Position numbers and translations under genes: made by a program | Source of the DNA: Chionis minor | Taxonomy: Eukaryota > Chordata > Aves > Charadriiformes > Chionididae | Assembly: GCA_013398295.1 (NCBI GenBank) | Contig: VZSF01007805.1 | Location: 1,174,333-1,238,332 of the forward strand | Reading direction: 5' to 3' | DNA length: 64,000 bases | Shown here: positions 1-64,000 of the stretch, one piece after another | How positions within the stretch are numbered: position 1 is the first letter of the stretch | How the letters are laid out: each line of letters begins with the position of its first letter | Notes under the pieces: generated by a model | Told to the model about the DNA's origin: nothing | The model's database searches: none | Seen by the model: only the letters and a program-made list of their open reading frames with translations

Positions 1-3000
1 CCCATAATTGGAGGACTTGATGGAAACCTTGTATGTAGAAAGTAGTAACATTAGTTTTATCATCAAAATGCAATTAAAAAAATCTGACTTCAGAGTTTCT
101 TCTCTCAGATTTTAAATGTTGCGGCTTCGTGATACAAAGTGCTGGTTCAGCATAAACTCGCTTAGCTGTTTCAGAGTTGTTTAAATAACTCTGGTAGGTT
201 CACTTCAAACAGAAGCGCTGTGTTACCAGAAGTTCTGTGTATGTGATGTGACATGACAGCACACCGCAGAAAGCTAACTTGTAAGGATGACTTGGTCTGA
301 GTAAACTTGTCTTGAGGCAGAATTATAAAGTCTTACATTCAGGATCTGGGAAGGAGGCAGTGAGCCACACAAAATCATCGATATAGAGCAAAGTATATTT
401 AAAGTGTCTGTTCTAATGTGTTTGCTCTTTCTGTCCCTCATAAACTGTTAACCTATGAGAACAGTGCGGAGGGGAATTCAGAACCAATACTATTTTACAG
501 TGAAAGACTCATTACAAGAAGATGTTAGTCAAAACACAATAGTCTTTCTATTCAATAACAACTTGCTTTATTCTTCTAATGTTGAAATGTTGACTGATTC
601 TTGTATTTCAGAGTTTGTTGATTGATCCTCCTGGTAGTAGGATGAGATTTCCATGAGAATTGAAGAAATCTGTATTGGCCGCTACATTTGCACCATTCAG
701 GCACAGGCTTGTTGCAGTTGGACACTTGAGACATATTCCAGAGCTGCCTAAATTGATATAAGCTGTACTGTTGCGTTTTTCTGCTCTCACTATAGTTGTT
801 GTGCCACCGCTAGTGCCAACATGACTCCACATTAAACTGGAGTGGGTAATTAATCTGGCTGGGCGGGAAACACCAATTCAGTTTCTTGACTGGCTCCTCT
901 CATCCACCAGTACAATGGAAAGGGCAGGAACACGCAGCTGCCGTGGATGGGGGAGTGTTGTTTGCACTTAAATTAGCCACCATGGAGCTGCACCTTTAAA
1001 TTTTTGGTTTTACATTGAATTCAATCTAATGGTGACAGTTGACTGCCAAAAGCTGCCTTTTATCTTCCATGCTTGCTCATCTGTTGTTTTCTTTAACAAC
1101 TGTGTAACCATGGGCTGTTTATATCAATAAACAATATATCAGCTTAGTGTTTGTTGGATCCTGAAGAGCAACTAGAAGAACACATTTATCCTCTGCTATA
1201 CTTACTGTCCAGGAGATTTTTTTCTTTAAGAGTTATTGGTGCTTTCCCTAGCACCAGTATCCCAGATGGTAGTTTGCTGTTTCAAATAATCTTGTCTTAA
1301 AGTGCGCCTTTATGTCTCGCTTTTCTTCTGCTTCTATTTATTGAGCTAGTAAGGCTCAAATGATGGCTATAAGGTAGTAATTTTCAAATTTTATCTAATC
1401 TCAAAAAGCAGGAGGCTATTTGAAACATTTATTCAGGAAAGAAGTTTTATTTCTTTCCGTCTCTTCACATGTCTTGTATGTAAGGGTGTTTTTCCTTCTG
1501 GCTCTCAAATCTTTTCTTTTTTTCCCCCCTCTCTTTGAATCAAATAAGACTTTGAGGGGGTGTTGTTTTCACCTTGGTAATATTCAGCCAGTGGGTATCT
1601 GACTTCTTGTGTAATTCTGCACAGTGAAAAATGTTGGCAGGAGAAACTGCCAATTTTGTACTATTATATAAAATGAGAGCTTTTTTTCAAGCAGAGATGT
1701 TACTTGTGACTCACCTTCGTGGAATAGTAGATATTGAAACCAGAGAGTTGTGAACACATGCGTTAATTCTATTTCGATGTTGATACCAAGTAGGCTTGCT
1801 AAGGTACAGATTAAAATTATATTAATATCATTTACATTTTTGGTGATGTTTGTGCCTGTATGTAGCCTCTGAACAAGGTGGAGGAGGACTATTATTTGTT
1901 TTGATAACTGTGAAAATAAATTGGTCAGTATAGGAGAGGACACTTGATCTTCCAAGGAGGAAATCAAAGTGGCGACGTGGCATTCTTTAGTTCTGACGTT
2001 GCACCTATAATAAATAATTTGAAATAAATGGATAGTCAGGTTAGAATATGGTTACAAAAGATGGCATGTTTCCCCAGGAAGAAGATCTCAGAGGAAATGT
2101 GATCTGATAGTCGGTGTTGCAGTTCCTGAAGATGCAAAGTGGCACTGCTGCTCAAGTGCTCAAGACGGATGTCTCTGCTTCATCATACCCAATGTTAATT
2201 GACTCTGTATTAGGGTCTTTAGATGATGGAGTCTCCTCCCATGGGCAGATTGTTCCACCTGGGGCTTTTTTCTGGTTATAGAGGGGACTTAAGCAACCAG
2301 CTTACGCTTGTAAGCTGAAGCTGTGCTGCAGAGGGTAGAGTTGTTACGCTTTTGCTAGAGTCATCAGTGTTGCACTAACTCTGAGTCATCTATGCAATGT
2401 GTCAGGGGTGTCCAAGTTGCTTTGGGTATTTAATATAAAATCTTAAACCAAAAGAAGGCAGTTTGTTGAAGACAAAAAGAAGCCAGTAAAATTGTTGAAT
2501 AGATACATCTGTGGATGAAAGTGCATGTATTTTGGATGCCAGTCATCTGTTGAACTTGTAAGTAATGGTCTTTATTTAACAAAGCTTTTAAACAGTGAGT
2601 ATATTCACGCTGTTGCTTTGAGACTGCTTTTTGTACTCAGTGTACAGAAAACATCAATAAATGCAATATTTTGGAGTTGTGCCTCATGGATACAAGTAGT
2701 ATGGAAATGCAGCAGTCAGGTAGTCAGTGAGAATGAGTGTTGACAAAGTAAGTAGTAGCTGTTGTTTTTCATTGGTATAGTTTCTTTTCATTTTACTTGG
2801 TGACTGTTCTGAAATGTGATAACCACAGAGTTGATGTAATCAACATTTTCAGTAAGTATTCACCTTATTACTTAACATACATTAAAACTCCGGCGTTCAC
2901 TTGAAGGAAACTAATGAAAGGGATAAGTAAATTAGATAATGTTTTGGTTTTTTAAAAAATAAAATTTAAACTGAGAAAAATCTCTGCTGGGTAATGCAGT

Positions 3001-3105
3001 GGCAGATTTAAAAATTGTTTCATTAACCTGTATCAAAATCATATAGGTTTCAAATAGAGGCTTCTAAATAAATGGAAAGATTGACTAGTTTGTTTTGTTT
3101 TTCAG
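1..3105 (+). other. BCL10: Presumed BCL10 intron 1 (upstream part cut by window edge)
   Basis: This AT-rich stretch ends in a polypyrimidine tract and the acceptor TTTTCAG at 3099-3105, directly before BCL10 exon 2. In the family a short first coding exon of about 20 codons comes before this exon. I searched by eye for a GC-rich first exon with a donor and found none, so exon 1 and the promoter probably lie left of the window. Apart from a minus-strand open frame at 608-832, listed separately, I see no gene or recognisable repeat here. Confidence 0.6.
608..863 (-). other. Unexplained minus-strand open frame, possible pseudogene or lost exon
   Basis: An open frame of 74 codons from an ATG (832 down to 608) runs upstream without a stop for about 12 to 15 more codons. 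It has balanced, protein-like composition, with four cysteines and a Gly/Thr-rich start, and no low complexity. A second minus-strand frame is open for about 40 codons immediately upstream, at roughly 985-858. I do not recognise the protein. It could be a decayed processed gene, a terminal exon of an antisense transcript, or chance. The segment lies inside presumed BCL10 intron 1 on the opposite strand. Confidence 0.2.
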
Positions 3106-3394
3106 GCTTTAGAAAGGATGCGTCCTTACCTGTGTGACAAAATCATAGCTGAGAGACACTTTGATTACCTTCGTTCAAAGAAAATACTCACTAGAGAGGA
3201 CACAGAAGAAATTTCTTCTCGATCTTCCAGTAGGAAAAAAACTGGGAAGTTACTGGACTACTTGGCTGAAAACCCAAAGGGACTAGATGCTTTAATTGAA
3301 TCTATCAGACGAGAAAGAACACAAAACTTCCTGTTACAAAAGATAACTGACGTAGTGTTGAAAGTCAAAAATGAAAAACTTGAAGCTCTCAAGG
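3106..3394 (+). CDS. BCL10: BCL10 exon 2 (CARD domain)
   Basis: The acceptor TTTTCAG ends at 3105 and the donor GTGAGA starts at 3395. The exon is 289 nt, enters in phase 0 and leaves in phase 1. It holds nearly the whole death-fold CARD, whose helices mediate filament formation. Confidence 0.95.
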
Positions 3395-4870
3395 GTGAGA
3401 AGTTTATAATAATATTTTGTAAGATGTAAGTTCTGTCTCGAGGGCCTGCAGAATTAAACTCCAATAATTCTTTAAATCATGTTTCTTCGTACAGATTATT
3501 TTTTTTACTTCCTCTAGTGTTTGGGACAACATTCTTGGAAATATTGCCAGTTTCAGTTTAAGATACTAGTGCACGTATCCTAGCTCTGCCTTTTTACTAT
3601 CTGAACATATCATAAATAACAAATTGCAAAAAACCTTACCGTGTGTTGCTGTGATGGATAAGTCTGTCTTCACATCTCAGTTTTGCTTTCTATGAAGTTC
3701 TAATTCAGAACTCAAAATAGGTGGTTATCTTCCATCTTGCATTTCTCTTGAAGCTATTTGCTGCAGTGGCAGGATGCTCTGGTTTTGTTAGACTTTGCAC
3801 CTCTGCAGAAGGTAGGCCAGCAAATGCAACCCGAGGGGAATTCTGCTGCTTGCCTTCAGTGGCAAAACTCCAAATTAGGCACTGTAAATGTATGCATGTG
3901 TTGTATTGTACAGGTAGAGGAGTTTTTGACACCCCCAAAGCCTGAAGTGACTATACATACTCAGATTTTAAAGCAGATAAAGCATTCTAAACCAAAAAAA
4001 AAAAAAAAAAAACAAAACAAAAACCCAACCTTACTTCCCCTTCCACACCCGTGAAAAGAGAAATAAAGAAGGAAGAAAGTATATTTTTAACCCTAGAGAT
4101 GCAAGGCCTGAAGTTTTCTCTGGCTTCAGGTAAAACAGCCTTCAAATGCAGTCCACTCTGGAGAACCATGTAGCTGAAGCTTTTAAAAGTTGAAGAACCG
4201 AGTGAGAAAAATCTGTCAAAAGATGGGTCAAAGGGCTAAAGTGACTTCGTAAAATGAAGCTTAAATTACGGTGCATCTTTGGGAAGTAGTAGCTGGTACA
4301 GAAATATAGAGAAATCGGTCGCATAAGCCTAGATAACCTGCATGTGTGGTTTTTTTTTTTAATTTGTCATGAATATTGGGCTGTCACATGTGAGACGAAG
4401 AGGCTGAAAATACAGACATTCGATCTTTGACAATCTTGATATTAAATCAGAGCACAGTTTTAAGAGTGCACTATGTTGTAACTGGTCTGTTTTTTGTCTT
4501 AGGTCTAAGCTGCAGCACCTGTATGACCTCACTGTATGGAGGAACGAATGATCTCTCTAGGTCCTATTCTGATGAATCTAATTATTTTGATAAAACAAAA
4601 GACAAAGAATCTACCCAGATACATCATCCAGAAGAAGATTATAGCACCGCCGCGTTTGTGTCTGCTGTCTCTCTCCATTCAATGAATGTGCCAGTCGCGG
4701 AGATGGGAAATGCCGAGAGTGCTGTGTTCTCAGCCACCCTTCCAGGGCCCGGAGACCCCGGTGCACCCCCTCTCCCCCCAGACCTCCAGGCAGAGCAGCA
4801 GGAACCATGTACTAGTTCAAGTGACAATTGCTTTTTGCCTTTAAGATCGCGTTCTCTTCAACCACAGTGA
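3106..4870 (+). CDS. BCL10: BCL10 immune signalling adaptor, partial (coding exons 2 and 3)
   Basis: BCL10 is the cytoplasmic CARD adaptor that polymerises under CARD9/10/11/14 and recruits MALT1 to activate NF-kB. Two exons are visible, 3106-3394 and 4503-4870, joined in phase 1 through a glycine codon, and give 218 residues. Exon 2 carries the CARD, with IIAERHFDYLRSKKILTRED and KLLDYLAENPKGLDALIES as clear family blocks. Exon 3 is Ser/Thr-rich, as expected of the MALT1-binding tail, and keeps PGDPGAPPLPP and the terminal FLPLRSRS. Human BCL10 is 233 aa, so about 20 N-terminal residues from exon 1 are missing; exon 2 begins in frame with Ala-Leu-Glu, as in human. The ATG at 3118 is internal and is not the start. 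No frameshift or stop is seen. Confidence 0.95.
3395..4502 (+). other. BCL10: BCL10 intron 2
   Basis: This 1108 bp intron has a GTGAGA donor and a TTTTTTGTCTTAG acceptor. It contains a run of 19 A at 3994-4012 that continues as an A/C-rich tail to about 4027, the type of sequence left by an old poly(A) tail. I see no coding sequence. Confidence 0.9.
4503..4870 (+). CDS. BCL10: BCL10 exon 3 (C-terminal MALT1-binding and Ser/Thr-rich tail) with stop
   Basis: The exon starts after TCTTAG at 4502, completes the glycine codon, and reads Leu-Ser-Cys-Ser-Thr-Cys, which corresponds to the start of the MALT1-interaction segment in the family. It ends at TGA 4868-4870. The middle part is divergent, while the proline-rich block and the last 15 residues are conserved. 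Confidence 0.94.
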
Positions 4871-6884
4871 ACATAGTGATTTTTGTCTGTTCATCCCAAT
4901 AGTACTGAAACGTTGTCTGATGTCTCAAAAGGATAAAAAACAAAAAAAAGTTTTCAACTGCTAACTAGCCAAATCAGAGGAGACAGTTTGTGCTATTTAC
5001 TGTTTTTAAGGAGTCGGGTGTTTTGTAATTGGGTGACTCTGGAGCTGCTTGATTTTTATGTTCTTTAGGGAGCTTTTTTTCAAAAGATCATGGTATTACA
5101 CCAGCAAAGGTTTGTTTTTTAAACCAATGTATTTAAGATTTCACATTTAGTTGCAGATATTTAAGCTGCAGTTATAGACCAAATGTGTTTTTTTTCTTCC
5201 TGCAGAAACTAAGAAATCAGTTTTTCTTAAAGTTTCTGTGCCAGGTGAGTTGTGAAGGATGGTTAGGAAAAGTATTCAGTATTGAAAAATAACTTTCTGA
5301 ACTAAAAAGCTTAAGCTTACTTATCAAAAAGCTTAAACTCATTCACCAAATTAAATGTTTCTCTGTAGGATAAATTCTGCCTTCTATGTATGCATGTGGA
5401 GCTCTAGTTGCAAAAAAACCCACCCGAATCTGGCCAAATCTGTAGCTATCCTTACTTGCAAAAAGTTTAATTGTCTGAACTTTGTTCTCTGTCCTAGCAG
5501 TAAATCAAAAGGCACTCGGTGTTGCAGTAATTTGAATTAGCAGATATACTTCCACAAGTCATAGCATATTATTGTACATTAGTTAAAAATTTATCATTTG
5601 AGATGCACTTTAAATATAAATTCTCATCAGTACTGGAAAAGGAATGTAAACTGCTGTAACAGCATCATGTGGGCTGTAAGAAAATAGTATTGTATAATGC
5701 TGTTAAGGACCAAAGCTTGTATATTTTGTCCCAGAAGGTAAGTAGAGGAGGAGTCCTGTAGCAAGAAAGTATCCCTACCCAAAGGACTCTTGGAAATGTT
5801 GCACTTCAGATACCTTCAGATAGGCAGGTTTACATTTCAAATTGTTTAGTGTCAAATGCATTTTAAACTATTTCAACATGGGAAGGTTCTCATTTCTTGA
5901 CACAACGTAACATGCTGTATTCCTCTCATACTCCACTCTCGAGTTGTAATTATTTTTTATGAGGTTGGCCTATAATCACTTTAAAATTACTAGGCAAAGA
6001 CAAACTGTTACTTGGAAATGTGTACAGTTGTGTTCTACAGTACTACACTTCAAAGTGATGGGATTTTTTTTTCAGTATATCAAAGGGTTGGTTTGTATTT
6101 AAGGCTTTAAATTATTTTGGCTGTCGTACAGTGCTATAGCCATGTCATTCAATTCAAATTCAAAGCCAGGTGATATTCCTAAACTGTGTTCTCCTTTTGT
6201 GGAGGCAGGGCATCTGCAGGACCTCAATGTAGTCTCTAATTTTTTTTTTTCCATGTTTACTCTGGTTTTGGAGGTAGGTTAAAATAAACTGCAATGTTCA
6301 ACTACCCTCCATGCTTAGTATATGAATAGCTTACATTCGATAAAGATGTGAGCTTCTGTTTAGTATTTATAAACATCCTCGTTTTTCTTCTGTACATCTA
6401 CTGTCATAGACTGTCAGGACAGTGAAAATGCTTTTCAACAGAACTGCTTGGTTCAGAAGGCCCTCTGGAAGTGAAGTGTCTAAATATGCAAGCAGAATTT
6501 TGCTCCGTAACATGAAATTAACGGTAGGCTTAAATACCTCTCTTCCATTAACTGGAACTGCAGTTGCACATACTCTAAGAAATTATTTGTCTAAATGCCC
6601 GCTGTAATCACCTTCAAGAGCCGTGCTTAGGTTTGGGTCCCTTCTTGGATTCTTGTAAATGGAAGAGAGCGAGCAAGCTTGGCCTTAACTGAAAAAGAGC
6701 ATCAGCTGAGGGTGCAGATAGCCTTGGAGATCTAAGTCCCGCGCCTGCCCTGTAGCCTGCAGGGATCGCTCCTCCAGTGGAGCCTGTTAACCTGAGACTT
6801 TAAATGAATGTATTATCTTACCAAATGTTTATAATGTGCATTTTTTTTTTAATTTGAAATACTTCTATCAACTTTTGGAATAAA
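4871..6884 (+). other. BCL10: BCL10 3' untranslated region (end estimated)
   Basis: This is AT-rich sequence with no coding signal after the BCL10 stop. AATAAA hexamers occur at 6283-6288 and 6879-6884; the second is followed by T/G-rich sequence and is the more likely distal site. The end point is inferred from these hexamers only. Confidence 0.6.
6879..6884 (+). promoter_or_regulatory. BCL10: Candidate BCL10 polyadenylation signal AATAAA
   Basis: A canonical hexamer about 2 kb after the stop codon, followed within 30 nt by a T/G-rich stretch. An alternative proximal hexamer lies at 6283-6288. Confidence 0.5.
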
Positions 6885-10317
<3,433 letters not shown>

Positions 10318-10902
10318 GCAAGGTGTGCTGGATTTAGCCATAATGAGAATTTCAATGAACTTGAATTCCTCTGCTGGAATGGGAAACAAATACATGTTTA
10401 CTGAATTTCTCTCTCCTATCGGGTAGGGAATTTTATTTCTGTAGTATGCTTGCCTTTTGGAAAGCGCAAAATTAAATGGACAGTGTCATGATAGGAGCTC
10501 ATCTACTGAACAAAACTTAAACCTGTTTATTTAAAAGATCCGTTGTGATGGATACTTGTACTGATGCCAGTTACAGGGCTTCGTGGTATTTTGTTTATCA
10601 AGAAACCTGGTAACGTGAACTTTTCTGGACTGACTTTTCCATTGTGTCAAAACCTTTTATAAAGGAGTATATACTAAAGATTCTCTAAGTACTGTCCTGT
10701 GATATGTTTGCATAATGTTGTTTTGAAGTGTATGTAAAGACTGCAGATAGATCACTGGAATAAAACTACATTTGAAAAAGTCTGCGGTATAAATATTGCG
10801 TTACATGCTCGGTGAATAGGAGGATGAATTCTGTACTTTATGCATTTCAGTGACGTATTTCTTGGGAAAAAACAGATTCCTCAGGGTTTTGTTTGTAATA
10901 AA
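10318..10902 (+). other. C1orf52: C1orf52 3' untranslated region (end estimated)
   Basis: AATAAA hexamers lie at 10759-10764 and 10897-10902, with a further one at 11277-11282. No coding sequence is seen. The end is placed by the second hexamer and is uncertain. Confidence 0.55.
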
Positions 10903-13900
10903 TACGCAACTGCAAACTGAAAAAAACATGGACCCAATAATGGAGTTTAATATTTGATAATGAGTTTTGATGTTATGTGATCTGCATCAGTGAAATACGA
11001 GACTAACTGGTACAGGAAGAATTGAAACATTTAACGTATTCTTCCTAAAATTGAAAACAGAATCTAGATATTTATGTAGAAAAAAAATATGACAAAGGTG
11101 AGATAGAGTCTTTACTGCCAAATTGTATTTATTTCAGTCCAAACAGTTGATAATCTTCTCAAAGTGTTAGTATTTGTTGTGTTTGTGATATACTGCTGCA
11201 TGGATTTTTGGGTCCGGATATGAAAAGGTACCAGCAAAACTGGGTTGGAGGGAGGGGTGTTCTGGGTTTATTTTCAAATAAAGCTTCCATGCCTTAGGAA
11301 ATCTGCAGTGAGATCAGGCCTACTAATAGAAGTTTATGTAATTAAACTATTAATGTAAACATTCATAACTTTTATTTTCCTTCTGTCTTGGATTAGCTTT
11401 AATTTGGCAGAATGGATTCTGTATGCATATGTGCTAATACGATATTAATATTTTTTAAAGTTATTTTTAAAAAAAATTCTTATGAACCTCAATAGATAGA
11501 AAAATGTACCCCTCTTTAATGAGTATATGGAATTAGTGACAAGTTACGTGATTCTAGCCTTGGCAGTGTGATAATGCTTTCTCTGCATCCTTCTCTACCT
11601 GCAGACTCCGTAGCCGCTCCTTGCCAATTGCACAGGCCTTTGGGCCAAATGGGTGATATATTCCACCTCTTCTGTGCTGCCGGTCTGGAAACAATTCAAA
11701 AAATGGTAATTGTACACAGCTGAGGGTTCCCTGCACACCAGCTCTCCTAGCACAAGCCCAAGTATCTGAGGCTGTCGTAGCAAGCCCTGAGGCGAGGGGC
11801 GGTGTGGTGGCAAAGCTGATGTAGGGCCACATCTGCGTGTGGTTTCTCAAAAGACTCTGGCTCCGGGAGAGGTGGCTGGGCTGGAGCAGGGACTGGGCTG
11901 GCAGGGAGCAGAGCAGAGCTGGCCTCCGCACTGTGAGGGGAACCTCCCGTGCCCTTAATGACGATCCTGCTGAGTTCCAGCTGGGATGGAGGCTCCCTCG
12001 CAGCAGTCATTCAGCAGTTTATCCCTTGCCAAAATGGAGCTTTTACTAGGTGGGCAGCCAGTGAGCGTGGCAGTGGAGGAGCTGTGGATATCTGCATTTT
12101 GTTGAGTTGAGAGGCCATAAATGCCTGTACTTTGCTTTGTCTAGAATGCTAGTGTAAACTCTCCCTTATTCTAGTAATAGTGCATGAAACTTCTACTAAA
12201 AATTGCCTAAAGCTGACCAGTTCTCTTATAGGAACTGCTGTGTCCACGCAGGTAATGCAGCCTTACATCATCCGCTTCAGGATGTGGATTGTCCTGTCCC
12301 AGCTGCTCAGGTAGCTGGTCACTAGGTCCTGGTCATCTGGGATCAAATGGTTTCCGTGAGCTTCACTTACAGGGAAAGAAAGGATGTTTTTCTTGCAGTG
12401 CTGAAGGCATGAAGTCTCTGAATGAAAAGGCTTGCTCTAATCTGTTTGGTTTTTTTCTGTGTCTGCTGTCCTAACGTAGCTAGGCTGAAGGTGCTGATCT
12501 TCAGAGAATGTGGTAGAAAAGATGACTGCTTGTGCTCCTTTTTTAATGGAAATATGTTTATACTGTAGCTGGCATAGAGAGCCGAGCATGGGGAATAGCA
12601 GTGAGCTCCTGTTCAGACAGGAAAATCAGATGTTTGGGCAGTTTCCCAAAGGTTTGGTCTGTGTCCAGACAGTGAGTTGCAGATTTAGTATGTCCAGCTA
12701 GACACTTCTTGAGAAATCCGCCTCTGCTGTCCTCTATGTACAGGATTTATTCCAAGGTTATGTGGGATGAATGGTACCATTTCTTCAAATGTGAGGGATT
12801 TGACATGAAGTACACGGTTCGATGGACTGATTAATTCTCAAGTCTGACAGTTCTGTTTGCTACTGAAGTGTTCCTTGAAGAGCGCTAGAGCTGAAGGTTA
12901 ATTCACCAGCTGTGGAAGTAGGATGCATCCCTACAGCTGCCATGGCCAAGGAGGCTTTTGTCCTTGTATTGTTTGCTCTGCTGTTCTGAGGGGCTGTTTG
13001 GGAAGTTACCATGTTAATCACTCCTTTTGTTTTCAGATTATATGATGTATGGGATATCCAGTTGTCTTGAAGTTAATACCAGCTGATACTCAGTTTCCAA
13101 GGAGGAAACCAGTGTGGCTAATCCGGGAGAAAAATGATTAATTGTATTATGTACAGGTTGAGGAAATCTTCGTTGTAAGCGGTGACCATGGCAGCTTCCC
13201 TATTCAGGAGAAACGGCAAAAGGAACTATGCTCCTTTTTCTTAAGTAAGACATCTGAAAGAAGGCTGTGAGAGCCTGTCTGAAGCCGAGTTATCCAGGTG
13301 GAATGCTTCTGCTGCTGGAAGTTTTTTGGTAGTGATGCTTCAGTGCATCGTCTTCAGGAGAAGATAGTGAGAGAAGTGCTAGTGCCGCAGCTTCTGGAGC
13401 AAGTCAGATTTCTTGACACACAGAGCATACAAAAAAGCCCAGAGCAGGGAGGGGACTGCTCAGAGATAAGAGACAGCATGTGCATTTTATTGTAAGTAAA
13501 TGAGATTACATAAAATAAAGGTTATGTTTGTATCATCAGTGACTTGTAAAACGACTGCAGAACTCCCCATAGTGGAAAAAACGCTCACCACCTAACTGTG
13601 GTGAGAAAATGGCTGGAAAGGTAGAAAATGTTCCCAGCGATCGGCTTTGGTAGTATGAGAAGCACGTGCTTCTGTCGGAGGGGAAAAACCACAGGTTTCT
13701 ATAGTTGGTACAAAGAGGCTGTTTTGGAACAGCTGGATTGAGTGAGACAGAATGTAGCTACTAGCCAGGAGAGGAAGAAAAGGAGAGAAAGCCCACTGAT
13801 TTTGCCAAGAATCTGTATGGTCTTACTCAGATCACATAAAAAGCTTCTAAGAAAAACAGGCAATAGGCTAAATTATAAATGTTCATCTGGAGTTGGGCTT

Positions 13901-14740
13901 CTAGATCAAGATTACTGATAACGCATCCGTGGCATTCATAGCTATGAAGCTGTAAAATTAACAGCCATTGTTCACGTTCCTCAACAAGTCCCTGGAGAGA
14001 GCACTCCCAGGAAAGATGCAGTCACGGTAAGCCTTGCAATTACAGGAGTGCATCCAACAGTCCCCAAAAGGGGATTCAAGTCTTCTCTGTTCCCTTTTTG
14101 CATGATTAGGAGAAGTGACACAGATTTACAAACCAAGAAAAATTAATAATGATGTGGTGCTTAATGAAAGCAGATAGGATAAGCGTGAAGAAATGAGCAA
14201 TAAGAAGATTTTCGCATTTGCTTTGAAAGTAGAAGCGGGAAAGACTCGGAAGAAGCTGAGGGACAAACCTTGGTGGAACAAGAAACAGACTTGAAGGTTT
14301 TCTTCAGGTCTGGGCAGGTGATCATGCAAAATTGGCTACTCTGTGCATGAGGATCAGTGAAATGTGTGAGTGAACACTGACTAAACTTAAACCGATAGCT
14401 CAGATGTTCCAAAAATCTCTCGCTAGAGAACAGTTTATCCTGGATTGTCTTTCAAGAGGAGACAGTGACAGCGACAGTGAACATACACCCCCGCTGACAA
14501 ATGGGGAAGATTGGCGCTGAAAATGAGCCCTCTATTAACTCATCATCATGCTGTTTTTATGATGAATCAAATGTGATGATGATCATTATGTGTAATGGGG
14601 AAAAAAAGGCAGTAAAAAAAGGTGTACAAGTTTGATCGGAGAAAATTCTCTTAAAAATTTGTCAAGATTAGAAAAACAGTGTCTGGAAGGCAATTAATTT
14701 GCTGTGAAAGCATTGTGTTGCCTCCAGATGCTGGCACAAT
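10903..14740. other. Intergenic sequence without recognisable gene
   Basis: Only short, poorly supported open frames occur here. I looked for a gag-like or protease-like region that would extend the gypsy-type relic at 14.74 kb to the left and could not support one. No intact repeat family is recognised. Confidence 0.6.
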
Positions 14741-16375
14741 AGCAGCTACATTACTTGGATTTCCAAGAAAGGCAGGATGATGTGGAAAAGCAGAAGTCAC
14801 ATCGGTATAAAAGTACAGCTGTTGCGGATAATGGCTTTCATGGCAGGCAGTGCTTCCTCCCAGAAATGTTAATGCAGAGGTTGTTGCAAGGCATCCCTCC
14901 CTCAGTCCACTGTTCCTATGCGACAGCTTGATGCGCGCTAACACTATGGAAGAAATTATTCATTTACAAATGGTTTGTGATAAGCTTAAGGCTGCCAATC
15001 TGAAAATGAATCCAGGGAAATGCAGTGTATTCCGCAAAGGGTAATTTATTGTGAAACCGTAATCAGTGCAGGAGGATGATAATTTTTTTTTTTTTATCAA
15101 CAGAGAGAAACACAAGCTGTGCGGTGCTGCCTGGCTCTTACTTTCTCTGGGGTCAGGAAGCTCATTTGCCAGCTTGCTAATCTCACAAAATCACGTCAGA
15201 ATTTGGGTGAAAAGATGCAATGCTTTCAGTCACCAGCAAGATACAATTTGGGTTTTCTTTTCAGGCTTGAAAGCTTCTTGTGCCTCTTTCTGTCTTAGCT
15301 TGCTGATTTTTTCCAAACCCCTTTGACTACTGGTCACAGACGTTTGTACTTTGCTTTGGGTGTGGGTTTGATGCGAGAACAATGTGGAACCATCTTAAAA
15401 GCATGGGAGCTGGTTACCGCTGAAGTGTGCATCCTTCAAGGATAAACGGTGGTACCAGTTGAAAGGGACCTCTGGCAATGGCTACAGCTGTGCAGCATTT
15501 CCGTTTTGAAAGAAAATGTGCAAGGATACTGACAATTACTCGATAGACTGGAAAATACTGAAAGTTTGGTTTCTGAATAGCTGGAAAAATCCCAGCACTG
15601 TCAGGCCTGGGCAGAAGCATGGCCATACTGGTGGGCTATGGAGGTGAGCTTGCTCTACCAGTAACAGTGGAAATAGCTGCCCAGGTGTGCTCAGGAGGAG
15701 AAGCTGAGTCCTCTCTCTGTAATTCACAGGAGGGCAAACATCACAGAGGCAAAAAAACTTCCCAAAAAGAAGACTAGCATGGGATGTATTTAAAAAACCC
15801 TTGAGCGAATGGAGGCACCTTGCTAAGCAATCCGATTCCATTACTGCCAGAGGTGCTTTCTGGGTGCATTTGCTGCGGTGAAGTTTAAAGAACGATGCAA
15901 GAAGAGATGGCGATGGGCTAGGCAGTCTGCAGCTGCCTCAAAATGTCAAGACTGAAAGAAAAGCAGGATTTCTGTAGAGTCAAGTGTTGGCAAAATACAG
16001 AAAATTGCTGAAAGAAATACAGTGTTTTCATTGCACAGGAGGCTTCCCATGGGACACGGAAATCTCAGGGAATGGTTCTGTTCCTGAGACAAACGTGTTG
16101 GTAGCAGTGGACTGCCTTCCAAAAGCTTGTAAGTCGTATAATTAGGAACCAAGAAATAGTGGGAATAAAAGAGATGGAGATTCCAGCCAGCGAGCTCTTC
16201 GTGCACAGACTATCGCAGACTGAAGGAAGCGACGTTGTCTTCAGAGGGGTCCAGAGAATTTGTGTTGCTGGCAGAAATGTGCAGCTGGGCCTGAAAGGCA
16301 AAGTCGCAGTAGAGATTGGAATGGGTTTATGCTGCTGGTCCCTTTGAACTATTTTCTTCAGGGCACTTCTGAAAA
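14741..16375 (+). mobile_element. Decayed Ty3/gypsy-type retroelement pol relic (RT, RNase H end, integrase)
   Basis: Motifs of Ty3/gypsy pol follow each other on the + strand in changing frames. At 14783 a Trp-Lys pair is followed exactly 16 codons later by Met-Ala-Phe (14831), the spacing of the RT W-K...M-P-F block. QRLLQGIPPSV is at 14875-14907, the degraded catalytic Tyr-x-Asp-Asp site at about 14917-14931, and ANTMEE then KLKAANLKMNPGKCSVF at 14937-15035. A frame change leads to VIYCETVISAG up to about 15073. QHFRFERKCAR, resembling the RNase H end, is at 15493. VLVAVDCLPKA is at 16095, SDVVFRGVQ at 16228 and GPFELFSSGH at 16337, which match the integrase core V-V-D, S-D-R-G-x-Q-F and S-P-F-E blocks. 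Order and spacing fit, with some deletions. Many stops and shifts make it non-functional. No LTRs were identified. Confidence 0.68.
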
Positions 16376-17393
16376 AAGCAGGAATTTTCAGGGAAGCCAG
16401 GACCTGTGAAGCTGGATTGGCAGAAGAATGCAATGAATTCAATGAATGGAGGTAAGCATTTTTGGTCCTATTCAAATAATTTTATCAGTGCTCTTCATTT
16501 AGAAGATGAAGTGCTTTTCATCTTTAGAATGTTTTCGTCTTAGTGGCTTCAAAAGATAAATCACAGCTTTGCTTTGCCGTAGCTGTGAGCAACAATGCAA
16601 GTGCTCTGTGTTTTGCTGCCTTCTCACAAGGTGAACCTATTCTTTGGAGCAAACATTGATTTCTCATCCCTTCGCTTAACTTCTCCCACCATCTGTGTCT
16701 TCCTGTAGATGGATTGATACGAAAACAAATGCAGGATTAATACAGGGTAACACCAGGAGAGTGTAATGGGGAGTTAAACCTAAACCACAGGATTTACCAG
16801 GAGAGGATTAACATATTCACCTCAAACCAAGCCAACCAACCAACCCCCCCCCCCCNNNNNNNNNNNNNNNNNNNNNNNNNNNNNNNNNNNNNNNNNNNNN
16901 NNNNNNNNNNNNNNNNNNNNNNNNNNNNNNNNNNNNNNNNNNNNNNNNNNNNNNNNNNNNNNNNNNNNNNNNNNNNNNNNNNNNNNNNNNNNNNNNNNAG
17001 AGGATTAACATATTCCCCCAAACAAAACCACCAACCCCCCCCCCCCCCCCAGCAGCAGGCTGCCAGCAAAAGTAACTGGGGAGCCTGTCTGTTGGGAAGC
17101 ACAACATGGTCCAGTTTTGTTAAACAAGTAACTTCTCTGACATGTGGTGGTAAGAGATGCCTTGAGGAACCCGACCAGGTGATGTGAGAGACTAATTACC
17201 TTTCTTTTGTAGGAAGGAACACATCTACGTAAAAAAGACCTAAAGAAGGGGCTTACACAAAAACATTTCTCTCTGTTAGGTTTCTGGTCCAGTAAAAGTA
17301 TCACTTTCTGTTGTGATTAGAAGAAGCCTAAGAGAAATGCACAGATCCCTTCTTCAGGACTGATAAAATGGTATTTTGTGAGACTAAGAGCTT
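16376..17393. other. Intergenic sequence around assembly gap 1
   Basis: No gene is recognised. The stretch holds the 143-base gap at 16856-16998, with C-runs on the left (16844-16855) and right (17035-17050). Confidence 0.7.
16856..16998. other. Assembly gap (143 N)
   Basis: Undetermined bases between two poly(C)-rich flanks. The flanks are near copies of each other: AGAGGATTAACATATTC occurs at 16802 and again at 16999, each followed by an A/C-rich segment and a C-run. Confidence 0.98.
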
Positions 17394-17521
17394 ACATTTA
17401 AAAGACAGGTAGATGTGGTGCTGAGGGACATGGTTTAGGGGTGGTTTTGGCAGTGTAGGTTTATGGTTGGACTTGATGATCTTGAAGGTCTCTTCCATCC
17501 CAAGTGATTCTGTGATACTAT
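17394..17521 (+). mobile_element. CR1 LINE 3' end fragment
   Basis: A short 3' terminal piece reading GGTGCTGAGGGACATGG...(17415-17434), TTGGACTTGATGATCTTGAA and GGTCTCTTCCATCCCAAGTG, and ending GATTCTGTGATAC. It is the same subtype as the copies at 50.7 kb and 51.8-52.6 kb. Confidence 0.9.
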
Positions 17522-20500
17522 GCATTGTCTGAAATGTTTTAAAGAGTTGTATTATTTAATGCAACTGTAAGGTTGGCAATGGCAAAGACTTGTTTAAAAA
17601 CATACTGGTTTGATAGTTAGGAATACTGTTTTTTATACAAGACCTAAGGTTTTTCATACCATCAGTGACTTGTTCTCACAGGAACCTTTGTGCATGCCTT
17701 TTGAATGGTTGTAAATAAGCTCTCTCTCTCTGACAGTTTAAATAAGCCATGCCACCATGACCTTTGACATAGTAATGAAATACTGCTTACATTTTATAAA
17801 CTTAGATTTTTCAAAGCATCTATATAAAGCAGCACATAGACTTATGTAAGGCAACACACAGAGTTACATGCTATAGAACTATTATATTACTATAATATTA
17901 CTAGATTCTTTGTATTTTTTTCCTACAGAAGCATAATTGACACTTCAAGCTGGCAATAAGAAAATAAGGAGAATCCATGTCATTAAGAGATTCCAATGCT
18001 GATGAAACAGGGAGACTTACTGGATACAGACTGTATATATCCAAATTCAGGGCTTCTTGAATGATCAAGAGCCAGCAGCGAATAAATTTTGATCTGACCT
18101 TATTAGGATCCCAGGTATGTATCATCCCCATCCTCCTGCTGGGCATCCCGTATTTCCCTGTCTTTTCTCGCCTTTTTGGAACAGCTGATGAGTCAGTAAA
18201 GTATCACAGAAGTAGCAGAAATGTGCACTGCTCCATCAGCAAAATCATCCAGCAGACCACTGGGCAAATGAAGCCCTGCAATAATTTAGCTCTTTATATT
18301 CTACATTTGTTGGCTTTTCAGCTGTGCTGCTCCAGTAGAGGGTGCTTTTGTTAACTGCTGGCATATTGCCTGTTTGCGTTTCCAGTACTACTGTAAACAA
18401 CAGACCCCAATTTTCTTCTAATTTTCTTTCAAATCATTTGCTTACGTGTCTCTTGAAAGAGTACCCATCTACCTTTGTGGCTTTCTTTGTACCTTGCTCT
18501 AGATTTTCTTAATACCACAAAGGCTTTTAAACTGCTTTTGCACTGTAAATTTCAACTACTTTTGAATGCTGCCTGGGGAGATTTACTGTAACCTTTTGTA
18601 TTTCAAAAATAATTCTTACATTGATGGATCACAATGAAAAAAAATTATTTGGCTAACACAGTTTTAGTAGGGTGTATTTGTCTGCAATAAAGTGGGGAAA
18701 ACGAGCATCAAAATAATGAATGTTAGAAGTCATGGTAAATTTCTGTTTAGGAGAAAGTAATCATGGAGTTCCAAAGTTTTTAACTTAGTAGAGAAAAGCC
18801 CAAGAATATGGGTCTTATCATCTTGTGATTGAAAGAGTAATGGTTGGTTTAAATTTAAGAACACTCAAACCCACCCAATTTCTGCAAAATAAGCAAGTGA
18901 GGAAGAATTGGCTTAGAAAAGTTGCATTTATGTGATTTGGATTCCTATGCTTCTTTCATCAAAAGTTACAAAAATAAGGCTGGAATGCACCTTCCCCAAG
19001 GTCAGCCAGTCCATCAGCTGCCCCAGGGCGACCAGCCGGACCGTGCCGTTCCGTGCGGATCTCTCAGCTTTAAAACAATGCTCGAAGGGAAGAGAGCTGT
19101 ACAGCGAGCGCTGCCAGTCCTTCTTCCAGTGCTGGCAACTTAGTACATCAATGAATCAGTAGAAATCAGCAAAAAAATATGTGGTTGAACAAGAGAGTTT
19201 ATAACTTTCTTCTCTGTTTTGGGGAAACATAATCTTTTTGAGCAACTCTACGGTTTGTAGTTTTGTGTTTGTACAGAGCAAGGACTCCTGTGTACGCACC
19301 GGTATAAGTGGCTCAGGATGAAGTATTTAAAGTTATAAAATGTGATTTAACTCAGGTTTTGCCTTGGTTCTCTGGTTGTGGAATAGCCAAGGGAAATAAC
19401 ATTTTAGGTAATTAAAAAAAAGAAAAAAAGAAAACAAAACAAAACCCCCAAACTAATTCTAAGCTAAATTACAGAGTTGTAGCAAACAACATCATTACTT
19501 AGGGCAGTTGGCCTGCTCAGAACAGCCTGCTCCAGTGCACTGCATCCAAGTTTCCTTGGAGCAGGCTTCTGCTGAGGATTGTGTTGCTGCTGTACTGGGA
19601 TGACTCTGGACAGGATTTAACATTCAGGCTTTACAGTTCACTCAGAAGTTAAATTAGCCCTTAAAACCAACTTTTTGCTCAAGACTCTTCAGGAGGAATT
19701 AAGAGAAACTACCATTATATATGAGAGAAGAAATGGGGGTCCTAGAGATGGAACTGACCCACTGTATGTATTTAGGCTTTTCATTGAAAGACCTTATTTC
19801 TTTCTGTTTGTTTGTTTTCCTTCTCATTCTGCAAAAATCACATAGATTTTAATTGCATTCTGCAGAAAGTAATCTGAAAAGCTATCACATTTAGTAACGG
19901 CACTAATTCCCAGGAAACTCTATCTGGTTTTCCATCAGTCCTGTGTTTATAGCCCAGATTGTGCATGCACACTTGAGCATTAAGAACCAGAAATGAAAGT
20001 CGTTGGGAAATTGGCTCCCCTGGTACTTGGGAAAGAATCCATTTCAGAAGGTCAGTTCCATCTTGAAAATTTGTTTGGTTTTTTTTCAGTTTTACTGCAT
20101 AAGGGTTTTATTTGTTAAATAAGTAGTTCTGCTGGGTTTACTGCAGAATAAGCAGGTTTACTGACCCTCCTAGTTAGTGCGATAGTGTTGTTGGGAAGCT
20201 ATATGTGATATAACCGCTTTAATTCTATTTCTTATTTATGATATCATACTGCAGGATGCTTTTTAGTCTGTGGCTACGTTTACATCAGTAAGTTGTTTGG
20301 CACAATAGGAGAGTGCCTGTAAGACGGACTGGTCAGTGCTGTGGGCTAGCTCTGCCTTGCTCCCGTAGATCAATGCCCAGCAGCAGTCCGAGCGTGCTAA
20401 ATGCACCCCTGCAGTGCATCTTCTGGTTTGACTGTCACCTGAAAGGGATCCGGTTGGTGCACTCTGAAAACCAAAGCAGAGTCTTGCCGGGCTGATAGGG

Positions 20501-22490
20501 AGAGTCACTTCCAAAGCAGACTCCTGATCCAAACCCAAATACTTCTGCAGTCACACCCTGCTTGCACGAGGAGCACCGCACGTGCAGAACCCCAGCGTCT
20601 CCGGGACGTGCCTTCGCGCCAAAAATACATCTTGCTGGGAAAAATGCAACTGTATGGAAAGCAAAGCTCGTGCTCTTGGTAGCACGCCAATATTGCCTTC
20701 TAAAGGTAGCTTTTTCCTTGCCTTATTTTTCTTTTTTTCTTTAATTAATTGATTCACTGGTTCTTATATTAAGTATAGCGGGTGGTGGAGAATGAGAGCG
20801 AGAGTAAATTGCAGCACTTATCCTTGCTTATCTGCTGTTCGCAGACCGTTAATATTTCTCCTTAGAGGCGCCGCATTCATTCCTGCAAGAATCTGTACAT
20901 GTGTATGAGGCTCAGCTATGTATGAATCCCACTACAGGCAATGAAAAGTCTATTGTACATGAAGCTAATCGTACACGTGAATTTACACTGCCAGGGGCCA
21001 TAGCGTTGCGCCTCTGATTCTTGATAGGGGCTGAAGTCTTGTTGTGCACCTAGCAGTAGAACAAGGAAAGTGATTTGTGGGTTTTTTTACTCCTAGAAAG
21101 AATGGATCCCCTTCCCTCCCCGCTCTGCTTTTTTCTCAGCAAAACTTACTAGCATCTGAATTTTGCAAACTTACAAAAACATTTTTTTCGTTTCAATGTA
21201 GATGTCTTAAAAGATGAATTTCTCCTTGAGGGTATTTGGCCAAGGTGGAGAGAGAGATTGATCATTTCCAGATGCTCTTTGCTGACAGGCAAAGAAAAAT
21301 TCTCCTTCAGGTTAACATTTGTGAATGTATTTTAAAAATACATATTTTGTAGGCAAACCTGACGGGGAGAGAGCAAGCCAGTATGACAGGCATCTTAAAA
21401 GTGCCCGAGACGCATAGATTTGCATCGTCAGAGCTACATTGATAAGATGGGGCTCATCCCTGCTGACTGGGCTAAAAGCCTTTGGAGCTTCCCTCTCTAT
21501 CTCGTATGGACAAGCAGAGGAGATGGATGTATTTTTCAGGCAGAAACACGGAGGGCACATTCAGCGTGTGTCACAGTAGGCATTTGATTCAGCAATGCTC
21601 GCTTTGAAGTGGAATTGGACAGGTTAAAAATACAAAATTCACCTTTTATTTGATGCTTTGGGTACGTTTTCCAACGGTATTCCTAGATATTGCGCACTAA
21701 GTGCTGGCAAGTCTTGGCACAGCGAACAAACGACAAGTTTGTGTTTCTGGGGAGTACCCTGAATTGGAGAAGCGGGGAGAGCTGATGTCTTACACGTCAT
21801 CTGAGAATAGAGACAGTCGGAGAGAGCGATTGTGTGTTTGCATCCTGCTCGCCGTGCGCTCTGTCTCCCTTCCCTTCGCTGCAGAGCACGCGCAGCGCTC
21901 CGGTACCGGCAGCTGCTGTCACCGCTGCTTTTCCCTCCTGACAGGAAATCAATGAGTGCTTTGGTTTTGGCTCTCTTGCCTCCAGTAGTCTCTAACGACT
22001 ACAACGTGAGGGCTTCTGAATGGGGAAAGCTGAGACTCAGCCTGTTCTGTAGGAGACCCCAATACCTGGAAAGAGCAGATTCTTCTTCAGTTGGTGCTGA
22101 TCTCTAAGGTCACAGCACCTGGGAAGTAACAGCGCTCACACCTGTCAGCGGCAAAGGAAATGCTGGGGGAAACAGTCCTTAACTTCCATCCATAGCTGGA
22201 GTTGTCCTTCCCAGAAAAGCCACTGGAGACCAGGATGCTTTTGTGAGTCACAAGCGGGTTTCCATGGGGTAGGCAGAGGAGGTGGGGGCGGTCGGTGGGA
22301 CCAGCCCTGCGTGTTGCCTGCTTGCGCACGTTGGATCCTGGTGACATGGATTTCTGTTGAAATGGTCAGTAAACCTGTCTCCATTCAGTTAAACAGTTAT
22401 AACTGTTTTAACTAACTAATTAACTGCCAAAAAGACTGATAAACACATTCTAGCTATCCGGAGAGGTCTCCGCTCCTGTGCGTGGCAAAG
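17522..22490. other. Intergenic sequence without recognisable gene
   Basis: About 5 kb with scattered short open frames only. An A-rich/AAAC-type simple tract lies near 19410-19448. A faint CR1-like stretch near 18975-19040 is too weak to call. Confidence 0.6.
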
Positions 22491-22509
22491 CTCAGGGCCC
22501 TGGGAGCAT

Positions 22510-22855
22510 TCTTTTTTCGATAGGACCAGTCTTTTTTTCAACCAGCCTTTTTTCAATGGGACCAGTCTTTTTTCAGCAGTGCCCAGTGACAGGACAAGAG
22601 GTAACGGGCACAAACTTGAACACAGGAAGTTCCATCTGAACACGAGGAGGAACTTCTTTACTTGGAGGGTGGCAGAGCACTGGCACAGGCTGCCCAGAGA
22701 GGTGGTGGAGTCTCCGACTCTGGAGACATTCCAAACCCGCCTGGACGCCATCCTGTGCAACCTGCTCTAGGTGGACCTGCTCTGGCAGGGGGGTTGGACC
22801 AGATGGTCTCCAGAGGTGCCTTCCGACCCCGGTGATTCTCTGTGATTCTGTTATA
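22510..22855 (+). mobile_element. CR1 LINE 3' fragment with internal tandem duplication
   Basis: This is the same region of CR1 as the copy at 9.2 kb: GCCCAGTGACAGGACAAGAG, GGCTGCCCAGAGAGGTGGTG, CCGACTCTGGAGACATTCC, and the 3' end GGTGATTCTCTGTGATTCTG. At its 5' side, 22511-22576, the unit ACCAGTC(T)nCA is repeated three to four times with small changes, which is not part of the usual element. Confidence 0.93.
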
Positions 22856-25800
22856 GGCCAAACCCTTCCACAGCCAAAGAAAAAGGAGTGTGAGGGCTGC
22901 AGTGGATGCGAGGTCTAGAGATGGTAAAGTCCCACTTCAGGAAGCGGATCTTCTATGGAGCTGTGTCATGGCGCTTGTCCCAAAACCCTGCAGTAAGCTC
23001 AGCTGTGACAGAGCAAGTGAGGGTAAGGAAGTGATGAGGGGAAGAGAAGAGGTAAAACTAGGGGCATCATTCCCTGGAGTTGTTCAGATAAAGTAGGTAA
23101 ATACCTAAGGGTTTTCATTAAGCCTATTTACCATTTAGAAATGAAAAAAAAAAATGCTGGTTGAGACCATCAATTAATTTCTTGTGTTTCAGAAGCAAAG
23201 TAGAGGGGAAAGATGACTCCAGGTCAAATTTTTGAAGAGTTTTCTATGAGAGCAGGGTGCTGGTAGGAGGAAGGGGCAGGACTGGGGAAGAAAATGAACA
23301 TTACAGTTTTTGTCCTTAAAGAAGGAAAACTGTACAGTGCAAAAGAGGGTGTTGGATCCTAAGACAAGGTGCTAATGATTTCTAGGTGTTGAAGCTCTGA
23401 GACTCGGTACTGGAGTTAACAAAGCATCAGCTTTACTGCATAGGTGTAGTGTTGCTGACATGAACTGTCGGTTTTGGGGTTGTTTATAGGGCAATGCAAG
23501 ATGCAATCTTCGGTGTTTGCTTAGGGTGGGGTGCTTTTTCCTAAATATTTGTTAGTGAACATTATGAAGGTCTCAAGAAATGAATTCTCTGTGTGTGCTT
23601 GTGTCCCCAGGGTTCTCCTTTCGCAGCTTGCAGGCTTTGACCTGCTGACAATTGCCCCAGCAGGGTCCTGTCCGTCCCACAAGTGCACAACGCGTCAGCT
23701 CACAGCGGCTGCAAACTTTTAACGAGGTCTTAGCGCATAATTTAGCCTGCGATACCTGGTGAACCACACGCATGATTACAGTGCGCTATTTGGGGATACG
23801 TCTTCCGAAGGGATGCGAAAATTGGCAGCTTTACAATCTGACCTGATTTTCCTTTGTTGCTGGTTGAGAAGATAGAAGCCGCTACGTGGTTAAAACCTGT
23901 TTTGTTGTGTTTGGTTGGTTGAGTTTTATTTTGAGAAGGAGGGGGATAATTTTAGTTCTTCAGAACTAAAAAAAAATGAGATCAAGATCCTGGCAACTGC
24001 TCAAGACAAATGAGCAACCTTGCAATAAAGGGGTTTCTGTCACCTTGGAAACACAGTTTGAAAAAGCCAGTCGGAGTAATTTTAGTTTCAGACTTCCCTC
24101 TGCCCTTGTCCCTCCCATGCAAATTCTGTTTTTACACTCAGTATATCCTGTTTAGCTGTGTTTCTTTTCTATCTAGACAAGAGGGGAATTTGCCAGAGAA
24201 AAGTGGAAGAACACTGAAAATGACCTCGCATGTGATGTTTCAGTACAGAAACTGGTGTTTGGAAACACATGAAGTTAAACCCATCCAGAAATAGATTTTG
24301 AAAAATCAGTCATTTCAGATCTTACAGCTCAATGTAAAAAAACCCCAGAAGTTTAGCATTGAATACTTGTATTTTACATACTGTTGAGTCTTTTTATTCT
24401 GCAGAAGAATATGGCATTTAGGAAATGAATTTTAGCAATGAGAAGGAAGGTTGGGGGATGGTTAAGCAGGAAAAAATCTACTTTGAAAAATGGATGTAAT
24501 CTGGTAAATATACGTGTGCTTTCAGAATCCCCGCCAGTGTGATATCTGTCTTAAATGTGTTGTATTGAAGTGCTGTGGGTCTTTGTTGTGGGCGTTACGC
24601 AGATTATGCTGTGGCATGGCTGGAAACTCAAGTAATTAGAGAAGAGATTAGGATAAAGTAGTGCTTCTATCCACTGAAGAATGTAAATATTTTGAATATT
24701 TTCAATAGCTCACACTTCTCAATAACAGATCTCACCTGAAGAGTGCCCTTGCTGTGAGGGCCCACTAGAAAAAGCACAGAAGCCTTTGTAGCCTTTCCTG
24801 TCTACTTGAAATCAGCTGAGGTACGTGGACTTTCCACTCCCACTCAAAAAATATTTCAAAGAGAAAAGTAAATTGATTTTTCAATTATTTGAAAGATTAA
24901 ATTGCACTTAAATGTCTATTTTATTGTCCAGATAATATTCCTGGAAACTTAGGGGAGCCCATGCAGGACTGGCTGACAGCCCTTGTGCCAGCACCTGGTG
25001 TCACCTCTGCCTCTTGGGATGCTCCCAGCTCCGCAGTCTGTCAGGCTGGGTAGGAAGAGATGCCACCTAGGACCATGTGCCATCATCTGAGCAGCCACAG
25101 AAAACTAGCAGGATGTCACACTAATATATCACATGAGATGTGACTAGATAGAATAGCTGGCTAACATTTGGGTTAAATATTTGGAAATGCTTCCTAACCA
25201 CATGACTGGTCAGACTGTTGGGATAATAGTAGGACCATATAACTTAAGATACTTAAAGCGAGATGGATTCAAAGGAGATGTGTGATTAAGGCAGCACAAA
25301 TGAGATTATAAATCTATTTTTTCACCTCTCTTTTCTTGGATTCTGTTGTGTCTCCCAGGGGCGACTTAATTTTTTGATGGACATTAATCATTAAAAGAAG
25401 CTTGAGCATGCCACCTTCTCATCAGTTGCTGCACTTTTGTCATTCCTTGTTAACACAGGGGTGAGAGCGTTGGGAGCAAACTGTCAGCAGACAGAAGGCA
25501 GCAACCCTGGCAAGTTTGCAAATGAGGGACTTTCCCTGCCGGAGCCAGCAGGATCAAGTACTAGTCTTCTCCTTGCTGCATTGTTCCTTACAAGTCAAGA
25601 AAGCTCATCAGGTCAAAACATGTGCTCCACAGCGCCTGGCCTAAACAGGAAAACTGTTTTCTCCCATGGAACACAGTTTTATTTTGTTCTACTTGATTGG
25701 TGCCCTCCAGGAGATGCAAAAGAAACTCCAGGGTTCACCTATGCAGCTATACAAGAATGCTTTTCTAGTTTTCGGGCACTGTACTGAGGCGGTGTTGTTC

Positions 25801-28800
25801 AGACTTTGCAAACAAGCTAAGTATGAGCACGTGCGTGCATGTACAGACTTCATTGTCATAGTTTCTTACTATTAACTTCTCTGATCGCTCCCTTTGACGC
25901 ACACACAATGGAGAGAAAGAAGAGAATATTTCATATATGAAATTCCACAGATCTCTCAGCAGCCTGAGGTGATATGCTGGGTTTCTCTGGCTGTTTTCCC
26001 CATTTTTTTGGCTTTGTAACAAACAGAGTGACTATCATGAAATGATCATATATGCACACATATAAAATTGTTTGGGTAATAAAATTATTTAGCTTACATA
26101 AAAGAGAAAATTAGACCAGACCCTTTCAACATGTGAGAGGCATCAGCAGATTTTGCCTACAGAAGCAACATCTGTTGCTTAAAATTTAAGATTATAAGAA
26201 CGCATCTTTAAGGCATCCTTGTGATTATCTCAAGTAAAGTACTTTGAGCACAGCACACTATATATGGTTCTTAAAAAGGATCAGTCTTCCAATTTAAGGA
26301 CCTTTCCACTTCTTTTTTAAATATTGCCTTTCCTTTTACAGCATTTAGAAGTCCTCTATACTTTTCTCTGACTTGAACTGCAGAGTTTTGAGGCTGCTGA
26401 TTCAAAAAAAAAAGTATTGCTATTTCTAAAGGTAGAAGTGGAAGAAAGGAACTTTAAGAAAGTGGTTTCCCCTAAGAACACGTACATTAAATATGTTCCC
26501 CCATTCTGGCATTTTGTTGGCTGTTAACAGGCAATCAGAAGCCATTTAAAGGTATTCTTCTTGCAGCGTTTAAGTTTTGCAGGATTTTTAATAAATACAT
26601 TTCACATATGCAGCAGGTTTTAGGACCCTGTTCATAATGGGATTTACGACGGATGGACCTTGCAACATCTCCTGGACTTTGCCGTGTGGCCTGGCAGACC
26701 CTTGGCTCTGCTAAGGCTCTGTCAGTGGGTACAATATTAGCAGGGACTGCTACAGGACATGGCTCAAAAATCTAAGTTTGGATTAATAGCCAAATAGTGT
26801 GAGAGACTGAATGATGGTGGAGACTTTGTGAGGCCATGAGGCCGAGGAGAAAGATGGAGCACAGGTGGACGTGGGTGAGAGCTCTGCTTTTCTCCTGCCC
26901 TCCTGGGGCAGAAATGTGGTCCTGGACTAAAGAGATAGAAGAAAATAGAGAGAGTAATGCTTATTTAGTGATTTCAGTGCCTTTGCAGAGGAACTCCTAA
27001 TGTTTTGAGTGTAAACTTGAAACTATTTTTCTTTTGGTTGAGCTTATTACACTCTTCATTGGTGTTTACTTTCACTTCAGCCAAGGTGGAGCGTCACTGG
27101 TCTGCCGGTTTTGTCTCCTTGTTAGGAGACGGTAATGGTGGTGATGGTCATGATACCAGCTATTTTTACTCTACGGGTAATGTTTTGGCTTCTTTGTATC
27201 CAAAATACTTTGGTATTTTTAGCATATCTTCAGTGAGACTGGCATCCTACCATAGCAGTGGCGTGCTTTAAGGCTGCAGTCAGAGGTGGTAATGACAGCC
27301 CTGAAGTTCAATGACATGTTTTGAAAAGCTCTTAGGGATGTTAGCGTGCATTCTCTAAAAAGCCAAATACCAACTTAAAAAAAGAAAAAAAAGTGCACGC
27401 TACTAAGAAGAGTATGAATTACTGTCTTATTTCTGCTTAAACAAAGCACAAAAGGTAGAGCCATGGGTTCTCCTGCTGCTTAACTTAGCTGATAGCTGTG
27501 AACAGAAGCATTTCAATTGCGCTGCTCGTTTGAATCTAGGTTAACGTTTCCTAAGAAGTTCTTAAAATCCTCTCCTGTTTAATTTTAATTACACCTGAAC
27601 AGGAGAGGTAGACCAAGCCACCTGGAGTAACGGGCTCAGCACTTCACCTACAGCCAGGGTAGCCACCATCCTGATGCTACCCGTCACGTCGCCAGAGCCC
27701 AGCAGGCCAATGCCACAGGAGTCAGAGAGGAACTGATGGTGCCAGTGGCTTCTCAGAGGTCCGTTACCTCCTTGTGAGAAGGCACCAGGTTTGGTTGGAC
27801 ATGGCCAAGCAACAGCAATGCAGGTGTGGTGCGCTGGCTACAGGATCTCGACAGTGGTGCCTCTTAATGCAGTTTTGGATTAAGGAGGTTTCTGGCAAGG
27901 ATGTGCTTGAGAAGGGAGTCAGTGGTCCGAGCCAAACACTTGACCGCTCTTGTAGTCTCTAAAATTTGCTTTTAAAAAGTGCAACCCCAACTCCAAGCGG
28001 GGCCAGAGGCCAGGGAGCAGATGGTGGAGCCTTTTTGGTAATGCACACCTTCAGCTTTGTCCAGCCCGTTGTCTAGCAACCTCCTCAGGTTTAGAATATA
28101 AATGTCTTATTCTCCCATTGGTTTGCCTTCCTAAGAAGATAACCAGCTGTATTCCGGCCCCTCTGGGGTGCCTTGGCTGGCCGGTTCAAAATAGGGTCTG
28201 GGGGGTAACAAAGGTATGGATGACTGTGGTGGTGTCTGCATCTGAGAGAGATCAGTCGTTTGGCAGGCTGGAGATAATGCACGCGGCTATTAGCTGCCTG
28301 ATAGAGTTTCATGGGACTCTTATTTCAGTCCATTTCGATGTCAGGAAGGCAGACGCTTTCAATAAAAAGAGTGCTCATAGATTTTATTGGGGCATTCAAA
28401 TGCTTCCAGTTCCCAGCTGTCATCAGCTCCACTTTAGTCATATAGTTGTCACTTTATCCCCCTGTCTGCGACAGGTCTTGAGAGAAGAAAGATACCGATT
28501 TGCTGAGCTTTAATGAAAAGGAGACTCGCTCACCTTTCCAGACGCTTTCAGTTTTACTCACATGAATGAATCCTACTGAAGGAAAATAAAGCCTATCTTT
28601 ACACAGTTACATCCTAAATTAATACGTCGCTTTTCTTTCAGATACATCTGAGGAGGTCTGATATGCTATGAGGGACGGGATTTTCCAAAGCCACCCCGGA
28701 GCGGTTCAAAACCAGTCCCTGAGTCTGTACAGAAATGAAAGCCTGTACATTTTAGGAAAGCGTAGCTTCTTCCTGGTATCTGCTGGGGCAGAGCTGATCT

Positions 28801-30429
28801 CTGACACCGTCGGCAAGGCCACAAGGGTTATTTGTCAGTCTTTTATTAGGAACTATTTATCTGCGAAATTTCATCATTCAGCTTTATCAGCACCCAAACG
28901 TTGCCACCTCGTCATCAGCTTCTTCACCAGGGATATCCTTCTCGACAACACAGTTTTTTCCAACTTAAATTTGACTTTTTTGTTTACGTAGCAATGGCTA
29001 CACAAGTTCTCATGGCATTGACTTGGAAAAGATTAAGTAATTGGCAAAATCTCAGTCTGTTAATGAAAAAAACAACATTTAAAAACATTTCTCTTTGTAC
29101 CTTCAGAAGAATATTGCTATTTACTTAAAGTCCCACTGCTTAACCGCTCCTAAATATTTGCCAGTCTCCTAATAAGAAGCCTCTTCAAGTCAATGCAAGC
29201 TCTAGTCCCATCCTCTTGAACTAGCTTTTACTTTTTGTAGAAGGCCGGGGAAAAGGACTCAGGTTCAGCGCTGTGTGCTTTGCAGCTCCTGAGCAAAACA
29301 AGCCGAGCTGAAAACAAAAGCTCGGCTTTGGCTCTTACTCCACTGGCTCAAGTTAGTTCCAGCCAGATCCTTAATGTTATTTTATCTGCAGGGTTTTTTT
29401 CTTTTTTTTTCCGGGTTTTTTTTTTTTTTTTTTTTTTTTTTGGTGATCAATGCCAACTCTGTTGGGCAAATACAGGATGCATAGGGATTAAAAAAAATCC
29501 AGCTGCCAACAAGAAAAAGTGCTTTGTAACCACAGTTTGGAATGGAAACAATTTTCTAAGATACAGATCAAACTGTGTTTATAGACTCAACTATTGGCAG
29601 CTTTTCACCGAGCTATTTCCTGTGTGCCTATTGCATAGAGGAATAATCTAAATGCTTAAACTAACATTTAAAACCATACAGAACATGAAGAAAATACCAT
29701 GTGAAGCAGCACAGAAAACACAATGATGTTGAATTTTCTTTTGTTTCCATAGCTAACGCTCATGGGAGAGGGCAGTTCTGCACGCTGAATGTCAGTACCC
29801 CAGTTCTTTGCAGGATTTGGTCCTTGCTCTGGCTAGTACGTCCTTTCTACTAATATTGTTTTATTGCTAAAAGGAAATACCCAAGTAACAAAAATGTCCA
29901 AAAATGCTGCCTAAATAAGAGGAACTTGGTAAAAATTACATACAATTACTTTAAGTGCAGTAAGTTGTTATTCAGGAGGGAACTAATGCAGACAATGGGT
30001 AGACAGGAGGAATCTGATTTCCCTTTAGAACAGGTGAGAAATCTACAGCTATGAGGATTACGGTCGAGGTAGGTGTAGACTTCTTTTGTTTGCTCAGTTT
30101 GAAATGGCTGCAACAACTTTTTCTTGCAGAAAAAGCCTAGAGTTCATCTCCCAGCTGTTTTGAATCCTTGTAGTGCTTTATAATGGGGCAGAGCCCCTCT
30201 CCCAGGTTCCAAATGCGTGCCCTTTACTTTAGGTACGTGTTTGCTGGTGGCACAGCTCACCTCCTGATAGCATCAGTAAGGTCAGCAGTCGAGCTGGGGT
30301 GCCCATGCAGAATTTTACTGCTGGTAAACTTTATCATTGGTGCTCTGCTCGGCTGGAGTTCACTCCTATCCAAGCCATGTCGTGGATGGCGGCTCCGATA
30401 TGAGGAAAGGATTAGAGTCAGGAGAGTAA
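22856..30429. other. Intergenic sequence without recognisable gene
   Basis: No coding exon, RNA gene or intact repeat is recognised. A 26-base poly(T) run lies at 29416-29441. Open frames are short and lack family features. Confidence 0.55.
29416..29441. repeat. Poly(T) tract, 26 bases
   Basis: An uninterrupted T-run, preceded by a shorter T-run at about 29394-29410. Confidence 0.95.
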
Positions 30430-30600
30430 CTTAGGTTGGACAGGACCTGGAGGTCCCCTGCTCAGCCCCAGTGCAGAGCAGGAGCCAGGCAGGTGAGCTT
30501 GCCCAGGGCCAGCCAAGGTTTCAGTGTCTCCAGATGGAGTTTCCATAGCTTATCTGGGCAACCTATTTCAACGTCTGACTATGAGATGAACAAAAAAATG
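30430..30600 (-). mobile_element. Old CR1 LINE fragment (antisense)
   Basis: Read on the + strand it has the antisense CR1 order: GGTTGGACAGGACCTGGAGG, then a middle portion with Gln/Pro-rich noise, then GTCTCCAGATGGAGTTTCC and CTGGGCAACCTATTTCAACG. Divergence is high, so this is an ancient copy. Confidence 0.55.
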
Positions 30601-32029
30601 CCATCAAATATGTTTATACCTTTCTTCTTTGACAGTATCCTTATAGATCAGGATCATGGTTCTGGAAGATGTAGTAAAAGGCTTAGCTTTACACACTGAT
30701 TCCAGCTTGAAAATCAAGGTTTTTGCTGGGGATGAATCAAACACCTAAGATCAGTTTAGAGGAGGCAGCACTGGGCTTTTCCTTTACTTGGGCCCATAGG
30801 TAATGCAGAGGATGTAATTGTGAATTATCTGCTGGAGGGAGATGCACTAATTGTGCACAGCGAGTGCACTGCCAGAGAAGTACTGATAGTTTTGGTTTTA
30901 CGCATTTCTCGCGTGCCACTTGGCCTGAGATGCTGTTCCCAGCCCGGCCCGCAGGCGCTGCGACGTGCCTGTCAGAGGGGGCAGGATCTGACCCCTGCAG
31001 GGAGAGAGGACTCGCGGCTCCTCACCTGCGCAGCATGGAGCATCGGCTCCTCCCAGCCAGCTGCTGTCTCGTCTGTCAGTTTTCCCCAACCAAAACCATT
31101 CTGGAATGGTTTTACATCTTGTTCTGAAACTCGTACACAGATATTTCCCAATATGTGTTCTTAAAGGAATGCAAATGGTTTCAAAAGACAGGGTGGCAAA
31201 ATGGCATTTCAAGTTGTTGCAACATGACACATGATGACTATCATGAGTTTTATCTGACATTCAGAGAAACCATACCTACTTTCTAATTTTTTTTTTTTTA
31301 CATTGTATATTTACAGATATTACTGAGCTACCACTCTTGGTGCTTCACATATAAAGATTCAAAAATAAAGTATTTTTGAAGAACAAAATTAGAGTAAGTT
31401 TCAAATGCTCAAATAATTAAATCCCCCCCCCCCAAATTTGGTAAGAGAGGTAATCTGCGAATATGTGTGATGTTCACAAGCGGCAGTTGTTTCCTCCAGA
31501 GCTGGGCGAGCACCTCCTTCAGCCCAGTATTTGGGGGGTTGTTTTGTACTGAGGTGGTGCTGTGCTTGGCATGCAGAACGTGTGGAATTCCTGCCTGCTC
31601 CCAGCTGCCTCCGGTGGGGAGGCGACATCCAACCCACCGTCCAACGCCGTGGCTCCTCCACTCTCGCCCACCGCAAGACGGGTGCGTGGCAGGTCCTTTG
31701 TAAGGAGTGTCACGTAAGGAAGATGTGAGGAAGCTGCAAAATACACTCCTCAAGTTGCTGACAATGAAACGTAGACCCATGAAGGCATTAAGCGATGAAA
31801 GCTGCCTCAGGATTTTATCTTGGGAAGAAATCAATGACGTACCATCTCCCGATGTGGGTTTTGGAGGGCTGTGTTCTTGCTAATGGAACTAATGCACCAC
31901 GTAGCTGAGCAACACCAAAAACCAAATTTTTGCCTGCTTCAGCAGCCTCAGTACATTGTTTGCTCTGTCCTAAGGCCGCCTGTTTTTTACCTGTGTGGAA
32001 TTGTGATGGGAAAACTGCAGGCTACTACC
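30601..32029. other. Intergenic sequence upstream of SYDE2
   Basis: No gene is recognised. A run of 11 C lies at 31423-31433. Open frames on both strands around 31.4-31.8 kb overlap each other and have no family features. Confidence 0.55.
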
Positions 32030-33075
32030 ACCACGGCCAACTTCATCCCGGCTTGGCCGGCGTTGCTCTGCCGAGGAGCGCGGGAAGGCAGCTCCCCACA
32101 CCGCCAGGCTGCAGGGAAACCGGGGGAAAACCTGCCGGGAAGCAAAAACTGCCACGCGCACAGCCTGAAGCCGGAGGGGAAAAATAAGTTTGCAGCCTAC
32201 GGATCTGTTTGGGCGGGGAGGGGGGAGCGAGGGGAATCAACATCAAGGGAAAAGAAGCGCGTAAAAAAATATTCTGTGAATCTTTTGGTCTTTGGCAAGG
32301 AACGTTACGCGCGTGGCTGACGGAGAAGACAACACTCCGCCGTGCGGCGGGAAACACTCCGGGTACCGACGGGGGGACGGACCCCGGGGCCGGGCTGCCC
32401 GGGCCACCTCGGGCGGGCACAAGCGGCGCCCCTCGCCCTGCGCCGCCGGGCCGGGGGCGATACCCCCTCCCCGCTCCACCGGCCGGCGGGAGCGGCGGCC
32501 CCGTCGAGCNGGCCGAGCCGCTGCGCAGGACGCTCTCCAGGCTGCGGCGCAGGAGGTCCCAGCGAGGGGCGGCGGGCGCCGGGCACCGCCACGGCGAGGG
32601 CTGCGCCCCGCAGGGTAAGTGCCCGCACCGCGGCGCTCCGGCCGCGTTCCGCCTGGGGACACCCCCCCACCCGGGGGTTTCCCGCAGGGCGAGGGGTGCG
32701 GTGGGCGCCGGGAGTGCGGGGAGCCGATGGCGACGGGGCTTTTCCTCTCTTCCCCCCCCCCCTTTTCCCCCTTCCCCCGGGGCCGCGCTTCTTCCATCGC
32801 GGCGTGGAAGCGGCTTTTCCACGTGCTGGGAACGGGCTTCCCGCTGGCAGGCGGCGGGTTTTGAACGCCCCTTTAAAAGCGGGGGAGAAGGCTGCGCGAG
32901 TGGGTGGGATGGCGCTGTAAGGAAAAAAAAGAAGAATTAAAAATGAGTTTTTTCACCTCTCTGAAAGCCCCCGGTTCTCCCCCCTCCCCGGCCCCGAGGC
33001 TGCGTGCGGGGCTGGAGCCGGCGCTCGCCGTCCCGGCTGCGGGCTGGCGCCGGGCTCCTCCTCGCCCGCTGTTTT
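32030..33075. promoter_or_regulatory. SYDE2: CpG island promoter of SYDE2
   Basis: A sharp rise in GC and CpG from about 32.03 kb with a fall after about 33.08 kb. It contains the presumed 5' UTR, the first coding exon and the start of intron 1. Long open frames on both strands here (for example 32043-32822 minus) come from base composition. Confidence 0.75.
32509..32614 (+). CDS. SYDE2: SYDE2 exon 1, start codon masked by N
   Basis: The reading frame gives [15 protein letters not shown] right after the codon C-N-G at 32509-32511. SYDE proteins begin with Met-Ala-Glu-Pro-Leu, so the initiator belongs at that codon. The frame is open to the left of it to at least 32209 but contains no ATG. 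The donor is CAGG|GTAAGT at 32615, and the exon leaves in phase 1. Confidence 0.85.
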
Positions 33076-36000
33076 AAGCCCCTCGCCCGTGTTTAAAAAC
33101 TAACTTTATTTTCGTTGGTCAGCGGCAGCTTGTACAAACTGTAAATAAAACAAAAACGGAGCCCTAAAACACACAGGGTTTTCGATGGAGCTGCCGGTAC
33201 GCGGGGAAGTTAAGTAGGCTGGTTACCTTCGGAAAACTTTTGGGCTTTTTCCCCCCCCAAGATCTTGTGTAACCTTCAAATTTGTTGTGATCAGAGATCA
33301 GGCACTTCAGCACGTCTAAATTTAGGTCTTGAACCAATCCTCAGCAGTAACATCGTCGCATCCGTAATTACACTTCTTCTCGGCAATAGAAATTCCTCAT
33401 TAAAATAAGAGAGTCTTGAATTTAGACCACTACTTTGTGTGAATCCCGCGTGTTTTCTCACCATATGACTGTTTTTCGTTCCTTGGCTTTTGTTTGCTCC
33501 TTGGTTGTGCTTTTTTTTTTAATGGTGCACTTGAAAGCTTACAAATCAATTCTTAGTCTTGCTGCTGTTCTGTTTAAATAGAGAATTACTCTATTTCTCA
33601 GTTTTGCGAGGAAACTTAATGAAAAAAAATCTGTTTAAGTAGCTGCTATTATAATCAGAAGAACCCTGAATTGTTCTGATCCATATATGGAGAGACTGGA
33701 AAAAGCTCTTCCCCTCCTCAGTTCTATCTGAAAAGCAGCACACAGTGTCATATTGAAATATTTTATACGCCTACATAATAGGCACGATATCAATTTTGAC
33801 CTCCGTTAAGCTGCAACAATGAGGCTCTGGTTTCTGAGTATACATGTGTTGTTACTATAACACTTAAATTTAAATAGTGCTTTATTTAATTATTATTTTT
33901 TTTAGATAGAGCGGAAGGTGAAGGGAATACCTGACTTGATTTTTCTTTTCTTTATTTAGCACCATGTTGAAGCCTCTTGGGAAGGAGCCATTGTCTTGTT
34001 CTGTATTTGTGTGGAGGCCTAATGTGCAGAGGTTTAATATATGTTTTGAGAACATATTAAATGTATTAGAGTACTAATTGAGAGTAGACGAGGTTCTTCT
34101 GAATGAACCTTTGCTCTGGAACCAAAAGTATGTGCCTGACCTGTATATCTGGGAAAGCTTTGTATTTATTTAAAATTGGCTCGTTACTGTAACAGCTAAC
34201 GAGGTTGAAAACTTGCTCTGTGATACTGAACCGCTGGTTGTGCAGATACTTGCATGTGAAACAGTTTGTTACTAAAATAAACACAGGCGTAAGGGCTTTT
34301 AGGACCAGGGCCAAGTTCGAATAAAGGGGAGGCAGCGCTTGCAAATACTGCTCTCCGTTGCAAAAACTGCACTTGGAAGATTTACATGGAAGCGTACTGT
34401 CTGGATGAGATTCAGTGAGCATTTACGATCAATGACTTCTGGCAGCGCGTTGGCTAGTTGGGAGACGGGGTAGTTTTGGATCCGTGTGGTAGGCGGCGTG
34501 TCCCTGCAAGCAGTGGGGTTATTGGAGTGCGCCGGAGCTGCTTGGTTGTTAATGTTTCTGTGGTGAGCTTTTGCAGATGGTTTGTTGCTGAAGGTACCCG
34601 GATGGGTGCTGAAAACAAAGCGGAGGTTGCTCGGCGCGGTTTGCTGCCGCCGGGACGCAGGGGCGACACCAGCTGTGTCTCTGGGTGGATATTTAGGCAC
34701 GCCGTACTTTTTAGGAGCCCGCTGTTTTGGGGCATTGTAGGCTGTCTGAACCAGCGGGGAAGGGCGCCTGTGTTTCTACAGCCGAGGCAGGCAGGAATGG
34801 ATTTTCTTTTTTTTTTTTTTTTTTTGGTGGAAATACAGCTCTCGGATGCTCCAGCTATTTACGTTACTGGAGCAGGGACCGCTCTTTGGGCTGCCCATGC
34901 AGGAGCGGAGGGCTTGGAGGTGGTCATCACCAGCAGGAGGGTGCTTGCCAAAGAAGTCCCCGGTCCAGGTGGACTTCTTGGAAACATAGCCCTGTGCCCA
35001 CTGTGGCTTAGTTCCCTGTCCTTTTGGTTAGTTCTTACTCGAAAAAGTAGTGAAATTGTGTAAAGGGGAACCTTTACAATGGCACGCTTACATTTCCAGG
35101 CTACGGGTGGGGGAAGGAATACGGTTGCTGCCAAATGCCTGAAACTTTGCCAGAGATCTGCCTCCTCAGCCCTGCTTTCACGTTTGCCTCGGATCCCGCT
35201 AATTGACCGGCTTAGCCCCCAGTGCAGCAAAGCACTTCAGTGGAGGTGTGTGCACAGGCTTCCAAACGAGCACGGTTAATTTTGTTCGTTCTTTGAACCA
35301 AGTTAATTCCTCAAATCACAAACGGTATTCATATTGCGGTTTAGGTAAATGATTAAACCTCACTTTAAAAAAAATAAACAAATCACCAAATAATGACTCT
35401 TTCATCAAATGAAATGGTGGTGTTTGAGATCTTATCGAGCATCTCTTCTGTCATTAATGTAGACACCTAAAAAGAGGGTCGAAGGGAAGGTGTTGGAAGT
35501 GACGGTCTTTTTCCTGCCTCCTGTGAACTTAGCTGGATTTACGGAGCTGTTCCTTGAGTCCTCCAGAGAGGTGTCGGTATTTTAACGTCTGTTGTTGGTG
35601 TGTAAATAACTTTTTGCTGAGAATAATACCAACCAGTATCAAATAGCTGCTCCCATCTGGAATTTCCAGTTGCTGAGGGCTTCGCATGAAAACCAGTTGT
35701 CTGTTTTATGAGAACCCAGTTATCCCGATTCAGTCCTAGTGGCTGAGCAAACCCTGTCTGGGTTGTCCTCCTCCGCAGAGGGGTGTGAGGGTTATCTGAC
35801 CTCTGTTTGCGCTTTTTAATTGGGATGTATTTGCAGCTTTCCTTCCAGCCCTAGCGAAGGGGATGATGCTTGCTCGGGGGTGAGGTGCTTGCTCTGTGTG
35901 TTGTCCCACTTTCCCGGATGGGATGCCAGAGGGGCACGGCACTGCCGCGAAGTGGGCTGCTTGGACCTGCTCTGACAAGGGGCTTAAGCTCCGGTGGCTT

Positions 36001-39000
36001 TTTCTATCCATAATTCAATGTTTGGCCGTTGCTTTAAAGAAACTGTGTCAAGTTTTGGGAGCAGTCAGTGGAATTTGATGAGGTGTTGCATGAAATTTTT
36101 GTTGTGTAATGAGATAGTTAAAAACTTTTCTACGTTTCTTCTTCTTCCTTCCCTCCTTTCATGATGGTGTGTTTTGTTTTATTCCCCACGAATCAGGGGG
36201 TGCTTCTGTCTTAATTATAGGATAAAGCTGGCAAAGACAGTCCTTTCTGAAGGTTTCTGTGCAAGGGATATCCTCACCTTTATTTATGTGTAAATCTAGA
36301 AGTGAATCTATGTGGGGGTTTTGTAGCTGTTTTAGTGCGTTACACCAAAAGCAGAGGCTATTTCTTCATTGGGGTTAAGTAAACTGGAAAAATAGTATGC
36401 AGCAACTTTTCAAACTAATTGTACCTGAACTTGGCAGAAAAAAAGCAGCAGTTTCTATGTAAGTATGCGTGACCTTTCAGCAGAGCTATCTCACTGCCAT
36501 TTATCTAAATTACATGGTGTTAAAAATACAGCCAAACAAGTCTGACTCTTTATTAATTATGTACACATTCTACTTTGACAGGCTGAAACCTAATTTTTAT
36601 GATCGCATCAACTTATCTTTTGTCCTTTTGGATGAGGTGTAATGCAGATGTCGTACAACAGCGTTATGTGTTCATCTGTCAAAAGCAAAACAATATTCTA
36701 AATGTTTGTCTTTCCCTCTCTTTTTGCCTTTCTTTTTGGGAACAGATTTAATAGAAAATGTTTACATAGCTTCGAGAAGCAGGAAGGAGCCCAAGTCCCC
36801 CCAGGCCAGCGAGGTGCCCGAGCACCGGCCGCAGATGAACAGCATCACCGTTTCGAAGAAACGCAGCTGGCTGCAGCAGAGCACGCACCGACCTCCTCCT
36901 CCTCCTCCTCCTCCTCTGGAAGAAGAAAACCCCTGGAAGGAAACGCATGGGGCTGTTATCCCGGTACCCAAATCTCCCATCCCACTGTCTGAACCCGCAG
37001 TGCCGTGGGCTCCTGGCACGTCACCAGTGGGGAGGGAGCGCCCGGCGCGAAGCTGTGCTCCCGTGGGCGCCCTGCCGAGCACCCCAAGCCCTGCCGCACC
37101 AAGGAGGGCTGCTTTGGACTTCGGTGAGGATAACGATGCTGATGATGAAGGAGAAATATGGTACAACCCAATCCCTGAAGACGAAGAGCCCGACTTGCCG
37201 AGGGTTCGCCTTTCTGCTGCGAATAGCCCTGTTGCTGTGGGCTCCCTGGCGGTTCGGAACAAAACCCCACTTGGGGGCGACTCGGGGACGGCTGCGGGTC
37301 CCCACGAGGGTCCCCCACGCTCCATGGAGAGCATGGGGGACAGTCGGATGGCTCAGCCCAGCGAAGCGACTCAGGCCGATGCCATGCATCCTGGGGAGCA
37401 CGTGCAGCAGCACCGGCAGAGGTTTTCCGGCAAGGCAGCCGGTGTGCCAGCAGTGGAGGACAATCCTGCCTTGAAGTGCCCTTCAACAGGTAAGAGGGTT
37501 CAGGAACATAAAAGCGTGATGTCCTCTGTTTTCTTTTAGAGGAATAATAAACCATTCTTCTTTCCTCTTTCCCCTCCTTTCACCTTTATCAAGCAAACTT
37601 TCAATGGAAACGCATGTCAAGTTCATTTAAAAAAAAAAAAAAAATTATTCAAATGGTGAGGCTGATGCCTACTAAATGTAGAGCTGTGCAGTGGTTTCTC
37701 GCTCAGTTCTTCCATGGCGTGTCCAGCTGTGGTTGTCCACTGTGCTCTTTGGCCCCCACCTTGCTGAAGACCAAGGTTTTACGTAGCGAGCTCGCTGAAG
37801 CCTGGTAGCGTGAGGAGAGGCTGGGTTTCCTTTGTTAGCTAGTGTCTAACCCTGGCCTTGGATTCCAGCCTCAGACCTTCTTAATGTCTGCAGCAGTTTC
37901 TTTAACTTGCTGCCTGGGACTTCTTTTTAATAAAGACTTTTTGGAAGACCGTGTAAACGCTATTCATCTCATCGCTTTCTGTAATTGCTGTCTTGTTGAC
38001 TGTCTCGGGCTAATCTAATGGAGTGGAGAGGAGTGGTTTTCACTTTCAGAAGCCAGGCGCTTTGTTCCTTGTTATCTTTGGCGGAGTGTTGGATAGTCTC
38101 ATTTCCATAATTCCATTAGTGTGTGTGAATTCAGCATCTTGTTAAAGATTTTTCCCGGTCTGTTAAAAAAAGCCAAACAAAAATAAAACCACACCAAACA
38201 AAAGTAAGCAGAAAAAAAACCAACCCAGCCCTTTCCAAAAAGGTATTATTTTTAATTACTGATGTGTCTTGCATTATCTTGACCTTAACTCTAGTATCCT
38301 GTTGAGCGCTGGAAAGTTAGTGTAAAGTTCATGAGGCAGGGAATTCCAGGTTGCCCTTTTTTTCCGAAAGTTCATGCTTTCTTTGCGCTGACATTTAAGA
38401 GCCTGTATTTCTGCCCGGCTCAACAGAGAGGTCCCAGGTGGGCATCACCCTGGAGGAGCCCCCTCCGGGGCACCAGCATCCAGCCTCTTTGTCCCAGCTG
38501 TGCCATGTCCCGGCGTGCTGGGAGTTGCTGTGCCCAGATTCCCAGTGCGGAGATTGCTTCTGGGAATGGGGCTTGTTTTCAAAGGCACCAAAGCAACCAC
38601 TGTAAACAGCGGAAGAAAAAACAGTCGGTCTCGTCTTCTGGGAGCTCACATTTAGTTCTTTTTGTGGAAATGCTGTAGATACGAGTGTATTTTTAGTTGC
38701 AAAGTATGTTAAAATTATTGGGCATTTATTTAGAAATAGCTCACTTCATAGCTGCGTTAAATAGTTAGACCAATTGTATTTGCTTGCAAGATAGATGAAA
38801 TATCATGTTCTTAAGTAGATTTTTTTTTTTCGTCATTGGAGCCCTAGGTGCTTTGGAGAGGTCAGTAGGCATGGTTATTTAGGAAAGCCATGGGTATGTC
38901 CTGCAAACTGTTTCACTGCCACTTAGGTGATTAATCTCTCAATATATAGGTGACTTTTTAAAAAAAATCCTTTAGGTAAGAAGAAGAAAGTCAAAATTGT

Positions 39001-42000
39001 TTTTGCACTGAAGAAACATTTATTTCTGAAAGCAAACTTGCCTGTTTAAAGCATCTCACAAAACCCAAGTGTTTTGAATTTCCCCCAATTGGTTTGTTAT
39101 ACATGGAGTTAATTAAGCTGCTTTAAATGCAGGTCTCCTTTTGCATGTATTGAATGGTGATCACATTGAATAGATTAATTGATGATGAAGTGGATCCCTG
39201 CTGCTCAGTAATTGGCTTTATTATGGAGAAGTGGCTTAGTTCTTCTCTTTAATCCAGTTAAGGTGTCTACAGTTATTTTCAGTCAAATTTAAAATGACAG
39301 CTCATTATACGAGATTACTGCATGAAGGGCAACATGGCCAATTTAGTTTTATTTGTGTTAGGACCTTGTTTGAATTACACCACTGCAATGAAATCAATGT
39401 CTGTGTGCTTGGAGAGCTGGGTACATCAAGCAGTAACTCCTGACAAGGATGCAATTAATGCTTTGGGGAAAAGTCTGCTTATCTTTCTTATTGATACGAT
39501 TTTACACATGTCAATACTGGTTAGCATTAGAGTTTAAAATACTAGATTTTGAGCAGCATATAGGGGCACTATAAAAGCCAACAAAGCTTACAGTTGTTTA
39601 TTTCATCATTTGCTGTTTTCTTCTTTGGATAATGGAATCAATTTTACCTTTAAAACTTTAGACATTGAGGCGTTATTTGGATGTCCAACTTTGTAGAAAG
39701 AAAATGGTCATGGGTGTTTTTTTTCTTTTTGTTATTTTTTGGGAGAGTCTTTATTAGACAGAAGATTAAGAAAAAATATTAATTAATTGAATTCTGTTAT
39801 TGTGAGTCTTTCCAAACACAGCAGCAAGTAGATATTTCTTGGAAGTATTATCAATAAAATGGATCATAGCTGGAGAGGTGCTAATTTGCCTCATAGACTT
39901 AATTTACACTGCTGGTCCTGGTGTTAATCTGGTTACCTTTTACAGTAAAAGTCATTTATGTTAATAGGATTTGTCAAGTAGTTCCTTAGTGAATAATTCT
40001 AGCCATGCTGGCTTTTCAAAAAGGAGCTGATTAAAAATAAGGCACATCTATAGCAGAACTTGGGAAAATAATTCATGTATTTTGTTTATGAAGAGTACAC
40101 AAAAGGTAAGAGTAAGAAGATAATTTGGTTCTCAGTTAATAATGTAGAAACACAGTGCCAGCTTGTGCTCTTAGGTCTGTGAGAGAAGAATTTGAGTGGA
40201 AAGGGCCCTGGAGGGTGTTTTTAATTTGATGTCTCCTTGCACAGGCAAAGTGGTTATGATTGGAAAATAGGAATATTTTTGTTATGTGTTGAATTTTACA
40301 TACTGCATGTGTAGTTTTACTTTAATGTTTTGTATAAAACATATAAAAAAATTATTTACAGCTGTTTAGGCTTGAACTATAAATGTATGTTTTCATAGAT
40401 GTGTATCACCAACAAAATGTTGCAGAAAAACACTCCTTCATAACATCAGCTCCTGTGATAGATTTACGTCATGGAGCTCTGAATCGTGTCTTCTGAAGAA
40501 CATGTAATATTTTTGCTTTTGGGAAGGATTACTGTTGATGGGTTACTAAGTTTCCACCAAATCAGTGGAATCATCTTGCATGTGTGTCGCATCTCGGAGA
40601 CATCCTGGTAGAACTTGTGCAGCTTGCCAGGGTCTGGACTGTAGTTTTCCTACTGAAAATATACATGTGTTAGCTTTCCGGATGGGAAATCCTGGTAGGA
40701 ATCAATGTAAATGGTTTTCTTTTCAATGTTGTAGGAAGTGAAAGCTGCTGCCATGTTCACACTTCATCCCAATACACACCAGCTGGAGCTTGATTTAAAT
40801 CATAATTGAACTGATGGTGCTCTTTCTCCACTTAGACCATGACCACTATCCCAGTTTTCAAATACATCTTTTGGGGCCACTGCGGGCAAATATTTTGCAC
40901 ACTGAGATGTTGCAAGTGAACTTCCAGCAGTGTATATAAAGTGTACTGGGCAGCAGATCCACAGTTTCAAATACTGCTTGCTTAATTTATTTTTTTTTTC
41001 CCAGATGGAAGACGCTTTGTGATTTAACTGTTATTCAAGTGCAAGGAGCCTTGGTTTCATGAGGCAGAAAAGCAGTCATGCAAAATATTTGCGTAATGTT
41101 TGAGATACCAGAAAGGTTTGGTATGTGGTAGAAAGGTGCCTCTGCTCCTTCCTTCTCCTGTGGAGCTGAATTCCATTTGTGGGTGAGCTCGTGCATGTGC
41201 TTTTGGAAGTCCAAGGCTTATTCATGCTTTTGTCTCTGACCCATGGGGTGAGGATACTGTAAAGGCCTGGTGGAAGCCAAAAGGATGTAGCAGCTGTGGA
41301 GTGGGAGCAGTTAATTTAAAATAGCGGTTGCCTTTTTTGGTTTCTGATTTACGCCGAGTAACTGTTTGTGTCCTCTGACTGGGGCAATAGGGGCAAAGCT
41401 GCTTTTCGTGCCAGGAAAGACACAGCGAGGGGAGAAAATCTTCGTGAGAGCAGCCCAAGCGGGCAGTGCTTGGCATCAGCTGCGGCACTGCCGCTTGCCT
41501 CTCGGTGCGACGCCGGCGTCTGAATGGAGCCAGCTGTGGCTTATGTGCGTCGCAGGATCATTAATGTCTAAAATCCCTGCAACAAACTCACGCTTGTTTG
41601 TCGATACTGAACTCTGAAGTCCGGTGGGAGATCTGAAGTGCTGTTCCGCATGCTCATCCCCCTCTCCAGTGCAGTACCACTGTGGAGGATGCCCCTGGGA
41701 TGAAGAGCAGGCAGTGGTCGGCCCCTTCACCTCTCGGTGTGCGTGAGCCTCAGGAGGCTACTCTGTAATCGCCTCCCCTTTTAATTAATGGGCTATTAAA
41801 ACCAATTGATTTTATATCTTTTGCTCACTGAAAGTGATCGCTGGGTTGATGGGTTTGTCACAGCTTAATTTATGTCAGCATGCATGGTGTTTGAAGAAAA
41901 CAAACTGCCATTACAGAGTTCTTAGGGTTTTTTTTTTCCACACTTTTAATAATTTCTCCATTACTTGACTCTGAAGCATTATATGGGATGGAACTCGGAG

Positions 42001-45000
42001 GTCTCTGAGGCCTCCTTGGTCAAAATAGTAATTTTTATAGGGGTTAAAAAACCTTTTTTTTTCTTTTACAGGTTAAAAGAGGAGGTTCTTCCATTTATTT
42101 AGATAATTAAGGTGTTACAGCAAAATAATTCCATTCTATCCCTGTTTTAAAAGGGGTTTTTTTAGCTTTTAAGTATTTCCCCCCCCCCCCCCCAGTTGCT
42201 GATGTGTGTAGAGGTGATAGTTTCCTTATCCCATAATTACAGTTGCTTGGATTTGATGTAGCATGAATTCTCCTCTTGGTGGCATTTGCAGTTCTACTCT
42301 GAAGTCTTCTATCAGCACAGGTCTGGAACTACCTGAGGATGAGAAGGTGTGATGGGCCTGCGCCTGAGTAACTTCACAGCCCCTGGCATCAGCAGAGCTG
42401 TGCCCTTTCTGTCAGCTGAGGGTCCAAATCAATATTTCTTGTGACATCTAGCACAGAAGAACAGTAGCCCTTTTTCACTCGCCCATTGTTCGCTGCAAGA
42501 ACGACTTTGAGATATTTGGGCTTTTCTGTTTTGATTTGCCGCTTTTTCATTTTTAACATTTAGTCTCAATAAGCTATTGGGTTGATTTAAAAATAATAAG
42601 GGAAAAAGAATGCGAAGTCTAGGCAAGAGGGAGACTTTGGTTTTGAAAGTTATAAACCCCCGATATAAGCTGTGTTTTGGTTTTTCTCATTTTAAAATAA
42701 AATGGCTTAGAGCTTCAACACTAATGGTGTTACTTTAGAGAGATGCTTTCAGTGTTAGATGTAGTTGTACCTATTAAGTACGTCTGGAGAATGGTAGGAA
42801 AAATGAAATTGCATGCCAGCTTTAGTTTGGTCGGATCTCAGCATTTCCATTAGCCACGAGAGTGGCCATTTGGTACTTCCAATAGCTTGCTGCAGTAAGA
42901 AAACTATCAGTTCTTGACTTATTCATTCACTTCAACTCATCGTCCTGAAAATAAGTTACAGTTTTTCTGAGGAACTTTAAAATAACCCAGAAACCCTACT
43001 GTAAGCAGTGAGGAATGTTAAGTGTAGAATAAATAAGGTAATGAAATACGCCCGTGACACAGCCTGTGTTGCGGGCAGTCGGCGTGGCAGTGATGGATGT
43101 GCCCGAGTGCATGTAAACAGCGTTAAGCAGGGTCAGACGAACATTTTTGCTGTGCTAAATCACTGCCGATGTCTGGCAGGGGCTGTCCCCAAAGTGCTGA
43201 AGATAATTTGAGCCCTCTCTGGCCTTGAGGCAGCCTTGTGTCCCTCTGTGCTCCCCTGGGCCACCGAGGGGACAGTAGTGATTGCCCCGTGGGCAGCTGG
43301 TCGGGTGGGCTGGGAGAGGGGGGTCTGGGTTCGTGCAGCACTCTGTTCCCCTGAGCTCCTTGTGTCTCCCCAGTTGGGTGTCTTTGGTCATGAAACGCAG
43401 CCGGAAGCTGAGCGAAGTAAAAGGTGGCTTTACGAGTCGAGCTGAACAAATAGCTGATGGATGCAGCCACTTACGACGTCAAGTCACCTGGATTTGGGCT
43501 GCGTTGTCCTTCAAAAGCTATTTTTCTTTCTGTCTTACTCATGCTGCTGAAGTTTCCGGAAAGCACAAGTATATCATAGAACAGCCCACCTTGGAAAGGT
43601 CCTCAGAAGAGTATGTGGTCCACCCTTTGGTGTGAAAAGGAGCCTAGATGAGATCACCTAGCACCTTGTCCAGTCACATCTTGAGAACCTCCAGTGATGG
43701 GGACTCTACCGTGTCCCTGGGCACATTGTTCCAGTGATTGATAGCTCTCACTGTAATAAATAAATAAATTTGATGTATAAATACACATACGTTTATATTG
43801 TCAGCTGCATCACATAAAACTGACTATCCCTTTGCTGCTTTGGTAGTCATTTACGTGACAGGTGCCTCTTCTGTTCCATCTCCTCCTACCATCTTTCCAT
43901 AAGGGTATTTTTGAAGTTTAACTGCCGAGATGGGATGCCCGGTGGCAGAGCGAGCAGGGACGGGGACAGCGAGGAGCCTGTTGGCAGCACAGCCTTGTAA
44001 CTTGGCAAAAAGAACGAGGCGCAGCTCAGTTCCTCCAGCATCCTGGTGAGAAACCTGTGTCAGATGGGTAGGCTGGGAAGCGAAGTGTTACCGGGCTGTG
44101 CTATGGCTCCTCTTGCAGCCTGTTCGGAGCTGTGTCATGTACACTCTTTAAAATTGCCTGCATACCTCGGCGCATTGCTGGCTTTAGTGGAACAACATGT
44201 GGCCCTGTGCTGATGGGAATACCATCCTGCATAATACTCGACTGTTCAGTTTCTTCCAGCCGCATATTTTATTTTAACCGTTTGGTGCTGAACGCAGCAG
44301 AAGTTGGGCACATAAAAGTCAGAGTGTTAGATTGACTCTTCAGTTTTAATGAGCTGGGGGGAAGTTTAATTTGCTGGCCTGCTTTTTCCAAGCCCGTGCC
44401 AGAGACTTTTGACAGAAAGGGAAGATTAATGTTAGCGGGCTGAAGTACGGCGCTGATTGCCACAGAGCGCTCCAGGCCAGCCCACCAGTGGGACCGTGCT
44501 GCGATTTGCAGTACAAGGGAAGGCTTTGTCCGCTTTTATCAAACACCGCATTTCTAACTAGCTGCTTGCCAGAAAAGCACAGCGGGCGTGCTAGAAATAG
44601 CCCTTCCCCTGCGAGGGAACTACTTCCATGAGATGCAGGGCTAAATGAATTCTCCTCTGTTGCTCTGGAAAACAGATTCTATGCGTTATTCATCACAACT
44701 GAAACTTTCTCTTATAAAGATATGCTTTTAAGCAACTGTCTGCAAAAGTTATTAAAGCCAAATGTTCTGTTGGGACTAGAACTAGTCTTTGTAGGGTTTT
44801 GTTCAGGGGGAAAACCAAAAATGCAACGAATCGCTTCAGTCAAAGCCCAGATTGCCTGATTTAACTGTTTAAGCTAAGTGAAGTATAAAAGGTAAGTTAT
44901 AGTTAAATGGTGAAAATTAATGTGGGTGAACAGGGGGCTTGTAAAAATCACTAGCTGTATGGTGATTCGGACTTGAAGTGATTAGTTTAGAATTAAAGCA

Positions 45001-48000
45001 GCAAGCCTTTGAGAAATCTGTAAGAGTAAACTCTGTAAAGTATGATTTGCTGAGTATCTCGAGAAAGCAACGCTCCTTTCTTTCTTTTTATACGCTGTAA
45101 ATAGACTCTCCCTTTCCTTGACTATCAGGGGGCGGATGGCACATGGATACAGGTGTTGGAGTCTCCGTGAGCTGCTCGGGCTCACGGCACCACACAGGGT
45201 TAGTTAGTGTGCTTAGGAGCTCTGTGGTACCCTGCACAGGCAAGGCTATGTGAGTCCTGTTAGGAGCCCCCAAAATTTGCCAGGCGATAAGTAAATGGGG
45301 TGGTTATTGCTAGCAAGAACCATGATTGGTTTTTCAAGGCATAGAAAAGTGACTCTAAGTGAAAAATACTCATGTAATTTTATTAGTATCTATCAGTTTG
45401 GCCTCAGTTCCCCTCTTGCACGCTTCGTTAACTCATGTAAAGTCATTGCCTTTCCTACAGTCATTACTGCCTCATGCTGGTGAAAGTGAGAAAAGCTTGA
45501 GCTATGACTTGGTATTTGGATTTCCTCGAGTATTGGAGCATTGGAGCATGAGGTGAACCGCAGGTTCCTGACTGTGTGCAGTACTGGCTTATGTCTGATC
45601 ATGTTCCGTAATTAGTTGTCTTTTACTGCTAAATTGAGGGAGTATTTTTTTTTTCTTCTCCCTTCTTTAACATCAGTGCCTGCTGTTATGATTTTTTTTT
45701 TTTTAATTTTTTTTTTTTTTTTTTTTTTNNNNNNNNNNNNNNNNNNNNNNNNNNNNNNNNNNNNNNNNNNNNCAATTGCTTTTTTTATGATTTTTTTTTT
45801 TTTATTTTTTTTTTTTTTTTTTTTTTTTGGTACCTTGAAAGATGGATGATTTCCCATAACGATGTCACTTGGGAACCATATAACTTTAAGCCACGCCACG
45901 GGATGATTGTGCCAGGAAAGATGGAAAGTTGCTGGCAGGAATGAGGCAGTGCAGGATGCAGCTTTTGGAAGGAATGAATCCTTGTTGTGTTCCTCATCCA
46001 GTGGTGGAAAGGAGGAGCTGAGAGAAATGGAGGAAAAGTTGCGAGATGCTACCTGCATCTACACAGGAGGGATTTAGGGCTCTTTTGGATGACAGAGGGA
46101 CATGGGCAAGAGTGTAGCTATATTCTTTGCTGGAGACAAGCATCTATCCTCTGGACTTAAGGGGAGCGGGCAACACTGATGTGTTGGCAACATAGCTAAC
46201 TTTTGTAGACAAGGGTAGATTTGCTGTATTCTAGTGTTTTCCCATTTAAGACTGGTTTTGTGGCAGCTGTGCCTTGGGAATGCAGCCATGCCTGCTTGTA
46301 CAGCGGGTACGGCACAAACGGATTGAGCTGAATGCAGCGGGTGAGATAGCTCATTTGTTTATATGTCGTTTCTGGCCCTTTCATCTCCGTAAAGCAGAAC
46401 AAATCTGGCTTCTGACAATGGACTGCCAAATTTGGCTGACCAAGTCAGCAGAGCACAGCTTTCTGAGTGCTTGTGAACTTCTGACTGATGAATGAATGAC
46501 AGTTGTCTGAATTAATTGCGTTTATCAAGTTATGATAGATCAACAAGTTTTCCCCTAGTTCAAGATTTGTTTTTTCTTTGCTGTGAACTGCAGTTACTGG
46601 GCGGTTTGAAAATTGTTGTCATTTTCTCTTCTTCTACAGGGTCTGGAGTTGTACTTGCACACAAGGCTGATATACCCTCAACAGAGGTTTCTCCTCCAAG
46701 TCCTAGTCCTCTGAAAAAAAGCGGATCAATCAACTGGCCTTTCCCTGATAGAATTAAGTCTCCCAGGACTGTGAGGAAGCTGTCCATGAAAATGAAAAAG
46801 CTGCCAGAGCTGAGCAGGAAACTGAGTGTCAAGGGAACTTCAAGCCATACTAGTTCAGATAACCCTCCTTCCCTGCTGAAGGGTAGCTGCCGGGATACAA
46901 GCCATACAGTGTCTTTGCCATCTTCTGGAAACTCGACCACCACTGCCAGCAGGAATGTGATAAGTCGTTACCACCTCGACAGCAGCGTGTCGTCGCAACA
47001 CACCTACAAAAAGAAAAGCTCGAGGAGCTCCAAGTCCTTCAACAAAGGTGGCTACCTCAGCGATGGTGACTCTCCTGAACTTATAACAAAATCAGGTAAA
47101 CATGGGCATGAAACCAAGTGCGGGAAAGGAAAGGAGAGCCTGCCAAGCAACAGTGGTAAAACTGAAATAGATATTGATGCTTTCAGACATTATAACTTTT
47201 CTGATCAACCCAAGTGCTCTCAGTACATCTCTGGACTCATGAGCATTCACTTTTATGGTGCTGAAGACTTAAAACCACCAAGAATAGACTCAAAAGACGT
47301 CTTCTGTGCGATACAGGTTGACTCAGTAAACAAAGCAAGAACAGCCCTGCTTACATGTAGGACAGCGTTTCTAGATATGGACCACACGTTCAACATAGAA
47401 ATTGAAAACGCTCAGCACTTAAAGCTGGTGGTGTTCAGCTGGGAACCCACCCCACGGAAAAACCGCGTGTGTTGTCATGGAACCGTGGCTCTTCCCACTC
47501 TTTTCCGTGTGACAAAGACACATCAGCTGGCTGTCAAACTGGAACCAAGGGGGCTCATTTATGTCAAGCTGTCGCTCATGGAGCAGTGGGAGAACTCTCT
47601 TGATGGGCTTGATGCAGATCGGGAGCCTGTGATGTTCGGGGTAGATGCTCGAAAAGTTGTAGAAAAGGAAAACGCAGGCTTGATGGTGCCACTTCTGATG
47701 CAGAAATGCATTCTGGAGATTGAAAAGAGAGGCTGCCAGGTACTGTGCGTATTTTAGTCCGTGTTGTTAATATTTCTGTGTTGGGATAGCTGTTTTTCCA
47801 GAGCATGAGCAGCGAGGGGGGGCAAAGGGAGAAATTAAAAACACCTTCATGTGATGCTTTTTTTGCTTTGCTGCTGCTGCTGTTTGTTGAACATTGTAAT
47901 GTGGGAAGACTAACAGGACTGTGTGAAATCGATGCTTCCAACTCAGCCTTTCTGAAGGAGACACACACTTGCTCACAGTCGTGCTCTAGGGCCAGGGATA

Positions 48001-51000
48001 GTGAAACGAACCTGCAGCCCCCAGCATGTAGTCACCCTTAAAAAGCAGAGCTGAGGTGAGAACTCGAGAATTCCCGATTCCTGAGACACAGACCACTCTG
48101 TCAGGACATACTGTATCTACCTGCAAAAGTAAGAGTATAATGTTCCCCCTACCCAAAACCGAGGCATCGCGTGCAGTGACACAAAGCGATGAGGACGGGT
48201 CTTGTGACAAAACTTTACTCGTTGTGTGCAGCCTCAAGCCAACGTGCCAAAAACTCATCTCTGCCATTGCTTTGGTTGTGCGCAGCGTTAAGAGGCGGAG
48301 AAACTGAGGGGCTGCGTTGTTTCCCCATGTCACTGCTCCTTGCCTTTCTTCAGGTTGTTTCCACAATTAGGACAGGAGGTGAATGCTTTAAAGCAGCAGT
48401 GTCCCGTGTCTTCTCTTCATCCTAATACAGTTTATCGGTGGATATAACCTAATGGACAAAAATATGTATGAGAAATGAGGTATGGGAATGAATCCCCAGT
48501 CACGGATGCTAGACAAAAAGTCTGTTAGGAAGAAGGATGCACAGTCCTAAGGTGGGATGTTCCTCCTGGCAGTTGATTTGAAACTGGTGGGAGGACTCTT
48601 TCATGCTGTTCCACAGCATGTGTGAGCCTTCAGTTTCTTTTACACCTGTTCTTGCTCAGGCGAAATTGAGTAGAAATCACATCTACTACTGTTACTATTT
48701 TAAAGTGCTGACACATCGGTCCAGGTGTTAGAGATTAACTCTGCTGTTTATAACCTAGGTCATAAAATATAGACAGAAATAGTATTTCTGTGGAATTACT
48801 TTGCCGGAAGTCACTACTGATAACAAGCGCATGATTCTTAATTGTGAATGCTTCTCCTAACATTATACAAATCGGTGGAAAAGAGAAGTTTTATTCTTTC
48901 CAATGTGTGTGTCCCATGGTTGCGGAATTTTATTTTGGGCTTATTAGCACCTAGTCATGCAAATGATACTGGGTAATCAAGGCAACACTGGTAATGAAGC
49001 GATTGGGATATGAATTGTCTGAATGTACCTGGTGCTTTTGAGCATGAAATCTAATTTGTGTATTTGCCCATGGAGAACCAAAAATGCAAAATATACTGTT
49101 AACTTTTTGATTTAACCATGTGCTTGTCTGATGTTTGACATTCCTGTAGACTGCAGACTACTGGCATGGTGTGGCATCTCCACCTGCATTTCAGACATGG
49201 CCTTAGACAACTTTAGGGTGAATAGAAATTTCCTTAGGCAAATACTAGATTATATTTGGTCTTGGGAAAGCAGGAGTACGGATTTCATTGGGTAACTTTC
49301 CGTTTATTTAAACAGGAATTAATATATGGCCAGACAAATACTCTTGTTTATAAACCTAGATTTGCGTGGTCTAAGTCAGTACAGTCTAAGTCAGGGTGCT
49401 TTTTTGGTTTTTTGTGTCTTTTGAGTCCATGGTAGTTTTGGACTAGTTATTTACTGCTCGGTACACCTGCCTATAAAGTTCATTAAAATTAATACATTTA
49501 AGATGTATTCCTTAATATCGTAGGAGTGCTTTGTGTAAATCCTGTTGATGAAAATGAAAAGTAAATAATGATAAAATGCAAAATTTGAGCACATGAAAGC
49601 ACATGATTGAATTAGCAATTCAGTCCGGGAGTGTTGTGGTTTTCATTCCTGTCGTCTTGAGTGTGATAAATAACCCCTGCTTTGCATAAAACTTTTCATA
49701 CAGTTTGAAACACCTGCAGGTCAGCATCTTATAAATATCATAATCGAGTATTCATAATTCTTTTGAAACCCTAGTTACTGGTACCAAATATAATTTAAAT
49801 TTTGTTTACTATCTGGCTTCTTCTGTATTTCTTTATTTCCTAAGTTTGCATAAGAACGAAGTACTAAATGATTCTGATTTAAAACTTAGGTTCTGCCAAG
49901 TAAATACTTGGTAAACTCAGCACGTTCACTGTTACAGAAAACATGAGCGTTATTCACTTACCGCTTCACAGTCCCGACTGTGGCTCTTGTGTAATGTTTG
50001 ATAACATACATTATCATCGGATGTTGATGGTTTGCGCTCTTGGAGTTGCCTTAACTTACATTTCCAAACGGTTCTTTCTGTTGCACTTCCCTGACGAGAC
50101 AAAACATGATGTCAACAGTGAGTACCCTGTGCTGGAAATCCAACTGATGATTTTTTTTGTTGTTTTTGCTCCTAGGTGGTAGGCCTGTATCGGCTGTGCG
50201 GCTCAGCAGCGGTTAAGAAGGAGCTTCGCGAGGCGTTTGAGCGGGACAGCAAGGCTGTTACCCTCTCTGAAAGCCAGTACCCGGACATTAATGTCATAAC
50301 TGGTAATACAGTTTCTTGCGTCTCCTTTAATATAGAATTGTGCTGTGTTCGTAACGTACCTTTTAAAAGGTGAAGGTGTGCTCTGAACTGGTTTTCTGTT
50401 GTCATTTAACAAGCTATTAGCTGTGCTTTGTATTGCTGAAGGTTAGGGGAGAATGAGTGCAGTAACCTTGCAGGTGTGTAAATACAGAGCAGCAGTGATT
50501 TGGAAGGAGCCACCTTTAGCAGCTGCTTTACCCATCACAGAGAGAGGTGGGAGTCTGAAAGGAGCTGAGGTCCCCGGAGCAGGTTAAACCTCTGCTGGGG
50601 GTTTGTATTGGAGAGGATCTTGGAGAAACTGGGTTGTCATCAGGTGCATGCGCTGTGCCGGTTGCCCTACAACACAGGCTGCCGGGGAAGTGGTGGAATC
50701 GCCATCCCTGGAGGTATTTAAAAGATGGCTGGAGGTGGTGCTGAGGGACACGGTTTAGTGGTGGTTTTGGCAGTGTTACGTTGATGGCTGGACTCAGTGA
50801 TCTTAAAGGTCTCTTCCAACCTAGGTGATTCTGTGATTCTGTGTGATCCAAGGGCCATCTCAGATCAACCCATTGTCTTCCCTTTATGTTGGGGATTGTA
50901 GGATTTTTGGCAACAGATTTCCCATCATCTTAGGCAGGCTAGTTAGACCTGCAGGAACATGCCTTCATTTGATCGTCTGCTTCTTTTAAAACATAATTAA

Positions 51001-54000
51001 ATAGTAGCTTTCTCCTGCTCAGTGGGGTGGCCCTGTATTTGCTGTCACGCAGCAAGCTCCAGGCAAAGGTGGGAAGGACTGGGAGCACGGGACCAGGAGG
51101 TCTTAGGAAGCCCATCTGCATCGGCTCTTTACACAAGTGTTTTCACAGGAGTTGCACTGCACAACTGAAGTAAGTTGTTGAGGGGTTTTTTTGTTTGCTT
51201 AAAAGTAGAACAGCATTATAGCTATTAATACTTGTTATGTAAACCAAAGTTCATCTAATTTCAGGCATCACTGAGTAAACCAATTGCTCCAGGAAATTGG
51301 GCAGGAGCATTCGTTTCCTACATATCCAGGGATGGAAAATGTAACAACACTAGTCAGGGTATAAATTTTCTGTGACAAAGCCTTCTTTGTAACATCCAGC
51401 TGGACAGTCCTACCCTGTTTGGTAGCTTATTTCAGGGTATCGGGAATGAATTTTGTTCATTACACTTATACAAAGTGGTATCACAAGATATTACTTGGTG
51501 ATGTTTACTGGGTTAAATAAATCTTTTGGCTCAGAATGTCCAGCTCGTTGGTTTGCCTTACTGGCCTTGGCTGGTTTCGCTGTTGGGCTCAGTGTTGCTC
51601 ACCAGTGGCAGCGTTCCCAGCAGCAGAAACTTGTGTTTCACTCTGATGGGATGCACCCTTTAGAAGGAGGAGGTGTCCAATAAAATAAATAGCATAAAAG
51701 GTCTCTTAAGCTAGATAATTTCCTTCTTTTTACACATAATGAGAAAAAGTGTTGATAGTTTCTAAGATCAGATTGTTCCATGAAATTACTGAAGCCAAAT
51801 TTTCTTCCCAATTTTTGTAAATCAACTCAGCATCAGGCAAATGAGACTCAACAAGGCCAAGTGCTGGGTCCTGCACTTGGGTCACAACAGCCACATGCAG
51901 CCCTATGGACGTGGGGAAGAGCGGCTGGAAAGCTGCCTGGCAGAAAAGGACCTGGGGGTGTTGGTCAACATCTGCCTGAATGTGAGCCGGCAGTGTGACC
52001 CAGGAGGCCAAGAAGGCCAACAGCATCCTGGCCTGTATCAGGAGCAGTGTGGCCAGCAGGACTAGGGCAGTGATCATCCTGTTGTACTTGGCACTGGTGA
52101 GGCCCCACCTCGAATACTGTGGTCAGTTTTGGGCCCCTCACTACAAGACAGACACTGAGGTGCTGGAGCGTGTCCAGAGAAGGGCAGTGAAGCTGGTGAG
52201 GGGTCTGGAGAACAAGTCTTATGAGGAACAGCTGAGGAAGCTGGGATTGTTTAGTCTGGAGAAAAGGAGGCTGAGGGGAGACCTTATCACTCTCTACAAC
52301 TACCTGGAAGGAGGGTGTAGGAAAGTGGGTGTTGGTCTCTTCTGCCAAGTAACAGGTGATAGGACCAGAGGAAATGGCCTCAAGTTGTTCCAGGGGAGGT
52401 TTAGGTTGGGTATTAGGAAAAATTTCTACACAGAAAGGGTTATCAAACATTGGAACAGGCTGCCCAGGGAAGTGGTGGTATCACCATCCCTGGAGGAATT
52501 TAAAAGATGGGTAGACATGATGCTGAGGGACATGGCTTAGTGGTGGTTTTGGCAGTGTTACACTGATGGTTGGACTCAATGATCTTAAAGGTCCCTTCCA
52601 ACCTGGGTGATTCTATGATAACTCTGAAAGGGAGGAAAAAACCCCTCTGTTGCTTTCTGCCAAACAGCAGAGACTATCTGATACTGACTTGTAAGCAGGC
52701 AAATGGCAAACTGCTGTTGGATTAACGTAAACTCTTGGCTAATAGAAAACTGTGGGGTTTTTTTAATTCTGGAATAATAAAAATGGCATTGCACTCCCAT
52801 GCTACAAGTAATCATTACAGTAAAACAGTATTTGCAGGAGCAGTTCAGGAATATCATGGGAAAGGGTGTAGGAACTTAATTTTCACAGAATGTTAAGGGT
52901 TGGAAGGGACCTCTAGAGATCATCTGGTCCAGCCCCCCTGCCAGAGCAGGTCCAGCTACAGCAGGTTGCACAGGATGGCGTCCAGGCGGGTTTGGAATGT
53001 CTCCAGAGTCGGAGACTCCACCACCTCTCTGGACAGCCTGTGCCAGTGCTCTGCCACCCTCCAAGTAAAGAAGTTCCTCCTCGTGTTCAGATGGAACTTC
53101 CTATGTTCGATTTTATACCCATTGCCCCTTGTCCTATCACTGTGTACCACTGAAAAAAGACTGGCCCCCTCCCTTTAAGTATTTGTAAACATTGATGAGA
53201 TCCCCCCTCAGGCTTCTCTTCTCTAGGCTAAAGAGACCCAACTCCCTCAGCCTTTCCTCATAAGGAAGATGCTCCAGCCCCCTAATCGTCTTCGTGGCCC
53301 TTCGCTGCACCCTCTCCAGCAGTTCCCTGTCCTTAAACTGGGGAGCCCAGAACTGAACCCAGCACTGTGTTCAGTTTCGTCCATATACAAAAAGAACCTG
53401 TAAGACTTCATAAGCATTTTGATTTTCCTGAGTACATTGTACGCCCAGAACCAACCAGAACTGGCTGAAACAGAAGTCTGAACTGCTGGAGGGGCAGCGG
53501 GGCAGTCTGACCCATCTTCCCATCACAAGTTTATGATGCAGTGGTTAGATAGAAAAGCATACATTAGGTTTTTTAATACACATTGCTGCAAGCCTCATTG
53601 GTGATGGCGAGCTTCTGGTGACTCTACAGGTCCTGCTGGACTCTTGGCCCTTTTTTTGGTTTGTACTGCTGAAGGGTAATTTTTGGCATCCAGAATTTGT
53701 ATTGTGAGTGTGAAAAGACTAAAGCCTTGGTGTCTGTCTTACTGAGAGACTACTGGATGTGCTTTTGTATGTGTTATATTGCAAGAGTTTCCTTGTATGC
53801 TTCTTTCCTTACAAGGAAAAAATAGTTTTAAGAAATTACGTTTAAAAAAATGGGTTTTTTTCCCAGATTCCCCTGCTGCTGTGCTGTGTGATTGCCAGTA
53901 GCACCTGTGTTAGTGTTGTGTTGAGAGAACTGAGTGCGGGGGTCCTGCCTGCGTTGGGGGGAGCGGGGAGGGAAGGGGCGCCTGCACCCATAGCTGCAGC

Positions 54001-57000
54001 TGACTGAAATGCAGCCCCCTCTCTAATTAGTTTTAAAGTGTGGCCTGGACTGAAAGGGGAACCTGCAGTTTTTGTTGACAGACTTGAGGTACCCCCCGTG
54101 CTTAGTACTGGGAAAAAAGAGCCCACAAAACCTCTCCGGTGTACGTTTAGGGAGCTGTGTTGAGAGGGAATGTTTCCCCTGATGCGTTACTGCTGTTCTT
54201 GCAAAACTGAGGCTGATGCACATGATTCATACTTTTATAAGCCAAAACATGTGTTCCATAAAATATGAATCCTCAGCATAAATCTTGGCTGATTTGAAGA
54301 GAAGTGCTGCCTTCTGTCCTTTTTGAAATTTGAGTAGCGCTGCTTTTCCAAAAGATTAAAAAGTTGGGGTTTTTTTTTGACAGCTCTCCAAAGACTAAAG
54401 AATGAACGTTTAATGATTAAATCTTGACAGAGAAATGCTCTTGGGACTGGCACAGGCTTACACACAATTAAGCGTGCTTGTGGCTCAAACTGAAGCATGC
54501 AGCCAGTTTTCGGAACTGACCAGTATTCATGTTGTTGCCTCACGTCTGTTTGCATCCACGTGAATTCATATCTCTGCATAAAGCATGCAATACTGTTAAC
54601 AGTTCAGTGGGTCAGAAAAATGAGAAATTAATGAAGTGGATGGCAATTTCTGCTCGCTGTCTAAATTTGTTGCATGTGGTTGTGTCAAGGGGAATGTGCC
54701 AGTGGGCTGGCAGCAGCGGGAAGCACAGATTCTTGGAAAAAAAATAACAGCAGCGTCTTACAGGGCTAATTTAGCTGAGTGAATAGCAAAAGGATTTAGA
54801 AAGGTCAGGGGGCATTCATGGCTCCCAAATTAACCTGTTCTTCAGGGATAAACAGGAGAAAGTCCTTTAGCAGATGGTGGTTCTATGACTGTGGATGCTA
54901 TTACAGGAATTCCTCCTAAATGGTTATTAATAGATGGTTGTGAGTGTTTCGACAGTATAAGCTGATTTGATTATGACATACCATTTCCTACTGTAAGCTG
55001 ATTCTGATTTCAGCCTCCCACTCCAAAAAAAAAAAAAAAAAAAAAAAATTAAGCACAGCTGAAACAAAGATCCTGATTAAAGTCGACATCTCTTGCTAGT
55101 GCTTTGCTTATGGAAAAAGGAAAAGATCCCAAACCATGTTGTACAGCACCAGCCTCTGCCACGTTTGTCTCATAAATATTTTAACCAGCTAATTCCTACA
55201 TGGAACATGGCCCTCTAAAATGAAGGGAAGAAATAAAATTTGGTGGAGAGGAGGGAATATAAGTAAGTTATTAAACAAAAACTAGCCACTTAAGTGGAGC
55301 AGTAACAAAAGTGACGTATTCTTTTTAAAACAAACAAAAAAACCCCAAACCACCTGAGGGAATATGTTTTCAGGGTAACACGTGGATGGTGACTCTCGTT
55401 TTTTATATTCCTGATGGGGGAGCATTCCCATTTTAAGCAGAGGGCAGGCTGTTAGGTGCTGTGTGGTACTTTGCAGAGAGAGCAGCCTTGTCTGGCAGCC
55501 CCGTGCCATACGCGGCAGAGGGGGATGGTCTGGCAGCTCCAGGGGGTGATGCTCCTTCAGTTAGTGCTGCTGGTACAACATGGCTCGAATACCTGCATTA
55601 CGGCTAGGTGCAGTACTTTTTTGGTTAAAAAAAACCCCCTAAATTATACAGGTAGAAGCCTGCCTTCTGCATGTGAACATGGCTATGACAGGGAAAACGT
55701 TAACTTTTGTTCCCTGTATTTTTTTTAGAGAGGACCTCAGAGCAAAGCCCACTGCTACACAGTTCAGTTTACAGTTAGGTTATAAAGACTGAGTTTACAA
55801 CAACTGTTGCTTTTTTAAATAGCACAGTGTAGTGGTATTTGCTGTGTTTTGGAATTTTACAAGGCTATGAGGAGTGCATAATAAAAAAATCTTCTACCTT
55901 TCCAACTTTGCCTTTTTTGGAGGATAGACTGCCTTAATTACAGTACCCACTTGCAAAAAGTTTTTTTTTTTTTAATCCTCCGTTTCTTCTTAACAAAGTA
56001 CTTAGATTCAGTTGGGATCTAGCTAAAATGGGTAGATACTTGTGGCACAGAATGCATTTTTTAGGGAAAGTAAAAGCTGCTGGGAGGCAGGCTTGTCTTG
56101 TTCTGTGTCAGTTGTGCTGGATACGTTGCTCCTGGATAGCATTTTCCTTATGTCCTTTCCAGGGGTTGCTGTTAGAAGTCTTAAGGTTTGTGGGTTTTTT
56201 TTAATTATTACTCTTAGGATCACTGAAACCCCATTCAGACTGAAGTATTGACCAACCTTTAGGGCTAGCTTACAAGAATGCAAACGCTCAGTTCCTTCAT
56301 GTTTGTTTGCATGTGTGGAAGGAATAGGTGGAATAGATGTTTAATGAAGCGCTTGCCTGGTTGTTGCATCCCCTAGAAACAGCCTCTCCTCCAGCACGTC
56401 CCCAGCTTCTGAAGTGGTGCGGTGTGGCTCTGGAACTGGGAGGAGGGCTCGGTGCGTGGCTCTTTCAGCTGTGAATTTGTCGCAGCAGAAACGAGGGGTG
56501 TGCTGGGGGACACAGAGTACCCCGAGGCAGGGGGCAGTTGGGGTTTGCCCCTCGAGGACATCTGTTTGGTTGGTGCTCTGGTAGGCGAGAGGACGCTGTG
56601 TGCTTCACCAAACGTGCCCCTGGCACTGGGATGTTTGCTCGTAATTTTATAGCTGCAAATAAACTGAACTGAAAAATTAATTGCCGGTTGTATATAAAGG
56701 AGGAGGTGTCATTAGGTTGAAGACTTTGGTGTTTGTAGGGGCTCCTTTTCTTGGACTGGAGGTGGACTGCTGAGAGCCCTTTCCTTGCCTCTCCCTGGCT
56801 CTGACCAGGAGGGGGACCTGGAGAGATGCTCACCCTGCGTCCGGCATACCCGTTCCTGCACACACAGCAGCCCCCACATGCACCCCTCTTCTCTGGGTGC
56901 AGGGTACCGCACGCACCCCTCTTCTCTGGGTGCAGGACACCTTCCTCCCCTGGTTTCACTCCTTCCCTCGTGATGAGCTGCCGTGCGTGGGCTTGGAGAA

Positions 57001-60000
57001 GCTGCGGGGACAAGGGTGCTGGTGCCCCCAGGCCTCCTGGGGACGTTGCAGAGGTACCTCCTGCCTCTCAGCTGACCCGGTGGGATCCCTTACGTACCCG
57101 TGGTTCACTGAGCCCTTTTGCTGTCATCCTCCCCTCCCTTGCTCCCCAGTGTGAGGTTTGTCACCAACACAGAGGATTTTTTCACGGGCTGGGTGAAGCT
57201 GATGTGCCTTAGCGCTACCCAAAATCGCTGGAAAGTGAATTTGCAGCTTGTTAAGGGCAACTGTTCTTGTGTCTCTTGTGAAGGCGTCCTAAAGGACTAC
57301 CTGCGAGAGCTACCCTCTCCCCTGATAACCAAGCAGCTCTACGAAGCGGTGTTGGATGCCATGGTGAAAAACCCCTTGAAAATGACAGCAAGCGGTTGCG
57401 AGAATGACCCGAGTGACTCTGAGCACACAGCAGCCCTTCTGGATTGCCTGCCAGATGTTGAGAAGGTGAGCGGTGTTGGGAGGTTCACGTGAATTGCGTG
57501 CTTCGGAAAATAAAGGAACATTTTCACGCTGGATGTGAAATGTGTCAAAATGTGTACATCTGTTTCCTGACTTAACAGTCCACTTGGATTTTTGATGCTC
57601 CGCGTCTTTGAAAATACTTCCATGTTCTGATTAGTTGGAGGGTCTGCATTGCTGGATTTATTCTAGTTTGCATTTTCTATTGTCTCTATAAAACTGAATG
57701 AAAAGCTGTGGTCACTACTTCTACATTGTTAGATCGAAGATTATTCCCATGGGGTGTCCTGCTCCATTTCTGTGGAGCTCTCTGATCTGTATGCCATAAT
57801 TCCATGGGCAAATGCATTTCTCTTTCCTAAGTGTGTGCAATAAAGCCTTCACCTCCCATACTGTGCAGGGTAGTAGTGCTGTGCACCATTACTGGGAGAG
57901 AGTGAGCGACTGGCCTGCACAGTACCTGGAAGTTTGTTCTGACGCTGAGATCATATTGAGGGTTTCTTTATTTTCTAATCTACCCGGGTCATCTGTGCTG
58001 CTCCTGTAGCTTCTCTCCCCTCCCTGATGTCCCCTTTCCACTGTGAGAAAAGTCATACATGTACAACTGAGATCAGGTAAGAAACGAGATGAATTTTGCC
58101 AGAAAGTCTTTCTTAACTAGTCTGCTCTGTGGTAGTCTATAATACAGCTTTTCTAGTTCAGCACTTAGATGTTCGGTTGATAAGTGTTGGTAGAAAAACC
58201 ATAGCTGTCAGTCTTGATCTTATCCCTCTAGAGCAGCGACATTAGGATGTCAACACCACCTTCGTCTAGTGTTTTGTTTCCTGAGCACTGCTTTGTTCTT
58301 CTAGGCTACTTTGAAGATGCTGTTGGATCACCTGAAACTGGTGGCTTCTTACCACGAAGTAAATAAGATGACGTGCCAGAATTTAGCTGTATGTTTTGGG
58401 CCCGTGTTACTGAGCCAGAGGCAGGAGACCACCAACCACAACAACAGAGTCTTCACAGACTCAGAAGAGCTTGCTAGTGCCCTGGACTTCAAAAAACACA
58501 TAGAGGTTCTTCACTATTTACTCCAGCTGTGGCCAGGTACTGTTTCATGAATCTGATCGAGGGGAAAACGTCAAACCCTTACTGTCTGTTGGCACTGTGT
58601 CACAGTGTACATTAGGATGACTGAACAGCATCACAAGTCTTAAAACACGAGATACTATGGTTATCACCTATTAATCTAAAGAAATCATGATAATTTTATC
58701 ATCTACTCTTTGTATTCAGTCACTTTGTTTAACGGGAAGTTTCTTGTTTTAATTGCTTTCTTACCAGGTGGAGGAGTTTGAGTATAATGTAAGGTGTGAA
58801 GAGTGCTTTATGTGAGTAAAGACACTAGAAAAAACAAACCCAGTGACAGTAAGGTTTCCACATCTGAATTAGGGGGTTTTGGGGGTGTTTTGTTTTTGGT
58901 TTGGTTTTCTTTCTTCTGCTTTTCTGCTTTGACCATTCAGGATTATCTGCGTATGGAACTCATTAGTTGTTTGGTCTCTGAGATAACGGAAACATTATTT
59001 TAATTCTGCCCTTGTAATTTGGCAGAGTTGGGAACATACAGTAAGAGCTGTGCCGCTTCTTGTTGTTTTTGCAGAGCTTTGCCTAAAGAGAAATGTTTTT
59101 AAAACAAAACACAACAAAAAAACCAAACAACAAAACCCAAACCAAAATGCCCTAAGTACCTTTGAGCTCTCACTTCCAAACTTAAGAGGTTGTATACTTT
59201 TGCACAACTTGGGCCTAATTCTCAATAAGAAAGGAGGCGATTCTAATCTCCCTAATAAACTACTCAAGTAGAAGTGAAGGTAACTATTTCTGCTGAGATC
59301 TGCCTTTCAAACGGAAAACAATTGCACGGTGTTCACATTTGCCAATTTTTGTTTAACCAGGGAGAGTTTGAGGGTAATACTGTGAAACAATTTAACATTG
59401 GATCTGATGGAGTTAGTTTTGTTTTCAGATAGTCCTTGGGCAAGCAGTTGTTGAAAGCTGCCCAACCATGCAGAAGATGGGTCTGTTGAGCTGTAGCGTC
59501 TTCCTTTTTTCACAGTGGTCTGGCTAACGGTGTGGAGAACTGATCTGTTTGGTAACCTGAATAATTTAATATCCACGTCTCAAATTTGAGCAGTGTGAAC
59601 CCTTTAATTCTCAAGGTTAAGAGAAGATTCAGCTCATCTAAATAGCTTCTTACTTGTTCCCTTTTAAAACACAGTAATTGCTCTTGGGAAACTGCTGAAT
59701 TTCTGCACCAATAGAAACGTGAAATGGAGTTACAGATTAATTATTTGTCAGGGTTTGTTTTTAAATTTATTTTATTTTTACTTGAAGAGAGGGTCTGCTT
59801 TTTGTGGGAGACTTGTGGTCACCTGGGAAACATGGAGGGTCATGAAGGGCTTGACTTGGCAATACTGATTTACAGGTGCTGTGGCTGCATTTGAGCCAGC
59901 CAGGTGGACTCTGCTGCTTTGTCTTCAGGATACAAGATATTCCTCAACTTATTTAAGGAGTGTTTGGGGAAGAGTTCAGGGTTTTGGTTTTTTTTCAGTC

Positions 60001-63000
60001 ATCTTCCCTCATTGCAAACATTCCAAAGAGAAATTGCCTCTGCCACATTGGTGACTCTGGAAGCATTTTATTCTGGAGGGCACAGTAAGGTCTCCTGACA
60101 TGTAAGCATGGGTTGGCAGAGACCTTTATCTGGCAGATTCTATACAATAATTTAAAAAAAAAAAAAAGTTTCTGGATTTGTTGTCTGTTCCGAGACATGA
60201 GGTATAAAACACGAAGTACAGGGTAGGCTCATGAACATGTAGTCTGTCTTAGTAGTTCATAATCAAATGATGTTAGATGTATGATCTTGCTGTTAATTAA
60301 AGGGGTTTTTATTACCAAATAGTATAGGAATCTATACTGTATTGTTATCAAGCAGGTCATTTTAAACAGTCTCTGCTCTACCTAGTAATACTTGTGAAGT
60401 TTTTATCTAGAGATTTATTTTAAATTTGTTAGGTGGGTTTTTGGAGGGGTCTTTTTTAAATTTTGATTACAAGAGGAAGAATTTTCAGGAAAAATTTAAT
60501 CCTTTCGCAGGAAGTATCAGGACAAGTGAAGCAAATGTAAAAGAAGAGAGCAGACTGGGGTCTTTCAAGTGCTCAAACATTTCTTGTGGTATATCAGATA
60601 CTGATTAGCATAAAGAATATTCTGGGTGACACACTGATTTCAGCCATCGTGGGCTGCTACTTCATTCCTCTTACAACAGTTCCCACCCTGGGAGTATTGC
60701 CAGGTTCCTTCCTGCCACCACAAACCTGGCTGGCCGGAGTGGCTGTGAATCAGGGCGCGTGGGTGCTGTGCAGTCAGCGAGCACCTGCGCCTGCCTTGTC
60801 ACTTAGCAATGGGAAACATGAATTTGGGAAAAAAAAGTCAATGTAGACAACTAATGTACTGGAGAGGAGGGGTGAAAAAAACCCCCAGCAAGTATAGTCT
60901 CAGTCGTGTTGTCTCGTTTTCCCCCACCATGTAAGTGTGATTTATGTTAGTTTGCATTAGACACTGCTAGCCACTGGGCTCTGATTTTCAGCTGGGCGGG
61001 CGCGTTGCTTTCCAGCAGCTCTGGCGCAGGTGCTGAAGGGATGTCACCAGCTGGGCAGCTTGAAGAGCTGCTTGAGGATGACAAAAATGGCAGTGCTTTT
61101 GAGGTTTGGGGTTTGGGGTTTTTTTTTCCATACTCTGCTGACCTGATAGTGGCCATGCCCTGGAGTCACCTCCTGTGACAGGTGACCCTGTGGCTGTAAC
61201 AAGGACACGCTGACCACGCTCTGGGTCGGCACCGCTGGGAAGCTGCCGGCTCTGCTCACTGCAGCCTCAGGGAAACCTTCTCTGCCTGAAAATAAGAGCA
61301 AGAGGAGAGTTAGTTTGACATATGGTGCAGCTTCAGGATGGGCTTGAGGCGACTGAGGATGCTTCTGCTTCCCTGTCAGCTGCAGCTGGGCAGCCCCAAA
61401 GCTGCTGACGACCAAAAATGTAAAGAAGTTTTCAGTCAGGTCAGTGAGCCAGCACAGGAGAGATGGGAAACGTGGGTGGAGGAAGAGGGGGAGACCAAGA
61501 GCTGTTTGGGCAGGAAATACTGTGGAGAAGCTAATCACGAAACCCTGGGGACAGCTTATGGCACGGGTGCTGTGGGAAACAGAAGCAGGTAGATGTAGCT
61601 CTGCCCATAGGAGTGTGCGTTGCTGTAAAGGGGGCAGGAGTAGGGTGAGGAGTAGAGTTTTCCTTCACCTGGAAGAGAAAGCTCAATGCTGTCCCTTGGC
61701 TTGGAAAAACTGCAGGATGCTGTGCTGAAAAGGAGGTAAAACACGAATGGCGAGACGTGAGCTGGTGAACACCATGGAGTGTAAACAGAGCAGTGGGACC
61801 CAACGGAAGGATCGCCGTCTGGTCCCTCACATTTAATCTCCCATAGGTTGAGACAGCTTGATAATCAACGTGTTGTGCAATACTTCAATTTCCGTATTTT
61901 TCCAACCGAAAACAAATAGTCCTTGTTCAGTTAGACCGTGTAATACTGGCGAGTTATTGTTAACCCATGGCCCTTTGCCTTAATGGAGCATAGTCTAAAC
62001 AGAAGGGCTTTTGTTATAGTAAAGAGAGGGGGGGGGAAGCAGTGATAGTTATTGCATGTTGCTGTGCAAGCCTTAAAGTAAGACTAAAAGTCCCTGGAGA
62101 GACCTGTAATGCAGACCCAGAAAGAGAAGCATAGGGTGCATCTCGGGACTGAGCCTTTGTGCTGGCCTGTGAGGAGTCTGACGAGGAGCGGGTGAGACTG
62201 GGAACTGCAGGGGCTGGCGAGCACCAGGGTGAGTGGGAATAGAAAGTCTCTGCTCCCCAATGACAAGGGGTAACGGTCTGTTTAAAACACCAAGAAGTTT
62301 TGCAGCTCAGACACTCAGTAGGCGCAGGTCAGTAAAAATATTTGTGCTGTTTACCGCAGGAAGCCGGTAACAGCGGAGGAGACTGTTAGTAACTTGTGCT
62401 GTATAATCGTGAGCTCAGGTAACACCACCATCAAACCTGTTTTGAGTGTACCTCTGGCGTGGGGTTGTGGCTGCTTAGAAAAAGAATGCATAATGCAAAT
62501 GAGCTTCTTTTAATAGCGCAGAACGCTAGGGCGAAGGAGAAACACAAGAGTTCAGCTCGTTGTGTGTCCTGAGCTTCTCTAGGTGTTTCTCCGCGGTGGT
62601 ATTTTTGTTGTGTTTTAACCTCTTTTGCTGTGCCTGCTTTCTGTTACTCTTTTAGCCTGGACGCAGTGTGTGAGCTGAGCTGTTTGCTTTTCTTTGGCCC
62701 GGAGCTGGATGGTGGTTGACTCGCGCAGTGAATTTAATCGGTGCTCTGGGGGTTTCTACTTTTAGATAGGCTCCTTTCCATTGCAGTTTGAATCTGGCAT
62801 GAATCTTCAAAACTGAGCTTTTATAGTAGCTCTTCTAATTATTTTCTATCAAACAGCAGCAGAAAACGTGTTAGCGGAATGTGTTGGCTGTAAGCTTGCA
62901 TGTATTCATGCATGCTGTTAGCGTGTGACGTCGAGGGAGGAGAGTGGGCATCCCTCGTGGACTCTCCTTGTTGCAGTACAGCTCCAGTCCTCACTCTGGT

Positions 63001-63521
63001 TTACCTTCTCTCTTCTAGTACATCACTCGCCTGCCAGAGAACCAGCACATCTGAACGCGTTTCCCGAGCACCCATCCTCCTTGAATTACCTGAGGCCCAA
63101 GAGGCAGAGACCTCAGATGCTGAATCTGAGCGGTACCAAGATGTCTGGGGTTCTCAGACCAAGGCCAGCAGGTCTAGACAGCCCATCGAGCAACCGCTAC
63201 GCCGGAGACTGGAGTAGTTGTGGGGAAAACTACTTCTTAAACCCGAAAGAGTGCCTGAGCGAAGCAGACTACGATGACGTCCCTTCGGAAGACACGGAGA
63301 GCGGGGATGACAGCAGCAAAGCAGAGGAGTCAGATGCCTCGGTCAGGCAGCCGCAGGCCGTCCCCAGGGAGCGCACCTTTCGGAACTACTTGACCATGCA
63401 AGCGATAGACTCCGCGGTGGATCACAGGGCAAACCTCAAAGACCTGCAGGAAAGTATTGATACTCTGATAGGAAACCTGGAAAGGGAACTCAACAAGAAC
63501 AAGCTAAATATGGGTTATTAA
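32509..63521 (+). CDS. SYDE2: SYDE2, synapse defective Rho GTPase-activating protein 2
   Basis: Seven exons (32509-32614, 36746-37489, 46640-47739, 50176-50302, 57284-57465, 58305-58536, 63019-63521) all have GT/AG borders and compatible phases, and join to about 997 aa. The protein stimulates GTP hydrolysis by Rho-family GTPases; its paralogue SYDE1 acts in presynaptic assembly and cytoskeletal control. The N-terminal part is disordered and Pro-rich, with the SYDE signature [12 protein letters not shown] near residue 172 and [14 protein letters not shown] in exon 3. A C2 domain spans about 478-600 and the RhoGAP domain about 612-826. Catalytic features are intact: the arginine finger in LYRLCGS (R656), Lys696 in [13 protein letters not shown] and Asn779 in NLAVCFGP. 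A basic/acidic tail ends in a short coiled coil. Human SYDE2 is longer (about 1194 aa), mainly in the disordered N-terminus. The start codon is obscured by an N at 32510. Confidence 0.96.
32615..36745 (+). other. SYDE2: SYDE2 intron 1
   Basis: 4131 bp. The first 450 bp belong to the CpG island. There is a T-run at 34807-34825. No coding exon or clear repeat is seen. The acceptor is TTTTTGGGAACAG. Confidence 0.85.
36746..37489 (+). CDS. SYDE2: SYDE2 exon 2 (disordered, Pro-rich region with SYDE signature)
   Basis: 744 nt, entering and leaving in phase 1. It starts [10 protein letters not shown]. An uninterrupted (CCT)8 codon run at 36892-36915 encodes eight prolines. The acidic segment [20 protein letters not shown] (start of the SYDE family signature) is at about 37120-37180. 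The in-frame sequence upstream of 36746 ([10 protein letters not shown]) is the intronic pyrimidine tract, not protein. Confidence 0.95.
36892..36915 (+). repeat. SYDE2: (CCT)8 coding microsatellite in SYDE2 exon 2
   Basis: Eight perfect CCT codons in a row encoding polyproline, followed by CTG-GAA-GAA. Confidence 0.97.
42179..42193. repeat. Poly(C) tract, 15 bases
   Basis: An uninterrupted C-run in SYDE2 intron 2. Similar C-runs occur at 31423-31433 and beside the gap at 16.85-17.05 kb. Confidence 0.95.
43573..43758 (-). mobile_element. Old CR1 LINE fragment (antisense) in SYDE2 intron 2
   Basis: On the + strand it shows the antisense CR1 sequence order: ATCATAGAACAGCCCACCTT, then TTGTCCAGTCACATCTTGAG, ACCTCCAGTGATGGGGACTC, and GTCCCTGGGCACATTGTTCC. 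Ends are approximate. A (TAAA)n stretch follows at about 43757-43770. Confidence 0.78.
45729..45772. other. Assembly gap (44 N) inside T-rich sequence
   Basis: Both sides of the gap carry TTATGATTTT followed by long T-runs with a single A interruption, so the flanks look like copies of one locus. Confidence 0.97.
46640..47739 (+). CDS. SYDE2: SYDE2 exon 3 (basic segment, C2 domain, start of RhoGAP)
   Basis: 1100 nt, entering in phase 1 after CTTCTACAG and leaving in phase 0 before GTACTG. It contains [30 protein letters not shown] and [11 protein letters not shown], all SYDE family blocks, then the C2 domain from about 47221 to 47590 ([15 protein letters not shown] onward). The first helix of RhoGAP is [18 protein letters not shown]. 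The in-frame sequence before 46640 is intronic. Confidence 0.97.
47740..50175 (+). other. SYDE2: SYDE2 intron 3
   Basis: 2436 bp, donor GTACTG and acceptor TTTTTGCTCCTAG. No coding exon or clear repeat is seen. Confidence 0.9.
50176..50302 (+). CDS. SYDE2: SYDE2 exon 4 (RhoGAP arginine finger)
   Basis: 127 nt that begins Val-Val-Gly-Leu-Tyr-Arg and contains [18 protein letters not shown]. The Arg of the G-x-Y-R-x-x-G motif is the catalytic arginine finger. It ends in Ile-Thr plus one base (phase 1). Confidence 0.97.
50672..50848 (+). mobile_element. CR1 LINE 3' end fragment
   Basis: A 3' terminal piece: AAGTGGTGGAATCGCCATCC, GGTGCTGAGGGACACGG, CTGGACTCAGTGATCTTAAA and GGTCTCTTCCAACCTAGGTG, ending in two GATTCTGTG units. 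Confidence 0.93.
51836..52619 (+). mobile_element. CR1 LINE, longest copy, with end of ORF2 and 3' UTR
   Basis: About 780 bp covering the C-terminal part of CR1 ORF2 and the 3' end. The first part reads in one frame ([18 protein letters not shown]). After one frame change the region 51995-52540 is open for 181 codons and shows ORF2 tail motifs such as [22 protein letters not shown]-like [12 protein letters not shown] and [13 protein letters not shown]. It ends GGTCCCTTCCAACCTGGGTG ATTCTATGATA. It is 5' truncated, and a non-autonomous relic. Confidence 0.95.
52886..53390 (-). mobile_element. CR1 LINE fragment (antisense), different subtype
   Basis: The 3' end of the element is at 52886 (antisense ACAGAATGTTAAGGGTTGGA). 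The body includes antisense CCAGAGTCGGAGACTCCACC, TTCCTCCTCGTGTTCAGATG and CTTTCCTCATAAGGAAGATG, and reaches CCCAGCACTGTGTTCAG near 53375. It matches the subtype of the copies at 9.2 and 22.5 kb rather than the neighbour at 51.8 kb. Confidence 0.94.
55025..55048. repeat. Poly(A) tract, 24 bases
   Basis: An uninterrupted A-run in SYDE2 intron 4. Confidence 0.97.
56880..56936. repeat. Two-copy tandem repeat (33 bp period), each copy with a small hairpin
   Basis: The unit GCACCCCTCTTCTCTGGGTG plus CAGG occurs at 56880-56903 and 56913-56936. GCACCC and GGGTGC inside each unit are inverted repeats that can pair around a CTCTTCTCT-type loop. Confidence 0.85.
57284..57465 (+). CDS. SYDE2: SYDE2 exon 5 (RhoGAP core)
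   Basis: 182 nt after TCTTGTGAAG at 57283. It completes the glycine codon and reads [19 protein letters not shown], the conserved K-x-x-x-R-x-L-P-x-P-L block of RhoGAP. It ends with DVEK in phase 0 before donor GTGAGC. The in-frame sequence upstream of 57284 is intronic. Confidence 0.96.
57466..58304 (+). other. SYDE2: SYDE2 intron 5
   Basis: 839 bp, donor GTGAGC and acceptor TTGTTCTTCTAG. Nothing else is recognised. Confidence 0.93.
58305..58536 (+). CDS. SYDE2: SYDE2 exon 6 (end of RhoGAP)
   Basis: 232 nt that starts [10 protein letters not shown]. It contains [15 protein letters not shown], in which the Asn is the conserved RhoGAP residue, and ends [13 protein letters not shown] in phase 1 before GTACTG. 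The real exon begins two codons before the first ATG at 58311. Confidence 0.96.
58537..63018 (+). other. SYDE2: SYDE2 intron 6
   Basis: 4482 bp. It holds an A/C-rich simple tract at about 59100-59145. No exon or recognisable transposon was found. Confidence 0.88.
63019..63521 (+). CDS. SYDE2: SYDE2 exon 7 (C-terminal region) with stop
   Basis: It follows acceptor CTCTCTTCTAG at 63018 and begins Val-His-His-Ser-Pro. It contains LRPKRQRP and [15 protein letters not shown], conserved in SYDE1 and SYDE2, then an acidic patch and the final [14 protein letters not shown] coiled-coil tail. The stop is TAA at 63519-63521. A competing open frame over 62900-63217 is a shadow. Confidence 0.96.
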
Positions 63522-64000
63522 ATCCTGTCCTTGTGTGATGCCTCCTCCTAGTGCCTCCGCGCCCCTCACCGGGCTTCTCGCAGCCGTGTGAGGAGTGATG
63601 GCGACCTTGAACCCCTTGTGGTACGGCCACCACCCACCTTGCGTTAACACATTTTAAGCCATTCCGTTACGTTTCTGCCTTTCGTTAGAAGAAGGCGTTG
63701 GCCTGATTCTGGTGTCAGAGACAGCCTTAGAGATGGTGAGGTGATTCCACATAGTGGCATTTCTCCCTAAAAATACTGTGCACTTAGGTGGTTTGGGCAA
63801 TGCCTGGCAGAAGATAAAGCAACATCTCTGCTGTCGGTGGCAGCAGAAGTCCTCATTCCTGAAACCCTAGCTCCGGTACAGATGTTCCTCTCAGAAGAGG
63901 ATGAACGCTGCTTGGCCTGAGTTCTGCAGCATGGACTTCAGATAGACTCATTTTACTATATATGCAATGGCTGCTATGAAAAATGCTTTATATATATATA
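63522..64000 (+). other. SYDE2: SYDE2 3' untranslated region (cut by window edge)
   Basis: Non-coding sequence after the stop, with no AATAAA hexamer seen before the window ends. The last 12 bases are (TA)6. Confidence 0.75.

What the first reader, a model, noticed from the sequence alone, without database searches (positions are those of the whole stretch)
14741..16375. Ancient Ty3/gypsy-type pol relic in a bird intergenic region
Seen in the sequence: nine short motif matches on one strand that follow the order RT, RNase H end, integrase, with the RT W-K to M-x-F spacing exactly 16 codons and the longer intervals (about 0.5 kb from RT end to RNase H end, about 0.57 kb to the integrase V-V-D block) close to those of gypsy elements. 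Known: the repeat content of bird genomes is mainly CR1 and endogenous retroviruses, and intact Ty3/gypsy elements are not usual. Inference: an old insertion, possibly from before modern birds, now degraded by stops, frame changes and deletions. If orthologous copies exist in distant birds or crocodilians it would date a gypsy invasion of archosaurs.
Basis: partly seen in the sequence, partly recalled or inferred. Interest (0 to 1): 0.75.

Follow-up and report, generated by a model that had tools for sequence, protein, structure and literature searches.

The report
Fossil Ty3/gypsy retrotransposon in bird DNA
A worn-out piece of an ancient Ty3/gypsy jumping gene lies between two genes of a bird-like genome, one of about ten dead copies that can still be recognised there, and such fossils could help to date when birds lost this kind of mobile element.

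Summary
Window 14910-15041 (+) is the end of a Ty3/gypsy reverse transcriptase: all 62 tblastn matches (E<=0.01) of 120 gypsy pol proteins to the 64-kb window start at 14800-14999 + (best 4.9e-6). It scores 40 bits against gypsy references but at most 18 against 21 other retroelement loci of the same genome. An RNase H signature follows at 15146-15653 (0 of 1000 shuffles). An integrase-core signature at 16095-16322 is only suggestive (15 of 1000). The part upstream of the YxDD position and the integrase zinc region do not exceed chance. No LTRs were found.

It is one of a family. A sister copy's RT piece finds 11 places in the 1.15-Gb genome, the window third (E=1.7e-7); 8 of the 10 sister loci are supported on their own, and one has an RT piece 60% identical to a gypsy protein (E=2.7e-20). 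Copies differ by about 35-42%, which suggests Mesozoic age, but orthology in other birds or crocodilians could not be tested. It is most likely a dead element without function: a new member of a known kind.

The parts
14863..14895 (+). possible RT piece just before the YxDD position (another frame than the RT end)
   Evidence: best piece (33.4) of the RT fingers/palm chain, which as a whole is not significant: 136 of 1000 shuffles
14910..15041 (+). end of a Ty3/gypsy reverse transcriptase (from the YxDD position on), stop-free frame 14832-15041
   Evidence: tblastn best E 4.9e-6, all 62 matches of the window start here; 0 of 1000 shuffles; genome search with a sister RT piece E 1.7e-7; gypsy 40.4 bits against 17.7 for the best other retroelement locus
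15035..15076 (+). continuation of the RT end in another frame, up to a stop
   Evidence: weak single piece (19.7) in the right column order, part of the RT-end chain
15146..15653 (+). RNase H region in pieces: 15146-15229, 15350-15388, 15472-15504 and 15603-15653 (end of RNase H, with an in-frame stop)
   Evidence: 0 of 1000 shuffles, 1 of 188 other places in the window; 0 of 200; not found by Pfam RT_RNaseH_2
16095..16322 (+). possible integrase core: 16095-16124, 16141-16176, 16235-16261, 16265-16285, 16311-16322
   Evidence: suggestive only: 15 of 1000 shuffles, 3 of 276 other places; 5 of 200

Best explanation
The stretch is the decayed pol remnant of one insertion of an ancient Ty3/gypsy LTR retrotransposon family that was active in the ancestors of this bird-like genome. 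While alive, such an element copied its RNA into DNA with its own reverse transcriptase and RNase H and inserted the copy with its integrase (known of the class, not shown here). The family then died out; this copy lost recognisable LTRs and gathered stops and frame changes, so it codes for nothing now and most likely does nothing. Shown: class, strand, RT - RNase H order, further copies in the genome, decay. Inferred: the integrase part, great age, lack of function.
For: 120 gypsy pol proteins against the window: 62 matches at E<=0.01, all starting at 14800-14999 +, best 4.9e-6. Piece chain 338 against a shuffle mean of 173 and maximum of 254 (0 of 600). RT end and RNase H each 0 of 1000 shuffles. 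Gypsy rather than other retroelements: 40.4 bits (114 of 120 references match) against 17.7 bits (3 of 21 loci match). DNA matches to three other places of the genome at the RT end, best E 2.7e-14; 11 places with a sister RT piece; 25 of 278 stop-free pieces of the window and ten sister loci match gypsy references at E<=0.01, 0 of 278 reversed. A sister RT piece matches in the PDB Ty3 (two entries), an 'Enzymatic polyprotein' and, at 0.16, an unrelated enzyme, and no retrovirus at E<=10.
Against: Single pieces of the window give no Pfam match over a cut-off, best RVT_1 E 0.18; no homologue of the window piece in the protein collection and none of use in the PDB. RT fingers/palm, protease and integrase zinc region do not exceed chance. 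No LTR pair. The genome-wide RT_RNaseH_2 search did not list the window and listed only 2 of the 10 sister loci. The profile chain by itself does not separate gypsy from retroviruses.
Confidence: 0.93

Rival explanations
1. It is an old endogenous retrovirus, the usual LTR element of birds, misread as gypsy.
For: Retroviral pol has the same order, and ERV-like loci of this genome score high on the gypsy profile chain (up to 899).
Against: Direct comparison: window RT piece 40.4 bits to gypsy, 17.7 to the best of 21 loci; 9 of the 20 loci show a retrovirus-type YxDD stretch by eye. Six sister pieces behave alike, one of them narrowly (L027 RNase H 24.6 against 21.6). A sister RT piece has no retrovirus among its PDB matches at E<=10.
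Confidence: 0.03
2. The motif order is chance in a long stretch of intergenic DNA.
For: No piece reaches a Pfam cut-off; fingers/palm and integrase zinc region are at chance level; another window segment (36751 +) scores 261.
Against: 0 of 600 and 0 of 1000 shuffles, tblastn 4.9e-6, DNA matches to clearly gypsy loci elsewhere in the genome.
Confidence: 0.01
3. The relic, or part of it, has been kept for a new job, for instance as a regulatory element near C1orf52 or SYDE2.
For: In an alignment with ten sister copies 14958-15012 is 0.67-0.80 identical, other blocks 0.33-0.67. Exapted old gypsy fossils are reported for human (PMC9004415, passages).
Against: Every sister copy was found by searches that rest on this stretch, and among six other copies conservation is much more even (0.48-0.74, one block 0.88). 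No Rfam family in the window.
Confidence: 0.03

Closest known systems
Ty3/gypsy LTR retrotransposons (Metaviridae); best database matches P0056, P0104, P0081 (sources without organism name); solved relative Ty3 RT (4OL8, 7Q5B)
   Same: RT end, RNase H signature, order and strand
   Different: About 41-44% identity over 43-44 residues for the window, no LTRs, protease or gag traceable, integrase weak; the clade within gypsy is not determined
Gypsy protein fossils of human, alligator and turtle (Frith 2022, PMC9004415; passages seen)
   Same: Degraded gypsy protein fossils in amniotes; [quoted passage not shown]
MamGyp and related Gypsy families of mammals in Repbase (PMC5753468, passages seen)
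   Same: Extinct multi-copy Gypsy families in an amniote lineage
   Different: Other host lineage; not compared by sequence here

Membership tests
Ty3/gypsy (Metaviridae) | reverse transcriptase of Ty3/gypsy type | tested here: met
   RT end only; fingers/palm not significant in the window but 0 of 200 in six of ten sister loci
Ty3/gypsy (Metaviridae) | RNase H directly behind RT | tested here: met
   0 of 1000 shuffles; not seen by Pfam in the window
Ty3/gypsy (Metaviridae) | integrase behind RNase H | tested here: inconclusive
   core 15 of 1000, zinc region 376 of 1000; in the ten sister loci the core is at best 4 of 200, in L027
Ty3/gypsy (Metaviridae) | protease and gag upstream | tested here: not met
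   protease not found in the window (119 of 200 shuffles); found in sister L030 (0 of 200) and perhaps L027 (1 of 200). Gag not tested. The failure fits decay but leaves the membership of this copy to RT and RNase H
Ty3/gypsy (Metaviridae) | flanking LTRs | tested here: not met
   best direct pair 25.4 bits, 16 control pairs 22.6-29.7
Retroviridae / ERV | RT closer to retroviruses than to gypsy | tested here: not met
   sister piece
CR1-type LINE | LINE-type RT | tested here: not met
   three LINE loci score 163-212 on the gypsy chain, the window 338; no direct LINE comparison of the window piece was made

The most novel reading that the evidence does not exclude
Birds carry a fossil Ty3/gypsy family, not described in the papers seen, that was active in the Mesozoic line leading to birds, with copies at fixed gene neighbourhoods (such as C1orf52-SYDE2) that can date the end of gypsy activity in archosaurs.
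Probability: 0.45. Interest if true: 0.55.

Novelty: new member of a known kind. Interest (0 to 1): 0.4.

Why it matters
A survey of five birds contrasts their few kinds of mobile elements with fish and reptiles, which have Gypsy among others (PMC5486457, passages), and old gypsy fossils have been described in human, alligator and turtle (PMC9004415, passages). A multi-copy gypsy fossil family in a bird-like genome, with a copy in a gene neighbourhood that can be followed across species, offers datable markers for when these elements died out on the way to birds. It also shows that single-piece Pfam scans miss such fossils.

Tried and rejected
Pfam scans of single stop-free window pieces (16 pieces): best RVT_1 E 0.18, nothing over a cut-off. 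Protein search with the window piece: no candidate. Viral contigs with the piece and with a degenerate RT pattern: no relative. PDB with window pieces: one unrelated match at 1.7 and none. LTRs: nothing above controls. The idea that 14958-15012 is specially conserved was given up as mostly an effect of how the copies were found. The profile chain was first meant to settle the class; one search showed that ERV-like loci score high on it too, so the class was retested. An RT palm piece of sister L032 finds only 3 places in the genome at E<=1. Dating by orthology could not be run: no other bird or crocodilian genome is held.

Full report
What was claimed. Nine motif matches at 14741-16375 (+) in the order RT, RNase H, integrase, read as an ancient Ty3/gypsy pol relic in a bird intergenic region.

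Place. The window is C2719:1174333-1238332 of an assembly of 1,146,497,876 bases in 4057 contigs. Pfam shows a CARD exon at 3085-3426 (BCL10 type), DUF4660 (which I recall as the C1orf52 family) in two pieces at about 8222-8616, a SYDE C2 domain in 46516-47754 and a RhoGAP exon in 57112-57489. The last C1orf52 exon is read by eye at about 10234-10317. The relic thus lies about 4.5 kb behind C1orf52 and before SYDE2.

First tests were weak. Sixteen stop-free pieces of the region gave no Pfam match over a cut-off; the best gypsy-compatible one was RVT_1 at E 0.18. The piece 14832-15044 found no homologue in the protein collection, no relative in viral contigs and nothing of use among solved structures.

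The genome gave the way in. A DNA search of 14660-16460 in the own assembly hit itself and three other places, all at the RT end: C30 (90% over 62 nt, E 2.7e-14), C4057 (70% over 161, E 1.6e-7) and C624 (87% over 46, E 1.2e-5). Pieces of these loci look plainly gypsy. The stop-free 73-aa RT piece at C30 (P0001) found seven proteins: P0002-P0006 at 82-96% identity and P0007, P0008 at 51 and 47% with Pfam RVT_1. As the next-best place in the own genome is far weaker (E 3e-10 against 3.9e-46), P0002-P0006 probably come from the same insertion in other species; their organisms are not named. They end at the same residue as P0001, which would suit a shared stop, but P0007 ends there too, so this is weak evidence. 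P0008 is nearest to Ty3 RT among solved structures (2e-17; first entry that I recall as gammaretroviral, 4hkq, 4.2e-6). From P0008, 3979 proteins with E<=1e-10 were found and the best 120 listed; these are the references below.

Tests against the references. tblastn of the 120 proteins against the 64-kb window, both strands: 62 matches at E<=0.01, all starting at 14800-14999 on the plus strand, best 4.9e-6. A position-weight profile from 82 of them was used to score short ungapped pieces in three frames, chained by order and spacing. 14400-16500 scores 338, its minus strand 164. 600 dinucleotide shuffles: mean 173, SD 22, maximum 254; without the RT-end pieces 248, reached by 1 of 600; of 118 window segments the two best (311, 268) overlap the region and the third (261) lies at 36751 +; three LINE loci 163-212; sister loci L013, L014, L015 392, 466 and 418 on the expected strand and 155-175 on the other. 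By domain, 1000 shuffles each: RT end 0, RNase H 0, integrase core 15, integrase zinc region 376, whole integrase 40, RT fingers/palm 136. With other limits and 200 shuffles: RT end 0, RNase H 0, integrase core 5, zinc region 16, fingers/palm 91, protease 119.

Class. The chain does not separate gypsy from retroviruses: loci brought in by Pfam RT_RNaseH_2 (132 places at E<=1), many of them ERV-like, score up to 899. Direct comparison does separate them. The window RT piece scores 40.4 bits against the references (114 of 120 match) and 17.7 against the best of 21 loci (20 and L036; 3 of 21 match). Sister pieces: L013 RT 65.9 against 19.6, L014 RT 53.5 against 21.9 and 45.4 against 23.5, L032 RT 76.6 against 32.7 (L036, itself a possible gypsy relic), L015 RNase H 43.5 against 18.1, L027 RNase H 24.6 against 21.6 (all). 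Nine of the 20 loci show a retrovirus-type YxDD stretch by eye; the rest were not classified. The L032 RT piece has four PDB matches at E<=10: an 'Enzymatic polyprotein' (8r0s, which I recall as a caulimovirus), two Ty3 entries and an unrelated enzyme at 0.16. P0001 has one, unrelated, at 0.11.

The family. P0001 finds 11 places in the genome at E<=1, the window third at E 1.7e-7; the weakest are C624 (0.03) and C1496 (0.28). Of the ten sister loci, eight have RT fingers/palm or RNase H at 0 of 200 shuffles; L029 (C265) and L033 (C1496) do not. Protease is at 0 of 200 in L030 and 1 of 200 in L027; the integrase core is at best 4 of 200, in L027. Of 278 stop-free pieces of the window and the ten loci, 25 match references at E<=0.01; reversed, 0 of 278. 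The window contributes one of the 25 (best 1.5e-7); the best is an L032 RT piece, 60% over 63 residues, E 2.7e-20. Nine sister pieces against Pfam gave RT_RNaseH_2 E 3.6e-4 and RVT_1 E 0.005-0.03, all under the cut-offs, for four of the nine; five gave nothing. A palm piece of L032 finds 3 places. The RT_RNaseH_2 search lists two of the ten sister loci (C2973, C624) and not the window. Counts are lower bounds.

Age. Over window 14900-15053 the eleven copies average 0.58 identity, Jukes-Cantor distance 0.64. Six better copies average about 0.65 over 15-nt blocks (0.48-0.74, one block 0.88). Half of a distance of 0.48-0.64 at 1.5-2 substitutions per 10^9 sites and year (bird rate recalled, from no call) gives more than 100 million years. 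This is rough: alignments of such old DNA are biased, and part of the divergence may be older than the insertions. Orthology could not be tested.

State of the relic. No LTR pair: best 25.4 bits, 16 control pairs 22.6-29.7. The RT frame ends at a stop after 15041; the next piece in order, 15035-15076, and the RNase H pieces lie in other frames. The element is dead.

Literature. Library searches: (nothing). Passages, not whole papers, were seen of PMC9004415, PMC5006616, PMC5486457, PMC4299795, PMC5753468, PMC8310711, PMC9025612 and PMC9997569. [quoted passage not shown] PMC9997569 lists 15,529 'LTR-RT-Gypsy' copies in a falcon; this may be a pipeline label that takes in ERVs (my inference). 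None of the passages seen describes a gypsy fossil family in birds; most subscription journals are not in the library.

Verdict. A real, decayed Ty3/gypsy relic, one copy of a small fossil family in this genome. Ordinary in kind; modestly interesting for dating the end of gypsy elements in the line to birds.

Noticed in passing
L038 (G000:C409:1148308-1148595 and around): A pol frame of 1222 aa without a stop with RT, RNase H, integrase zinc and integrase core domains; its RT is nearest to 7kse/7ksf and 7o0h (recalled as foamy-virus type), ahead of Ty3. It may be the bird version of OVEX1, a chicken retrovirus-derived gene (recalled; cited in PMC4299795).
   Followed up: partly
window 16802-17050: A run of N at 16856-16998 is flanked on both sides by nearly the same 50 bases ending in a run of C (repeats D2 and D6), which looks like an unmerged assembly gap.
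   Followed up: no
window 9400-9600, 22416-22770, 51986-52540: Stretches that look by eye like the 3' end of CR1-type LINEs; the frame at 51986-52540 resembles one in LINE locus L002.
   Followed up: no
window 14958-15012 and L010, L012, L031: The RT stretch shared with sister copies at 86-90% over 42-62 nt while the rest is far more diverged; mostly explained by how the copies were found, one block (14963-14977, 0.88 among six other copies) is not.
   Followed up: partly
G000, RT_RNaseH_2 places such as L037 and L039-L043: 132 places in the genome match Pfam RT_RNaseH_2, a mix of ERV-like loci and perhaps further gypsy relics; L041 and L048 have integrase stretches 40-43% identical to gypsy references. 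Only partly classified.
   Followed up: partly
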